From the NCBI GenBank assembly GCA_030037895.1, contig JASHPW010000100.1, positions 1 to 50,326 of the forward strand: a stretch of DNA of 50,326 nt, given 5' to 3'. The notes below the pieces were generated by a model. That model searched no databases. It worked only from the letters and a program-made list of their open reading frames with translations, and was not told the origin of the DNA. Shown piece by piece: positions 1 through 50,326 of this stretch. Numbering within the stretch: the stretch's first letter is position 1; each line of letters opens with the position of its first letter. Origin of the DNA: Xanthobacteraceae bacterium. GTDB lineage: Bacteria > Pseudomonadota > Alphaproteobacteria > Rhizobiales > Xanthobacteraceae. A program made the position numbers and the translations under genes.

Positions 1-1
1 G

Positions 2-2410
2 TCAGGCGAGCTTGAGACCGGCGAACAGCGGCGCCTTCACCAGATCGAATATCATCATGAAGATGATCGCCGCGCCCAGCGCGGCGGCGACGATCCATGC
101 CGGCAGAGGCGTCATTCCGGTTCCCGTGATCGCCAGCGTCGAGGCGATCAGCAGGTCCGCCACCGACGAAAGAATGAGCCAAATGCTCGGAGGCGAGGAC
201 CACCAGTGTCGGCGATCCCGGTTGGTGTAGCAGGTCGCCTGGTTGCCGAAGACGATGAGAATGAAAGCCAGGGTTTGCAGCGCGCCGATGCCGAATCCCA
301 TCCGATATATGCCGAACGCCAGCACCAGCGTGCAGAACACCAACTCACCGAGCCCCACGAGGACGCCGCCGGCGGTGATCTTGTCGATCTGCCAGACGTT
401 CGGCGCCGGCGACGGCCTGACATTGTCGGTCGTCAGCGCCATGCCGAGGAAATCGCCCGTGATCATGATGAGCACCATCAGGAAGGGCGTCAGGATCGCG
501 TGTCCGGTCATGATCAGACCGGCCGCGAGGAACAGCGCCTGCACCGTTTTCTTCGTGATCGAATTCAGCGTGTAGCTGAGGATGCGCTGGAAGGTCATCC
601 GTCCGACCTTGACCCCGGCGACAATGCCGGCAAGCCCGGGCGTGGTGAGCACCAAGCCGGCGGCCGATTTCGCGACGTCGGTGGCCGTCGAAACCGCGAT
701 GCCCATCTGCGCCTGGCGCAGCGCCGGTGCGTCATTAGCGCCGTCGCCGCACATGCCGACGATGTGGCCGCGGGCCTCGAGCGCCTTGACCAGCTTGTAT
801 TTGTCCTCCGGCAGCACGCCGGCGAACACCGCATATTGGCTGGCATGGACCTGATCGGGAATCGGGCCGGGCGGACAGAGCGGACCGTCGAGTCCCACCT
901 CGTGGGCGACGATAGCCGCGGTCGTCGGCGCGTCGCCCGTCACCATCACGGTGCGCACGCCCAGAGCGCGCAGCTCGACGATGAGTTGCGCCGAGTCGGT
1001 GCGCGGCGGATCGCTGAGCGCGACCAATCCGGCCAGCGTCATCGCGCTCGGCGCTCCCGCCGCCACGGCCAATACCCGATATCCCTGCGCCTGGAGTTCC
1101 TCCGCCGCAGCGGTTGCCTCGGCCGACGGTTGAGCGAGCTTGCCAACCGCCGCGAAAGCGCCCTTCACGATCCGTTGCCACTCACCGCTCGCATCCGCCG
1201 CCGTTGCCGAGGACATCTTCGTCGCCGGGTCGAACGGCACGAATGCGACCAGCTTCGGCGTATCGGGCGTTTCCTGTCCCCTGGCGGCCGCCCGGATCGC
1301 GCCATCGACCGGATCCTGCCCGCCGTCCGAACTGGCCAGTTCGGCGAGCGTGAGCACATGCGCCTCGTCGAAACCGCGCATCGGGCGAATAGCGGTCACC
1401 GTCAGCGCGTTCCGGGTCAGCGTGCCCGTCTTGTCCGAACACAGCACGTCCATCGACGCGGCTTCGTCCACGGCGGACAGGCGGGTCGGAAGCACCCCCT
1501 GCTTGGCGAGGACGCGCGCACCGAGCGCGGCGGCGAGGGTGAAGGTTGCCGGCAGGGCGACGGGTATCGCCGCCAGAATGGCGGTCAGGCCGAGCGACAC
1601 GATGTCATCGAGCGGCATTTTGAGGACCGAGGCATAGCTGACCAACAGCACGATGACCAAGCCGTTCAACGCCGCCAGATTGCGCACGACGCGTAGAACA
1701 GCCCTCTGCTGAGAACTGACCACATGCGCGGCGCGAACAAGCTCCGCGGTCCGGCCAAATTTGGTTCGTGCGCCGGTCGCCGTCACCTCGGCGATACCTT
1801 CGCCGCGCCGGACCAACGCCCCCGCATAGGTTTGCACGCCGGCGCCGGCCTCGATGGGCACGGACTCTCCGGTCAACATGGATTGGTCGAGCAGAACTTC
1901 GCCGCCGGTCAGGCGTACATCCGCCGGGACCACGGCGCCGAGCGAAAGCTTCACGATATCGCCCGGCACCAGCTCGGCCGCCGGCATGGTCCTCCAAACC
2001 CCGTCGCGACGCACGGAGGCGTTTAGTGCAAGACGGGATCTCAGCGCGGCGAGGGTCGCCTGGGCGCGGCTTTCCTGGAACAGGCCGAGCGCCGCGTTGA
2101 ACACCAGAAGCGCGGCGATGATCGCGGCCTCGAGATGCTTGCCGAGCACCAATTCAAGCACGATGGCGGCTTCGAGCATCCACGGCACGGGGGCCCAGAA
2201 TTTCCCGAGCGCCATCCGGAATGGACGAACGCTCGTGTCCGGCATCGTGTTGGCGCCGAATGTCCTTAGCCGGTCGCGCGCCTCGTCGCTCGTCAGGCCC
2301 ATCTGAAGGCCGGTGCCCGGTTTGTCCCCCGATTGGGCGAGTCCCCTTGCAACTGGGTTGCCGCGAGCGGCCTTCCCACTTTCATGGTTTGCTTCGGCCC
2401 GTGCGGACAT
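2..2410 (-). CDS. P-type ATPase, plasma-membrane proton-pump (type IIIA-like)
   Basis: This is an inner-membrane cation pump driven by ATP. The 802-residue product has the P-type ATPase signatures in order: the actuator motif LTGES at about 179-183, the PVALP transmembrane motif at 283-287, the phosphorylation site CSDKTGT with Asp326, TGD at 491-493 and GDGAND at 555-560. Hydrophobic segments lie at about 75-110, 245-295 and in the last 200 residues. No N-terminal CxxC heavy-metal domain is present, and the PVALP motif with the short N-terminus fits the plasma-membrane H+-ATPase subfamily; Mg2+ transport or another ion is less likely but not excluded. The stop codon is at positions 2-4, so the gene is complete. 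It is divergent from the ArsC-like gene at 2528, with about 115 bases of shared upstream region. Proton specificity is inferred from the family. Confidence 0.85.
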   Translation of the reverse strand: MSARAEANHESGKAARGNPVARGLAQSGDKPGTGLQMGLTSDEARDRLRTFGANTMPDTSVRPFRMALGKFWAPVPWMLEAAIVLELVLGKHLEAAIIAALLVFNAALGLFQESRAQATLAALRSRLALNASVRRDGVWRTMPAAELVPGDIVKLSLGAVVPADVRLTGGEVLLDQSMLTGESVPIEAGAGVQTYAGALVRRGEGIAEVTATGARTKFGRTAELVRAAHVVSSQQRAVLRVVRNLAALNGLVIVLLVSYASVLKMPLDDIVSLGLTAILAAIPVALPATFTLAAALGARVLAKQGVLPTRLSAVDEAASMDVLCSDKTGTLTRNALTVTAIRPMRGFDEAHVLTLAELASSDGGQDPVDGAIRAAARGQETPDTPKLVAFVPFDPATKMSSATAADASGEWQRIVKGAFAAVGKLAQPSAEATAAAEELQAQGYRVLAVAAGAPSAMTLAGLVALSDPPRTDSAQLIVELRALGVRTVMVTGDAPTTAAIVAHEVGLDGPLCPPGPIPDQVHASQYAVFAGVLPEDKYKLVKALEARGHIVGMCGDGANDAPALRQAQMGIAVSTATDVAKSAAGLVLTTPGLAGIVAGVKVGRMTFQRILSYTLNSITKKTVQALFLAAGLIMTGHAILTPFLMVLIMITGDFLGMALTTDNVRPSPAPNVWQIDKITAGGVLVGLGELVFCTLVLAFGIYRMGFGIGALQTLAFILIVFGNQATCYTNRDRRHWWSSPPSIWLILSSVADLLIASTLAITGTGMTPLPAWIVAAALGAAIIFMMIFDLVKAPLFAGLKLA

Positions 2411-2527
2411 CGGCGTGTCTGTGTGGCAGGACTCTCGAAGTGGCGGATCGCGAGTGACAATCGATCATGCTATAGGCCTTGACGGTATTTCTCCTAGCGC
2501 ATTGCGCATGCGAGTGGGAATAGCCGC

Positions 2528-2887
2528 ATGTCCATCACCATCTACGGCATCAAGAACTGCGACACGATGAAGAAGGCGCGCGCGTGGCTGGACCAGTGCG
2601 GCGTCGACTATGTGTTCCACGACTACAAGACCGCCGGGATCGAACGCGGACGGCTGGAGCGATGGTGCAAGACGGTCGGTTGGGAAACATTGCTCAATCG
2701 TGCCGGCACGACCTTCCGCAAGCTGCCGGACAAGGCCAAAAGCGGTCTCGACGCCAAAAAGGCCGTGGCGCTGATGCTGGCGCAGCCGTCCATGATCAAG
2801 CGGCCGGTGCTCGAATTCGGCGGCGGCAAGCTGCTGGTTGGATTCAAGCCGGACATATACAGCGCCGCCTTGGCGGCGCGGAATTGA
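2528..2887 (+). CDS. ArsC/Spx/YffB-family reductase-like protein
   Basis: A 119-residue thioredoxin-fold protein of the ArsC-like family (YffB/Spx branch). The N-terminus has the family signature YGIKNCDTMKKA, with the single candidate redox cysteine at Cys10, and the C-terminal half has the RPVLE segment typical of the fold. Length matches YffB (about 115-120). YffB-type proteins are thought to be glutathione-dependent thiol reductases rather than true arsenate reductases, and no ars genes lie nearby, so an arsenate role is not supported. The ATG at 2528 gives a full-length family start. The next gene is an unrelated outer-membrane protein. Confidence 0.85.
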   Translation: MSITIYGIKNCDTMKKARAWLDQCGVDYVFHDYKTAGIERGRLERWCKTVGWETLLNRAGTTFRKLPDKAKSGLDAKKAVALMLAQPSMIKRPVLEFGGGKLLVGFKPDIYSAALAARN

Positions 2888-3127
2888 CCCGCGCCGCCGG
2901 CATCGAGTCCGGCGCCTCATTGCGTTTCTCACTTCCCCCTCGACCTCCTAATTCACGATTACCGTTCCATTAATAAACAAACATAGGGCCATTTTCCCGC
3001 CACCGGACGACCATGCTTTGTCCGAAGAACTGCGGTCTCTGCGGTGCGCACGACCGGGCAATCGGGTGGGTCGTTTTCGTTCATTCGAGCGAGGCTGAAG
3101 AGGTCGGGGGCGAGGCTGGAGGTCGAC

Positions 3128-3853
3128 ATGACATCGCGTGCGTTTGTTGGCGGACTTGCGTTCGCCGCCGGCACCGCTATTTCTGTTTTTTCGGCCGCCG
3201 CGGCCGATCTGCCGCCGGCGCCGGCGGCGACGCCGGTGGCGCCGGTCGCTTCCGCGCCCGAGGCGATCTACAACTGGACCGGCTTTTATCTCGGCGGTCA
3301 CCTCGGCGGCGGCCTCGCCGATTCCTCATGGAGCGACCCCTTTACGGGAGCAAACAACACGTTCAGCAACTTGAATTTCCTCGGCGGCGGGCAGGTCGGA
3401 GCAAATCTCCAGCTCAATATGCTGGTGCTCGGCGTCGAGGGCGATTTCAGTTGGGCGGACTTCAAGGGCACCGGCACCGATTCGATCGGCGACACCATCA
3501 ACACGAACGTGAACTGGACGTCGACCGTCACCGGCCGCATCGGCGCGGCGTTCGATCGCCTCTTGGTCTACGGCAAGGGCGGCGTCGCCTTCGCCCAGGA
3601 TCAGAGCGGCTTCACCGATACTTTCGCCAACAGCGCGAGCACCACTTTCCTGCGCACCGGCTGGACCGCCGGCGTCGGCCTCGAATACGCTCTGAACAAG
3701 AACTGGTCGGCCATGATCGAATACGATTATCTCGGCTTCGGTCCACAGGCGTTGAGTTTCACGACCCCGACGACTCCATCCTACACGTCGAACGCCAGCC
3801 TCAACGTCCAGGAAATCAAGGCGGGCGTGAATTTCCGTTTCGGCGGGCCGTGA
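3128..3853 (+). CDS. Outer-membrane beta-barrel protein (Omp25/31 / porin family)
   Basis: A 241-residue outer-membrane protein of the Rhizobiales Omp25/31-like family. The start at 3128 places a signal peptide directly at the N-terminus (MTSRAFVGGLAFAAG, then a cleavage region around SAAAADLP). An upstream in-frame ATG at 3044 would bury it behind 28 charged residues. After a Pro/Ala-rich linker, the phrase YNWTGFYLGGHLGGG marks the first strand of the barrel. Repeating Gly/aromatic amphipathic strands follow (GRIGAAFDRLLVYGKGGVAF, WTAGVGLEYALNKNWS), ending in a final strand with NFRFGGP. It stands alone, with 240 bases upstream and a hairpin repeat downstream. Pore function is not shown by the sequence; a structural or diffusion role in the envelope is inferred from the family. 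Confidence 0.85.
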   Translation: MTSRAFVGGLAFAAGTAISVFSAAAADLPPAPAATPVAPVASAPEAIYNWTGFYLGGHLGGGLADSSWSDPFTGANNTFSNLNFLGGGQVGANLQLNMLVLGVEGDFSWADFKGTGTDSIGDTINTNVNWTSTVTGRIGAAFDRLLVYGKGGVAFAQDQSGFTDTFANSASTTFLRTGWTAGVGLEYALNKNWSAMIEYDYLGFGPQALSFTTPTTPSYTSNASLNVQEIKAGVNFRFGGP

Positions 3854-4189
3854 GGATTTGAGATTTCCGAGCGCAATCCGCTGAGCCTGCGGGCCGCCGT
3901 GCGATCGTCGCGGCGGATCGGGCGAGCGGTCGGCTCTTGCAATCGGCAGCGGGAACGACCCGTGGCCGGCTCCCACTTGTCATTGACAAGGCCGGGCTGC
4001 TCGTCATGATCGCCGCCGTTTAGAGCATGATCCGGAAAAGTGGGAACCGGTTTTCCGAAAAGATCATGCTCCATCAATAAGTTAGCGCGCAATCCGATTC
4101 AATGCGATCGGATTGCTTGCTAGCGCAAGACGAACCGCGCTTCGATCCGACCGCGCCTGAATCTCAACCCGTCATGTTGCGGCTCAGCC
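3854..4189. other. Intergenic region holding a double-hairpin repeat
   Basis: This 336-base gap between the outer-membrane protein gene and nnrU holds no convincing gene. The main structure is the palindromic repeat at 4023-4116 described separately. The first part, about 3855-4010, is ordinary GC-rich spacer with no clear promoter. Confidence 0.6.
4023..4116. repeat. Composite double-hairpin intergenic repeat (module A + module C)
   Basis: Module A at 4023-4071 begins GAGCATGATCCGGAAAAG and ends with the complementary AAGATCATGCTC; its centre carries AACCGGTT. It is followed after about 17 bases by a second stem (module C), GCAATCCGAT at 4089-4098 pairing with ATCGGATTGC at 4107-4116. Module A recurs almost exactly at 8856-8904 and, with altered arms but the same core, near 31670-31713. 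Such palindromes are numerous in Bradyrhizobium-like genomes; their function (terminator, nuclease site or mobile REP-type element) is not known from this sequence. Confidence 0.85.
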
Positions 4190-4789
4190 ATGGGACTTGC
4201 CGTCGAAATCCTCGGGCTCGTTCTGTTCCTCGGTCCGCATGTGTTCGTGACCAGGCGCAAGGAGCGCGACGCGTTGATCTCGGGGATCGGGAGGGGGCCG
4301 TATCTCGGGCTGTTCGCGCTCATTTCGATCGTCGGCCTCGTGCTAATCGGATACGGCTTCGCGCGCTACCGCGCCGAGGGTCTCATCCCGTTGTGGTATC
4401 CGCCAGCATGGACGCGCCACATCGTCGAAGCGCTGATGTGGCCGGCGAGCATCGCGGTCGTGGCCGCCTACGTTCCCGGCAACATCAAGCGCACGCTCAA
4501 GCACCCGATGCTGGTCGGGGTCAAAACCTGGGCGGTCGCGCATCTTTGCGCCAATGGCGATCTCGGCGGCATCATCCTGTTCGGCTCGGTGCTTGCCTGG
4601 GCGGTCTATGATCGCATTACCTTGAAGCATCGTGCCGATCCGGGGGCGCCGCCGATTCCGGTCGGCGGCGGCCGCAACGACATCATCGCGGTCCTCGTCG
4701 GCACCATCGTCTACCTCGCGCTCGGCTTTGTATTCCACCCGATCGTCATCGGCGTGCCGGCGTTCGCAACGCCGGCGTTCGGGCATTGA
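4190..4789 (+). CDS. NnrU-family integral membrane protein
   Basis: A 199-residue inner-membrane protein of the NnrU family. Five or six hydrophobic segments are visible (for example [13 protein letters not shown] near the start, [33 protein letters not shown], and a final segment near residues 160-185). Family hallmarks are the early GPHV motif, the central W..HIVE..MW segment and [11 protein letters not shown]. NnrU was first described in denitrification loci, but it is widespread in Proteobacteria, and no denitrification gene is nearby, so its role here is unknown. The stop at 4787-4789 is two bases before the panB ATG, so the two genes are probably cotranscribed. Confidence 0.85.
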
Positions 4790-4791
4790 CG

Positions 4792-5625
4792 ATGTCGGTG
4801 CACGAGGACATCCGGCGGCTGACCGCGCCCGACATCCGCGCCCGCAAGGGCGGCGAACCGATCGTCTGCCTGACCTCCTATCACGCGCACACCGCGCGCA
4901 TCCTCGACGCCTATTGCGACGTCATCCTGGTCGGCGACTCGCTCGGCATGGTGATGCACGGGCTCGAAACCACGGTGCCGGTGACCCTCGACATGATGAT
5001 CCTGCAGGGCCGCGCGGTGATGCGCGGCTCGAAACGGGCGCTGGTGATCGTCGATTTGCCGTTCGGCTCCTACGAGGCGTCCAAGGAGCAGGCGTTCGCC
5101 TCCGCCGCCCGGGTGCTGAAGGAGACCGGCTGCGGCGCGGTCAAGCTCGAAGGCGGCCGGCGGATGGCGGAGACCATCGCCTTCCTGGTCGAGCGCGGCG
5201 TGCCGGTGATGGGTCATGTCGGCCTGACCCCGCAGGCGATCAACGCGATCGGGTCGTTTCGCGCCCAAGGCCGCGAGGAGAGCGACTGGGCGCCGATCGA
5301 AGCGGACGCGCGCGCGGTGGCGGATGCCGGCGCCTTTGCGTTGGTGCTCGAAGCGATCGCCGAGCCGCTCGGCCGCCGCATCACCGCCGAGGTCCAGATC
5401 CCTACGATCGGCATCGGCGCGAGCGTAGCCTGCGACGGCCAAATCCTCGTGCTCGAGGATATGCTCGGGCTCTCGCCCCGCGTGCCGAAATTCGTCAAAC
5501 GCTTCGGCGATCTTGGTCCCGCGATCGAGCAAGCGGTGAAGACCTACGCGGAACAGGTCCGGGCGCGCAGCTTTCCCGGGCCCGAAAATATCTACCCGAT
5601 GCGGACGAAGAAAACGCAAGGCTAA
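4792..5625 (+). CDS. panB: 3-methyl-2-oxobutanoate hydroxymethyltransferase
   Basis: PanB catalyses the first committed step of pantothenate (vitamin B5/CoA) synthesis, transferring a hydroxymethyl group from methylene-tetrahydrofolate to 2-oxoisovalerate to make ketopantoate. The 277-residue product has the family motifs [11 protein letters not shown] (residues around 45-55, Mg2+/substrate region), KLEGG, and [11 protein letters not shown]. Its length matches the usual 265-280. A TTG two codons earlier (4786) overlaps the nnrU stop, but the ATG at 4792 fits PanB N-termini. The gene lies immediately behind nnrU. The next pathway enzyme, panC, is at the far end of the window on the opposite strand, so the two are not in one operon here. 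Confidence 0.95.
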
Positions 5626-5770
5626 CTGCCGCGACTGCAGGTTGGGCAATGGCGGCAAGGCCCATATGCGGCTTTGCCTTGCTCATGCCACATGATTGGG
5701 CTAACTCACACAAGAAATTGGTATTTTCCGGAACATGGCGAGCACGAGGCTGGCGCCGGGGGCAGGGTCC

Positions 5771-6424
5771 GTGGCCGATATCTTCCAGGAAGTCGACGAG
5801 GAAGTCCGTCGCGAGAAGCTCCAGAGGCTGTGGGAGCGCTACGGCAATTACGCCATTGCCGCGTGCGTTCTTATTGTCGTTGGGGTCGGCGCGTGGCGCG
5901 GCTACGAATGGTGGGAAACAAAAAAGGCGATTGCAGCGGGCGCCGCCTTCGAGCAAGCGGCGACATTGGCGGAAGCGGGCCAGCATCAGGAAGCGGAGGC
6001 CGCCTTTGCCAAGCTCGCAACTGACGGGACCGCCGGGTATCGCGTGCTCGCGCGTCTGCGCGAGGCCGCCGAGATCGCGCGGACCGACCGCGCCGCCGCG
6101 GTCAAGGCCTATGAGGAAATCGCCGCCGATACGAGCGTCGGACCAGTCATCCGGGATCTCGCCACGCTGCGCGCCGGCTTCCTGCTTCTCGATAGCGCCT
6201 CTTACGGCGACATGCGGGCGCGCCTTGCACCTTTGACGGGGCCTGAACGGACCTTCCGCCACAGCGCACGCGAATTGCTGGCGCTGTCGGCCTGGAAGGA
6301 GGGCGATATGGGTGCGGCGCGACAATGGACCGACGTTATCATCACCGATCCGCAAACGCCGCCAGGCACGCGCAGCCGCGCGGAAATCCTGAGCGAGCTG
6401 ATCGCGGAGAGCGGCAAGGGCTGA
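5771..6424 (+). CDS. YfgM-like membrane-anchored TPR protein
   Basis: A 217-residue protein from the GTG start chosen here (an upstream ATG at 5735 adds 12 residues). The start is preferred because relatives begin with ADIF-EVDEEVRREK, as seen directly after this GTG. Domains: a charged cytoplasmic N-terminus, one transmembrane helix at about residues 25-45 (YAIAACVLIVVGVGAW), then a periplasmic alpha-helical repeat region (DUF2133/YfgM-like, TPR-related) to the end. YfgM associates with the SecYEG translocon and periplasmic chaperones in E. coli, and a similar role is inferred. It sits upstream of a lipoprotein and der, the usual neighbourhood for this family. The lipoprotein start follows its stop by three bases, suggesting an operon. 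Confidence 0.75.
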   Translation: MADIFQEVDEEVRREKLQRLWERYGNYAIAACVLIVVGVGAWRGYEWWETKKAIAAGAAFEQAATLAEAGQHQEAEAAFAKLATDGTAGYRVLARLREAAEIARTDRAAAVKAYEEIAADTSVGPVIRDLATLRAGFLLLDSASYGDMRARLAPLTGPERTFRHSARELLALSAWKEGDMGAARQWTDVIITDPQTPPGTRSRAEILSELIAESGKG

Positions 6425-6427
6425 AAG

Positions 6428-7027
6428 ATGCCGATGCGATGCGCGTCCTCGCTGCTCCGAGCGGGTTTGGCGCTCGCCGTCGTTCTTGCATTGGGCGCCT
6501 GTACCCCCGGTGGCCAGTTCGACCCGACCAACGTGTTCGACGCCGACATATTCAATACCAAGAAAAAAATTCCCGGCGAGCGCGAGCCGCTGTTCCCCAG
6601 CGGCGTGCCCGGCGCGGAGACCGGCGTGCCGCCAGACCTCGTGAAAGGCTACCAGCCGCCGCCCGAGCAGGCGGCAGACAACAGTGACGCCGCGGCCAAG
6701 TCCGCAGCAGTGGCGGCAGCGGCGCCGGAGAAGCCGAAGCCAAGGCTGAAGCTGAAGCCGAAACCCAAGCCGAAGCCAAAACCGCAGGTCGCGGGTGTGT
6801 CGGCACCGTCGCAGCAGCAGCAGGATCCGGTGTGGAATCGGGTGCCGGTGCAGACCAATTGGCCGGCTCCACCGCAAACGGGTTCGGCGCAGACCAATTG
6901 GCCGGCCCCGCCGCAAACGAGTTCGGCGCAGACCAATTGGCCGGCCCCGCCGCCGACTACGCCGGCCCAGCAGCCGGCGCAATCGATCTGGCCGAATCCT
7001 CCGGCGCCCGCGACGGCCCCGAACTAA
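6428..7027 (+). CDS. Pro/Lys-rich repeat lipoprotein upstream of der
   Basis: A 199-residue predicted lipoprotein of unknown function. The N-terminus is a lipoprotein signal ending in the lipobox LGAC, with Cys at about residue 25. A short conserved-looking segment follows ([19 protein letters not shown], then FPSGVPG and [12 protein letters not shown]), which resembles small lipoproteins found at this position in Bradyrhizobium relatives. The remainder is low complexity: an Ala-rich stretch, a KP repeat ([10 protein letters not shown]), and three copies of the 13-residue unit [13 protein letters not shown]. The C-terminus looks disordered and could span or bind the cell wall, but that is inference. 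It sits between the YfgM-like gene and der, where many alphaproteobacteria carry the beta-propeller lipoprotein BamB. It is not a BamB. Confidence 0.75.
6851..6967 (+). repeat. Three tandem 39-base units inside the lipoprotein gene
   Basis: Units start at 6851, 6890 and 6929, each opening CAGACCAATTGGCCGGC. The period is 39 bases (13 codons), so changes in copy number keep the reading frame. Units 1 and 2 are nearly identical; unit 3 diverges in its second half. Recent duplication is the simplest explanation, and copy number may vary between strains. Confidence 0.9.
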
Positions 7028-7176
7028 GCTGCGGCCGACGCCACATTCCGCAGGGGACGATGAGGCCGTCGGCCCGGACTATCCGTCGCGCACGTAACCA
7101 TGTAAGCCGCGGAAAATTGCGTGCCGGGCGACAGTCATTCTTGAGCCGTGCCGCCGCTGCCGACGAAGCCGTCATC

Positions 7177-8550
7177 ATGACTTTCACCGTCGCCATTGTC
7201 GGTCGGCCCAATGTCGGCAAATCGACCTTGTTCAACCGGCTCGTCGGCGCGCGCCACGCGCTTGTCGACGATGAACCGGGGGTCACGCGGGATCGGAGGG
7301 AAGGAAAGGGGAAGCTCGGCGATCTGTCCTTCACGGTGATCGACACGGCGGGGCTTGGTGATGCGGACCGTGACAGCCTGTCCGGGAAGATGCAGGCGCA
7401 GACCGCAGCGGCCATGGCGCAGGCCGACGTCGTGCTCTTCCTCGTCGACGCGCGTGCCGGCGTCACGGCGGACGACTGCGCCTTCGCTGCGCTCGTGCGC
7501 AGATCGGGCAAGCCGGTGATCCTGGTCGCGAACAAGAGCGAGGGGCGCGCCGGCGCAGCGGGTGTGCTCGACTTCCACGCGCTCGGGCTCGGCGATCCGC
7601 TCGCCATCAGTGCCGAGCACGGCGAGAGGCTGGCCGATCTCTATGACGCGCTCCGCGCGGCATTGCCCGAAGCGACCGCCGAGCGCGAGCGCGAAGCGGA
7701 TGCCGGTGCTGCGGCTGCGGCGGCGGACGTTCCGATCCGCATCGCCGTCGTCGGCCGACCCAATACCGGGAAATCGACGCTGATCAACCGGTTGCTCGGC
7801 GCGGAACGATTGCTGACCGGCCCCGAGCCCGGCATCACGCGCGACGCGATCGCGGTCGATCTCAAATGGCGGGGCCGCCATTTTCGCCTCCACGATACCG
7901 CCGGGCTGCGCCGTCGCGCGCGCATCGTGGAAAAGCTCGAGAAACTTTCGGTCGCCGATGCGCTCAACGCCATCCGCTTCGCCGAAGTGGTGATCCTGCT
8001 CGTCGATGCGCAGGCGCCGTTCGAAGAACAGGATATCCGCATTGCCGACCTGGTCGAGCGGGAGGGACGCGCCCTCGTCATCGGGGTCAACAAAGTGGAT
8101 TTGATCGAGCGACTATCCGGCGTTCGATCGCGGCTGCGCGAGGAAACCGATCGCCTGTTGCCGCAGGTCAAGGGCGTGCCGGTCGTCGCTTTGTCGGCGC
8201 GCACGGGCGAGGGGCTCGATCGGCTGATGAGGGCGGTGATGGAGAGTCATGCCGTCTGGAACCGCCGCGTGCCGACCGCCGCGCTCAATCGTTTCCTCGC
8301 GCAGGCGGTCGCGGCGCATTCCCCGCCCGCCGCCCAAGGCCGCCGTCCCCGCCTCGATTACATCACGCAGCCGAAAGCGCGGCCGCCGACCTTCGTCCTG
8401 TTTTCTTCGCGCGCGCACGCGCTGCCCGAAACCTATCGGCGTTATCTGGTCAACGGTCTGCGCGAAAGCTTCGCGTTGCCGGGCACGCCGATCCGCCTGA
8501 CGCTGCGCAGCAAGGCCAATCCTTATGCCGGCCGTAAGCGCCATCGCTGA
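7177..8550 (+). CDS. der: Ribosome biogenesis GTPase Der
   Basis: Der (EngA) is the essential tandem-GTPase needed for maturation of the 50S subunit. The 457-residue product starts at ATG 7177 with [15 protein letters not shown], the first P-loop at residues 8-15; the second P-loop GRPNTGKS is at 193-200. Each G domain has its DTAGL switch-II motif, and the NKVD/NKSE specificity motifs are visible. A C-terminal KH-like domain follows (about 360-457) with the family phrases [14 protein letters not shown] and [10 protein letters not shown], ending in a basic tail. The open frame runs upstream to 6832, but that part overlaps the lipoprotein gene in another frame and is not homologous. It lies about 150 bases after the lipoprotein gene. 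Confidence 0.96.
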
Positions 8551-8953
8551 GGATCGCTCCAAGGCCCGTTGAGCGCATAATGCTGGAGAAAAGGCGGGCG
8601 GAGTCCGGTGCCTGGAAGCACTGAAGAGCGCTGCGCTCAGTGCGCGCCCCCCTCCTTGGTCCTCCCCCTTTCAGGGGGAGGAAAGAGAAAACGAGCTGTT
8701 TTCCTTCCCACTGAACCGGTTTTCCCTCCGTCTGATTTTCTCTCCTCCCTGATTTCTCTCCCTCCCCCTGAAAGGGGGAGGGGGTCTTTGTTGGGGAGGG
8801 GGTCTGCTGAGTCGAAGATTCCTCCTGATTCAGCGAATAGTGAAAGCGGGTCCCAGAGCATGATCCGGAAAAGTGGAAACCGGTTTTCCGAAAAGATCAT
8901 GCTCCACCAAGAAGCTGGAGCGGGATGACGATTCGAAGATAAGTCATCCCGCT
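8551..8953. other. Repeat-rich spacer between convergent der and SDR genes
   Basis: No gene is supported in this 403-base gap. It holds a large imperfect inverted repeat (8660-8784) and a double-hairpin repeat (8856-8954). The last hairpin touches the stop codon of the leftward SDR gene, so the region probably ends transcripts from both sides. Confidence 0.7.
8660..8784. repeat. Imperfect inverted repeat, about 125 bases, with C/G-rich hairpins at both ends
   Basis: The left end is a hairpin TCCTCCCCCT-TTC-AGGGGGAGGA (8660-8682) followed by AAGAGAAA. The right end is its reverse image, TTTCTCTC then CCCTCCCCCT-GAA-AGGGGGAGGG (8760-8782). The arms therefore match over about 30 bases in opposite orientation, with a pyrimidine-rich centre of about 70 bases. 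This is the shape of a small non-coding MITE-like element. No coding sequence or transposase is present. Related C/G-run hairpins occur at 45794-45810 and near 49708. Confidence 0.7.
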
Positions 8954-8954
8954 C
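8856..8954. repeat. Composite double-hairpin intergenic repeat (module A + module B)
   Basis: Module A (8856-8904) is almost identical to 4023-4071. It is followed by module B, GAGCGGGATGAC at 8918 pairing with GTCATCCCGCTC ending at 8954, with a loop rich in TTCGAA. The final base of B overlaps the TAG stop of the leftward SDR gene (8954-8956), so module B can act as that gene's terminator stem. Module B recurs at 31617-31653. Confidence 0.85.
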
Positions 8955-9694
8955 TAAGCGGGCTCGCGGAACTCCAAAAGCTTGCCGGTGCGGAAGTCGT
9001 AAAGCCTGCCGGTCTCGGTAAAACTCGGCAGGCACAGATCGACTATTTTCTCCGCCACCTGCTCCGCCGTGGGCAGCGTCATCGGATCCTCGCCCGGCAT
9101 GATGTGAGCGCGCATGCGGGTGCGGGTCGGTCCCGGATCGAAGAGATTGACGCGCACCGCCGTGGCGGTCGTTTCCGCCGCATAGGTGCGCGCCAGCACG
9201 TCAAGCGCGGCCTTGGAGAGCGAATAGGGGGCCCAGTAGGCGCGGGCGAGCGTGGCGGCGCGCGAAGTTACGAACACCGCGCGGCCGGCTTCGGAGCGCC
9301 TGAGCAGCGGGTCCATGGCGCGGATGAGATGCCAGTTGGCGGTGACGTTGAGCGCCATCACCTCGTCCCAGGTCTTGGGATCGACATGGGGGAGCGGCGA
9401 CAAAAGCGGAGCCAACGCGGCATTGCCGACGAGCACGTCGAGCCGGGCGTGACGCTCGTTGAGCGCGGCGGCGAGCCGATAAAGGCCGCCGGAATCGCGC
9501 AGGTCGAGCGGCACCAGCGTCGCCGAACCGCCGGCGGCGCGCACCGCGTCATCGAGTTCCTCGAGGCCGCCGACCGTGCGCGCCAGCGCGACCATATGGG
9601 CGCCGGCGCGCGCGAGCGCCAGCGCGGTCGCGTAGCCGATGCCGCGCGAGGCGCCGGTGACGAGCGCGACGCGATCGGCAAGGCCTTGAGGCAT
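8954..9694 (-). CDS. SDR-family oxidoreductase
   Basis: A 246-residue short-chain dehydrogenase/reductase. The Rossmann motif TGASRGIG lies near residues 14-21, the central NNAG-like motif is VGNAAL, and the catalytic Tyr/Lys pair is YSLSK, preceded by VTSRAA with the catalytic Ser. The substrate is not apparent. It is separated from the upstream purF stop by three bases and probably shares its transcript; an SDR directly after purF is a common arrangement in Rhizobiales. Its stop codon is formed at the edge of a hairpin repeat. Confidence 0.9.
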   Translation of the reverse strand: MPQGLADRVALVTGASRGIGYATALALARAGAHMVALARTVGGLEELDDAVRAAGGSATLVPLDLRDSGGLYRLAAALNERHARLDVLVGNAALAPLLSPLPHVDPKTWDEVMALNVTANWHLIRAMDPLLRRSEAGRAVFVTSRAATLARAYWAPYSLSKAALDVLARTYAAETTATAVRVNLFDPGPTRTRMRAHIMPGEDPMTLPTAEQVAEKIVDLCLPSFTETGRLYDFRTGKLLEFREPA

Positions 9695-9697
9695 TCG

Positions 9698-11167
9698 TCA
9701 GCTTGCCTCGGCGAGCAGCGAGAGCTGGTGCGGCGGGGCGTCCTGCGCCGTGCGGTCGGCGAGCGCGGTCGGGTATTCGCCGGTAAAGCAGTGGTCGGTG
9801 AATTGCGGCCGCACCGGATCGCGGCCCTTCTCGCCCATGGCGCGGTAGATGCCCTCGACCGACAGGAAGGCAAGCGTATCGGCGCCGATGAACGCCCGCA
9901 TGCCGTCGAGATCATGCGTGGCGGCGAGGAGCTTGTCCTCATCGGGCGTGTCGATCCCGTAATAGTCGGGATGCGTGATCGGCGGCGACGCGATGCGGAA
10001 GTGCACTTCGCGGGCGCCGGCGTCGCGCATCATGCGCACGATCTTCAACGACGTCGTGCCGCGCACGATCGAATCGTCGATCAGCACGATGCGCTTGCCT
10101 TCGACCACGGCGCGGTTGGCGCTGTGCTTGAGACGGACACCGAACTGGCGGATGTGCTGCGTCGGCTCGATGAAGGTGCGGCCGACATAGTGATTGCGGA
10201 TGATGCCGAATTCGAAGGGGATGCCGGATTCCTGCGCGTAGCCCAGTGCCGCCGGCACGCCGGAATCGGGAACCGGGATGACCACGTCGGCATGGGCGGG
10301 CGCCTCGCGCGCGAGTTCGGTCCCGCAGGTCTTGCGCACGTCGTAGACACTGCGGCCGCCGACGATCGAGTCCGGCCGCGAGAAATAGATGTATTCGAAG
10401 ATGCAGGGCCGCGGCGGCATCGGCGGAAATGGTTTGTGCGAATGCGCGCCGTCCTCGTCGAAGATGAGAACCTCGCCGTTCTCCACGTCGCGCACATAAT
10501 GCGCGCCGATGATGTCGAGCGCGCAGGTTTCCGAGGCGAGGATGGGACAGCCGTCGAGCTTGCCGAGCACCAGCGGCCGGATGCCCAACGGGTCGCGGGC
10601 GCCAATGAGCTTCTTGTTGGTGAGGCCAACGAAGGCGTAGGCGCCTTCGAGCATGCGCAGCCCCTCGATGAAGCGGTCGACGAAGCGGTTGCGTTGCGAG
10701 CGCGCCACCAGATGAAGGATCACCTCGGTGTCCGTCGTCGATTGCATCATGGCGCCTTCGCGCACAAGCTGGCGGCGCAGCGTCAGGCCGTTGGTGAGGT
10801 TGCCGTTATGGCCGATGGCAAAGCCGCCGGCATTAAGCTCGGCGAACAACGGCTGCACGTTGCGCAGGATGGTCTCGCCGGTGGTCGAGTAGCGCACATG
10901 GCCGACCGCGGCGTTGCCGGGCAGGCGATCGATCACCTCGCGGCGCGAAAAGGCGTCGCCGACCAGGCCGAGGCGACGCTCGGAGTGAAACCGCTTGCCG
11001 TCGAAGGAGACGATGCCGGCGGCTTCCTGGCCGCGATGCTGCAGCGCGTGCAGGCCGAGCACGGTAATCGCGGCGGCGTCCGGATGACCGAAAATGCCGA
11101 ACACGCCGCATTCTTCACGCAGCCGGTCGGCGTCGAGATCGAGGAGGGCAGGTTCTGTCATCACCAT
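9698..11167 (-). CDS. purF: Amidophosphoribosyltransferase
   Basis: PurF makes 5-phosphoribosylamine from PRPP and glutamine, the first step of de novo purine synthesis. The 489-residue product has a short propeptide followed by EECGVFGIFG; the Cys (residue 20 from the first Met) becomes the N-terminal glutamine-amidotransferase nucleophile after processing. The PRPP-binding loop is VLIDDSIVRGTTS near residue 370. Length and propeptide match the Bacillus-type enzyme, but two of its Fe-S ligand cysteines appear substituted: HPDYYG where the Bacillus enzyme has HPCFYG, and TDHCFTGEYPT in place of the CxxCFTG cluster. A second in-frame ATG at 11161 is an alternative start. The gene follows cvpA at 15 bases, as in many Proteobacteria. 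Confidence 0.95.
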   Translation of the reverse strand: MVMTEPALLDLDADRLREECGVFGIFGHPDAAAITVLGLHALQHRGQEAAGIVSFDGKRFHSERRLGLVGDAFSRREVIDRLPGNAAVGHVRYSTTGETILRNVQPLFAELNAGGFAIGHNGNLTNGLTLRRQLVREGAMMQSTTDTEVILHLVARSQRNRFVDRFIEGLRMLEGAYAFVGLTNKKLIGARDPLGIRPLVLGKLDGCPILASETCALDIIGAHYVRDVENGEVLIFDEDGAHSHKPFPPMPPRPCIFEYIYFSRPDSIVGGRSVYDVRKTCGTELAREAPAHADVVIPVPDSGVPAALGYAQESGIPFEFGIIRNHYVGRTFIEPTQHIRQFGVRLKHSANRAVVEGKRIVLIDDSIVRGTTSLKIVRMMRDAGAREVHFRIASPPITHPDYYGIDTPDEDKLLAATHDLDGMRAFIGADTLAFLSVEGIYRAMGEKGRDPVRPQFTDHCFTGEYPTALADRTAQDAPPHQLSLLAEAS

Positions 11168-11182
11168 CGGCCCGCGATCATC

Positions 11183-11845
11183 TCAATGCCCTATTCCCTT
11201 GGCCTCGAGCAACTGCTGCATTGCGCTGCGGCTCGACCGATCATAGCCCGCATCGGCCTGCCCGTCGGCAGGCTTGTCAGCCTCGCCGTGCTGATCGGGC
11301 GGGCTGTCCGGGGTATCGGTCTCCTCCGGCCGCGTCCGTCTCAGCTTCTTCAAAATGGTGCTTTCCGGGTCCTCCGGCAACATGGACATCAGCCATTGCC
11401 CAGTCCCGGCCAGGACGACCCGCGATTTTGCGCTCTTCACCCAAGCCGGCTGGCTACGCTCGGGAACGAGCCAGGTGAAGAACTGGAAGGCGACGACCAC
11501 GATCACCAGGCCGCGCGCCAGCCCGAACAGGAAGCCGAGCGTGCGATCGAGCGCTCCCACCCGGCTGTCGAGCACCATGTCGGAGATTCGTATGGTCAGG
11601 ACCGAGACCACGAGAAGCGTGCCCAGGAACACGCCGCCCACCACCGCAACGGCGGCGACGATATCGTTGTTGAAGTACTGTTTGGCATAAGGCAAAAGCC
11701 TGCCATACGAATAGAGCGTCACCGCGGCCGCCAGCGCCCAGGCGGTGATCGAGAGCACCTCGCGCATGAAGCCGCGCACCATGGCGAGCAGCCCCGAAAC
11801 CAGCATCACGACAATGAGCACGATGTCGAGCAGCGTGATTGGCAT
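11183..11845 (-). CDS. cvpA: CvpA-family membrane protein
   Basis: A 220-residue inner-membrane protein of the CvpA family (colicin V production / purF-linked). The start MPITLLDIVLIVVML at 11845 is preferred to the upstream candidate at 11962, whose extra 39 residues are charged and unlike the family. About four hydrophobic segments lie in residues 5-150, followed by a hydrophilic acidic tail with runs of Asp/Glu/Pro and a final QQLLEAKGIGH. It sits directly upstream of purF, the conserved arrangement. Its molecular role is not settled; links to envelope stress and biofilm formation are reported for the family. Confidence 0.88.
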   Translation of the reverse strand: MPITLLDIVLIVVMLVSGLLAMVRGFMREVLSITAWALAAAVTLYSYGRLLPYAKQYFNNDIVAAVAVVGGVFLGTLLVVSVLTIRISDMVLDSRVGALDRTLGFLFGLARGLVIVVVAFQFFTWLVPERSQPAWVKSAKSRVVLAGTGQWLMSMLPEDPESTILKKLRRTRPEETDTPDSPPDQHGEADKPADGQADAGYDRSSRSAMQQLLEAKGIGH

Positions 11846-12044
11846 CGTTTGCTGGTCCGCTGGCTGGCGAAAGCGCGTTCGCGCGCCTACGTCCGACTCG
11901 GCAGCGCGCCGCGCCTCCGGGAGACGCCCGCCGTGTATAGCCGGGCCGGCGAACGCCGTCACTCATCTTCTCACCCGCTCAACAGCCTGATCTATATGGT
12001 TAAAATACGGGCAGCCAGGCGAGGAGGCGGATCGTCGATCGCGG

Positions 12045-13436
12045 TCACGAATCCTGACGGCCGACTCGCCGCAGCGTCGGCGTGCCGTCGCGGGCGATAT
12101 CGACGACGAGGCTTGCAAGCGTATCGATCGTGACCAGCGAAAAGCCGGTAAAAACCTCGCCCGGCGCGGCCTCAGGCGCGATCGCCTTCGCGAAGCCGAG
12201 CTTCTGCGCCTCCTTGAGCCGGGCGGCGGTCTGCGGCACCGGCCGCACCGCGCCCGAGAGCGACACCTCCCCGAAATAAACCGCGTCCGCGGGAAGCGGC
12301 GCATGGGCGAGCGAAGACACCAGGGCAGCCGCTGCGGCGACGTCGGCCGCCGGCTCCTGGATGCGCAGGCCACCCGCGACATTGAGATAGACGTCATGGC
12401 CCGAGAGGCGGACACCGCAATGCGCTTCGAGCACCGCGAGCACCATGGACAGCCGGTTCGGGTCCCACCCGACCACGGCGCGGCGCGGAGTGCCGAGCGT
12501 GGTCGGCGCGACCAAAGCCTGGATCTCGACGAGGAGCGGCCGGGTGCCCTCGATGCCGGCGAAGACGGCGGTGCCGGAGCTGCCGAGTTCGCGCTCGGAG
12601 AGGAACAGCGCGGATGGGTTTGCGACTTCGCGCAAGCCCGCGCCGGTCATCTCGAACACGCCGATCTCGTCGGTCGGCCCGAAGCGGTTCTTGATCGCGC
12701 GCAGGATGCGAAATTGCTGCGCGCCTTCGCCTTCGAACGAAAGCACCGCATCGACCATATGCTCGACGACGCGCGGACCGGCGATCTGGCCGTCCTTGGT
12801 GACGTGACCGACCAGGATCACGGCCGCGCCGCTGCGCTTGGCGAAGCGGATCAGTTCGCCCGCCGCGCCGCGCACCTGCGTGACCGTACCGGGCGCGGCT
12901 TCGACGGCCTGCGTCCACATGGTCTGGATCGAATCGATAACCAGGAGCCGCGGCGTCGGCCCGTGCGCGAGCGTGGCGATGATGTCCTCGACCGAAGTTT
13001 CGGCGGCAAGCTCGACGGCCGCATCGGTGAGGCCGAGCCGTTCGGCGCGCAGCCGCACTTGCGCCACCGCTTCCTCGCCGGAAATGTACACCGCGCGGTG
13101 ACGATGGCGCGCAAATGCGGCCGCGACCTCGATCAACAGCGTGGATTTGCCGATGCCCGGGTCGCCGCCGAGCAGCAGAGCCGAGCCGCGCACCAGGCCG
13201 CCGCCGGTCACACGGTCGAACTCGGCCAGGCCGGAGGCGAGCCGCGGCGTCTCCTGCGCCTCACCCTTGAGCGGCTCGATGGCGAACCGGCGCCCTTTGC
13301 GCGGCGCGCGCGGCGCCGCCGCGGCGTTTTCACCGACCAGGGTATTCCATTCGCCGCAAGCGTCGCAGCGCCCGGCCCAGCGGGCAAAGGCCGCCCCGCA
13401 GCTTTGACACACGAAGTTTTGTGCCTGCGCGACCAT
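12045..13436 (-). CDS. radA: DNA repair protein RadA (Sms)
   Basis: RadA is a RecA-like ATPase that helps process recombination intermediates by branch migration. The 463-residue product opens with a four-cysteine zinc finger (Cys10, 13, 24 and 27, in CQSCG and CDACGEW). The RecA-like core has Walker A GDPGIGKST, and the RadA hallmark KNRFGPTDEIGVFEM comes near residue 270. The last 150 residues form the Lon-protease-like domain (for example DVYLNVAGGLRI), which lacks proteolytic function in the family. Length is typical (about 455-465). It is between cvpA and alr on the same strand. Confidence 0.96.
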   Translation of the reverse strand: MVAQAQNFVCQSCGAAFARWAGRCDACGEWNTLVGENAAAAPRAPRKGRRFAIEPLKGEAQETPRLASGLAEFDRVTGGGLVRGSALLLGGDPGIGKSTLLIEVAAAFARHRHRAVYISGEEAVAQVRLRAERLGLTDAAVELAAETSVEDIIATLAHGPTPRLLVIDSIQTMWTQAVEAAPGTVTQVRGAAGELIRFAKRSGAAVILVGHVTKDGQIAGPRVVEHMVDAVLSFEGEGAQQFRILRAIKNRFGPTDEIGVFEMTGAGLREVANPSALFLSERELGSSGTAVFAGIEGTRPLLVEIQALVAPTTLGTPRRAVVGWDPNRLSMVLAVLEAHCGVRLSGHDVYLNVAGGLRIQEPAADVAAAAALVSSLAHAPLPADAVYFGEVSLSGAVRPVPQTAARLKEAQKLGFAKAIAPEAAPGEVFTGFSLVTIDTLASLVVDIARDGTPTLRRVGRQDS

Positions 13437-13463
13437 CTCTTGCGCCTGTGTCCCTGGTCCGGC

Positions 13464-14612
13464 TCAAGCACCGCGATAGATCAAACAGCAACGTGGGCCA
13501 AGGCGGGTGAGGACCTCGTAACCGATGGTCCCGGCCGCTGCGGCGACATCGTCAACGGTCATGTCTCCGCCGATGAACGTCGCGACGTCGCCCCGGTGGA
13601 CGGCATCATCGGGAAGATCGGTGATGTCGAGGCAAACCAAATCCATTGAAATGCGGCCGGCGAACGGACAGCGTTTCCCCGCGACGAGTGCCGAACCGCC
13701 GCGCGCGCCGTCGGCGGCGCTTGCGGCCCGCATCAGCCCGTCGGCATAGCCCAACGCGGCGACGGCGATGCGCGAGGCATGTTTTGCCGTCCATGTGGCG
13801 CCGTAGCCGACCGCTTCGCCGCGGGCGACGGTGCGGATCTGCAGGATGCGCCCGGTCAGTTCGACGACGCCGCGCATCGGATTGGGGCGGCTCGGGGTTG
13901 GATTGATGCCATAGAGCGCCGCGCCGGGCCTTGCCAGATCATAAAGCGCCGAATAACCGAGGAAAATGCCGGCGGAATTGGCAAGCGACGCAGGTATGCC
14001 GGGGTACAGGGCGCGGACTTCGCGAAAGAGTTTGATCTGGGTGGCGGTAAGGGGGTGATCCGCAATTTCGGCGCAGGCCAAGTGGCTCATGAGGAGCGTG
14101 ATGCCGTGATTCCCGGTCTGCACGCGCAGCGCCAGCGCCGCGGCTTCCTCGGCGGAAATGCCGAGCCGGTTCATGCCGGTATCGACCTGGAGCGCGGCCC
14201 CCCCTTGCCAGTTGCGCGCGGCGACGAAAGCATCCCACTCCGCAAGTTCCGCCATGCTGTTGATGACCGGCCGCGCGTTGAGCTCGGTGTAAGCCGCGGC
14301 CGCTTCGGGTGAATAGCCGTTGAGCACGTAGATCGTGGCCTCCTGCGCGCAACCGCGCACGCGTCGCGCTTCCGCGAGATCGGCCACGAAGAACGTCTTG
14401 CAGCCGGCCTTGGTGAGTTTCGTCGTGACCGGCTCGAGTCCCAGGCCATAAGCATTGGCCTTGACCACGGCCGCGCATTCGGCGGTCAGCGCTTGGCGCG
14501 CGAGCGCACGCCAGTTCGCTTCGACGGCGTCAAGATCGATGACGAGCGTGCCGCCGGTTTCCGGCTCGGCCGCAATGCGCTCGGGCTCGGTCAGCTTTTC
14601 CGCAAGGGCCAT
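13464..14612 (-). CDS. alr: Alanine racemase
   Basis: This PLP enzyme interconverts L- and D-alanine and supplies D-Ala for peptidoglycan. The 382-residue product has the PLP lysine in AAVVKANAYGLG (Lys51) and the second catalytic residue Tyr in AVGYGATW near residue 270. The barrel domain comes first, with the C-terminal beta domain (ISMDLVCLDITDLPD) after it. Length is normal. It follows dnaB on the same strand, as in many Rhizobiales, but here a rightward transposase gene and two hairpins separate the two. A REP hairpin lies 49 bases upstream of its start. Confidence 0.95.
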   Translation of the reverse strand: MALAEKLTEPERIAAEPETGGTLVIDLDAVEANWRALARQALTAECAAVVKANAYGLGLEPVTTKLTKAGCKTFFVADLAEARRVRGCAQEATIYVLNGYSPEAAAAYTELNARPVINSMAELAEWDAFVAARNWQGGAALQVDTGMNRLGISAEEAAALALRVQTGNHGITLLMSHLACAEIADHPLTATQIKLFREVRALYPGIPASLANSAGIFLGYSALYDLARPGAALYGINPTPSRPNPMRGVVELTGRILQIRTVARGEAVGYGATWTAKHASRIAVAALGYADGLMRAASAADGARGGSALVAGKRCPFAGRISMDLVCLDITDLPDDAVHRGDVATFIGGDMTVDDVAAAAGTIGYEVLTRLGPRCCLIYRGA

Positions 14613-14660
14613 GGCTGCGTTATGGCCGGTGCCGGGATACTGGTAAAGTGTGATGAAGCC

Positions 14661-14695
14661 GTCGTAGGGGCCGGTTTGAAACCCGCCCCTACGAC
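14661..14695. repeat. REP-type hairpin, left of the RAYT gene
   Basis: GTCGTAGGGGCCGGTTT and AAACCCGCCCCTACGAC form 17-base arms around a single central G, with one mismatch. It is the near-identical partner of the hairpin at 15216-15252 and stands 27 bases before the transposase start. It also lies in the upstream region of alr, which reads leftward. Confidence 0.9.
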
Positions 14696-14722
14696 ATCCG
14701 AGGGATCGAAGGCGATCTTACT

Positions 14723-15223
14723 GTGATCCAGGCTCACCACCGGCGCCGATCCCTCCGTCTTAAAGGCTACGACTACTCGCAGGCAGGCGCGTATTTCGTA
14801 ACGATTTGCACGCGCGGCCGGACGTGTGTTTTCGGCGACATTGCTCTGAGCATCATGCAGCTAAATGAGAACGGTGTGATCGCACAGAAAGCTTGGAACG
14901 CGCTGCCAGAACATTACCACCATGTGTCATTGGATGCATTCGTCGTGATGCCAAACCACGTTCACGGCATCATCATCTTGACAGACGATCCAAAATTGCA
15001 CGCCTTGTCAGAAATCGTGCGTGCGTTCAAAACTTTTTCTGCTCGCGCCATCAACCACCATAATGGCACGCGCGGCGCATTCGTGTGGCAACGCAACTAC
15101 TATGAGCACATTGTCCGTAATGAAAACGAGTTGAGCCGGATTCGGAGATACATCGTCGACAATCCGGCATGCTGGGCGAAGGATGGCAACAATCCTGCTG
15201 TTTGGTCCCTTCGAGAGTCGTAG
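14723..15223 (+). CDS. REP-associated tyrosine transposase (RAYT, Y1 HUH family)
   Basis: A 166-residue single-strand DNA transposase-like protein of the IS200/Y1 superfamily, REP-associated (TnpA-REP) branch. The HUH metal motif is MPNHVHG (His79 and His81). The candidate catalytic Tyr is in WQRNYYEHI (Tyr126 or 127), followed by the family segment RNENELSRIRRYIVDNP. The start is GTG at 14723 and length is typical of RAYTs (about 150-190). It is flanked by two near-identical REP hairpins (14661-14695 and 15216-15252), the standard sign of a RAYT with its cognate repeats. Its TAG stop is inside the right hairpin. It lies in the conserved dnaB-alr interval and has lower GC than its neighbours, so it was probably acquired. 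RAYTs are usually single-copy, domesticated elements that cut and join REP sequences. Confidence 0.9.
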   Translation: MIQAHHRRRSLRLKGYDYSQAGAYFVTICTRGRTCVFGDIALSIMQLNENGVIAQKAWNALPEHYHHVSLDAFVVMPNHVHGIIILTDDPKLHALSEIVRAFKTFSARAINHHNGTRGAFVWQRNYYEHIVRNENELSRIRRYIVDNPACWAKDGNNPAVWSLRES

Positions 15224-15252
15224 GGGCGGGTTTGAAACCCGCCCCTACGACT
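15216..15252. repeat. Perfect REP hairpin shared by the 3' ends of RAYT and dnaB
   Basis: AGTCGTAGGGGCGGGTTT (15216-15233), a central G, and its exact complement (15235-15252) form an 18-base perfect stem. The TAG at 15221-15223 ends the rightward transposase gene. The mirror-image TAG on the other strand (15247-15245) ends dnaB. The hairpin thus supplies both stop codons and probably a bidirectional terminator. Confidence 0.92.
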
Positions 15253-16729
15253 GGTGTGCGGAATCGAGGTTGGCAAAGCGGGTGACCGCGGCCTCGAACT
15301 GCAATTCGACGGTGCCGGTCGGGCCGTGGCGCTGCTTGCCGATGATCACCTCCGCCTTGCCCGCCACGCGCTCGCCTTCGGCCAGCCACTCGGCGAACTT
15401 TTCCCGGTTTGCTTCCGTGGGCTTGCGCATCTGGTGGTAATACTCTTCGCGGAACACGAACAGCACCACGTCGGCGTCCTGCTCGATCGAGCCTGATTCG
15501 CGCAAATCGGACAGCTGCGGCCGCTTGTCCTCGCGGCCCTCCACCTGCCGCGACAATTGCGAGAGCGCGAGCACGGGAACGTTGAGTTCCTTGGCCAGCG
15601 CCTTGAGCCGGGTGGTGATCTCGGTGATCTCCTGCACGCGGTTCTCGCTGGCGCGGCGGCTTGATCCTTGCAGGAGCTGAACGTAGTCGATGACCAGGAG
15701 ATCGAGCCCGCGCTGGCGCTTGAGCCGGCGCGCGCGGGCGGCCAACTGGCCGATCGACAGGCCGCCGGTCTCGTCGACGTAGAACGGCAGGTTCTGCAGT
15801 TCGATCGAGACGTCCTTGATTTTCTCGAAGTCGGCCTCGTCGATGGCGCCGCGGCGGATCTTGTTCGACGGTATGCCGGTCTGCTCGGCGATGATGCGGG
15901 TCGCGAGCTGCTCGGCCGACATTTCCAAGGAGAAGAATCCGACGATCCCGCCGTTGACGGTCGCCATGTGCCCGTCGGTGCGGACCTCGCCCGACCACGC
16001 CTTGGCGACATTGTAGGCGACATTGGTGGCAAGGGCGGTCTTGCCCATGCCCGGGCGGCCGGCAAGGATGATCAGATCGGACGGCTGCAGGCCGCCCATC
16101 CTGGAATCGAGGTCGGTGAGGCCGGTCGCGAGCCCGGAGAGGCCGCCGTCGCGCTGATAGGCGTGGGCGGCCATGTCGACCGCCGTGGTGAGCGCCTGGG
16201 CGAAGCGTTGGAAGCCCGACTCGTAGCGTCCCGTTTCGGCCAGCTCGTAGAGCTTGCGCTCGGCGTCTTCGATATGGCTTTGCGGTGTGGAGTCGACCGG
16301 CGCGTCGTAGGCGAGATTGACCATGTCCTCGCCGATCGCGATCAGGTCGCGGCGGATCGAAAGATCATAGACGGTGCGGCCGTAATCCTCGGCGTTGATG
16401 ATCGTGGTCGCCTCGGCGGCGAGTCGCGCCAGGTATTGGTTGACCGTGAGGCCGGCAATGTCGAAGTCCGCCGGCAGGAACGTCTTCAACGTCACCGGCG
16501 TCGCCAGTTTTCCGGCCCGCACCAGGCCGCCGGCAAGCTCGAAGATGCGCTGGTGGATCGGCTCGAAGAAATGCTTCGGTTCGAGGAAGTCGGAGACGCG
16601 GTAGAACGCCTCGTTATTGACGAGGATGGCGCCGAGCAGCGCCTGCTCGGCTTCGATATTGTGCGGTTGCGCGCGGAACGCCGGTTCCGCGGGGGCTTGC
16701 TTGCGTACAGCCGAATCGAATGGTGCCAT
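15245..16729 (-). CDS. dnaB: Replicative DNA helicase DnaB
   Basis: DnaB is the hexameric 5'-3' helicase of the replication fork. The 494-residue product from ATG 16729 has the N-terminal domain (PHNIEAEQALLGAIL, about 20-130), then the RecA-like motor with Walker A GRPGMGKT, Walker B LLVIDYVQL, and the arginine-finger and hexamer motifs in the last third. An in-frame upstream Met at 16771 adds 14 residues and is less likely. An insert at about 255-275 (GEVRTDGHMATVNGGI) between Walker A and the FFSLEM segment is common in alphaproteobacterial DnaB; no intein is present. The stop codon is inside the REP hairpin shared with the RAYT gene, so the last residues may have been altered by that insertion. 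Confidence 0.96.
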   Translation of the reverse strand: MAPFDSAVRKQAPAEPAFRAQPHNIEAEQALLGAILVNNEAFYRVSDFLEPKHFFEPIHQRIFELAGGLVRAGKLATPVTLKTFLPADFDIAGLTVNQYLARLAAEATTIINAEDYGRTVYDLSIRRDLIAIGEDMVNLAYDAPVDSTPQSHIEDAERKLYELAETGRYESGFQRFAQALTTAVDMAAHAYQRDGGLSGLATGLTDLDSRMGGLQPSDLIILAGRPGMGKTALATNVAYNVAKAWSGEVRTDGHMATVNGGIVGFFSLEMSAEQLATRIIAEQTGIPSNKIRRGAIDEADFEKIKDVSIELQNLPFYVDETGGLSIGQLAARARRLKRQRGLDLLVIDYVQLLQGSSRRASENRVQEITEITTRLKALAKELNVPVLALSQLSRQVEGREDKRPQLSDLRESGSIEQDADVVLFVFREEYYHQMRKPTEANREKFAEWLAEGERVAGKAEVIIGKQRHGPTGTVELQFEAAVTRFANLDSAHQS

Positions 16730-16971
16730 GATCCCGATCAGGGAATTCTCGTGTGGCCGATTTGCGGTCACGCGACATCGCGGATCACTCTACAGCGGCG
16801 GCATGTCCCAGCCCGTTGCACGCAACCACGCCGGACCCGTCGATAATCGCGCCGCGCCGGGATGGGAAATCCTCATTGCCGCTTTCCCCGCTACCCACCG
16901 TCGCCGCGTGAGCAACCGCGATCGGCGCCGATCGCTCTTGACTGCCGCCCCTTTAACGGCGTGGCGCCGCG

Positions 16972-18288
16972 CTATTCCCCGGCGAGTCGCAGCGGGGCAG
17001 GGTAGCCGGCGTCAAGCGCGCGCAGGCGCGCCTCCTCGCGCACGATGTAATCGCGCGTCTGCGGCACGACGCCCTTGCGTTTGGCCATCTGAATCTGGAA
17101 CACGACCATGTCGCCTTCGCGAAACGCCATCTCGGAAGCCGCCAGGTAGAATTCCCACATGCGCACGAAGCGTTCGTCGTAGAGCCGGTCGACGTCTTCG
17201 CGGTGGGCGAGGAAGCGTTCGCGCCAGGCCTTGAGCGTCGCGGCGTAGTGAAGCTGCAGGATCTCGATGTCGGTGACGGTCAACCGCGCGCGCTCAATCG
17301 CCGGCAGCACCTCCGAAAGTGCGGGGATGTAACCGCCGGGAAAGATGTATTTGGCGATCCACGGATTGGTGATCCCGGGAGAGCTTCTGCGGCCGATCGT
17401 GTGCAGGAGAAGAACGCCGTTGTCGTCGAGAAGTTGTACGCATTTGCGGAAGAAAGTGTCGTAAAAGCCGACCCCCACGTGCTCGAACATGCCGACCGAG
17501 ACGATGCGGTCGAAGCGCCCGGCGACATCGCGGTAATCCTCGAGCCGGAAGGTGACGTCCCGCGTTCGACCACGCTCGAGCGCTCTCTGCTGCGCCCGCG
17601 CGTGCTGCTCTTGCGAGAGGGTGACGCCGGTGACCTGCGCGCCGGCGATCTCCGCGAGGTAGAGCGCAAGCCCTCCCCAGCCGCAGCCGATATCGAGCAC
17701 CCTTGCGCCGGGTTGGACCCGAAGCTTCGCGGCGAGATGGCGCTTCTTGGCAAGTTGGGCGTCGTCGAGCGATTGGTCCGGCGATTCGAAATAGCCGCAG
17801 CTATATTGCTGGTCGCTGTCGAGGAAGAGCGAATAAAGCCTGCCGTCGAGATCGTAATGATGCGCCACGTTCTGCCGCGAGCGGGAGCGCCGATTGAATT
17901 GCTGCAGGCGGCGGAACAGATAGCGCACGAGCCGCGGCGGCGTCGCCCACCGCGGCGCCGCGATCTGCTCTTGCCGCATCAGGATGGCCAGGACATCGGC
18001 GATCGAGCCTTGCTCGACGATGAATGTGCCGTCCATGTAGGCTTCGCCCAATCGAAGCTCGGGATCGAGCAGCACCGCGCGCTGCGCTTTGGCGTCGGTG
18101 AAGCGCACGGCGACGGGCGAGCCGCTGCCGTCGCCGAAGCTTAAGAGGCTGCCGGCCGCCGTCGTGACCCGCAAAGAGCCGTGGCGGATAAACCGACTTA
18201 AGAGTACCGACAGCAACCGATCCACGAGCGCCTCCTCGCTGCCGTGCCGCAGACGTGACGGACGGCTCCTTTCGTTCAATTCCGGCAC
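16972..18288 (-). CDS. Cyclopropane-fatty-acyl-phospholipid synthase family methyltransferase
   Basis: A 438-residue SAM-dependent enzyme predicted to methylenate unsaturated acyl chains of membrane phospholipids. The N-terminal domain (about 40-130) has the lipid-binding pattern of the family (LRLGEAYMDGTF), followed by NVAHHYDLDGRLYSLFLD. The SAM-binding motif is VLDIGCGWGG near residue 195, and FEHVG and TNPWIAKYIFPGGYIP are family hallmarks. Length is slightly above E. coli Cfa (382). Methylation to other branched lipids is possible for some relatives, so the exact product is not certain. It lies between dnaB and a divergent heme-motif gene. Confidence 0.9.
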   Translation of the reverse strand: MPELNERSRPSRLRHGSEEALVDRLLSVLLSRFIRHGSLRVTTAAGSLLSFGDGSGSPVAVRFTDAKAQRAVLLDPELRLGEAYMDGTFIVEQGSIADVLAILMRQEQIAAPRWATPPRLVRYLFRRLQQFNRRSRSRQNVAHHYDLDGRLYSLFLDSDQQYSCGYFESPDQSLDDAQLAKKRHLAAKLRVQPGARVLDIGCGWGGLALYLAEIAGAQVTGVTLSQEQHARAQQRALERGRTRDVTFRLEDYRDVAGRFDRIVSVGMFEHVGVGFYDTFFRKCVQLLDDNGVLLLHTIGRRSSPGITNPWIAKYIFPGGYIPALSEVLPAIERARLTVTDIEILQLHYAATLKAWRERFLAHREDVDRLYDERFVRMWEFYLAASEMAFREGDMVVFQIQMAKRKGVVPQTRDYIVREEARLRALDAGYPAPLRLAGE

Positions 18289-18476
18289 GGCCTTGGGCTG
18301 CCGCCCCGGCCGTTCGATCGGCGCATTGCGCCGCCGCGTTTTGTGCTTGCCGTCATTAAAACAAAATCCTCGTTGACCAGCAATGCGGGCGACCGCTCCG
18401 GTGGACGGCCGCCCTGCTCACATTTGGCCGGTTTTGAGGTAAGGATGAGGTGCGAAGCCGAAAAGGGGAGATCAGG

Positions 18477-19223
18477 GTGAGCCGGCATCTCGCGTCCGCC
18501 TTCGGCCTCATTGCCGGACTGGCTCCGGCAATGGCGCTCGCCCAGACCAATATCGACCAGGGCAAGTCGCCGGCGCAGATCTTCGCAACCGATTGCGCAG
18601 CGTGCCACAAGGCCGCGCGGGGGCTCGCAAACGGCAGGAATAGCGCGGCGCTCGCGGATTTCCTGCGCGAGCATTACACCACGAGCGGCGAACAGGCGGC
18701 CGCGCTCGCTGCATACGTGCTCGGGGCCGGGGGCGGACAAAGTGGGGAAGGCCGCGCGCAGAAGCCGACGCCAGAGCACGCGTCCGTTTCGGCGGAGGAG
18801 CCCAAACCGGCGGCGAATCATCAAAAGCGGCGCTCCGGAAAACCGCAAGCGGCGGCTCCTGCAAGCGGCAAACCGCAACGGCCCGCCGGCGAGGAGGCCA
18901 AGCCTGAGGAGGAATCCATCTCCGTCGAGGAGCCGAGTCCGTCTCGTCCGACGCACGCGGTGACGGAACGCCGTCGGCACCGGCCGGCTCCGGCGAAAGC
19001 CGCCCGCGGCCGCCGCGAGGAGCCCGAAACTACGCCCGCCCCACAACAACCCGCTGCGGTAGCCCCTGAACCTGCGGCCGCCGTGGCAGAACCGCCGGCC
19101 ACCGAGGCGCCAAGCACCCCGCCGCCCAACCAGGAAGCAAGCCCGGCGCCGAGTGCTGCGGCGCCGTCGGATGCCGCTTCCGGCGACAATTCGCCGGTGC
19201 CGCGCGACAATATTCCCGACTGA
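18477..19223 (+). CDS. Exported protein with one CxxCH heme motif and a long Pro/Ala/Glu tail
   Basis: A 248-residue protein from GTG 18477, preceded by AAGGGGAG at proper spacing (a GTG at 18450 adds nine residues). A signal peptide is evident (SAFGLIAGLAPAMALAQ). The next 75 residues are a compact domain with DCAACHKAARGL (CAACH at 40-44) and HYTTSGEQAAALAAYVLG, like a short cytochrome-c fold; the distal Met ligand is not obvious. The remaining 150 residues are low complexity, rich in Pro, Ala and Glu with RRR/KRR patches, and look disordered. Similar small CxxCH proteins occur in Rhizobiales, but no function is known to me. It is convergent with rplI, 19 bases apart. Confidence 0.7.
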   Translation: MSRHLASAFGLIAGLAPAMALAQTNIDQGKSPAQIFATDCAACHKAARGLANGRNSAALADFLREHYTTSGEQAAALAAYVLGAGGGQSGEGRAQKPTPEHASVSAEEPKPAANHQKRRSGKPQAAAPASGKPQRPAGEEAKPEEESISVEEPSPSRPTHAVTERRRHRPAPAKAARGRREEPETTPAPQQPAAVAPEPAAAVAEPPATEAPSTPPPNQEASPAPSAAAPSDAASGDNSPVPRDNIPD

Positions 19224-19242
19224 CGCCGCCCCCGGGCCGAGA

Positions 19243-19866
19243 TCAACCCTCGTCGGTCGGGGCGGGATTTTCGGACGGTTCGGAACCTTCGCGACGGCGC
19301 AGCGACTCGGCGGCCTCGGGCTCGAAGAAAGCCTCCGCCGCAAGGGCCGCGGCTTCCTCCGCCGTCGGCTCTTCGCGCAACTGGGTCACGTCCTCGCCGC
19401 GCTCGAGGCGAGCCGCCTCGTCATCATTGCGGGCGACAATGACGGTGATCGAGGTCTCGACTTCGGGATGCAACGAGAGCGGCACGTTGTGCCGGCCGAT
19501 CGCCTTGATCGGTGCATTGAGCGCGATCTGATGACGGCTCACGTTGAAGCCGGCGGTCGCGATCAGGCCGACGAGATCGCGCGGCGAGACCGATCCGAAG
19601 AGTTGGCCTGCTTCCGAAGCTTGGCGCAGAATCGTGAACGTCTTTCCATCGAGCTTCCCGGCGACTATGGCCGCCTCGCCTTTGAGCGTGAGCGAGCGTG
19701 CCTCGAGCTCGCTCTTCATCGTCTCGAAACGCGTCCGGTTCTCCGCCGTGGCGCGCAGCGCCTTGCCGCGCGGCAGGAGGAAATTGCGGGCGAAGCCGTC
19801 CTTGACGCGGACCACGTCGCCCATCTGGCCGAGTCTCGAGACCCGTTCGAGCAGGATCACTTCCAT
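19243..19866 (-). CDS. rplI: 50S ribosomal protein L9
   Basis: L9 binds 23S rRNA near the L1 stalk and limits frame-shifting. The start [19 protein letters not shown] and [10 protein letters not shown] are the N-terminal domain signature. The long helix follows (about 40-75), then the C-terminal domain to about 150. At 207 residues it is roughly 55 longer than the E. coli protein because of an acidic tail rich in Glu and Ala (residues about 155-207), which is common in Rhizobiales L9. It is in the leftward order rpsF-rpsR-rplI. Confidence 0.97.
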
Positions 19867-19922
19867 CTCGATTTCTCCTTTGCGGGCCGGCGCGTCGCCG
19901 CTCGGCGCGCCGCCGGGTCCGC

Positions 19923-20174
19923 TCAGCGGATCACGTAGGGCAACAATCCGAGAAAGCGCGCGCGCTTGATCGCTTTGGCAAGTTCGCGCTGCTTGTTTGC
20001 CGAGACCGCGGTGATGCGGCTCGGTACGATCTTGCCGCGTTCCGAGACGAACCGCTGCAGCAGTTTGACATCCTTATAGTCGATCTTCGGCGCGTTGGCG
20101 CCCGAGAACGGGCAACTCTTGCGCCGGCGGAAGAATGGCCGGCGCCCGCCGGCCGATTGCGGCGAAAAGGCCAT
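19923..20174 (-). CDS. rpsR: 30S ribosomal protein S18
   Basis: S18 forms a dimer with S6 on the platform of the small subunit. The 83-residue product contains [16 protein letters not shown] and the C-terminal block [20 protein letters not shown], which are diagnostic. ATG 20174 is chosen; a GTG at 20180 overlaps the rpsF stop and would add two residues. It lies two bases after rpsF. Only 56 bases separate it from rplI; in many Rhizobiales a DUF2232 membrane-protein gene occupies that place, and it is missing here. Confidence 0.97.
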
Positions 20175-20176
20175 GG

Positions 20177-20623
20177 TCACTCCTCCGTCGTCGCCGCCTC
20201 GGGCTCCTCGGCGCCCTCGCGCGGACGTCGCTCGCGGTCGCGGGGACGCTCGCCGTCGCGGGGACGCTCGCCGCGCCGCTCCTCGCGGTCACGGTCGCGT
20301 TCGGCCCGGCGCATCATGGCGGACGGGCCTTCTTCGTGCTCTTCCACCCGGATCGTGAGGTAGCGCAGCACGTCTTCGTTGAGGCGCTCCAGCCGCTCGA
20401 TCTCGTTGATCGCGGCCGACGGCGCGTCGAGATTCATCAGCGTGAAATGCGCCTTGCGATTCTTGCGCAGCCGGTAGGCGAGCGATTTGACGCCCCAATA
20501 TTCGGTCTTGGCCACCGTTCCGCCCAGTCCTTCGATGACGCCCTTGAGATGCGCGGTCAATTCCTCGACCTGCTGCGGGCTGGCATCCTGGCGCGCAAGG
20601 TAGACGTGTTCGTAGAGTGGCAT
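20177..20623 (-). CDS. rpsF: 30S ribosomal protein S6
   Basis: S6 (148 residues) starts [15 protein letters not shown] at 20623; the open frame upstream of this Met is not homologous. The ferredoxin-like core ends near residue 95 ([14 protein letters not shown]). The tail is made of Arg/Glu/Asp repeats ([18 protein letters not shown]), encoded by near-identical short DNA repeats. E. coli S6 has a C-terminal tail modified by RimK; the Glu-ending tail here (EAATTEE) could be a similar substrate, which is inference. It heads the rpsF-rpsR-rplI operon. Confidence 0.97.
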
Positions 20624-20671
20624 GGTTGCCCTTTCCGTCGTTGCCCTCGCCCGCTCCCGGCGCCAAGCCCC

Positions 20672-20695
20672 TCGAGCCCTTCGGGAAAGGCTCGA
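20672..20695 (-). promoter_or_regulatory. Hairpin in the rpsF leader (possible S6:S18 control element)
   Basis: TCGAGCCCT and AAGGCTCGA pair around TCGGGA, with one mismatch, about 50 bases upstream of the rpsF start. Leaders of rpsF in many bacteria carry an S6:S18-binding structure that represses the operon. I cannot confirm the family's conserved bulge by eye, so this is a candidate only. Confidence 0.3.
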
Positions 20696-20960
20696 ATGCT
20701 CTGAAGGCGGGGACACCGGACGCCGGACCGCAAAGTCCTACCGTGCCAAAGTATCTGTCGGCGCGGCCGTCCATTCAGCCCCCGGCCGGGGTCGAGCGGA
20801 ACGCGGACTTATACGCACCGGGTGCAGAAAGGCAAGACCGACCGGAAGCGGTCGGATGGCAGCGGCGATCCTCATCGCCTCCGCCCACAAGGTGGCGATG
20901 ATCGCGAAAAGATCGCGCCCGCTGCAGAACATTCAATCCGGCAATTTCCTCCTGAACCTG

Positions 20961-21011
20961 GGTCGATCGACGGTCGATCGCAAACAAATATGATATGATC
21001 GGTCGATCGAT
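20961..21011. promoter_or_regulatory. Three GGTCGATCG repeats around an AT-rich segment
   Basis: The 9-base word GGTCGATCG occurs at 20961, 20972 and 21001. Each contains the palindrome CGATCG, and the AT-rich stretch AAACAAATATGATATGATC lies between copies two and three. The arrangement, 40-90 bases upstream of the sulfotransferase-like gene, resembles operator repeats around a promoter, but no regulator is identifiable. Confidence 0.35.
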
Positions 21012-21048
21012 GTCGTGTGCGCGAGAATGAGATCAACAAGCGTCGCCA

Positions 21049-22056
21049 ATGCGCAGGTGTTTCCTTCATATCGGCACGCACAAGACCGGCAGCACGGCGA
21101 TCCAAGTTCAGCTCAACAATCATCGTCGTCAGCTCGCGCGGCGCGGGTTTCTCTATCCAAAGACCGGCATTCCCGCTCCACTCGCCGGTCACCACAACAT
21201 TGCCTGGCAGTTGCGCGGCGATCGCCGCTTCAGGCCGGAGCTTGGAACCGTCGACGACCTTTTCGTGGAGATCGGCAAATCCGATCATGACGTTATCCTC
21301 TCGTCGGAGGATTTTGAATGCACGGCCGACAATCTCGGCAGCTTCGTCGGCAAGTTGGAGCGGTACGGCTTTGACGTTGCGTTCATCATCTACTTCCGCG
21401 ATCAGATCAGCTATTGCCGGACGCTTTATCTCGGCTTGGCCCGCCACCAACGGTACGACCGCACGTTCAGCGAGTTTCTCGCGGAATTGATCGGATACCG
21501 CCTGGTCCGATGGCAGGACTGGGTATTCACGTTCGATTATCGCGTCCTGCTCGATCATTTAGCGTCGGCAGCGACGATTATCGCCCGACCCTATTGCCGA
21601 GAGACTTCGGTCATCGGCGATTTTGCCTCGCTACTCGGATTGTCCCTTTCCGACGTAACGATGGATCCTGATTTTAGGATCAACATGGAAGAGCCGGTCA
21701 GCCAGTCGCTCGCCGCGTTTTATCGAAACCGCACCGGCCGCGATATCAGAAGAAAGTGCGCCGCGACAATGCAGGCGATTGCGGGAGCTTTCGACGGGGT
21801 CGATATCGATCTCGGCCTTGCCGCCAAGCAAAGGCTGATTGCCGCGCTCGAATCTTCAAACCGCTGGATGGATGAGCGCTATGGAATGCCGATGTTGGCC
21901 GGCATGGCACGGGCCATGGCCGCTCCGGACTCCTCGCCGAACTCCGGCCTTGATTTGGAGGCCGTATTTTCCCTGGTCACGGTCAAGCTGATCGATGAAA
22001 TGAGTCAATCGGAGTTGCGGCGGAAGTGGTGGGTGTTCGGGCGCGGCTGGCGGTGA
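21049..22056 (+). CDS. Sulfotransferase-like P-loop protein
   Basis: A 335-residue protein of unknown substrate. The N-terminus FLHIGTHKTGSTAIQ (residues 5-19) matches the PAPS 5'-phosphosulfate-binding loop of sulfotransferases. SSEDFE near residue 85 and FIIYFRDQISYCRTLY near 115-130 resemble the following strand and the 3'-phosphate-binding Arg/Ser region. The last half is helical and lacks clear motifs. It could sulfate a surface glycan or Nod-factor-like molecule, but no polysaccharide genes are near. Its base composition is less GC-rich than the flanking ribosomal and fab genes, and it stands alone, suggesting acquisition. Confidence 0.65.
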   Translation: MRRCFLHIGTHKTGSTAIQVQLNNHRRQLARRGFLYPKTGIPAPLAGHHNIAWQLRGDRRFRPELGTVDDLFVEIGKSDHDVILSSEDFECTADNLGSFVGKLERYGFDVAFIIYFRDQISYCRTLYLGLARHQRYDRTFSEFLAELIGYRLVRWQDWVFTFDYRVLLDHLASAATIIARPYCRETSVIGDFASLLGLSLSDVTMDPDFRINMEEPVSQSLAAFYRNRTGRDIRRKCAATMQAIAGAFDGVDIDLGLAAKQRLIAALESSNRWMDERYGMPMLAGMARAMAAPDSSPNSGLDLEAVFSLVTVKLIDEMSQSELRRKWWVFGRGWR

Positions 22057-22071
22057 ACCGCCACCCCCCGT

Positions 22072-22302
22072 TCAACGCCGCGGCGAGCCCGTGGGAGCTT
22101 GGATCAGCTCGGCGAGCCGCACCGCAAGTTCGACCCCCTGGCGGATCTGCGTCGCGTTCGCACGAGCCGAGGGCGCGTTGCGCAGCTTCTGCAACTTGGC
22201 GAGCAGGATTTCGAGGCTTTGGCTCAAGAGGCTGTACCGGAACGCCGGATCGCTGCGCGCGCGCGCGAGCTCGGCGTCGGTGACGGGCGAAAATGCGCTC
22301 AT
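22072..22302 (-). CDS. Small conserved hypothetical helical protein
   Basis: A 76-residue protein without signal peptide or membrane segment. The sequence is mostly amphipathic helix (SLLSQSLEILLAKLQKLRNA, then VELAVRLAELIQAPTG). It reads as genuinely coding, and its position just upstream of and divergent from fabD suggests a real small gene, but I do not recognise a family. It is convergent with the sulfotransferase-like gene, 15 bases apart. Confidence 0.55.
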   Translation of the reverse strand: MSAFSPVTDAELARARSDPAFRYSLLSQSLEILLAKLQKLRNAPSARANATQIRQGVELAVRLAELIQAPTGSPRR

Positions 22303-22451
22303 GAGAAGGGGCTCATACGCGGCTCTCCTTTGCCGTCATATGTCTTGCAAACGGCCGAGGCTACCAATGATCGGTTGTCGTTTTCTTACCCCGTCGCCTC
22401 CTTGACACTGGCGCGGTCGCGGTATCTTTCGCCCCTTCCGAGGGGTAGAGA

Positions 22452-23390
22452 ATGGCGGCCGCGTTCGTTTTTCCCGGCCAGGGCAGTCAAGCCGTCGGCA
22501 TGGGCATGAAGCTCGCGGAAGCCTTTGCGCCGGCGCGCCGGGTCTTCGAGGAAGTCGATGCGGCGCTCGGAGAGCGGCTCAGCGCGATCATCTGGAACGG
22601 ACCCGCAGATGCGCTCACCCTCACCGAGAACGCGCAGCCGGCGCTCATGGCCGTCTCCATGGCGACGCTGCGGGTGCTCGAAGCGGAGGCCGGCCTCGAT
22701 CTGGGGCGCGATGCGGCTTTCGTCGCCGGCCACTCGCTCGGCGAATACTCGGCGCTCGCCGCCGCGCAAGCGCTCACGATCGCGGATGCGGCGCGGCTCC
22801 TGCGCGTGCGCGGACGCGCCATGCAGAAGGCCGTGCCGGTCGGCGTCGGCGCCATGGCGGCGCTGTTCGGGGTCAAATTCAGCGAAGCCGAAGCGATCGC
22901 GGCCGAAGCCGCCAATACCGGCGTCTGCGCCGCCGCGAATGACAATGGCGGCGGGCAGGTCGTCTTGTCGGGCGAGAAATCGGCCGTCGAACGCGCGGTC
23001 GAGATCGCCAGGGCGCATGGCGTGAAACGGGCGATGATGTTGCCGGTTTCCGCTCCGTTCCATTGCTCCCTGATGCGGCCGGCGGCGGACGCCATGGTCG
23101 AAGCGCTCTCCCAGGTGGCCGTCAGGCCGCCCCGTGTCCCGCTCGTGACCAACGTGCAGGCGCAACCGGTGAGCGACCCCGCGGCCATCGTGCGTTGCCT
23201 GGTCGCGCAGGTGACCGGCACGGTGCGGTGGCGCGAGTCGGTTCTGTTCATGGTGCAGGCGGGTGTGGCCATGTTCTACGAAGTCGGAGCCGGCAAGGTG
23301 CTGGCCGGCCTGATCAAGCGTATCGCCGATACGGCCGATGCGTCTTCGATCGGTACGCCCGAGGACGTCACCCGCTTCAAGGCGGCGTAA
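22452..23390 (+). CDS. fabD: Malonyl CoA-acyl carrier protein transacylase
   Basis: FabD loads malonyl groups onto acyl carrier protein for fatty-acid synthesis. The 312-residue product opens with [15 protein letters not shown]. The active-site Ser95 lies in [14 protein letters not shown], and the catalytic His is in [11 protein letters not shown] near residue 200. [12 protein letters not shown] is the C-terminal family motif. The ATG at 22452 is preceded by GAGGGGTAGAGA. It begins the rightward fabD-fabG-acpP-fabF run, with fabG 33 bases on. Confidence 0.97.
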
Positions 23391-23423
23391 GGCAGCGCTT
23401 GGCGCGTTCGGGAGGGCAGGGTC

Positions 23424-24161
23424 ATGTTCGAACTTACCGGAAAGACGGCGCTGATCACGGGCGCCACCGGGACGATCGGCGGCGCCATCGCCCGCGTTCT
23501 CCACGCGCAAGGTGCGACGGTCGCCGTGTCCGGAACCCGGCGCGAAATCCTCGACCAGCTTGCCGCCGCGCTCGGCGATCGCGTTCATATCCTGCCCTGC
23601 GATCTCGCCGACGCCGCCGCGACCGAAGCTCTGGTTTCGCGCGCCGAAGCGGCGATGGGTCAGCTCGACGTGCTCGTCGCCAACGCCGGCGTGACCAGAG
23701 ACAATCTGCTCGTGCAGTTGCGCGACGAGGACTGGGAGCAGGTGATCGCGATCAACCTCACCGCCACGTTCCGTCTGGCGCGCGCCGCGCTGCGCGGCAT
23801 GATGCGCCGTCGGTCCGGACGCTTGATCGCGATCACCTCCGTGGTGGGAACGACCGGCAATCCCGGCCAGGCCAATTACGTCGCCGCCAAAGCCGGCATC
23901 ACCGGCATGATCAAGGCCATCGCCCAGGAATACGCCAGGCGCGGCATCACCGCCAACTGCGTCTCGCCCGGGTTCATCATGACGCCGATGACGGAGAAGC
24001 TCACCGACAAGCAGCGCGACGTTTTCCTCGCCAAGATTCCGGCAAACCGCGCCGGCACGGCGGAGGAGGTGGCGGCCGCGGTCGCCTTTCTTGCGTCGAA
24101 CGAAGCCGCCTATATGACCGGGCAGACGTTGCATGTGAACGGCGGAATGGCCATGATTTGA
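23424..24161 (+). CDS. fabG: 3-oxoacyl-[acyl-carrier-protein] reductase
   Basis: FabG reduces beta-ketoacyl-ACP with NADPH. The 245-residue SDR has the cofactor motif [12 protein letters not shown] (TIG instead of the commoner GIG), the NAG motif at [12 protein letters not shown], catalytic Ser in ITSVVG and Tyr/Lys in NYVAAKAG, and the FabG C-terminal phrase [12 protein letters not shown]. Context between fabD and acpP makes the assignment firm. ATG 23424 has GGAGGGCAGG upstream. Confidence 0.97.
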
Positions 24162-24373
24162 AGGCGATACGGCTTGCCGCGAGGCCATGCGGCTGCGCTG
24201 GTCAACGCCGGAGAAGTGTGGTAACCGAACCGCGACTGGGCTCGGGGGGGACCGGAAATACCGGAGAGCGGGGCGCGAACTTCCGCCTCTCATCGGTGTC
24301 GACCCGCGGCCGTCGCCCACGACGGGGCCGAGACGTGATTGCTAGGGTCGCGTTGAAAGATGAGGTTGGAACG

Positions 24374-24613
24374 ATGAGTGATGTTGGCGAGCGGGTGAAA
24401 AAGATCGTCGTGGAGCATCTCGGCGTCGAACCCGACAAGGTGACGGAAAACGCCAGCTTCATCGACGACCTCGGCGCCGACAGCCTCGACACGGTCGAAT
24501 TGGTCATGGCTTTCGAGGAGGAGTTCGGTTGCGAGATTCCCGACGACGCCGCCGAAACCATTTTGACCGTGGGCGACGCCATCAAGTTCCTCGAGAAGAA
24601 CGCGAAGAGCTGA
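24374..24613 (+). CDS. acpP: Acyl carrier protein
   Basis: This 79-residue acidic four-helix protein carries growing acyl chains on a phosphopantetheine arm. The attachment site is Ser37 in [19 protein letters not shown], the invariant ACP motif. The gene lies inside a longer open frame that starts far upstream in the fabD region; the ATG at 24374 is chosen from the known ACP start. It sits in the order fabG-acpP-fabF, with 212 bases before and 139 after. The 212-base upstream gap probably carries a separate strong promoter, as is common for acpP. Confidence 0.97.
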
Positions 24614-24752
24614 CAGCAGGCACTGCCCGTTTGCGCGGCGATTGCACGCGCAAGCATGACTTTCGCACGCCATTAGCGGCGGGCGGCAGGTGCATGGGCA
24701 GGCGTTCTGGGGAGGGCCTCGGCCAAAAAAGCGCTCGCCGGGAGCGCCGTCG

Positions 24753-26015
24753 ATGAGACGCGTCGTCGTCACCGGCCTTGGCATGGTGACGCCGCTCGCC
24801 TGCGGAGTCGAGCACACGTGGCAGCGGCTGCTCGCGGGGAAGAGCGGGATCGCGCGCGTCGAGAGATTCGAAGTCGCGGATCTTTCGTGCCAGATTGCAG
24901 GCCAGGTCCCCTTCGGCGACGGCTCGCAGGGCACCTTCAATCCCGACCAATGGATGGAGCCCAAGGAACGGCGCAAAGTCGACGACTTCATCCTCTTCGC
25001 CATGTGTGCGGCCAAGCAGGCGCTGGAGGATGCCAACTGGCAGCCGCGCAGCTATGAGGAGCAGATCACCACGGGGGTGATGATCGGCTCCGGCATCGGC
25101 GGCATCGAAGGAATCGCGGACACCGCGCTGGTCCTGCGCGACCGCGGTCCGCGCCGGGTGTCGCCGTTCTTCATTCCCGGCCGCATCATCAATCTCGCCT
25201 CGGGCTACGTGTCGATCGCGCACTCCTTGAAGGGCCCCAATCATGCCGTCGTGACCGCCTGCTCGACCGGCGCGCACGCCATCGGCGACGCCGGCCGATT
25301 GATTGCGCTCGGGGATGCCGACGTGATGGTGGCCGGCGGCACGGAATCGCCGGTGAACCGCATCTCGCTCGCCGGCTTTGCCGCGTGTCGGGCGCTTTCC
25401 ACCGGCTTCAACGCGACTCCCGAACGCGCCTCGCGGCCCTACGACCGCGATCGCGATGGGTTTGTGATGGGCGAAGGCGCGGGCGCCGTGGTCCTCGAAG
25501 ATTACGAGCATGCGAAACGGCGCGGCGCCCGCATTTACGGCGAGCTGATCGGCTACGGACTTTCCGGCGACGCCTTCCACATCACGGCTCCGGCCGAGGA
25601 CGGCGACGGCGCGCTGCGCTGCATGAAGGCCGCGCTCCGCCGCGCCGGTATTTCGCCCGGCGAGATCGACTACATCAACGCCCACGGCACCTCGACGTTC
25701 GCCGACGAGATCGAACTCAAGGCCGTGGAACGGCTGGTCGGCAATGCCGCCGACAACATCAGCATGTCGTCGACGAAGTCCTCGATCGGTCATCTGCTCG
25801 GCGCAGCCGGCGCCGTCGAGGCAATCTTCTGCCTGCTTGCGATCCGCGATCAGGTGGTGCCGCCGACGATCAATCTCGACAATCCCTCGGTCGCCACGGC
25901 GATCGACCTCGTGCCGCACAGGCAACGCAAACGCTCGCTCGACGTCGCGCTCTCGAACTCGTTCGGATTCGGCGGCACCAATGCCTCGCTCGTGTTCCGC
26001 CGGTTGCAGGAATAG
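24753..26015 (+). CDS. fabF: 3-oxoacyl-[acyl-carrier-protein] synthase II
   Basis: FabF condenses malonyl-ACP with acyl-ACP in chain elongation. The 420-residue product begins MRRVVVTGLGMVTPL. The catalytic triad is visible: Cys in VTACSTGAHAIG, His in NAHGTSTFADEIE, and His in SSIGHLLGAAGAVE; the C-terminal NSFGFGGTNASLVF is diagnostic. The frame also opens 63 bases earlier, but those residues are not part of the family. It follows acpP, as in most Proteobacteria. Confidence 0.97.
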   Translation: MRRVVVTGLGMVTPLACGVEHTWQRLLAGKSGIARVERFEVADLSCQIAGQVPFGDGSQGTFNPDQWMEPKERRKVDDFILFAMCAAKQALEDANWQPRSYEEQITTGVMIGSGIGGIEGIADTALVLRDRGPRRVSPFFIPGRIINLASGYVSIAHSLKGPNHAVVTACSTGAHAIGDAGRLIALGDADVMVAGGTESPVNRISLAGFAACRALSTGFNATPERASRPYDRDRDGFVMGEGAGAVVLEDYEHAKRRGARIYGELIGYGLSGDAFHITAPAEDGDGALRCMKAALRRAGISPGEIDYINAHGTSTFADEIELKAVERLVGNAADNISMSSTKSSIGHLLGAAGAVEAIFCLLAIRDQVVPPTINLDNPSVATAIDLVPHRQRKRSLDVALSNSFGFGGTNASLVFRRLQE

Positions 26016-26187
26016 GTGAAGCCGATCACCGTTTCGCCATATTTGTTCCGCACTCGCCTGCAATTCAAGCTGCGATGTTGCCGATCGTCGCTCTGGGCAG
26101 AGGCGGAAAAATCTGCGAGCATTGGTTCGGGTGCGGGGATTCACCTTTATCGCTGATCATGTATAGTGCAAAAGCGGATATGCGGCG

Positions 26188-27831
26188 GTGAGCGGATCCG
26201 ATTCCCCGCCCAAAGGCAGCGAGCGCGCTGCGATGCGTCCGCGTGCGGAGCCGGCGCGCGCCGCGGACAAGCCGGCGCCGCGTCCGCGCGCCGGAGCGCC
26301 GGCAGCGGAGCAAGCGTCGGTCGCAGCCAAATCGGAGCGCCCGGTGGAAACGCCGCCGCGGCGCGGCGTCGGACCGGGCGCTATCATGTCCGAGCGAGCC
26401 GCGTCCGCCGCGCAAAGACCACGTTCCGGGGCGGACGGCGCGGATCAGCCGCTCAAGGGCGCGTCCGGGCGGCCGACCAACGGCGCCGGCGGCACGCCGC
26501 TCGCCGCTTCGGCGCTGCGCCCGCGTGCGCCGGCCGAACCCGCGGCCGGGCAATCCGCTGCAGCGGGTGAGCCCTATCCGCCGCTCTCGGAGCGGGCGAT
26601 CAACGGCATCGGTGCGGCGGCGACGGACTTGAAAAATCCAAAACGCATTACGCCGCGCAGTCCGCGAACGGCGCTCGAACCCGACACCGTCGAGATGCCC
26701 ACGCGCCGCTCCAAGAGCGCGCGGCATCCTTTCGTCGTCGTCGGCAACGCGATCATCAGCATCTTCGTGCTTGTGGTCATCGCGGCCGGCATCCTGCTCT
26801 TTGTCGGCCGGCAGCGGTTCGAAGCGCCGGGGCCTTTGCCGAACGACCGCATCGTCAATATCCCGCGCGGCTCCGGCATCCGCGATATCGCCGACGTGCT
26901 CGCGCATGAAGGCGTCATCGATCAGCCCTGGGTGTTCATCGGCGGCGTGCTCGTGCTCAAGGCGCGCGAAGACCTCAAGGCCGGCGAATATCAGTTCAAG
27001 GCCCATGCCAGCGTGCGCGACGTGGTCGCGACCATCGTCGAAGGCCGGGTGGTGATGCATCAATTCACCATACCGGAGGGCTTGACGTCCGAGCAGATCG
27101 TCGCGCGGCTTCTGGATGACGACGTACTCACCGGAAACATCGAAGAAATCCCGCGCGAAGGAAGCCTCCTGCCCGACACCTACAATTTCACCCGCGGCGT
27201 CACCCGCGCGCAGATGATCCAGCGCATGCAACAGGCGCAACAGCGTCTGCTCAAGGAAATCTGGGACCACCGCTCTCCCGATCTGCCGATCAAGACGCCG
27301 GATCAGCTCGTCATCCTAGCTTCGCTCGTCGAGAAGGAGACCGCCAAGCCGGAGGAGCGCACGCGCGTCGCCGCCGTGTTCGTCAACCGGCTGAAACAAA
27401 AGATGAGGCTGCAGTCCGATCCGACCATCATCTACGGGCTGGTCGGCGGCAAGGGCACGCTCGGCCGGCCGATCATGAAGAGCGAAATCGATCAGCCGAC
27501 GCCGTACAACACCTACCAGATCGACGGATTGCCGCCGGGGCCGATCGCCAATCCGGGCCGCGCCGCGCTCGAGGCCGCCGCCAATCCGGCACGGACACGC
27601 GAGCTCTATTTCGTCGCCGACGGCAATGGCGGTCACCTGTTCGCCGAGACTTATGAACAACATCAGAAGAACGTGGCGCGGCTGCGGGCGATCGAAACCG
27701 ACCAGAAGGATCAGGCACCCCTCGATGCGCAGTTGGATTCCTCGCCCGCGGCGCCGCCTGCCGCTGCGCCGCCCCCGCGGCCACGCCGCACCTCGAGCCA
27801 TCGCAACCACACCACGCAGACGACGCATTGA
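26188..27831 (+). CDS. mltG: Endolytic murein transglycosylase MltG
   Basis: MltG cleaves nascent glycan strands in the inner-membrane peptidoglycan synthesis zone. At 547 residues it is much longer than E. coli YceG (340). The first 180 residues are Pro/Ala/Arg-rich, apparently disordered and cytoplasmic. One transmembrane helix follows (about 181-206, PFVVVGNAIISIFVLVVIAA), then a LysM-like region (VNIPRGSGIRDIADVLA). The catalytic domain has Glu382 in LASLVEKETAK and the family blocks MRLQSDPTIIYG and YNTYQIDGLPPGPI. The tail is again low complexity. GTG 26188 is used; a later start after the disordered region cannot be excluded. It follows fabF and precedes yicC and gmk. Confidence 0.93.
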   Translation: MSGSDSPPKGSERAAMRPRAEPARAADKPAPRPRAGAPAAEQASVAAKSERPVETPPRRGVGPGAIMSERAASAAQRPRSGADGADQPLKGASGRPTNGAGGTPLAASALRPRAPAEPAAGQSAAAGEPYPPLSERAINGIGAAATDLKNPKRITPRSPRTALEPDTVEMPTRRSKSARHPFVVVGNAIISIFVLVVIAAGILLFVGRQRFEAPGPLPNDRIVNIPRGSGIRDIADVLAHEGVIDQPWVFIGGVLVLKAREDLKAGEYQFKAHASVRDVVATIVEGRVVMHQFTIPEGLTSEQIVARLLDDDVLTGNIEEIPREGSLLPDTYNFTRGVTRAQMIQRMQQAQQRLLKEIWDHRSPDLPIKTPDQLVILASLVEKETAKPEERTRVAAVFVNRLKQKMRLQSDPTIIYGLVGGKGTLGRPIMKSEIDQPTPYNTYQIDGLPPGPIANPGRAALEAAANPARTRELYFVADGNGGHLFAETYEQHQKNVARLRAIETDQKDQAPLDAQLDSSPAAPPAAAPPPRPRRTSSHRNHTTQTTH

Positions 27832-27930
27832 ACGGCGCCGCGGCGAGGGCGACACGTCGCCCTTGTGAGGCTGCGCCGCCGCCGCTAAGTTCGGCGCCGA
27901 TTTCGCAATTTCCGCCGGAGATCGCGTTCC

Positions 27931-28818
27931 ATGGCGCTGTCGAGCATGACCGGATTTGCTCGCGGCCATGGCGTCAGCGGCTCTTATGCCTGGGCCTGGG
28001 AAGTCAAATCGGTCAACGGCAAGGGGCTCGATCTGCGGCTTCGCCTGCCGCCCGGCTGGGACGCGATCGAGGTGCCGGTTCGCGCCCACGCGGCTGCGAG
28101 CCTCGCGCGCGGATCGATTCAAGCGAACCTGACCGTGGAGCGTACCGGCATCCTGCCGGCCGTGCGCGTGAACGCGGCGGTGCTCGAGGCGGTCTTGGCG
28201 ACGCTGCGGCAGCTCGCGCGGCGCATCGAGGCGGCGCCGCCATCGCTGGACGGCCTGTTGGCGCTCAAGGGGGTGATGGAGGTCGGCGACGCCGAGGAGC
28301 GCGAAGAGGAGCGGCGGGATGCCGAGACGGCGGTGACGGCCGGTTTCGCCGAGGTGATCGGCGCGCTCGCCGAGATGCGCCGCCACGAAGGTGCCGCGCT
28401 CGGCCGCGTGCTGGGCGCGCGGCTTGACGAGATCGCCGCCCTCGCCCAGCGCGCCGAACACGCGCCCGGTCGCCGGCCCGAGGCGATCCGCGCGCGCCTT
28501 GCCGAGCAGGTCGCAACGCTCATGTCGCAGTCCGATCGCTTCGATCCCGATCGGCTGCATCAGGAAGCGGTCCTGATCGCGACCAAGGCCGATGTGCGCG
28601 AGGAGCTTGACCGCCTTGCCGCGCATGTCGCGCAGGCGCGGCTTCTCATCGCGCAGGGCGGGCCGATCGGCCGCCGGCTCGATTTTCTCGCCCAGGAGCT
28701 CAACCGCGAGGCCAACACGCTGTGCGCCAAGGCGGGGGACGTCGAGCTCACCAATATCGGCTTGGAGCTCAAGGCCGCGGTCGAGCAATTCCGCGAGCAG
28801 GTGCAGAACGTGGAATAG
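27931..28818 (+). CDS. yicC: YicC-family endoribonuclease
   Basis: A 295-residue protein with the YicC N-terminal domain (SSMTGFARG, VKSVNGKGLDLRLRLP) and the C-terminal DUF1732 domain ending in ELTNIGLELKAAVEQFREQVQNVE. YicC proteins have been shown to be endoribonucleases in E. coli and other bacteria. Length and both domain ends match the family. The stop is three bases before the gmk ATG, so the pair is cotranscribed, which is a very conserved arrangement. Confidence 0.94.
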   Translation: MALSSMTGFARGHGVSGSYAWAWEVKSVNGKGLDLRLRLPPGWDAIEVPVRAHAAASLARGSIQANLTVERTGILPAVRVNAAVLEAVLATLRQLARRIEAAPPSLDGLLALKGVMEVGDAEEREEERRDAETAVTAGFAEVIGALAEMRRHEGAALGRVLGARLDEIAALAQRAEHAPGRRPEAIRARLAEQVATLMSQSDRFDPDRLHQEAVLIATKADVREELDRLAAHVAQARLLIAQGGPIGRRLDFLAQELNREANTLCAKAGDVELTNIGLELKAAVEQFREQVQNVE

Positions 28819-28821
28819 AGC

Positions 28822-29475
28822 ATGGCGCGCGCGAGCCGAAATCGAGAGAGAGCCGCGCGCCGCGGTCTCATGCTCGTCCTGTCCTCGCCGTCCGGAGCGG
28901 GCAAGACCACGCTGTCGCGCCTGCTGCTCAAGGCCGATCGCAACGTCGAGCTTTCGGTGTCGGTGACCACGCGTCCGCGCCGCCGCGGCGAGATCGACGG
29001 GCGGGATTATCATTTCATCGACCGGCCGCGTTTCGAGGCCATGGCGGAAGCGGGCGAGCTTCTGGAATGGGCCGAAGTTTTCGGCCATCGCTACGGCACG
29101 CCGCGCCGGCCGGTGGAGCGGGCGCTGCGGGCCGGCCGCGACGTGTTGTTCGATATCGACTGGCAGGGCACGCAGCAATTGCGCGAGAAGGTGCGCACCG
29201 ATCTCGTCAGCGTCTTCATCCTGCCGCCCACGGTCAAGGAACTGGAGCGGCGGCTCAAGCGCCGCGCGCAGGACAGTCGCGACATCATCGGGTCGCGCAT
29301 GGCCAAGGCGGCCGGCGAGATGAGCCATTGGCCGGAATACGACTATGTCATCGTCAACCGCGACGTCGACGCGGCCTTTGCCGAAGTGCGCGCCATCCTG
29401 GCCGCCGAGCGGCTCAGGCGCGAGCGGCAGACCAGCCTGTCCGCCTTCGTGCGCGCGCTGCAGGCGAAATTGTGA
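28822..29475 (+). CDS. gmk: Guanylate kinase
   Basis: Gmk phosphorylates GMP to GDP with ATP. The 217-residue product has the P-loop SSPSGAGKTTLSR near residues 18-30, the GMP-binding block SVTTRPRRRGEIDGRDYHF, and DIDWQGTQQL. The start adds about a dozen basic residues (ARASRNRERAARRG) before the core, seen in other alphaproteobacterial Gmk. It is the last gene of the fab-mltG-yicC run; 100 bases later the strand changes. Confidence 0.96.
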   Translation: MARASRNRERAARRGLMLVLSSPSGAGKTTLSRLLLKADRNVELSVSVTTRPRRRGEIDGRDYHFIDRPRFEAMAEAGELLEWAEVFGHRYGTPRRPVERALRAGRDVLFDIDWQGTQQLREKVRTDLVSVFILPPTVKELERRLKRRAQDSRDIIGSRMAKAAGEMSHWPEYDYVIVNRDVDAAFAEVRAILAAERLRRERQTSLSAFVRALQAKL

Positions 29476-29576
29476 GGCAGCCGCACCTCAGGAATGTGGA
29501 AACGAGAATTATAACCAGTCCGCCGAAATCCTGACTCGTCATTTCGGCGCGGCCGAAGGCCGCGCGCCCGGTAGCG

Positions 29577-30062
29577 TCATTGGTCTCGTTGGGAGGCCTC
29601 GACCAATGCACGCCCGATCGGCTTTGGCGCTTCGCTGCGCAACACCACACTCGTCGTGACCGAGCCATAGCGGGCGACCGCGTCCACGATCCTTTCGAGA
29701 TCTCTCGGTGACGGCACCAGAACTCTTAGGATGAAGCAATCCTCGCCGGTGACACGGTGCACCTCGATGACCTCCGGCATTCGGGCGAAAAGATCAAGAC
29801 AGGCGCGAATGTGTTCGTGCGTTGTCCGTATTCTAATGATCGCTGCCGTGCTCAGCCCGAGGGCATATGGGTCGATGCGAGCGCCGTAGCCCGTTATAAC
29901 GCCGTTTTCCTCCAGACGCCGAACGCGCTCCGACATGGCGGGCTGCGACAGTCCAATGCGGCGACCTAATTCGGACAGGGACAAGCGGCCCTCGTCTTGT
30001 AGCGCCGCGAGGATCGCATGGTCCACTTTATCGAAAGCGGTCCGTTTTAAACCCATTTGCAA
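29577..30062 (-). CDS. Lrp/AsnC-family transcriptional regulator
   Basis: A 161-residue regulator with an N-terminal winged helix-turn-helix (residues about 10-60: DHAILAALQDEGRLSLSELG, then LSQPAMSERVRRLEENGVI) and a C-terminal RAM ligand-binding domain (about 70-150, with RVTGEDCFILRVLV). It is divergent from the hydrolase gene at 30177, with about 115 bases between them, so it may regulate that gene and the downstream OsmC-family gene. The ligand is unknown. A second ATG at 30056 is an alternative start. Confidence 0.92.
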   Translation of the reverse strand: MQMGLKRTAFDKVDHAILAALQDEGRLSLSELGRRIGLSQPAMSERVRRLEENGVITGYGARIDPYALGLSTAAIIRIRTTHEHIRACLDLFARMPEVIEVHRVTGEDCFILRVLVPSPRDLERIVDAVARYGSVTTSVVLRSEAPKPIGRALVEASQRDQ

Positions 30063-30176
30063 AGAAATCCTTCAAATCATCGGCGGAAAGGGGAAGACGC
30101 CGATGACTTCCACTGTGCCGCCTTGGTTCGCGCAGCCAAAATGACTCCGCCACGTTGGCAACTCAAGGATGAGATC

Positions 30177-30725
30177 ATGAGCACCCTCGTCACCCTTCCG
30201 GGCATTGGCGGTTCTGGAGAGGCGCATTGGCAAACGATCTGGGAGAAAACCGACCCCTCCATGGTGCGCTTCCAGCCGACAGATTGGGACAAGCCTGACC
30301 TGCACGATTGGCTTGCCGCCCTCGACCGGGCCGTCGCGGCGGCGACGGAGCCGCCCATTCTGGTGGCCCATAGTCTCGCTTGCCTGCTGGTGGCGCACTG
30401 GGCGGGGCGTGGTCTTCGCTCCGAAGTTCAGGGCGCGTTCCTGGTTGCCGTTCCCGATCCGGACGGGCCGTCTTTTCCCGCGGTCGAGGCCGGCTCCTTT
30501 CGCGCGGTCCCGGACACGACGTTACCGTTCCCCGCGCTCGTCGTGGCAAGTCACGATGATCCCTATGGCTCGATCGCCTACGCGCGCCGGCGCGCCGCGG
30601 CCTGGGGCGCCGGCTTCGTGATCGCGGGCGCACTCGGGCATATGAACAGCGCGAGCGACCTTGGCGATTGGCCGGTCGGCGCTATGTTGCTGGAAGCGTT
30701 CAGGGCTGGAACGATGCGCCGGTAA
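30177..30725 (+). CDS. RBBP9/YdeN-type alpha/beta hydrolase
   Basis: A 182-residue serine hydrolase of the RBBP9/YdeN (DUF1234-like) family. The nucleophile is Ser66 in VAHSLACLLVAHW; the acid is in ASHDDPYGS near residue 125 and the His in GALGHMNSASDLGDWP near 155, all in family order. ATG 30177 is chosen: upstream in-frame codons to 30057 give a non-homologous, basic sequence. The substrate is unknown. It is divergent from an Lrp-type regulator and 71 bases before an OsmC-family gene. Confidence 0.85.
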   Translation: MSTLVTLPGIGGSGEAHWQTIWEKTDPSMVRFQPTDWDKPDLHDWLAALDRAVAAATEPPILVAHSLACLLVAHWAGRGLRSEVQGAFLVAVPDPDGPSFPAVEAGSFRAVPDTTLPFPALVVASHDDPYGSIAYARRRAAAWGAGFVIAGALGHMNSASDLGDWPVGAMLLEAFRAGTMRR

Positions 30726-30796
30726 AATCGAGGCGTCGATGATCTGGCGCTCGCTTGTCACTTCCGAAATGCATCCGCCGCCATATTGGGTATCCT

Positions 30797-31366
30797 ATGA
30801 AAGTTACCGTGTGCGAATTCCCTGACGAGCAGGTATCGAGACTGAACAACCGGAACGAGGACAAAGTGGGCGGCCGCGCGCATCGTTACGAAACGCATTT
30901 GACATGGACCGGCGGCGCAGTTGCCTCGGTGCCGTTCCGCAATCACGATCGCTCGTATAAGCTCGATGCACCCGGCAAGCCGGCGATACCGGGCTCCGCG
31001 GACAAAATGTTCCGCGGTAACGCACGGCGCTGGAATCCCGAGGATCTCCTCGTGGCGTCCCTCTCCGCCTGTCATCACCTCTGGTACATGGGTCTTTGCG
31101 CGGCGGCCGGCATCGTCGTGCTCGCCTATGAGGACGCGGCAGACGGAGAGATGGTCGAGGAGAAAGCCGGAGGAGCCGGGCAATTCGTCCGTGTTACGCT
31201 GAGGCCGCGCGTCACGCTGGCGCCCGGATCGGACCACGAGAAAGCGCTGGCCTTGCACGAAACCGCTCACAAGAACTGCTTCATTGCGCGATCCGTCAAC
31301 TTTCCCGTGGAGCACGCTCCCATCGTCGAGGTGGCCAGCGTCGCTGGTCCCCGCAAATTGGGGTGA
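30797..31366 (+). CDS. OsmC-family peroxiredoxin-like protein
   Basis: A 189-residue protein of the OsmC/Ohr superfamily, which reduces organic peroxides with a two-cysteine site. Cys92 lies in VASLSACHHLWYMG and Cys161 in HKNCFIARSVNFPVEH, both in the expected positions. The FRGNARRWNPEDLL block precedes the first Cys. ATG 30797 gives the family start; an earlier one at 30755 adds 14 residues. It may form a stress-response unit with the Lrp-type regulator and hydrolase upstream, which is inference from position. Confidence 0.87.
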   Translation: MKVTVCEFPDEQVSRLNNRNEDKVGGRAHRYETHLTWTGGAVASVPFRNHDRSYKLDAPGKPAIPGSADKMFRGNARRWNPEDLLVASLSACHHLWYMGLCAAAGIVVLAYEDAADGEMVEEKAGGAGQFVRVTLRPRVTLAPGSDHEKALALHETAHKNCFIARSVNFPVEHAPIVEVASVAGPRKLG

Positions 31367-31737
31367 CATCTGCTAAGCGGTCCACTCTACGCCGGGACAT
31401 CCGCAGCGTTGATCGGCGCTATCGAACTGGTCTCCGCAATCCTCGAGCGTAAGGCGGCGAAGGCAGAGCTGGCCCTGAAACGGGTGCGCGCCGACGCTTG
31501 GTCTCGCTGAAGCGCTCCGGGTCGCCCGCGTTTTATCGGTACGGGCTTCACGGAAGCATCATGTATTGGCACCACTGTCAGATTCCTGCGGCGCTCCTTG
31601 GCGCCCTAAAGCGGTAGAGCGGGATGACTTATCTTCGAATCGTCATCCCGCTCTCAGTTTTGTATTGTCGCGCGTCCGGACGGAAAACCGGTTCCCACTT
31701 TTCCTGGACGCGCTCTAACCTTTTATGGTTGCCCCGG
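31367..31737. other. Spacer between convergent OsmC and alcohol dehydrogenase genes
   Basis: No complete gene is seen in 371 bases. The OsmC frame continues past its stop for about 48 codons with a protein-like helical stretch (SAALIGAIELVSAILERK) up to about 31510, but there is no start, so it is probably a remnant or chance. The second half holds the double-hairpin repeat at 31617-31713. Confidence 0.5.
31617..31713. repeat. Composite double-hairpin intergenic repeat (module B + variant module A)
   Basis: Module B (31617-31653) is the GAGCGGGATGACT / GTCATCCCGCTC hairpin also seen at 8918-8954. It is followed by a variant of module A (about 31670-31713), where the core GGAAAACCGGTTCCCACTTT is kept (reverse strand) but the arms changed to GCGCGTCC / GGACGCGC. 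The order is the inverse of the copy at 8856-8954, as expected if the whole unit were flipped. It separates two convergent genes. Confidence 0.85.
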
Positions 31738-32793
31738 TCAGACCGACAGCACGGTGCGGCCGACGACGCGGCCGGCACGCAGGTCGTCGAGCGCCGCCTG
31801 CGCTTGCGCCAGCGGGCGATCGTGCGTCGGGATCGGCACGATTTGTCCCGCGCGCGCGAGGTCGAGAACTTCGCGTGCTTCGGCGAGCGTGCCGGTGAGC
31901 GAGCCTTCAATTGTCATCGCCTTGATCGCGAACATGGCGGCAGCCATCGAGAACATGCCGCCGAGGAGTCCGGTCACCACGACCTTGCCGCCGCGTGCAA
32001 GAACCCCAGTCGAGAATTGCAGCGATTTCTCGGAGCCGACGAAGTCGCATACCGCAAGCAGGCCGCCGGTTGACGCCGTCACCGCCTTGCGCGCTTGCGG
32101 ATCGGCCGGATCGTAGGCTTGCGCCGCGCCGGCCGCCAACGCCGCATTGCGTTTCTCGGCATCGATGTCGGCGACGATCGGCGGCGCGCGGAAGAGCGCG
32201 CGGGCAATGGCGAGGCCCATCATGCCGACCCCGCCCAGCCCGACGAGCAGCACCGGTCCGCGCTCGGGCCGGCCGGTGAATCGTTTGAGCGCCGAATACG
32301 CCGTCAATCCGGAGCACATCAGCGGTCCGGCAAAGGTCGGCGACAGCGGTGCGTAATCGAGGAGATAACGCGGATGCGGGACGAGCACATGGGTCGCGAA
32401 GCCGCCGTCGGCGACGATGCCGAGATGACGGGGGTCGGAGCACAGGTTTTCCTCGCCGGCGCGGCATGCGGTGCATTTGCCGCAACCGATCCACGGGTAG
32501 ACCGCGACCCGGCGGCCAATGATCGCGCCGGCAGCCTCCGCGCCGGCGCTTTCGATCACGCCGGCGATCTCGTGCCCGAGCGTGAACGGCAGCGCGCGGC
32601 CGGCGGTGACGTCGAGCCGCTTGTCGCCGCCGAGCGAAAAGTAGCCGTCCTGCAGATGCAGGTCGGAATGGCACACGCCGCAGCGCTCGACGCGCACCAG
32701 CACCTCGCTGCCGCGCGGCGCAGGGCAGTCGACGGCGGTCTCGCGCAGCGGTTGTCCGTAGGCGACGAGCGATTGGCGGCGCATTTTGCTCAT
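31738..32793 (-). CDS. Zinc-dependent alcohol dehydrogenase
   Basis: A 351-residue medium-chain dehydrogenase. Catalytic zinc ligands are in [11 protein letters not shown] and LGHEIAGVI. The structural zinc site is [15 protein letters not shown], with four cysteines, and the nucleotide-binding loop is GLGGVGMMG. Relatives use NAD and oxidise primary alcohols or reduce aldehydes; the substrate is not clear. The ATG overlaps the rsmA stop by four bases (ATGA), so translation is probably coupled to the rRNA methyltransferase gene, an unusual partner. A hairpin repeat follows the gene. Confidence 0.93.
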
Positions 32794-33689
32794 TGCGGCT
32801 CCTGCTGGGCAGAGTATTCGGCGCCGGCATCATGCCTGAGACCGCCGCGCGCGGCGAGGGCCCGCGCCAGCGACACGAACCCGGCGACGGGAATGTCCTC
32901 GGCGCGGGCCGTCGGATCAAGGCCTGCCGCCGCGAGCAGCTCCGAAACCTCGGGGCCGAGCGCGCGCAGGCTTTGCCGCAGCATCTTGCGCCGCTGCCCG
33001 AACGCGGCTCGGGTCGCGGTTTCAAGGAGCGCGCGGTCGCAATTAAGCGGCGCGGCGCGCGGCAGGAGCCGCACCAGCGAAGACGTGACTTTCGGCGGCG
33101 GCACGAACGCCGAGGGGTGAACGTCGAAGACGATGCGCGCTGCGCAGCGCCATTGCACCAATACCGACAGCCGTCCGTAGTTTTTCGAGCCGGGTGCGGC
33201 AACGATGCGCTCGGCGACTTCGCGCTGGAACATGAGGACGGCGGAATCGTACCAGGGCGGCCAGGGCTCGGCGCCGACCCAGGACACGAGCAGAGCGGTG
33301 GCGATATTGTAGGGCAGGTTGGCGACGATGCGCACCGGACCGCGCGGAAGGCGCGGCCGCGGATCGAAGCCGAGCGCGTCCGCCGCGACGATGTCGAGAC
33401 GGCCGGGATAGCGTCCGGCGATCTCGTTGAGCGCCGCAATCGCGCGCGCGTCGCGCTCGACCGCGAGCACGCGCGCGGCGCCGAGCGCCAGGAGCGCGCG
33501 CGTCAGCCCGCCCGGACCGGGGCCGACTTCGAACACGGTCACGCCGGCCAACTCCCCTGCCGCCCGCGCTATGCGCGCGGCGAGATTGAGATCGAGAAGA
33601 AAATTCTGTCCGAGCGATTTCTTGGCGACGAGACCATGTCGGCGAACGACCTCGCGCAACGGCGGCAGGTCGTCCGACGTGGAAATCAC
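32790..33689 (-). CDS. rsmA: 16S rRNA (adenine1518/1519-N6)-dimethyltransferase
   Basis: RsmA (KsgA) dimethylates two adenosines in helix 45 of 16S rRNA. The 299-residue product starts at GTG 33689, which overlaps the pdxA stop (GTGA). The family motifs are [11 protein letters not shown] at about 22-32, the SAM motif [15 protein letters not shown], and the catalytic [11 protein letters not shown] near residue 128. The frame stays open upstream to 34328, but that part is antisense-like shadow inside pdxA. It is flanked by pdxA and the dehydrogenase with four-base overlaps on both sides. Confidence 0.96.
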
Positions 33690-34708
33690 GACGCGGCGAG
33701 CGGCGCCGGGCTGTCCGCGAGGGCGAGCCGCGCCGCCAGACGCAGGGCGGCGACCAGGCTGGTCGCGTCGGCAAGGCCGGTCCCGGCGATGTCGAAGGCG
33801 GTGCCGTGATCGGGCGAGGTGCGCACGAAGGGAAGGCCGAGCGTGACATTGACCGCATGATCGAAAGCAAGCGTCTTGATCGGAATCAACGCCTGATCGT
33901 GATACATGCACAACGCCGCATCGTAGGTGGCGCGAGCCTGTTCGTGGAACAGGGAATCGGCCGGCAGCGGACCCCGCGCATCGATACCGTCGGCATTGAG
34001 CCGCGCGACCGCCGGCGCAACGATCGCGCGGTCTTCCTCGCCGAGCGTGCCGCCTTCGCCGGCGTGGGGGTTGAGCCCGGCGATCGCGAGCCGCGGCCGC
34101 GGAATGCGGAATCGCCGGGCAAGGTCGCGCGCGACAATGCGTCCGGTCTCGACCACGAGTTCGGTCGAAAGGCGCGCGAATATTTCCCTGAGCGGCAGAT
34201 GGATGGTCACCGGCACCACGGCGAGTTCGGGCGACCACAGCATCATCACCGGCCGCGGCGATTTGCCGGTCGCTTCCTCGACCAGCGTGGCCAGGAATTC
34301 GGTGTGGCCGGGCTCGGCAAACCCCCAATTGTAGAGCACGTTTTTCGCCACCGGATTGGTGACGACGGCGGCGGCGGCGCCGGCCATGACGTCGGCGACG
34401 GCGCGGCGGATCGAGGCGATGGCGGCCGGTGCGCTCGATCGGTCCGGGCGGCCCGGCTCGGCGCTCACCGCGAGGTCGAGAGCGACCACCGGCAGGGTGG
34501 AGGCAAACGCCGCGCCCGCCGAAATCGGCGTCACGGCGGCGATCGGCACGTCGAGGCCGAGCCGATCGGCGCGCCGGCCGAGAAAATCCGGATCGGCGAT
34601 GACGTAGAATTTCGGAACGCCGAGGTCGGCGCGTCGGTGCCAGACTGCGAGGGCAAGATCGGGGCCGATCCCGGCGGGTTCGCCGAGCGTCAATGCCAAA
34701 GGCTGCAC
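33686..34708 (-). CDS. pdxA: 4-hydroxythreonine-4-phosphate dehydrogenase
   Basis: PdxA oxidises 4-phosphohydroxy-L-threonine in the DXP-dependent pathway of vitamin B6 synthesis. The 340-residue product begins [17 protein letters not shown]. The metal-binding histidines are in the blocks [17 protein letters not shown] (near residue 275) and [10 protein letters not shown]. Length is typical (about 330-340). It lies between the surA-like gene and rsmA, the standard pdxA-rsmA pair. Confidence 0.96.
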
Positions 34709-34727
34709 GGATTTTGCTTCTATTCGC

Positions 34728-35684
34728 CTATTTGTCTTCGGTCATCTTGTATTCGATCATCGCCGCTCGCCGCAAATCCTCGAGATAGCGCCTGGCTTTC
34801 TCGCCGAATTTTTGCTGGAACATTTGATCGCGGATTTCGTGCATTTCCGGCGTGTCGGATTTGGTTTCCCTCTTGGCGCAGAGAGCGAACATCTGCACCC
34901 CCTCCGCCGTCGTCTCCGGCGGCGTCAGGTGACCGATCGCCGTGCTGTCGAGAATTTCCCGCAACTGCTGCGGCAGGTCGGCGGAAAACTTCGACACTTG
35001 ATCGCGTACCGCGACGTTATTGAGAGCACGCGCGAATGCAACGCCCTCGTCGCAGTTCGTGAAGCGGCCCCGCAAGGCTTCGGCGTCGCGCTTGCGGGCT
35101 TCGTAAACGGCGTCCGGCGAACCGCGCGGCACGATGAGGACGACGGGGCGCATGATGTATTCGTAGCCGACGTCGTCCTTTTCGTCGGGCTTGTGCAGCT
35201 TGAGTTGCGCTTCGACATCCTTGTCACTGATTTCGAGGCTCGCCTTGTAACGTCCGCGCACCAAAACGGTCCAGGCAAGCTGAGCCCGCAACCGGCGCTT
35301 GAGCGTTTCGGCGCTGGTGCCGTCTTTGGCAAGCAAGTCCGTCAGCTTTTTCGCGTCCAAGCCCATGCGGGTGGCGACGCCGGCAAAGGACTTGTCCACT
35401 TCCGAATCGGAGATGTCGACACCGAAACGCTTGGCCTCCTTTACTTCCAAAATCTCGTCGATGAGGCTGTCGAGCACTTCCTTGCGCGTCGGCACCTTTC
35501 GCATGCTCAGTTGAATGAACTTGCTGCGATACTCGACGTCAAGCGTCGTAATCGGCTGACCATTAACGAACACAACGACCTGTTGCGAGCGGGCGGTGCC
35601 GGGACACGCGAGCATGATCGCCGCGCCGAGCATGGCCGCGATCAAAGCCTTCCGGCGGTGACGGGGTGCGATCAACGATATCAC
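34728..35684 (-). CDS. SurA-like periplasmic chaperone / peptidylprolyl isomerase
   Basis: A roughly 318-residue exported protein with an N-terminal SurA domain (QQVVVFVNGQPITTLDVEY, then a helical stretch with DSLIDEILEVKEAKRFG) and a weak C-terminal PPIase-like region (YEYIMRPVVLIVPRG). SurA escorts beta-barrel proteins, including LptD, to the Bam complex. The GTG at 35684 is chosen because it leads straight into a signal peptide (RHRRKALIAAMLGAAIMLA). Paired ATGs at 35747/35744 and an open frame to 35933 are alternatives; no start has a clear ribosome-binding site. Position before pdxA-rsmA is conserved. The lptD gene normally found just upstream is absent. Confidence 0.8.
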   Translation of the reverse strand: MISLIAPRHRRKALIAAMLGAAIMLACPGTARSQQVVVFVNGQPITTLDVEYRSKFIQLSMRKVPTRKEVLDSLIDEILEVKEAKRFGVDISDSEVDKSFAGVATRMGLDAKKLTDLLAKDGTSAETLKRRLRAQLAWTVLVRGRYKASLEISDKDVEAQLKLHKPDEKDDVGYEYIMRPVVLIVPRGSPDAVYEARKRDAEALRGRFTNCDEGVAFARALNNVAVRDQVSKFSADLPQQLREILDSTAIGHLTPPETTAEGVQMFALCAKRETKSDTPEMHEIRDQMFQQKFGEKARRYLEDLRRAAMIEYKMTEDK

Positions 35685-35866
35685 CTCTTGCTCATTCTCG
35701 AGCGGCGCCGCCGCCGTCTCCTCCTTCGTTACCCATCGTATCATCATATCTGATTTGGTCGCCTGCATCGAGCACATGGCGGCGGTTGCTCCGGCGCCAC
35801 GTGGTTGCGCCGGCTCGGGCGTCACCCGCGAGAACCAGCGCGGAAACGGGTCGATCGGACGTGCCA

Positions 35867-36958
35867 CTATCCGTCCTCCTGGTACAACAGCACGACAAAT
35901 CCGGTCAGGCCGCCGACCAGTACCGGAATCCATGCCGCCAATATCGGCGATATCAACTCCGACGTGCTCATGTCCTCCGTGACTTTTGACAGGACGAACA
36001 GGAGAAAGCCGGCGGACACGCCGCTCAGGATCATCTTCTGCACGCCGCCGAAACGGAAAAAGCGTAGGCTCACCGAGGCGGCGAGCAAGACCATGGCCGT
36101 GAGCAGGAATGGGCGCGCCAATAGCAAGTGATATTGCAGCCGGTACCCCGCGGCGGCCACTCCCGCCCGATCCGCCATCTCGATATAGGAAGGGAGTTGC
36201 CAGAATGGCACCGTTTCGGGCGTGGCGAAGCTCTCCCGCACCTGCTCGAGGGTTAAGTTGGTGTTGAGCCGATAGCTGTCCCGGAGCGTGGGCGGTTTGC
36301 CGCTCGCATAGACCCGGGCTTCTTCAAGCCGCCAATAGCCCGGCTCCAGCGTGGCGCTCCTTGCTTCGACCCGCTCCTGGAATTGGCCGGCGCGGTTGAA
36401 GGTATATACGCTGACGCCGCCGAGCTGGGCGCCTTGCTCGCGGCTAGACTTGGCGTTGATGATGGCCGCGCCGGCGTTGGTTTTCTGTCGCACCCAGAAG
36501 CCGATCGAGCTTTCCTGCAGCGTCGAGGAAGGAAGCTCGCCCATCACCTCGGCCTCAATGCGTTTCGAGCGCTCGTGCAGGACTGCGGCGATGGGATTGT
36601 AGAGCGTGGTGGCAACCGTGCCGAACAGGAACGCCGCGATCATTGCCGGCGCCACGAATTGCCAGGCGGAAAGGCCGGCGGCGCGCGCAACGACCAGTTC
36701 GAGGCGACGGGAGAGCGTCAAATAGCAGGACATTCCGCCCACCAGCACCGCGAACGGCATGATGCGCTCGGCGAGCTGGGGCACGCGGAACATGGAAATC
36801 TGGGCGAGGAGCCAGGACGTGGCATGGGGCCAGTCGGCGCCGCGGCGCATGAGTTCGATATAGTCGATCAACGCCGCAAGCGCGACGACGCCCCCGAACG
36901 AGGCGATCACGGCGTTGAGAAAGCGCAATCCAAAGTAGCGAGCAAGCATGCCGGTCAT
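35867..36958 (-). CDS. lptG: LPS export ABC transporter permease LptG
   Basis: LptG is one of two permeases of the LptB2FG transporter, which extracts lipopolysaccharide from the inner membrane. The 363-residue product starts MTGMLARYFGLRFLNAVI at 36958. It has three N-terminal hydrophobic segments (residues about 12-120), a periplasmic beta-jellyroll region (about 125-260) and three C-terminal segments (about 275-360). It lies 11 bases after lptF. Which of the pair is F or G rests on order (F first) and on similarity of the N-terminus to alphaproteobacterial LptG. Confidence 0.9.
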   Translation of the reverse strand: MTGMLARYFGLRFLNAVIASFGGVVALAALIDYIELMRRGADWPHATSWLLAQISMFRVPQLAERIMPFAVLVGGMSCYLTLSRRLELVVARAAGLSAWQFVAPAMIAAFLFGTVATTLYNPIAAVLHERSKRIEAEVMGELPSSTLQESSIGFWVRQKTNAGAAIINAKSSREQGAQLGGVSVYTFNRAGQFQERVEARSATLEPGYWRLEEARVYASGKPPTLRDSYRLNTNLTLEQVRESFATPETVPFWQLPSYIEMADRAGVAAAGYRLQYHLLLARPFLLTAMVLLAASVSLRFFRFGGVQKMILSGVSAGFLLFVLSKVTEDMSTSELISPILAAWIPVLVGGLTGFVVLLYQEDG

Positions 36959-36969
36959 CGACCCGCTCC

Positions 36970-38121
36970 TCAACTCGTCGTCTCCGGCGCCATGCGGTTG
37001 CCAACGGCGGTGGCAATGTTCGCCACCACCGCGGCGGGCTCGAAGGCTTGCCCGCGCGCAATCAGCCAGAATCCGGCAAAGATCGAACCGATGAGCGCAA
37101 CAAACGGCACGGCCAGGACGCTCGGCACGTGGGTGCCGACAATGATGCTGACGAAACTGATAATGCGGAGCAGCGACACCGCGCCGATCATGCTCAACAG
37201 CGCCAGCGCGCGGCCTTGCCTGTTGGTTTGCGGCGAACCGAGGAAGGCGTAGGCCAGCACGACGAACGTGAACGGATAAAGCAGCGACGCGAGGCGATCG
37301 TACAGTTCCGATCGATATTGGTTCTGCTGCAGAACCGGCTCGTTGGGACTCGGCCACAACAAATCCCAGATGTATCTCTCGTGCGCGTTGTAGGTGACGC
37401 TTTGCGGGCCGGCGCTGAACTTTGACAGATCGAAGGCGTAACGATCAAACGTCACGATGCGCGGATCGCGCTTGCCGGCTTCGAGGCGCTGAATGCTGCC
37501 GTGCTCGAGTACGAGGAAGGAGCCATTGTCGTTCTTAACGATCTCGCCCTGCTCGGCGAGATAGGTGGAGTGTTCCTGGGGGTCACGTTGGTCGTCGAGA
37601 AATATGCCGATCAGCAGTCCGTTCGGCCGCCGGTCGGCGATGTGGAAGGTGAGATTGCCGCCGACAACGGTGAAGCGGCCGGGTTGCACGATATTGGTGA
37701 GGATATCGGCGCGCACTTCCGTGGCCCAGTCGCGCAGCTTGCGCAAGCTGAGGGGCGAGACATAGGTGGCCATGGCGGCGACCAGAAGGGAAACCACGAA
37801 ACCCGCGGCGAGGAAGGGGCGAAGCAACCGCCATGGCGAAACGCCGGCGGCGTTCATCACGATGATCTCGGAATCCGAGCTGAGCTTGTTGAGCACATGC
37901 GCGGCGGACAGCACCAGCGCAATCGGCGCGATGATCATGATCAGAAGCGGAATAAACAGTCCGGTGATGCCCATGAAGACAAATAGCGTTTGCCGCTGGC
38001 TCGTGATCAAGTCGAATTCCCGCATCGCCTGTGTGAACCACATCACGATGGTCAGGCTGACGAGCGTGATCACGAACGCAACCATGGTGGTGCGGAACAC
38101 GTAGCGGCCGATTGACCCCAT
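36970..38121 (-). CDS. lptF: LPS export ABC transporter permease LptF
   Basis: The partner permease to LptG. The 383-residue product starts MGSIGRYVFRTTMVAF at 38121; an earlier Met adds 16 unlike residues. The YjgP/YjgQ fold is visible: hydrophobic segments near 13-120, a hydrophilic periplasmic domain (about 130-260), and a C-terminal cluster with FTFVVLAYAFLGSP. SDSEIIVMNAAGVSPWRL is the coupling-helix region contacting LptB. It is the first gene of the leftward lptF-lptG-surA-pdxA-rsmA operon and is divergent from pepA. Confidence 0.92.
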   Translation of the reverse strand: MGSIGRYVFRTTMVAFVITLVSLTIVMWFTQAMREFDLITSQRQTLFVFMGITGLFIPLLIMIIAPIALVLSAAHVLNKLSSDSEIIVMNAAGVSPWRLLRPFLAAGFVVSLLVAAMATYVSPLSLRKLRDWATEVRADILTNIVQPGRFTVVGGNLTFHIADRRPNGLLIGIFLDDQRDPQEHSTYLAEQGEIVKNDNGSFLVLEHGSIQRLEAGKRDPRIVTFDRYAFDLSKFSAGPQSVTYNAHERYIWDLLWPSPNEPVLQQNQYRSELYDRLASLLYPFTFVVLAYAFLGSPQTNRQGRALALLSMIGAVSLLRIISFVSIIVGTHVPSVLAVPFVALIGSIFAGFWLIARGQAFEPAAVVANIATAVGNRMAPETTS

Positions 38122-38337
38122 CGGACTGACATCCCGCTGACCGGCGACGCGAAGGCCGCATCGGCTCACCGCGACCGCCTTGTGCCCGCCGAGCCGAACT
38201 CCCGCAGCGCCGGCATTTTCATGCTTTCACAAAATGGCCTCGCCAAGGCAAACCCGTTGAACCTGCACGACAAGGATTCGACGCCGTCGTGCGGCGCGGG
38301 CGGGAGTGGAGATGCCCCGGATTTCGTCAGAAGGCGC

Positions 38338-38366
38338 TTGGCACGGTCGCGCGGTCCGGTTCATAA
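38338..38366 (+). promoter_or_regulatory. Candidate sigma-70-type promoter of pepA
   Basis: TTGGCA (38338-38343) and TCATAA (38361-38366) are spaced by 17 bases, 54 bases before the pepA start. The match is moderate and high-GC alphaproteobacterial promoters vary, so this is a tentative call. Confidence 0.3.
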
Positions 38367-38420
38367 GTCGGATTCCGGACGACGCTGGCGATCCGGCTCG
38401 CCGGCCGACAAGAACCGATT

Positions 38421-39914
38421 ATGGCTGATTCCTTCAAGCTCAGCTTTGCCCCGTTCGCCCGCTTGCGCGGGGTTCTTATTACGTTCTGCGCCGAAAACCT
38501 GAAGTTCGGCTCGGCAACTCAAAAGGCCCTATCGCCGATTGGCGATTTGGTTCGCCGTGCTGCCGCCGCGGATCGCTTCACCGGCAAGAACGGATCGACG
38601 CTCGATATCATTGCGCCTGCGGGCCTCGGCGCGCCGCGCCTCGTCGTGGTCGGGACCGGCAAAGAGAGCGGATTCAAAGATCGCGATCTCGTCAAACTCG
38701 GCGGCGTCGCTATGGGAAAAGTGCCGATCTCCGCGGCGCAGACGACTATCTTTGCCGAATCTGCGGCCGGCGCGTTCAAGAGCGATCAGGTCGTTGATCT
38801 GGCGCTCGGCGTTCGGCTGCGTGCCTATACGTTCGACCGCTACAAGACCAAACGCAAGGAAGGGGAGGAGCGGGCGGACAAGGTCGAGGTGAATTTCGCC
38901 TGTGCCAATCCCGCCGCGGCAGAGCGGGCCTGGGCGCGCAAATCGGCCGTCGCCGACGGCGTCGTCATGGCGCGCGACCTCATCAACGAGCCGGCGAACG
39001 TGCTCTATCCGGGCGAATTCGCCCGCCGGGCGTCGGGCTTGAGACGGCTCGGAGCCGTCGTCGACGTGCTCGACGTTGCGGCGATGAGGAAGCTCGGCAT
39101 GGGCGCGCTCCTTGGCGTCGGGCAGGGGTCGGCGCATGAACCGAAAGTCGTGGTCATGCGCTGGAACGGCGGCAAACGGGACCTTGCGCCGATTGCGTTC
39201 ATCGGCAAGGGCGTGTGTTTCGACAGCGGCGGCATCTCGATCAAGCCGGCGCAAGGCATGGAGGACATGAAGGGCGACATGGCGGGGGCCGCCTGCGTCG
39301 TCGGCCTTATGCACGCGCTCGCCGCGCGCAAGGCCAAGGTCAACGCGATCGGCGTCATCGGACTGGTGGAAAATATGCCCGACGGCAAGGCGCAACGGCC
39401 GGGTGACATCGTCACCACCATGTCGGGGCAGACGATCGAGATCATCAATACCGACGCCGAGGGCCGCCTCGTCCTCGCCGACGTGTTGCACTACGTCAAC
39501 AAGCGGTTCAAACCGCGATTTATGATCGATCTGGCGACGCTCACCGGCGCGATCATGGTCGCGCTCGGACAGGAATATGCCGGCCTGTTCGCCAACGACG
39601 ACAAACTCGCCGAACGTCTGACGAAAGCGGGAGAAGCGACCGGCGAGCGCGTATGGCGCATGCCGCTCGGAGCCGAGTATGACAAAATCATCGATTCGAA
39701 ATTCGCCGACATGAAGAACACCGGCGGGCGCTGGGCCGGCTCGATCACCGCGGCGCAATTACTTCAGCGCTTCGTCGGCAAAACGCCGTGGGCGCATCTC
39801 GATATCGCCGGCACCGCGCTCGGCTCGCCGCAAACCGACATCAACAAAAGCTGGAGCGCGGGCTGGGGCGTGCGCCTGCTCGACCGGCTCGTCGCGGACC
39901 ATTACGAGCGCTGA
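38421..39914 (+). CDS. pepA: Leucyl aminopeptidase (M17 family)
   Basis: A cytosolic two-metal aminopeptidase that trims N-terminal residues. The 497-residue product has the small N-terminal domain (1-165) and the catalytic domain with the M17 signature [12 protein letters not shown] near residue 343. Metal and catalytic residues lie in [18 protein letters not shown] and MKGDMAGA. In some bacteria PepA also binds DNA, but nothing here shows that. It is divergent from lptF and 23 bases before holC, an arrangement typical of Proteobacteria. Confidence 0.96.
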
Positions 39915-39937
39915 TCGGCAACCGGACCAAATCGCGG

Positions 39938-40390
39938 ATGACTGAAATCGTCTTCTATCACCTGAACGGACAGCCGCCGGAACAGATCTTGCCGGCGCTG
40001 TTGCAGAAGTCGCTCGAGCGCGGTTGGCGCGTCGTGGTGCAGGCGTCTTCGGAAGAGCGCGTCGATGCGCTCGACGCGCATCTGTGGACCTGGCGCGATG
40101 ACGCCTTTCTTCCGCACGGGACCTGGCGCGACGCCGAAGCCGCCGAGCAGCCCATCCTGTTGACCCTCAATGATGATAATCCGAACCGCGCCGCGGTGCG
40201 CTTCCTTGTCGAGGGCGCGGCCATGCCGGCCGACGCCTCCATTTACCAGCGCGTCGTCCTGGTGTTCGACGGCGAAGACAGCGACGCGGTTGAGGCGGCG
40301 CGCGCACGCTGGGCGGACGCCAAATCCGCCGGCTTCGAGGTGACATACTGGCAGGCTGACGAAAAAGGGCGCTGGCGGCGCCGGACCTGA
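39938..40390 (+). CDS. holC: DNA polymerase III subunit chi
   Basis: Chi links the clamp loader to single-stranded-DNA-binding protein. The 150-residue product starts MTEIVFYHLNGQPPEQILPA, with the family segments LLQKSLERGWRVVVQ, LWTWRDDAFLPHG and QPILLT. ATG 39938 is preferred; the frame is open to 39788 inside pepA but is not homologous there. The pepA-holC pair is conserved. A small palindrome (40424-40440) follows the gene. Confidence 0.93.
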   Translation: MTEIVFYHLNGQPPEQILPALLQKSLERGWRVVVQASSEERVDALDAHLWTWRDDAFLPHGTWRDAEAAEQPILLTLNDDNPNRAAVRFLVEGAAMPADASIYQRVVLVFDGEDSDAVEAARARWADAKSAGFEVTYWQADEKGRWRRRT

Positions 40391-40423
40391 ATACCAGATG
40401 AGATCCGGGTGCGGCCGATTCCC

Positions 40424-40440
40424 ATATCTCATTGAGATAT
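40424..40440. terminator. Short AT-rich palindrome after holC
   Basis: ATATCTCA and TGAGATAT flank a single T, 34 bases after holC, in a locally AT-rich segment that also contains CTTTTCTATCTTAATCATTT. It could be a weak terminator or an operator for the gene at 40548. The stem is too AT-rich to be a confident terminator. Confidence 0.3.
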
Positions 40441-40547
40441 AAGGCTTTTCTATCTTAATCATTTGCCTGAGGAGATCGTCGCAAATCCAGCCCTGCAATA
40501 CTATATTCTTTGCTCGCCGTTCAGATTGAATGCTATAGTGCGGTTCC

Positions 40548-40907
40548 ATGAACAAACGTTCAGTGAAAACGCGGCCGACAAGAACCAGCCGCGATGAAGT
40601 CGTCAGTAAGGCTCGTTCGCGACAAGTTTCGGGGACGCCAGAACCGAATCATGCCGTGACCATCGGCGCCGCGAGCGGTGCTCACCCGGTTGCGGTGCGC
40701 AGCCCGGTCTTGCGCGCGCATAAGTTCCGAGTCGGCCAAACCGTGTTGTACACGTCGAGCCCCATCAGTCGTCCGGGCGCGAGCGGAACCTACAAAGTCG
40801 TCAAGCTGTTGCCGTCCGATGGCGACGATTATCAATATCGGATCAAAAATCCGGGTGAAGCGTTTGAGCGCGTGGCGAAAGAAAGCCAACTTGAGCTCGA
40901 TCACTGA
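40548..40907 (+). CDS. Conserved hypothetical protein
   Basis: A 119-residue protein. The first 50 residues are basic and probably disordered. The second half is compact (HKFRVGQTVLYTSSPIS, then GTYKVVKLLP and YRIKNPGEAFERVAKESQL) and looks like a small SH3-like beta-barrel domain. Similar short proteins are common in Bradyrhizobium-like genomes, without known function. It starts at ATG 40548 within an AT-richer stretch and stands alone. Confidence 0.6.
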   Translation: MNKRSVKTRPTRTSRDEVVSKARSRQVSGTPEPNHAVTIGAASGAHPVAVRSPVLRAHKFRVGQTVLYTSSPISRPGASGTYKVVKLLPSDGDDYQYRIKNPGEAFERVAKESQLELDH

Positions 40908-41061
40908 GCGCAAAATTTTTGCGAACGCGACCCGGCCGGACGGCAAAGCCGACTGTAACGCGCCGTTCGTCGGAGAGGCTTAAGGGCTGGCGCCTGCAAG
41001 GTCTCTGCGCCATACTTTGCTCTCGGGAGTGGCGTACCGTCCCGTGAGTGGGTTGGGGTTG

Positions 41062-42144
41062 ATGTTCGGTTTTGTTTCCGAGATCGAAGGCCTGAGGGCG
41101 CAGCCGTGGGTTGTGGCCGCAGCGGCGGCGTTGTTCGTCGTTGTCTGTGTGTTGGCTTTCGTCTCGCCGCGGACAAGAAGGAGCGCTGCGCGGAGCGCCA
41201 TTTTCGTCGTTCTCGGCGCCGCGCTCGGCGCCGCAATCATGTGGGCTCTGCTCGATCGTGCGGCCGTCGCCGACCAGGCGGCCGAACGCCGGGCCCTCGA
41301 AATGCGCGCGGCGGAGTTGGCAGCGCGAACGCTCGCGCCGGGTTCGCCGCTGGCCTGCGTCGACGATCTGACCGGCGAGACCGTCGCGGCGGCGTGCGAA
41401 AAGGCGATCTTCGCCTCTCCCGCTGCTGTGGCCAGCGCCACCTCCTATGTCGCGGCGCGGCTTGCTTTGCTTGCGGATGTCGAAGCCTATGTCGGAGGCG
41501 GCGGCGCGGAGATCGACGACGTGCTGCTGCCGCTGCGCCGTTCGCTCGAAGCCGACCGCTTCGGCTTCCTCGCCCATCTGCTGGCGACGCGCGACGGCTG
41601 CACCGGCGAGCATTGCCCGGCCTTTGCGCTCCTGCGCGATCCGGGCCGGGTGCGCGCCAATCTGAGCGACGGGAAGCTCGATCGGTATCTTGAATCCTAT
41701 CAGACCTTGTGGGCGAAGTCGGCCGACGGGGCGGTCGCCGATGCGACACAGGCCCAGCCCAACGCGCAAGCCCCCCGCAAAGTGGTGGACATCGACTTTC
41801 CTTCGGCGGCGTCGATCCCGCCGGTGAGCATCATGAACCCCGAGCCTACGGGGCCGGTCCTGCCCGGCGTGGCCGCGGCCGCTGCCGCCAATCCCAACCC
41901 GCACCCGGCAAGCCGCTCGTCATCGCGACGTCCGCACAAGCAAGCCACCAATCCTTCTCCCCCAACCGCTGCCCGGGCCGCTTCTTTGGACGCGCCAGCG
42001 GCGACCGAGCCGATCTGGCCGGAGCCGGTCCCGCTGCCACCGCAGACAGCCACGGCGCCGGCGAGCGGCCCGGCGCCCATGCAGCTCAGTCCGTTCCCGG
42101 CTGCGCCCAATGCAAGCGCCGGCATGATTTTGCACGCGCAATGA
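41062..42144 (+). CDS. Membrane-anchored hypothetical protein with a Pro-rich tail
   Basis: A 360-residue protein from ATG 41062 (an upstream start at 41017 adds 15 residues). Two hydrophobic segments lie near the N-terminus (PWVVAAAAALFVVVCVLAFV and SAIFVVLGAALGAAIMWALL). A helical domain follows to about residue 220, with two CxxxxC-like cysteine pairs, including CTGEHC. The last 130 residues are rich in Pro, Ala and Ser and appear disordered. I do not recognise the family. It lies 77 bases before the biotin carboxylase gene on the same strand. Confidence 0.6.
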   Translation: MFGFVSEIEGLRAQPWVVAAAAALFVVVCVLAFVSPRTRRSAARSAIFVVLGAALGAAIMWALLDRAAVADQAAERRALEMRAAELAARTLAPGSPLACVDDLTGETVAAACEKAIFASPAAVASATSYVAARLALLADVEAYVGGGGAEIDDVLLPLRRSLEADRFGFLAHLLATRDGCTGEHCPAFALLRDPGRVRANLSDGKLDRYLESYQTLWAKSADGAVADATQAQPNAQAPRKVVDIDFPSAASIPPVSIMNPEPTGPVLPGVAAAAAANPNPHPASRSSSRRPHKQATNPSPPTAARAASLDAPAATEPIWPEPVPLPPQTATAPASGPAPMQLSPFPAAPNASAGMILHAQ

Positions 42145-42221
42145 GTTGAACGGAGTTGAACGGCTCGCTCAAGGCGGGCGGCTCTGGTTGATCCTTGCGC
42201 CAGCGGTAGTATGCGCCCGCC

Positions 42222-44204
42222 ATGTTCGGTTCCGTCCTGATCGCTAACCGCGGCGAAATCGCTTGCCGCATCGCGCGCACCGCCAAGCGGCTCGGCATGC
42301 GCACGATTGCGGTCTATTCGACCGCGGACGCGCGGGCGTTGCATCGGCGATTGTGCGACGAAGCCCATTGCATCGGTCCCGCAGAGCCGCGCGAGAGCTA
42401 TCTCTCGATCGAACGGTTGCTCGAGGTCGCCAAGACGGCCGGCGCCGAATGCGTTCACCCCGGCTATGGCTTCTTGTCCGAGAACGCGGATTTCGCTGAC
42501 GCCTGCGCGCAAGCCGGTCTGGTGTTCGTGGGTCCGCCTGCCGCGGCGATCCGCGCCATGGGACTCAAGGATCGCGCCAAAGCGCTGATGGAAAAAGCCG
42601 GCGTGCCGATCGTGCCCGGCTATCACGGGGAGCGGCAGGACGCGAAGTTCCTCAAGGAGAAGGCTTACGAGATCGGCTATCCGGTGCTGATCAAGCCGGC
42701 GGCGGGCGGCGGCGGGCGCGGGCTGCGCCGCGTCGACAAGCACGCCGACTTCGAGGACGCGCTCGCAGGCGCGCTCCGCGAAGTGGGGACGGCGTTCGGC
42801 TCGAGCCGCGTTTTGATCGAAAAATATATCCCGGCGCCGCGCCACATCGAGATGCAAGTCTTCGCCGACCGGCACGGCCAGGTCATTCATCTCGGCGAGC
42901 GCGATTGCTCCTTGCAGCGCCGCCACCAGAAGGTGATCGAAGAAGCGCCGGCGCCCGGCATGACGGCGGATTTGCGCGCGCAGATGGGCGCCGCTGCGGT
43001 CGAGGCGGCCAAGGCCGTCGGCTATGTCGGCGCCGGCACGGTCGAGTTCGTCGCCGACGGCAGCAAGGGGCTGCGGGCGGGTGCTTTCTGGTTCATCGAA
43101 ATGAATACCCGGCTGCAGGTCGAACATCCGGTGACCGAGACGGTCACCGGCCTCGATCTTGTCGCCTGGCAATTTCAGGTGGCTGCCGGGGAAAAGCTGC
43201 CGCTGACGCAGGCACGGATCCGGTTCGACGGTCACGCGATCGAGGCGCGGGTTTATGCCGAAGATCCCGAGACTGGTTTCCTGCCGTCGCCCGGCACGAT
43301 CGCCGCATTGGAGCTGCCCGGCGATGTTCGCGTCGACAGCGGCGTCGAAGCTGGCGGCGAGGTGACGCCGTTCTACGACCCGATGATTGCCAAGCTGATC
43401 GCCCAGGGAAGCACGCGCGAACAGGCGATCGACCGGCTCGCGGCTGCGCTCGATCGCACCCTGGTCGTCGGCGTGCGCAGCAATGTCACCTTCCTCGGCG
43501 CGCTCTGCCGCTCGGAGGCGTTCCGGCAGGGGAGGGTCGATACCGGCTTCATCGATCGCAATCTCGCCGCGCTCGGCGCGGTGCCGCACGACCGCGACCG
43601 CGCCGCCGCGGCGCTCGGCGTTGCGCGCCTTCTTGCAGCGGCGCAAACGGACGAGGATTCGGCTGCCGACGGCGACGCGGCGCCGCATGGCAGCGGCTTT
43701 GCCGCGGATTCGGATTCGCCATGGGCCGCGCGCGACGGTTTCCAGCTCGGCGGCAGCCGTTCGATCACCGTTCCGATCCTCATCGACGGGGAGGGCGCGA
43801 GCGCGACGGTGAGCTTCGCAGGGGATGGTATGCACGTTGCGGTCGACGGCGCGGCTACGGCCGACGATGCGCGGGTGTTCGAAGCGGGCCCGGATGTTTA
43901 CGTTCTGCGGCAAGGCCGGCAGACCCGCGTGCGCCTCAGGGACGTTTCCGTCGCCACACCGGAGGCGGCCGCGGGTGACGGCGTGGTCAAGGCGCCGATG
44001 CACGGCAAGGTGCTGGAGCTTTTCGTCGGCGCGGGCGATCGCGTCGGCGCCGGAGAGCGCGTCGCCGTGATCGAAGCCATGAAGATGGAGCATACGCTGC
44101 GCGCGCCCTATGCGGGAGTTGTCGCGGCGGTCGCGGTCGCCGCCGGCGCCCAGGTTGTGGAAGGCGGAAAGATCATGGTGATCGAACCGGTCGAGAAAGG
44201 CTAA
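42222..44204 (+). CDS. Acyl-CoA carboxylase biotin carboxylase / carrier subunit (MccA/PccA-type)
   Basis: A 660-residue alpha subunit of the acetyl/propionyl/3-methylcrotonyl-CoA carboxylase group. Domains in order: biotin carboxylase N-terminal domain (FGSVLIANRGEIACRIARTA), ATP-grasp with KPAAGGGGRGLRR, the catalytic ERDCSLQRRHQKVIEEAP and EMNTRLQVEHPVTE, a linker, and the C-terminal biotinyl domain with EAMKMEH (biotin Lys621). Overall length matches MccA/PccA. No carboxyltransferase beta subunit, dehydrogenase or hydratase gene lies nearby, so the substrate cannot be read from context. The DUF1489 gene follows 9 bases on. Confidence 0.9.
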   Translation: MFGSVLIANRGEIACRIARTAKRLGMRTIAVYSTADARALHRRLCDEAHCIGPAEPRESYLSIERLLEVAKTAGAECVHPGYGFLSENADFADACAQAGLVFVGPPAAAIRAMGLKDRAKALMEKAGVPIVPGYHGERQDAKFLKEKAYEIGYPVLIKPAAGGGGRGLRRVDKHADFEDALAGALREVGTAFGSSRVLIEKYIPAPRHIEMQVFADRHGQVIHLGERDCSLQRRHQKVIEEAPAPGMTADLRAQMGAAAVEAAKAVGYVGAGTVEFVADGSKGLRAGAFWFIEMNTRLQVEHPVTETVTGLDLVAWQFQVAAGEKLPLTQARIRFDGHAIEARVYAEDPETGFLPSPGTIAALELPGDVRVDSGVEAGGEVTPFYDPMIAKLIAQGSTREQAIDRLAAALDRTLVVGVRSNVTFLGALCRSEAFRQGRVDTGFIDRNLAALGAVPHDRDRAAAALGVARLLAAAQTDEDSAADGDAAPHGSGFAADSDSPWAARDGFQLGGSRSITVPILIDGEGASATVSFAGDGMHVAVDGAATADDARVFEAGPDVYVLRQGRQTRVRLRDVSVATPEAAAGDGVVKAPMHGKVLELFVGAGDRVGAGERVAVIEAMKMEHTLRAPYAGVVAAVAVAAGAQVVEGGKIMVIEPVEKG

Positions 44205-44213
44205 TCTCGCCGC

Positions 44214-44651
44214 ATGGCCCTCCATCTCGTCAAGCTCTGCGTCGGTTGTGACTCGGTCCGCGACCTCGAAAGCTGGATCAAGCATAAACTCAAGGAGAAA
44301 AGGAAGCGCGGCGACAAGCCGGAGCACGTCCACAGGACGCGCATGGTGCCCAAGCGAGCGGCCGAGCTCATCGACGGCGGCTCGCTCTACTGGGTGATCC
44401 GCGGCGAGATCGCCTGCCGCCAGCGCATCCTCGACGTGCGGCCGTTCCGCGACCGGGAGGGGATCGGCCGCTGCGCCATCGTGCTCGACCCCAAGGTGGT
44501 GCTGGTCGAGCTGCGTCCTTATCGCGCCTTCCAGGGTTGGCGCTATTTCGCGGCCAAGGATGCGCCGCGCGATCTCGACCGGGCGGCGCCCGGCGCGGCG
44601 TCCATGCCGGAGAAGTTGCGGCGGGAGTTGCGGGAACTCGGCCTCATGTGA
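44214..44651 (+). CDS. DUF1489-family protein
   Basis: A 145-residue protein of the alphaproteobacterial DUF1489 family, function unknown. The start is MALHLVKLCVGCDSV, followed by HVHRTRMVPKRAAEL, GSLYWVIRGEIACRQRI and VELRPYRAFQGWRYF, the pattern of the family. It is nine bases after the carboxylase gene, in what may be one transcript. Confidence 0.85.
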   Translation: MALHLVKLCVGCDSVRDLESWIKHKLKEKRKRGDKPEHVHRTRMVPKRAAELIDGGSLYWVIRGEIACRQRILDVRPFRDREGIGRCAIVLDPKVVLVELRPYRAFQGWRYFAAKDAPRDLDRAAPGAASMPEKLRRELRELGLM

Positions 44652-44739
44652 GGCGGGCAGCCGGCGCGCCTGCGCCGCGTGGCGCGGCCCACGGCGATCA
44701 CGTAGACTCCGCCCGGACCGGAGATTGCGGAGCGAGACG

Positions 44740-45681
44740 ATGATCATCGGCAGCGAGAAGGACGTCACCACGGCGGTGCTGAGCGAACTTGAGCGCGCGC
44801 CCAACCCGCGCTTTTGCGAAATCATGTCCGCTTTCGTCCGCCACCTGCACGACTTCGCCCGCGAGGTGAAATTGACCGAGGAGGAGTTCCAAGCGGCCGT
44901 CGGCTACATCGTCGCGCTCGGCAAGCACACCAACGAGAACCACAACGAGGCGGTGCTGATGTCGGGGACGCTCGGCTTCTCCGCCCTCATCTGTCTCCTC
45001 AACAACGGCGATCACGGGCAGACCGAGACCGATGCCAACCAGCTCGGTCCGTTCTGGCGGCTGGATTCGCCGCGCACCGAGACCGGCGGCTCGATCGTGC
45101 GCTCGCCGACGCCGGGACCGGCGCTGTTCGTCGAAGCCCGCTTCCGCGACGTCGCCGGCAAGCCGGTCGCTGGCGCCGAGGTCGACATCTGGCAGTCCTC
45201 GCCCGAGGGCTTTTATGAAAACCAGGACCCGCAGCAGTCCGACATGAACCTGCGCGGCAAGTTCATCACCGACACGAACGGCCGCATCAGCTTCCGCAGC
45301 GTCAAGCCAGCCGGCTATCCGATCCCGATCGACGGTCCGGTGGGCGATCTCCTGCGCGCGCAGCGCCGGCACAATATGCGCCCGGCGCACCTGCATTTTC
45401 TTGCCTACAAGACCGGCTTCAAGACGCTGATCTCGCAGCTTTACGTGCCTGACGACAAACATATCGACAGCGACGTGCAGTTCGGCGTCACCCGCCACCT
45501 CATCGGCAATTACGTGCGCCACGACGAGCCGCGCGCGGGAGCCGCCGACGTGACGCCGCCCTGGTACTCGCTCGCGCATACCTTCGTCATGGAGAAAGGC
45601 ACGGCGCGCCTGCCCAAGCCGCCGATCAGCGGCCGGGCGCGCGGCGCGCGGCCGCAGATTCCGCATCTCGAGCCGGCGTGA
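44740..45681 (+). CDS. Intradiol ring-cleavage dioxygenase (catechol/hydroxyquinol 1,2-type)
   Basis: A 313-residue non-heme Fe(III) enzyme predicted to open aromatic diol rings between the two hydroxyls. The N-terminal helical dimerisation domain (1-100) includes EFQAAVGYIVALGKHTNE. The catalytic domain carries the four expected iron ligands Tyr159 (GFYENQDP), Tyr193 (AGYPIPIDGP), His217 and His219 (RPAHLHF). This fits catechol or hydroxyquinol 1,2-dioxygenase; the N-terminal domain favours these over protocatechuate 3,4-dioxygenase. No other aromatic-degradation gene is adjacent. ATG 44740 is chosen; the frame extends upstream inside the DUF1489 gene. It is the last gene before the low-GC island. 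Confidence 0.9.
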   Translation: MIIGSEKDVTTAVLSELERAPNPRFCEIMSAFVRHLHDFAREVKLTEEEFQAAVGYIVALGKHTNENHNEAVLMSGTLGFSALICLLNNGDHGQTETDANQLGPFWRLDSPRTETGGSIVRSPTPGPALFVEARFRDVAGKPVAGAEVDIWQSSPEGFYENQDPQQSDMNLRGKFITDTNGRISFRSVKPAGYPIPIDGPVGDLLRAQRRHNMRPAHLHFLAYKTGFKTLISQLYVPDDKHIDSDVQFGVTRHLIGNYVRHDEPRAGAADVTPPWYSLAHTFVMEKGTARLPKPPISGRARGARPQIPHLEPA

Positions 45682-46047
45682 CGGCGTTTGGCCCGCCGAG
45701 CCGGCTGATCCGCGTCTTTCATCCTCCTCCGCGACGCGGGGGAGGATGAAAGAAATTCGCTCTCGCGGCGCGTCCGCGTCTCCGGTTCATCTTCCCCCAC
45801 GAAGTGGGGGGTATAGCGATCTCCACTAAAAGTAGCCACCGCTGGGGTGCGTCGCAATCGGAGCACAACGGACATAATAACACCTCTGATGTGCGGTGAA
45901 ACGGACGATTGTGATCACGGCCGCGGGTTAGATTTCACTGCAGAACTTGATCAGCAGACAAAGAAAGGCGCACTGCTTGATGGCAAATCATCAGCGTCGG
46001 GAGCGTTCTGCGGCAACGGTTAGTTCTTAAGGGAGCGAACGGTAGAG
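45682..46047. other. Hairpin-bearing boundary between core genes and the low-GC island
   Basis: No gene is supported in this gap of about 365 bases. It begins with two hairpins (45717-45751 and 45794-45810) after the dioxygenase stop. From about 45820 the base composition falls and the sequence becomes plain AT-richer DNA, which marks the likely left edge of the accessory island. Confidence 0.55.
45717..45751 (+). terminator. Strong hairpin downstream of the dioxygenase gene
   Basis: TTTCATCCTCCTCCGCG (45717-45733) and CGCGGGGGAGGATGAAA (45735-45751) pair around one A with a single G-T mismatch, 36 bases past the stop. The ends are A/T-rich but there is no clear T-run. It may be a terminator or a REP-type hairpin. 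A second C/G-run hairpin, CCCCCAC-GAA-GTGGGGG, follows at 45794-45810. Confidence 0.55.
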
Positions 46048-46338
46048 TTAACAATTGCCTTTGCCATTTGGGCATTGGCTTGGTGGCGACGGCGGTAACG
46101 ATTGCGGTGCAGATCGTGGAGCTTCAATGTTAGTATGTGCACGTCCTGGTACCGGTCGATTAGACGATGGCCCATACACTTGATCGCTAACGAGGGACGT
46201 CGGTCCCGCAACTTCAGAAATCACGGAGATATAAATTGCGGAGCCCAATACCAATATGAGGCTCGCTACCGCGGCTGCTATTGCGATGCGCGTGAGGCCG
46301 CTATTGGAATGCCAAGCGTCTATTATTGCGATGCGCAT
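46048..46338 (-). CDS. Small single-span membrane protein, unknown
   Basis: About 96 residues from ATG 46338 (120 from ATG 46410). One strongly hydrophobic helix, IAAAVASLILVLGSAIYISVI, is followed by a Pro/Ser-rich outer tail ending in CPNGKGNC. The N-terminal part is a 15-residue tandem duplication, HSxSGLxRIAI, produced by a 45-base DNA repeat. No family is recognised. It is the third leftward open frame of the island, after the peptidase and lipoprotein genes; low GC and weak coding signal make it less certain. Confidence 0.4.
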   Translation of the reverse strand: MRIAIIDAWHSNSGLTRIAIAAAVASLILVLGSAIYISVISEVAGPTSLVSDQVYGPSSNRPVPGRAHTNIEAPRSAPQSLPPSPPSQCPNGKGNC

Positions 46339-46358
46339 GAGACCACTCTCGGAATGCC
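46278..46358. repeat. 45-base tandem duplication
   Basis: Units at 46278-46313 and 46323-46358 share TATTGCGATGCGC-TGAG-CC and GGAATGCC, with about six differences. The period is exactly 45 bases, so the reading frame of the overlapping gene is preserved. Confidence 0.75.
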
Positions 46359-46458
46359 GACGGATTATATAAGATAAACACTGTGACTGGAAAATGGTTG
46401 CGGACACCACGTTGGCGGCTTTTGACCACTCGCGTGCTAAGCCATTGAAACCCTTAGC

Positions 46459-47310
46459 TTACGGCGGGGCCGGGGGGGTCACGATCGGGGCTTGAGGAGA
46501 TATCACAATTGCCGGAGATGCGCCCCCCTTTACGGTAACCTTTCCGGCAGCGCTGGCGTATGGCGAGCTCGTTTCGCCAGCGGCATCTAGAACTAATAAA
46601 ACAAAATTTGAGAGGCAGCCTTTGAGCTTATCATCTACCGCCATGTACAGTTCATGGCTGCCATAAAGTCCGAGGTTCACGACGGGCATGCCCGCGGGTG
46701 GCAAGCGCTCCAAACCAGTAATTCGAGAGGGGCCGGAATAATAGATCCAGTCCCTACACAAGGTCGGACCAGGTTGTTGTGTTTTTTTGTTTATTACGAG
46801 GTGATTTTTCGAGAGAAAGAAAGGGTCTGGCACTGCTTTAGGAGAACGAGCTTGAGGGATGTAGTATATCTCGGGATATCTCATAAGTATGTCGATATCA
46901 TTTTGTGCAGCAAATCCGTATAGCGCCCGCAAACGTCTCAGATTATCTCCATCTGTCACAGGTACAATTGACCAAGCTTGCGTCCACTGGTCACTCAGTG
47001 GAGCCTGCAGCGAATTTGCTGCTGTTTTCGTGGTGGACGCGGCTGCAGCAACAACGCTCGCGCTGGTTAAAGTCGACGTAATTGATGGCGTCACAGAGTT
47101 AGTCGTAGACACAGTACCACCGTTAATTTCTACCTGATCCGGAACAGCATCTGTGTCATCGATGAATTTGCTGATGTTATACAATACCTGCTTTGTTTGG
47201 AGGCTTTCAACCGTTGAAGCGATTTCGAGAGTGTTGAAGTTCAACTGAGCTGAAGCGCAGCCGCTCAATAGTAAAAAAATAGCAATTGATACCGACGATG
47301 TCTTTCTCAT
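46459..47310 (-). CDS. Predicted lipoprotein of an uncharacterised family
   Basis: A 283-residue lipoprotein from ATG 47310 (the frame opens eight codons earlier). The lipobox is LLLSGCAS, with Cys at about residue 18. The mature start QLNFNTLEIASTVESL, then QVLYNISKFIDD, DAVPDQVEINGGTV and SVTPSIT, resembles a family of proteobacterial hypothetical proteins that I recall but cannot name. A Thr/Ser/Ala-rich linker follows, then NLRRLRALYGFAA and a second domain. The C-terminus is Pro/Ile/Val-rich (SPQAPIVTPPAPP). It starts 45 bases after the S53 peptidase stop on the same strand and is probably cotranscribed. GC is visibly below the core genes. Confidence 0.7.
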   Translation of the reverse strand: MRKTSSVSIAIFLLLSGCASAQLNFNTLEIASTVESLQTKQVLYNISKFIDDTDAVPDQVEINGGTVSTTNSVTPSITSTLTSASVVAAAASTTKTAANSLQAPLSDQWTQAWSIVPVTDGDNLRRLRALYGFAAQNDIDILMRYPEIYYIPQARSPKAVPDPFFLSKNHLVINKKTQQPGPTLCRDWIYYSGPSRITGLERLPPAGMPVVNLGLYGSHELYMAVDDKLKGCLSNFVLLVLDAAGETSSPYASAAGKVTVKGGASPAIVISPQAPIVTPPAPP

Positions 47311-47355
47311 TTGATGCCCCGACCCTCCGCCCACCGACCCTCACTTAGGGTTGGA

Positions 47356-48753
47356 CTAAAGGCCCCTCAGTCCCAAAGGAGAGCCCACACCGCTGCAAAA
47401 ATCCCAGCCAATTGCTGCCGAGTAGCCACGTGTTCCGCATTTTCCGGTCACGATATCCGTAAAAGATTTGGATCCAAGATTTGAATAGATCGTAGTAAGC
47501 TGGTCAGTGCTGGTTTTTGCAAAGCCGCCGGCGCTGTTAATAATTCCCGAAATAATTGGTGTTGCAGCGCTCGTGCCACCAAGATTGATCCAATTCTGAT
47601 TGGTCTGGGGATAATCTTTTGAGTAAACCCATACGCCTCCCGCTTCGAGATCTGCAATTGCAGCGATGTCAACGACGCCCCGCGTTCGACCAACAATCTT
47701 GCTGACTTTCTTCTGATACGTCGGTAGCCCGGCAGTGCTCGAACCGGCTCCTTCGCTCGCCCAGACCGTCTCGCCCGTAAAATTTGTGCCCGATCGGACG
47801 ATTGACGTCCCGCCGACCGAAACAACAAAGTCAGAACTGGCGGGGTATTCAACACCCTTCGCGTCGCCGCTGGCGCCGACGTACACGATACCAGGAATGA
47901 TGAAGTATTTGTCGTACGCATAAAGTCCAGGCGTTTCGGGATACGCCCAACTCATCGAGACCTCACCGCCTCCCTCTTTCGCCACGAGTTTAGATGCAAG
48001 CGAAATTGCGGATGCAAGGTCATCCATGCAATTCGTTGCAGCCTCCACGAGAATTATTTTTGCGGAAGGGGCCATGGCGTGAGCCCACTCAATGTCCATG
48101 GAAGCTTCCCAGAGCCATCCCGGCATTGGTGTTGACTCACAGTTTCCAGTTGCGGGAGCAGCTTCCTGATCAAATGTCTTTTCCTTTGTACTGGGGACCG
48201 GCAGTTTAAAGTGCGAGCTAAAGGCAGCCAAATCCGTTTCTGCATTTGGCGCATGATACGCAATTACAACTGCGATCGCGCGACTTCCACCAGTCGGAAG
48301 GGTAAAAACCTCATTGGGGTTGCAGCTCGGATTGGTGACCGCAACAACTTTGTAGATGCAGGCTACAGATGCGGGTGTTTCAATCGTTGTTGAGTGCGCC
48401 GAAGGCACTCCTGCCGTCGGCGGCTGGACATCCGCCGAAGGCGTAACAATTGTGAGGTTCGTGTGAGCTCGAATTTCCACTTTCGGCAATGCACGCTTTA
48501 GGATGTCCACCGCGAATTTGGTTCCCGGAAGGGGCACGCTGGTAGGCAGCGAGCTAGCGCGATTAAATCCATACTCTTCGACGAGCGATGAAAAATCCTG
48601 CGTTGCTATAGGAATAGCAACGCTAGATGGTGGCAAACTAACAATATGCTTAGGAGGCGTATCCTGCGCATTGGTGAAGCTACCCCTTGAGACCGCAAGC
48701 ACTATCAATGCAATGAATGCAAACTGACTAAATCGCATCCCCGAGACGAGCAT
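47356..48753 (-). CDS. Secreted S53 (sedolisin/kumamolisin-type) serine-carboxyl peptidase
   Basis: A 465-residue exported protease-like protein. A signal peptide is present (FAFIALIVLAVSRGSFTNAQ). About 130 residues of Pro/Thr-rich sequence follow, without the classical activation domain that I can see, then the S53 catalytic fold. The catalytic residues are all visible: Glu216 and Asp220 in WEASMDIEWAHAMAP, oxyanion Asp297 in GASGDAKG, and Ser395 in GGTSAATP. The calcium-site loop is FTDIVTGKCG to GWDFCSGVGSPLG (Asp433 to Asp451). Family members are often active at acid pH. Cysteines around 133-144, 205/242 and 439/453 could form disulfides. The gene lies in a low-GC segment, upstream of and on the same strand as the lipoprotein gene. 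Confidence 0.88.
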   Translation of the reverse strand: MLVSGMRFSQFAFIALIVLAVSRGSFTNAQDTPPKHIVSLPPSSVAIPIATQDFSSLVEEYGFNRASSLPTSVPLPGTKFAVDILKRALPKVEIRAHTNLTIVTPSADVQPPTAGVPSAHSTTIETPASVACIYKVVAVTNPSCNPNEVFTLPTGGSRAIAVVIAYHAPNAETDLAAFSSHFKLPVPSTKEKTFDQEAAPATGNCESTPMPGWLWEASMDIEWAHAMAPSAKIILVEAATNCMDDLASAISLASKLVAKEGGGEVSMSWAYPETPGLYAYDKYFIIPGIVYVGASGDAKGVEYPASSDFVVSVGGTSIVRSGTNFTGETVWASEGAGSSTAGLPTYQKKVSKIVGRTRGVVDIAAIADLEAGGVWVYSKDYPQTNQNWINLGGTSAATPIISGIINSAGGFAKTSTDQLTTIYSNLGSKSFTDIVTGKCGTRGYSAAIGWDFCSGVGSPLGLRGL

Positions 48754-48794
48754 GTCCCCCGCTCCCTAAGAGGAGTGTTTTTATCACACGGCAA

Positions 48795-48941
48795 CTAAAA
48801 ATTGAAGTCAAGTGCCGCCAGCCGAGCTTCACAAATTACCCGCGGGCGTCCGGAGTGGTCGAGAAGCGTGAACAGCGAAAAGCGCCCAAAATACTTGCGA
48901 GCGACTGGCGCGCTGAGTTTCTGGGGTCGCCATCGCTCCAT
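48795..48941 (-). CDS. Possible 48-residue hypothetical protein
   Basis: ATG 48941 to TAG 48795 encodes MERWRPQKLSAPVARKYF, then a stretch with LFTLLDHSGRPR and an end at LDFNF. The frame also stays open for several codons upstream of the ATG. It is short, between the IS5 remnant and the S53 gene, and could be the tail of a decayed mobile-element gene rather than a real protein. Confidence 0.25.
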   Translation of the reverse strand: MERWRPQKLSAPVARKYFGRFSLFTLLDHSGRPRVICEARLAALDFNF

Positions 48942-48966
48942 CTTGGCGGCACAATAAACTCCCCCT

Positions 48967-49374
48967 CTAGTCTAGCCCGCATCCGGTTCCGCCCTCTTTT
49001 TCAGCGCTTTTCACGCTTTGGCTGTCGATAATCGCGGCGGTCGGAGAAGCTTCGCGCTCCGCTGTTGCGTGGCATTCGACATTGAGGGCGTGATGAATGC
49101 GATCGAGCGTCCCGTCCCAACTCTACAGATCGAAGTAGTCATGCAGGGTCGAGCGTGGCGGCAGGTCTTTCGGGATCGCCGGCCATTGGCAGCCGTTGCT
49201 CAGGATGTACATCAGCCCATTGGCAATCTCGCGCAGGTTCACCGTGCGCCTGTTGCCGCCGCGCTTGGCCGGCGGGATGTGAGCCACGATCAGCGACCAC
49301 TCCTTATCGGTCAGGTCGCTTGGATAGCGCAGGCGGCTGCGGTCATGGCGGGCGCGGTTTTCGGCTGTCCACAT
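48967..49374 (-). pseudogene. IS5-family transposase, amber stop and 3' truncation
   Basis: The frame begins MWTAENRARHDRSRLRYPSD and shows the IS5 N-terminal DUF4096-like domain (LTDKEWSLIVAHIPP, GCQWPAIPKDLPP). A TAG at 49123-49125 interrupts HDYFDL*SWDGTLDRIHHAL, where family members have an aromatic residue. The same frame continues to the first DDE aspartate region, TAAIIDSQSVKSAEKEGG, and then loses similarity at the stop at 48967. Both lesions make it non-functional. Confidence 0.8.
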
Positions 49375-49434
49375 CGGCGCGGCTCCCAAAGAATCAAGCC
49401 GCTTCCCTTGAATCACAAATGATTCAGCCGACTC
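48967..49434 (-). mobile_element. Truncated IS5-family insertion sequence
   Basis: The right end is marked by GAGTCGGCTGAATCA (reverse strand, outer end about 49434), typical of an IS5-group inverted repeat, followed by the transposase start at 49374. The other half of the element, with the rest of the transposase and the second repeat, is missing beyond about 48967. The copy is therefore immobile on its own. Confidence 0.7.
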
Positions 49435-49600
49435 AATATCTTTCCGGACAGACACTGAGCTAAGCCCGCCTGCATTTCGAACTCCATGGGGTTCATATGG
49501 CCGATTGTCGCGTGCCGGCGCTTAGCATTGTAGAAACGCTCGATGTAGTCGTCGCAGCATTTGATGAACAACCGTGGCTCTCTGGATGTCAACAGCAGCG
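49413..49600 (-). pseudogene. IS3-family transposase (OrfB) C-terminal remnant
   Basis: Reverse-strand translation from about 49600 gives SREPRLFIKCCDDYIERFYN, then KRRHATIGHMNPMEFEMQAG, the C-terminal end of IS3-family OrfB (the usual pattern is YIERFYN-RRRHS-IGY-SPMEFE). The frame then runs into the IS5 end and stops at TGA 49413-49415, so the IS5 copy probably inserted in or at the edge of this older element. The start of the similarity is approximate. Confidence 0.7.
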
Positions 49601-49743
49601 GTCCATTGCTCCATGACGCGAGCGGATGGGATTACGGAATCCATTTTGCCTTGCTCCGCTCAGGGGTGAGCGGGTGGTGTTCCTTTCGCCGTGTTGCGCG
49701 TGGTCCCCCTTCTCCGCTGCGGGGGAAGGAGAGGAGGAAAACG

Positions 49744-50326
49744 CTACACCGCGACATTGTCGATGAGCCGCGTGCCGCCGATGCGCGCGGCAACCAGCAA
49801 GCGGATCGGGCCGTCCTTGCCGGAGGCGAGGGGGGCGAGCGTCTCGGCGTGGCGGGCTTCGAGGTAATCGAGGGCGAAGCCCGCTGCCGCGATCGTGGCG
49901 CGGCCTTCGTCGAGGACGAGACCGATCGGCTTGCCCGCGGCGATCTTTTGCGCGCAATCGGCAAGCACGCGATGGAGCGTCGGTGCTATCGCCCGTTCGC
50001 CGGGCGAGAGATAGCGGTTGCGCGAGGAGAGGGCGAGGCCGTCCGCCTCGCGCACGATCGGCGCGCCGATAATGCGGACCGGAAGGTCGAGGTCGCGCGC
50101 AAGCCGCGTGACCATTTTGAGCTGCTGAAAATCCTTCTCGCCGAACACCGCGATGTCCGGGGCGCATTGGATCAGGAGCTTGGCGACCACGGTCGCCACG
50201 CCGGCGAAGAAATGCGGCCGGAACGCGTCTTCGAGGCCGACCTTGGCCGCGCCTTCCGGCACGATGCGCGTGGCAAAGCCGCGCGGATACATGATCTCCA
50301 CCGACGGCGCCCAGATAAGCTCGGTC
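49744..50326 (-). CDS. panC: Pantoate--beta-alanine ligase, 5' end outside the window
   Basis: PanC joins pantoate and beta-alanine with ATP to give pantothenate. Only the C-terminal 193 or so residues are present. The frame is open to the window edge and reads [16 protein letters not shown], the known PanC block, so the N-terminal HIGH motif lies outside. Visible family motifs include [29 protein letters not shown] and the C-terminal [14 protein letters not shown] at 50301 should not be taken as the start. The gene abuts the IS-rich island on its 3' side; panB is about 44 kb away on the other strand. Confidence 0.95.

Follow-up and report, generated by a model that had tools for sequence, protein, structure and literature searches.

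A minimal REPtron between dnaB and alr in a Xanthobacteraceae genome probably supplies the end of dnaB

This study analyzed a 50,326-nucleotide stretch of DNA from a Xanthobacteraceae bacterium (the window) and identified a REPtron lodged between dnaB and alr. The segment from 14661 to 15252, which measures 592 bp from hairpin to hairpin and carries no other cargo, can be described as a minimal REPtron composed of an HUH/Y1 transposase, apparently closest to TnpA_REP subclass 2.4, and one hairpin at each end. The unit is a real REPtron insertion, REPtrons themselves being already known. We consider it probable that this unit arrived horizontally and was inserted as a single piece, most likely by its own transposase. 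The features of the locus are as follows.

13464 to 14612, minus strand: alr (alanine racemase), the next gene downstream of dnaB.
14613 to 14660, minus strand: host sequence retained upstream of alr, in which a promoter-like pair (CTTTAC-18 nt-CATAA) is conserved, as judged by alignment with 10 same-genus relatives.
14661 to 14695, no strand: left double-foot REP palindrome on the alr side, with GTAG...CTAC feet and one arm mismatch.
14723 to 15223, plus strand: RAYT (TnpA_REP) gene, GTG start, 166 residues, with the motifs NHVH, WQ, and YIVDNP and a TAG stop inside the right hairpin.
15216 to 15252, no strand: right double-foot REP palindrome, in which the plus-strand TAG at 15221-15223 ends the RAYT.
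15247 to 15245, minus strand: the TAG of the right palindrome that ends dnaB.
15245 to 16771, minus strand: dnaB, whose stop is element-derived, as its last sense codon probably is too.

A sequence-only reading of the window had placed the RAYT between near-identical palindromes, and the comparison of the two bore this out: they differ at one base, with 97% identity across 35 nt. The right palindrome comprises two perfect 18-nt arms and a 1-nt spacer, and the coordinates agree with the earlier description of a perfect 18-base stem containing TAG on both strands, one ending the RAYT and the other dnaB. Both palindromes possess GTAG and CTAC feet, and GTAG can thus be read on either strand. The predicted RNA fold reached -33.7 kcal/mol (z -9.3) for the right hairpin and -25.9 kcal/mol (z -6.4) for the left. 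The inner tails of the hairpins exhibited no significant inverted similarity beyond the palindromes (p about 0.14 to 0.17); the exact ends of the element are therefore uncertain and the boundaries given here are approximate. dnaB and alr are co-directional, so that the RAYT is convergent with dnaB and divergent from alr.

We searched for further copies of the hairpin core. In the window, the core (at most two mismatches) occurred in four arms only, where shuffling expects 0.13. In the 3,270,626-base assembly, it occurred (at most one mismatch) in the two terminal palindromes only, with 0 hits for the reversed-pattern control. The earlier expectation that the hairpin would be one of many REPs in the genome was thus not borne out, and the dispersed REPs of a REPtron were not found in the 3.27 Mb searched at this threshold; this draft consists of 148 contigs and is 89.9% complete, and core copies may lie in the missing part or have degenerated.

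The identification of the protein as a RAYT was upheld by NCBIfam model NF047646 (REP-associated tyrosine transposase), for which the score of 81 bits is only just above the cut-off of 80. The protein also matched Pfam Y1_Tnp (40.4 bits, cut-off 23) and remained below the cut-off of the NCBIfam IS200 transposase model (30.8 vs 55 bits); a PADLOC analysis yielded no match. HVH at residue 79 and YIVDNP at residue 143 correspond to the HUH motif and the class 2 Y---NP motif, and WQ is also present. The similarity to solved transposases was marginal (E 0.018 to 0.93), the closest being the TnpArep structure 4er8 (E 0.018), which we take to be from E. coli. Among the matches listed, the nearest RAYT was 63% identical (67% by a second comparison).

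Double-foot hairpins cluster around related RAYTs. We counted 27 in 50,897 bp near these genes (0.53 per kb) and 11 in the 262,565 bp lying at distances above 1 kb (0.042 per kb), and shuffled near-RAYT regions yielded 0.25 hairpins per set vs the 27 observed. We kept the best 80 of at least 582 confirmed relatives, and in 45 of these 80 the RAYT ORF itself contained a hairpin. Beyond the gene, under a strict definition (within about 300 bp, where some contigs end), hairpins were present on both sides in 6 of the best 80, on one side in 15, and on neither in 59. The GTAGGGGC palindrome was detected in 33 of 36 genomes (the window's own, G032, and those of 34 relatives from among the 80, some of them selected because they had hairpins), with 1 to 198 copies per genome, compared with 0 to 3 for the reversed-pattern control. 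The double-foot REPs on both sides of the window RAYT support the REPtron-like arrangement proposed in the earlier reading, and no hairpin was found inside the window RAYT gene.

Sequence comparisons indicate that the element is foreign and probably entered the lineage of the window horizontally. Among 20 genomes of the genus, the RAYT was present in that of the window only, as a single copy, and four others exhibited weak partial matches (31 to 39%). Across 297 genomes of the order, 21 had a match including the window's; the best other match was 46% identical (G032), and all those outside these two genomes scored below 50 bits. No near-identical copy of the unit was found at another site. Exact GTAGGGGC palindromes, searched in 61 genomes including the window's own, were restricted to that genome and G018. 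The G018 genome, which belongs to the same genus, contains two lone double-foot hairpins (L155 and L157) with a different core, and no RAYT match. When the RAYT was used as a query, the plasmid search returned eight records, the best-ranked with 39.5% identity and one short piece with 56.5% over 28% of the query, the phage search returned one record (31.1%), and the search of viral contigs returned no confirmed match. The GC content of the element is 0.546 vs 0.648 for the window, and its GC3 is 0.64 vs 0.87 for dnaB and 0.77 for alr. However, approximately 4% of the 500-nt stretches of the window have a GC content equal to or below that of the RAYT, so low GC alone is modest evidence of foreignness. 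The lowest-GC 500-nt stretches of the window are located at 46701-47650 (0.46 to 0.49).

We then compared the site with those of relatives. The dnaB search covered 41 genomes, 20 of the same genus including the window's own; the other 19 provided 16 dnaB matches, from which 15 loci were fetched, and G002, G017, and G018 had no dnaB match in the genus search. Both dnaB and alr were present in 13 of the 15 loci. None of these 13 contained the RAYT or a GTAGGGG-type palindrome near the end of dnaB, a search that degenerate remnants would escape. In 10 of the 13, alignment with the window flanks revealed that the host sequence resumes on both sides without the element. The window DnaB terminates in ...LDSAHQS. 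The last residue of DnaB is F or Y in 13 of the 15 fetched loci (the tails of L018 and L019 differ), and in 10 of the 13 alr-bearing loci the protein ends in (P/S)xF followed by its own stop. A RAYT-less relative with the same dnaB stop and hairpin, which would have contradicted the earlier reading, was encountered at none of the 13 assessable loci. The absence of the RAYT and the palindrome from relatives, together with their other DnaB ends, indicates that the insertion redefined the end of DnaB, and the claim that the repeat defines the DnaB C-terminus is supported; the dnaB stop comes from the element, and the last sense codon probably does too. The change is confined to a variable tail, since DnaB has 508 residues and its helicase domain extends only to residue 501.

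On the other side, the element separates the dnaB end from a putative promoter sequence of alr, which appears in the alignment to have stayed intact: all 11 aligned rows retain CTTTAC and 10 of the 11 retain CATAA, always with a spacing of 18 nt. This pair stands directly before the alr start codon (window 14613-14660; L007-L012 and L014-L017), a position that would fit a leaderless alr transcript. The dnaB-alr interval, which had been called usually tight, is below 100 bp in 9 of the 13 same-genus loci, but it ranges from 116 to 945 bp in the remaining 4 loci. The 116-bp interval of L011 (G013) contains a host-type palindrome at 1443-1487; this repeat, GCATGATC...GATCATGC, is unlike the REP and is also present in the window at 4025-4069 and 8858-8902. 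In three same-genus genomes (L013, L019, and L020), other inserts stretch the interval to 433 to 945 bp, which shows that it tolerates insertions.

The junction bears on how the unit arrived. With the element removed, 22 host bases lie between the conserved DnaB end and CTTTAC in the window, compared with 38 to 103 in 10 relatives; the window therefore has at least 16 host bases fewer than any of them, a deficit that simple insertion of the IS200 type leaves unexplained. The missing bases lower the odds of self-insertion and of REPtron mobility in general, and raise those of an alternative in which an immobile, domesticated RAYT was brought in by ordinary horizontal transfer and homologous or illegitimate recombination, the REPs being passengers and the transposase uninvolved. 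Illegitimate joining could leave such a loss, and the RAYT is single-copy in this genome. This alternative also agrees with the literature: in the available text of several papers, RAYTs are said to occur mostly as single copies and to give no sign of mobility, the accessible part of PMC8266576 reports no evidence for tnpAREP mobility, and that of PMC8049555 treats RAYTs as vertically inherited. Nevertheless, transfer of a fragment should have brought in more sequence, whereas alignable dnaB and alr-upstream sequence restarts a few bases beyond the hairpins and no foreign DNA was seen outside them. We consider transfer of an immobile RAYT unlikely, although worth weighing.

Under the preferred reading of insertion by the element's own transposase, the REPtron would have entered the lineage horizontally and then been inserted between dnaB and alr as a single unit. 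The insertion was most likely self-catalysed, through an IS200/IS605-like single-strand route in which the folded hairpins and GTAG feet would mark the ends, and a few host bases would have been lost at that time or later. The event would have removed the last DnaB residues, those past the helicase domain, and a hairpin-foot TAG that by chance lay in frame would have become the dnaB stop, leaving the promoter-like sequence of alr untouched.

We looked for empty sites at three further RAYT loci (L041, L065, and L095), the relatives compared for the first two being distant; at L037, L049, L085, L101, and L111, the neighboring genes were assigned to Pfam families. At L041, the RAYT is located between genes of the Pfam families M50 peptidase and GcpE, presumably rseP and ispG, and this pair is adjacent without a RAYT in 19 of 29 fetched relatives (gaps of -66 to 245 bp; the other 10 not assessable). 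At L065, the RAYT is located between what we take to be a cobU-like gene on the left and a cobT-family gene (Pfam DBI_PRT), a pair that is adjacent without a RAYT in 23 of 29 fetched relatives (gaps of -42 to 304 bp; the other 6 not assessable). The left double-foot hairpin of this locus (2801-2828) lies in frame within the cobU-like gene; the L065 RAYT is therefore not bounded by hairpins and its boundary is not clean. At L095, the empty-site comparison was uninformative, since the gene neighboring the RAYT has numerous relatives in every one of 61 genomes; here, the RAYT unit and its hairpins are tandemly duplicated (L095 2911-4000/L311) with about 93% identity, and the second copy has split matches. 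In G350, what looked like a duplicate RAYT was rejected, the two contigs concerned being identical over 2293 bp. The three cases fit mobility without proving that the transposase mobilizes the gene encoding it.

That subclass 2.4 REPtrons in general are autonomously mobile, IS-like elements moving from hairpin to hairpin as single units is a tentative proposal to which we lean less than to its opposite. If true, it would contradict the domesticated, immobile view of RAYT genes. A lone foreign RAYT with two hairpins, no other such repeats found, and empty sites in the genus make RAYT mobility directly testable, and the locus offers a test case that needs one small protein and one hairpin.

The sequence-only reading had also proposed that the right hairpin is a stop and transcription terminator shared by the convergent dnaB and RAYT. 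The in-frame TAG for both genes and the high stability of the hairpin on both strands are in line with retention for such a role. However, the terminator scan of 14500-15400 revealed no site and no terminator-like T-run, which speaks against the proposed terminator. From the REP-rich genome G345 we also inspected 20 stretches, containing 49 of its 198 hairpins, and dropped 3 edge cases. Among the remaining 46 hairpins, 5 provide one stop and 1 provides two; of 21 ORFs that extend into a foot, 7 read it in the TAG frame, which equals chance expectation. At the 80 RAYT loci, hairpins within RAYT ORFs included, the TAG frame is used by 8 of 37 foot-reaching ORFs and both feet serve as stops in 0 of 92 hairpins. 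With TAG-frame use at or below one third, the double stop is explained by frame chance on a symmetric palindrome, and retention of the hairpin as a shared stop and terminator is very improbable. Stop-sharing is a by-product and an already-described REP behavior: in the available text of Di Nocera et al. (PMC3733652), the ends of GTAG REPs often supply TAG stops to flanking ORFs. The hairpin presumably has no regulatory role at this locus.

An assembly artefact, in which the RAYT of another organism was joined through the near-identical hairpins, could arise in a draft of this kind whose unit ends share a 35-nt near-identical palindrome, but it is scarcely credible because the palindromes are distinguishable by one base and a single 50-kb contig contains the unit far from its ends. 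Least credible of all is a RAYT ancestral to the dnaB-alr site and lost in relatives: the direction of change does rest on the number of relatives, without a tree, but all 13 assessable same-genus loci lack both the RAYT and an intact palindrome, no close RAYT exists elsewhere in the searched genus genomes, and the GC content of the element is lower.

The inserted REPtron resembles three known systems. With IS200/IS605 insertion sequences it shares an HUH/Y1 transposase, a hairpin at each end, and a small size, and it differs from them in its sub-cut-off IS200 score and single copy. The GTAG REPs and REPtrons described by Di Nocera et al. (2013; PMC3733652) likewise have a repeat-flanked RAYT and GTAG-foot TAG stops for flanking ORFs; in the accessible part of that paper, however, the GTAG motif is at one end and unpaired, whereas the GTAG and CTAC feet in the window are mutually paired. 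Subclass 2.4 of TnpA_REP (Bertels group 4) is characterized in the available text of PMC6006769 by NH[IFV]H, WQ, YIxNNP, double-foot REPs, and in-gene REPs that are predominant, not universal. The window unit differs from it in three respects: YIVDNP replaces the tabulated YIxNNP (D for N; among the best 80 of at least 582 relatives, YI.NNP occurs in 28 and YI.DNP in 13), the RAYT lacks the internal REP common among these relatives, and the assembly shows two REPs only. The likeness comprises NHVH, WQ, double-foot REPs, the flanking layout, and, among the matches listed, relatives scattered over phyla. By its motifs and two-footed hairpins, the window RAYT fits subclass 2.4 best.
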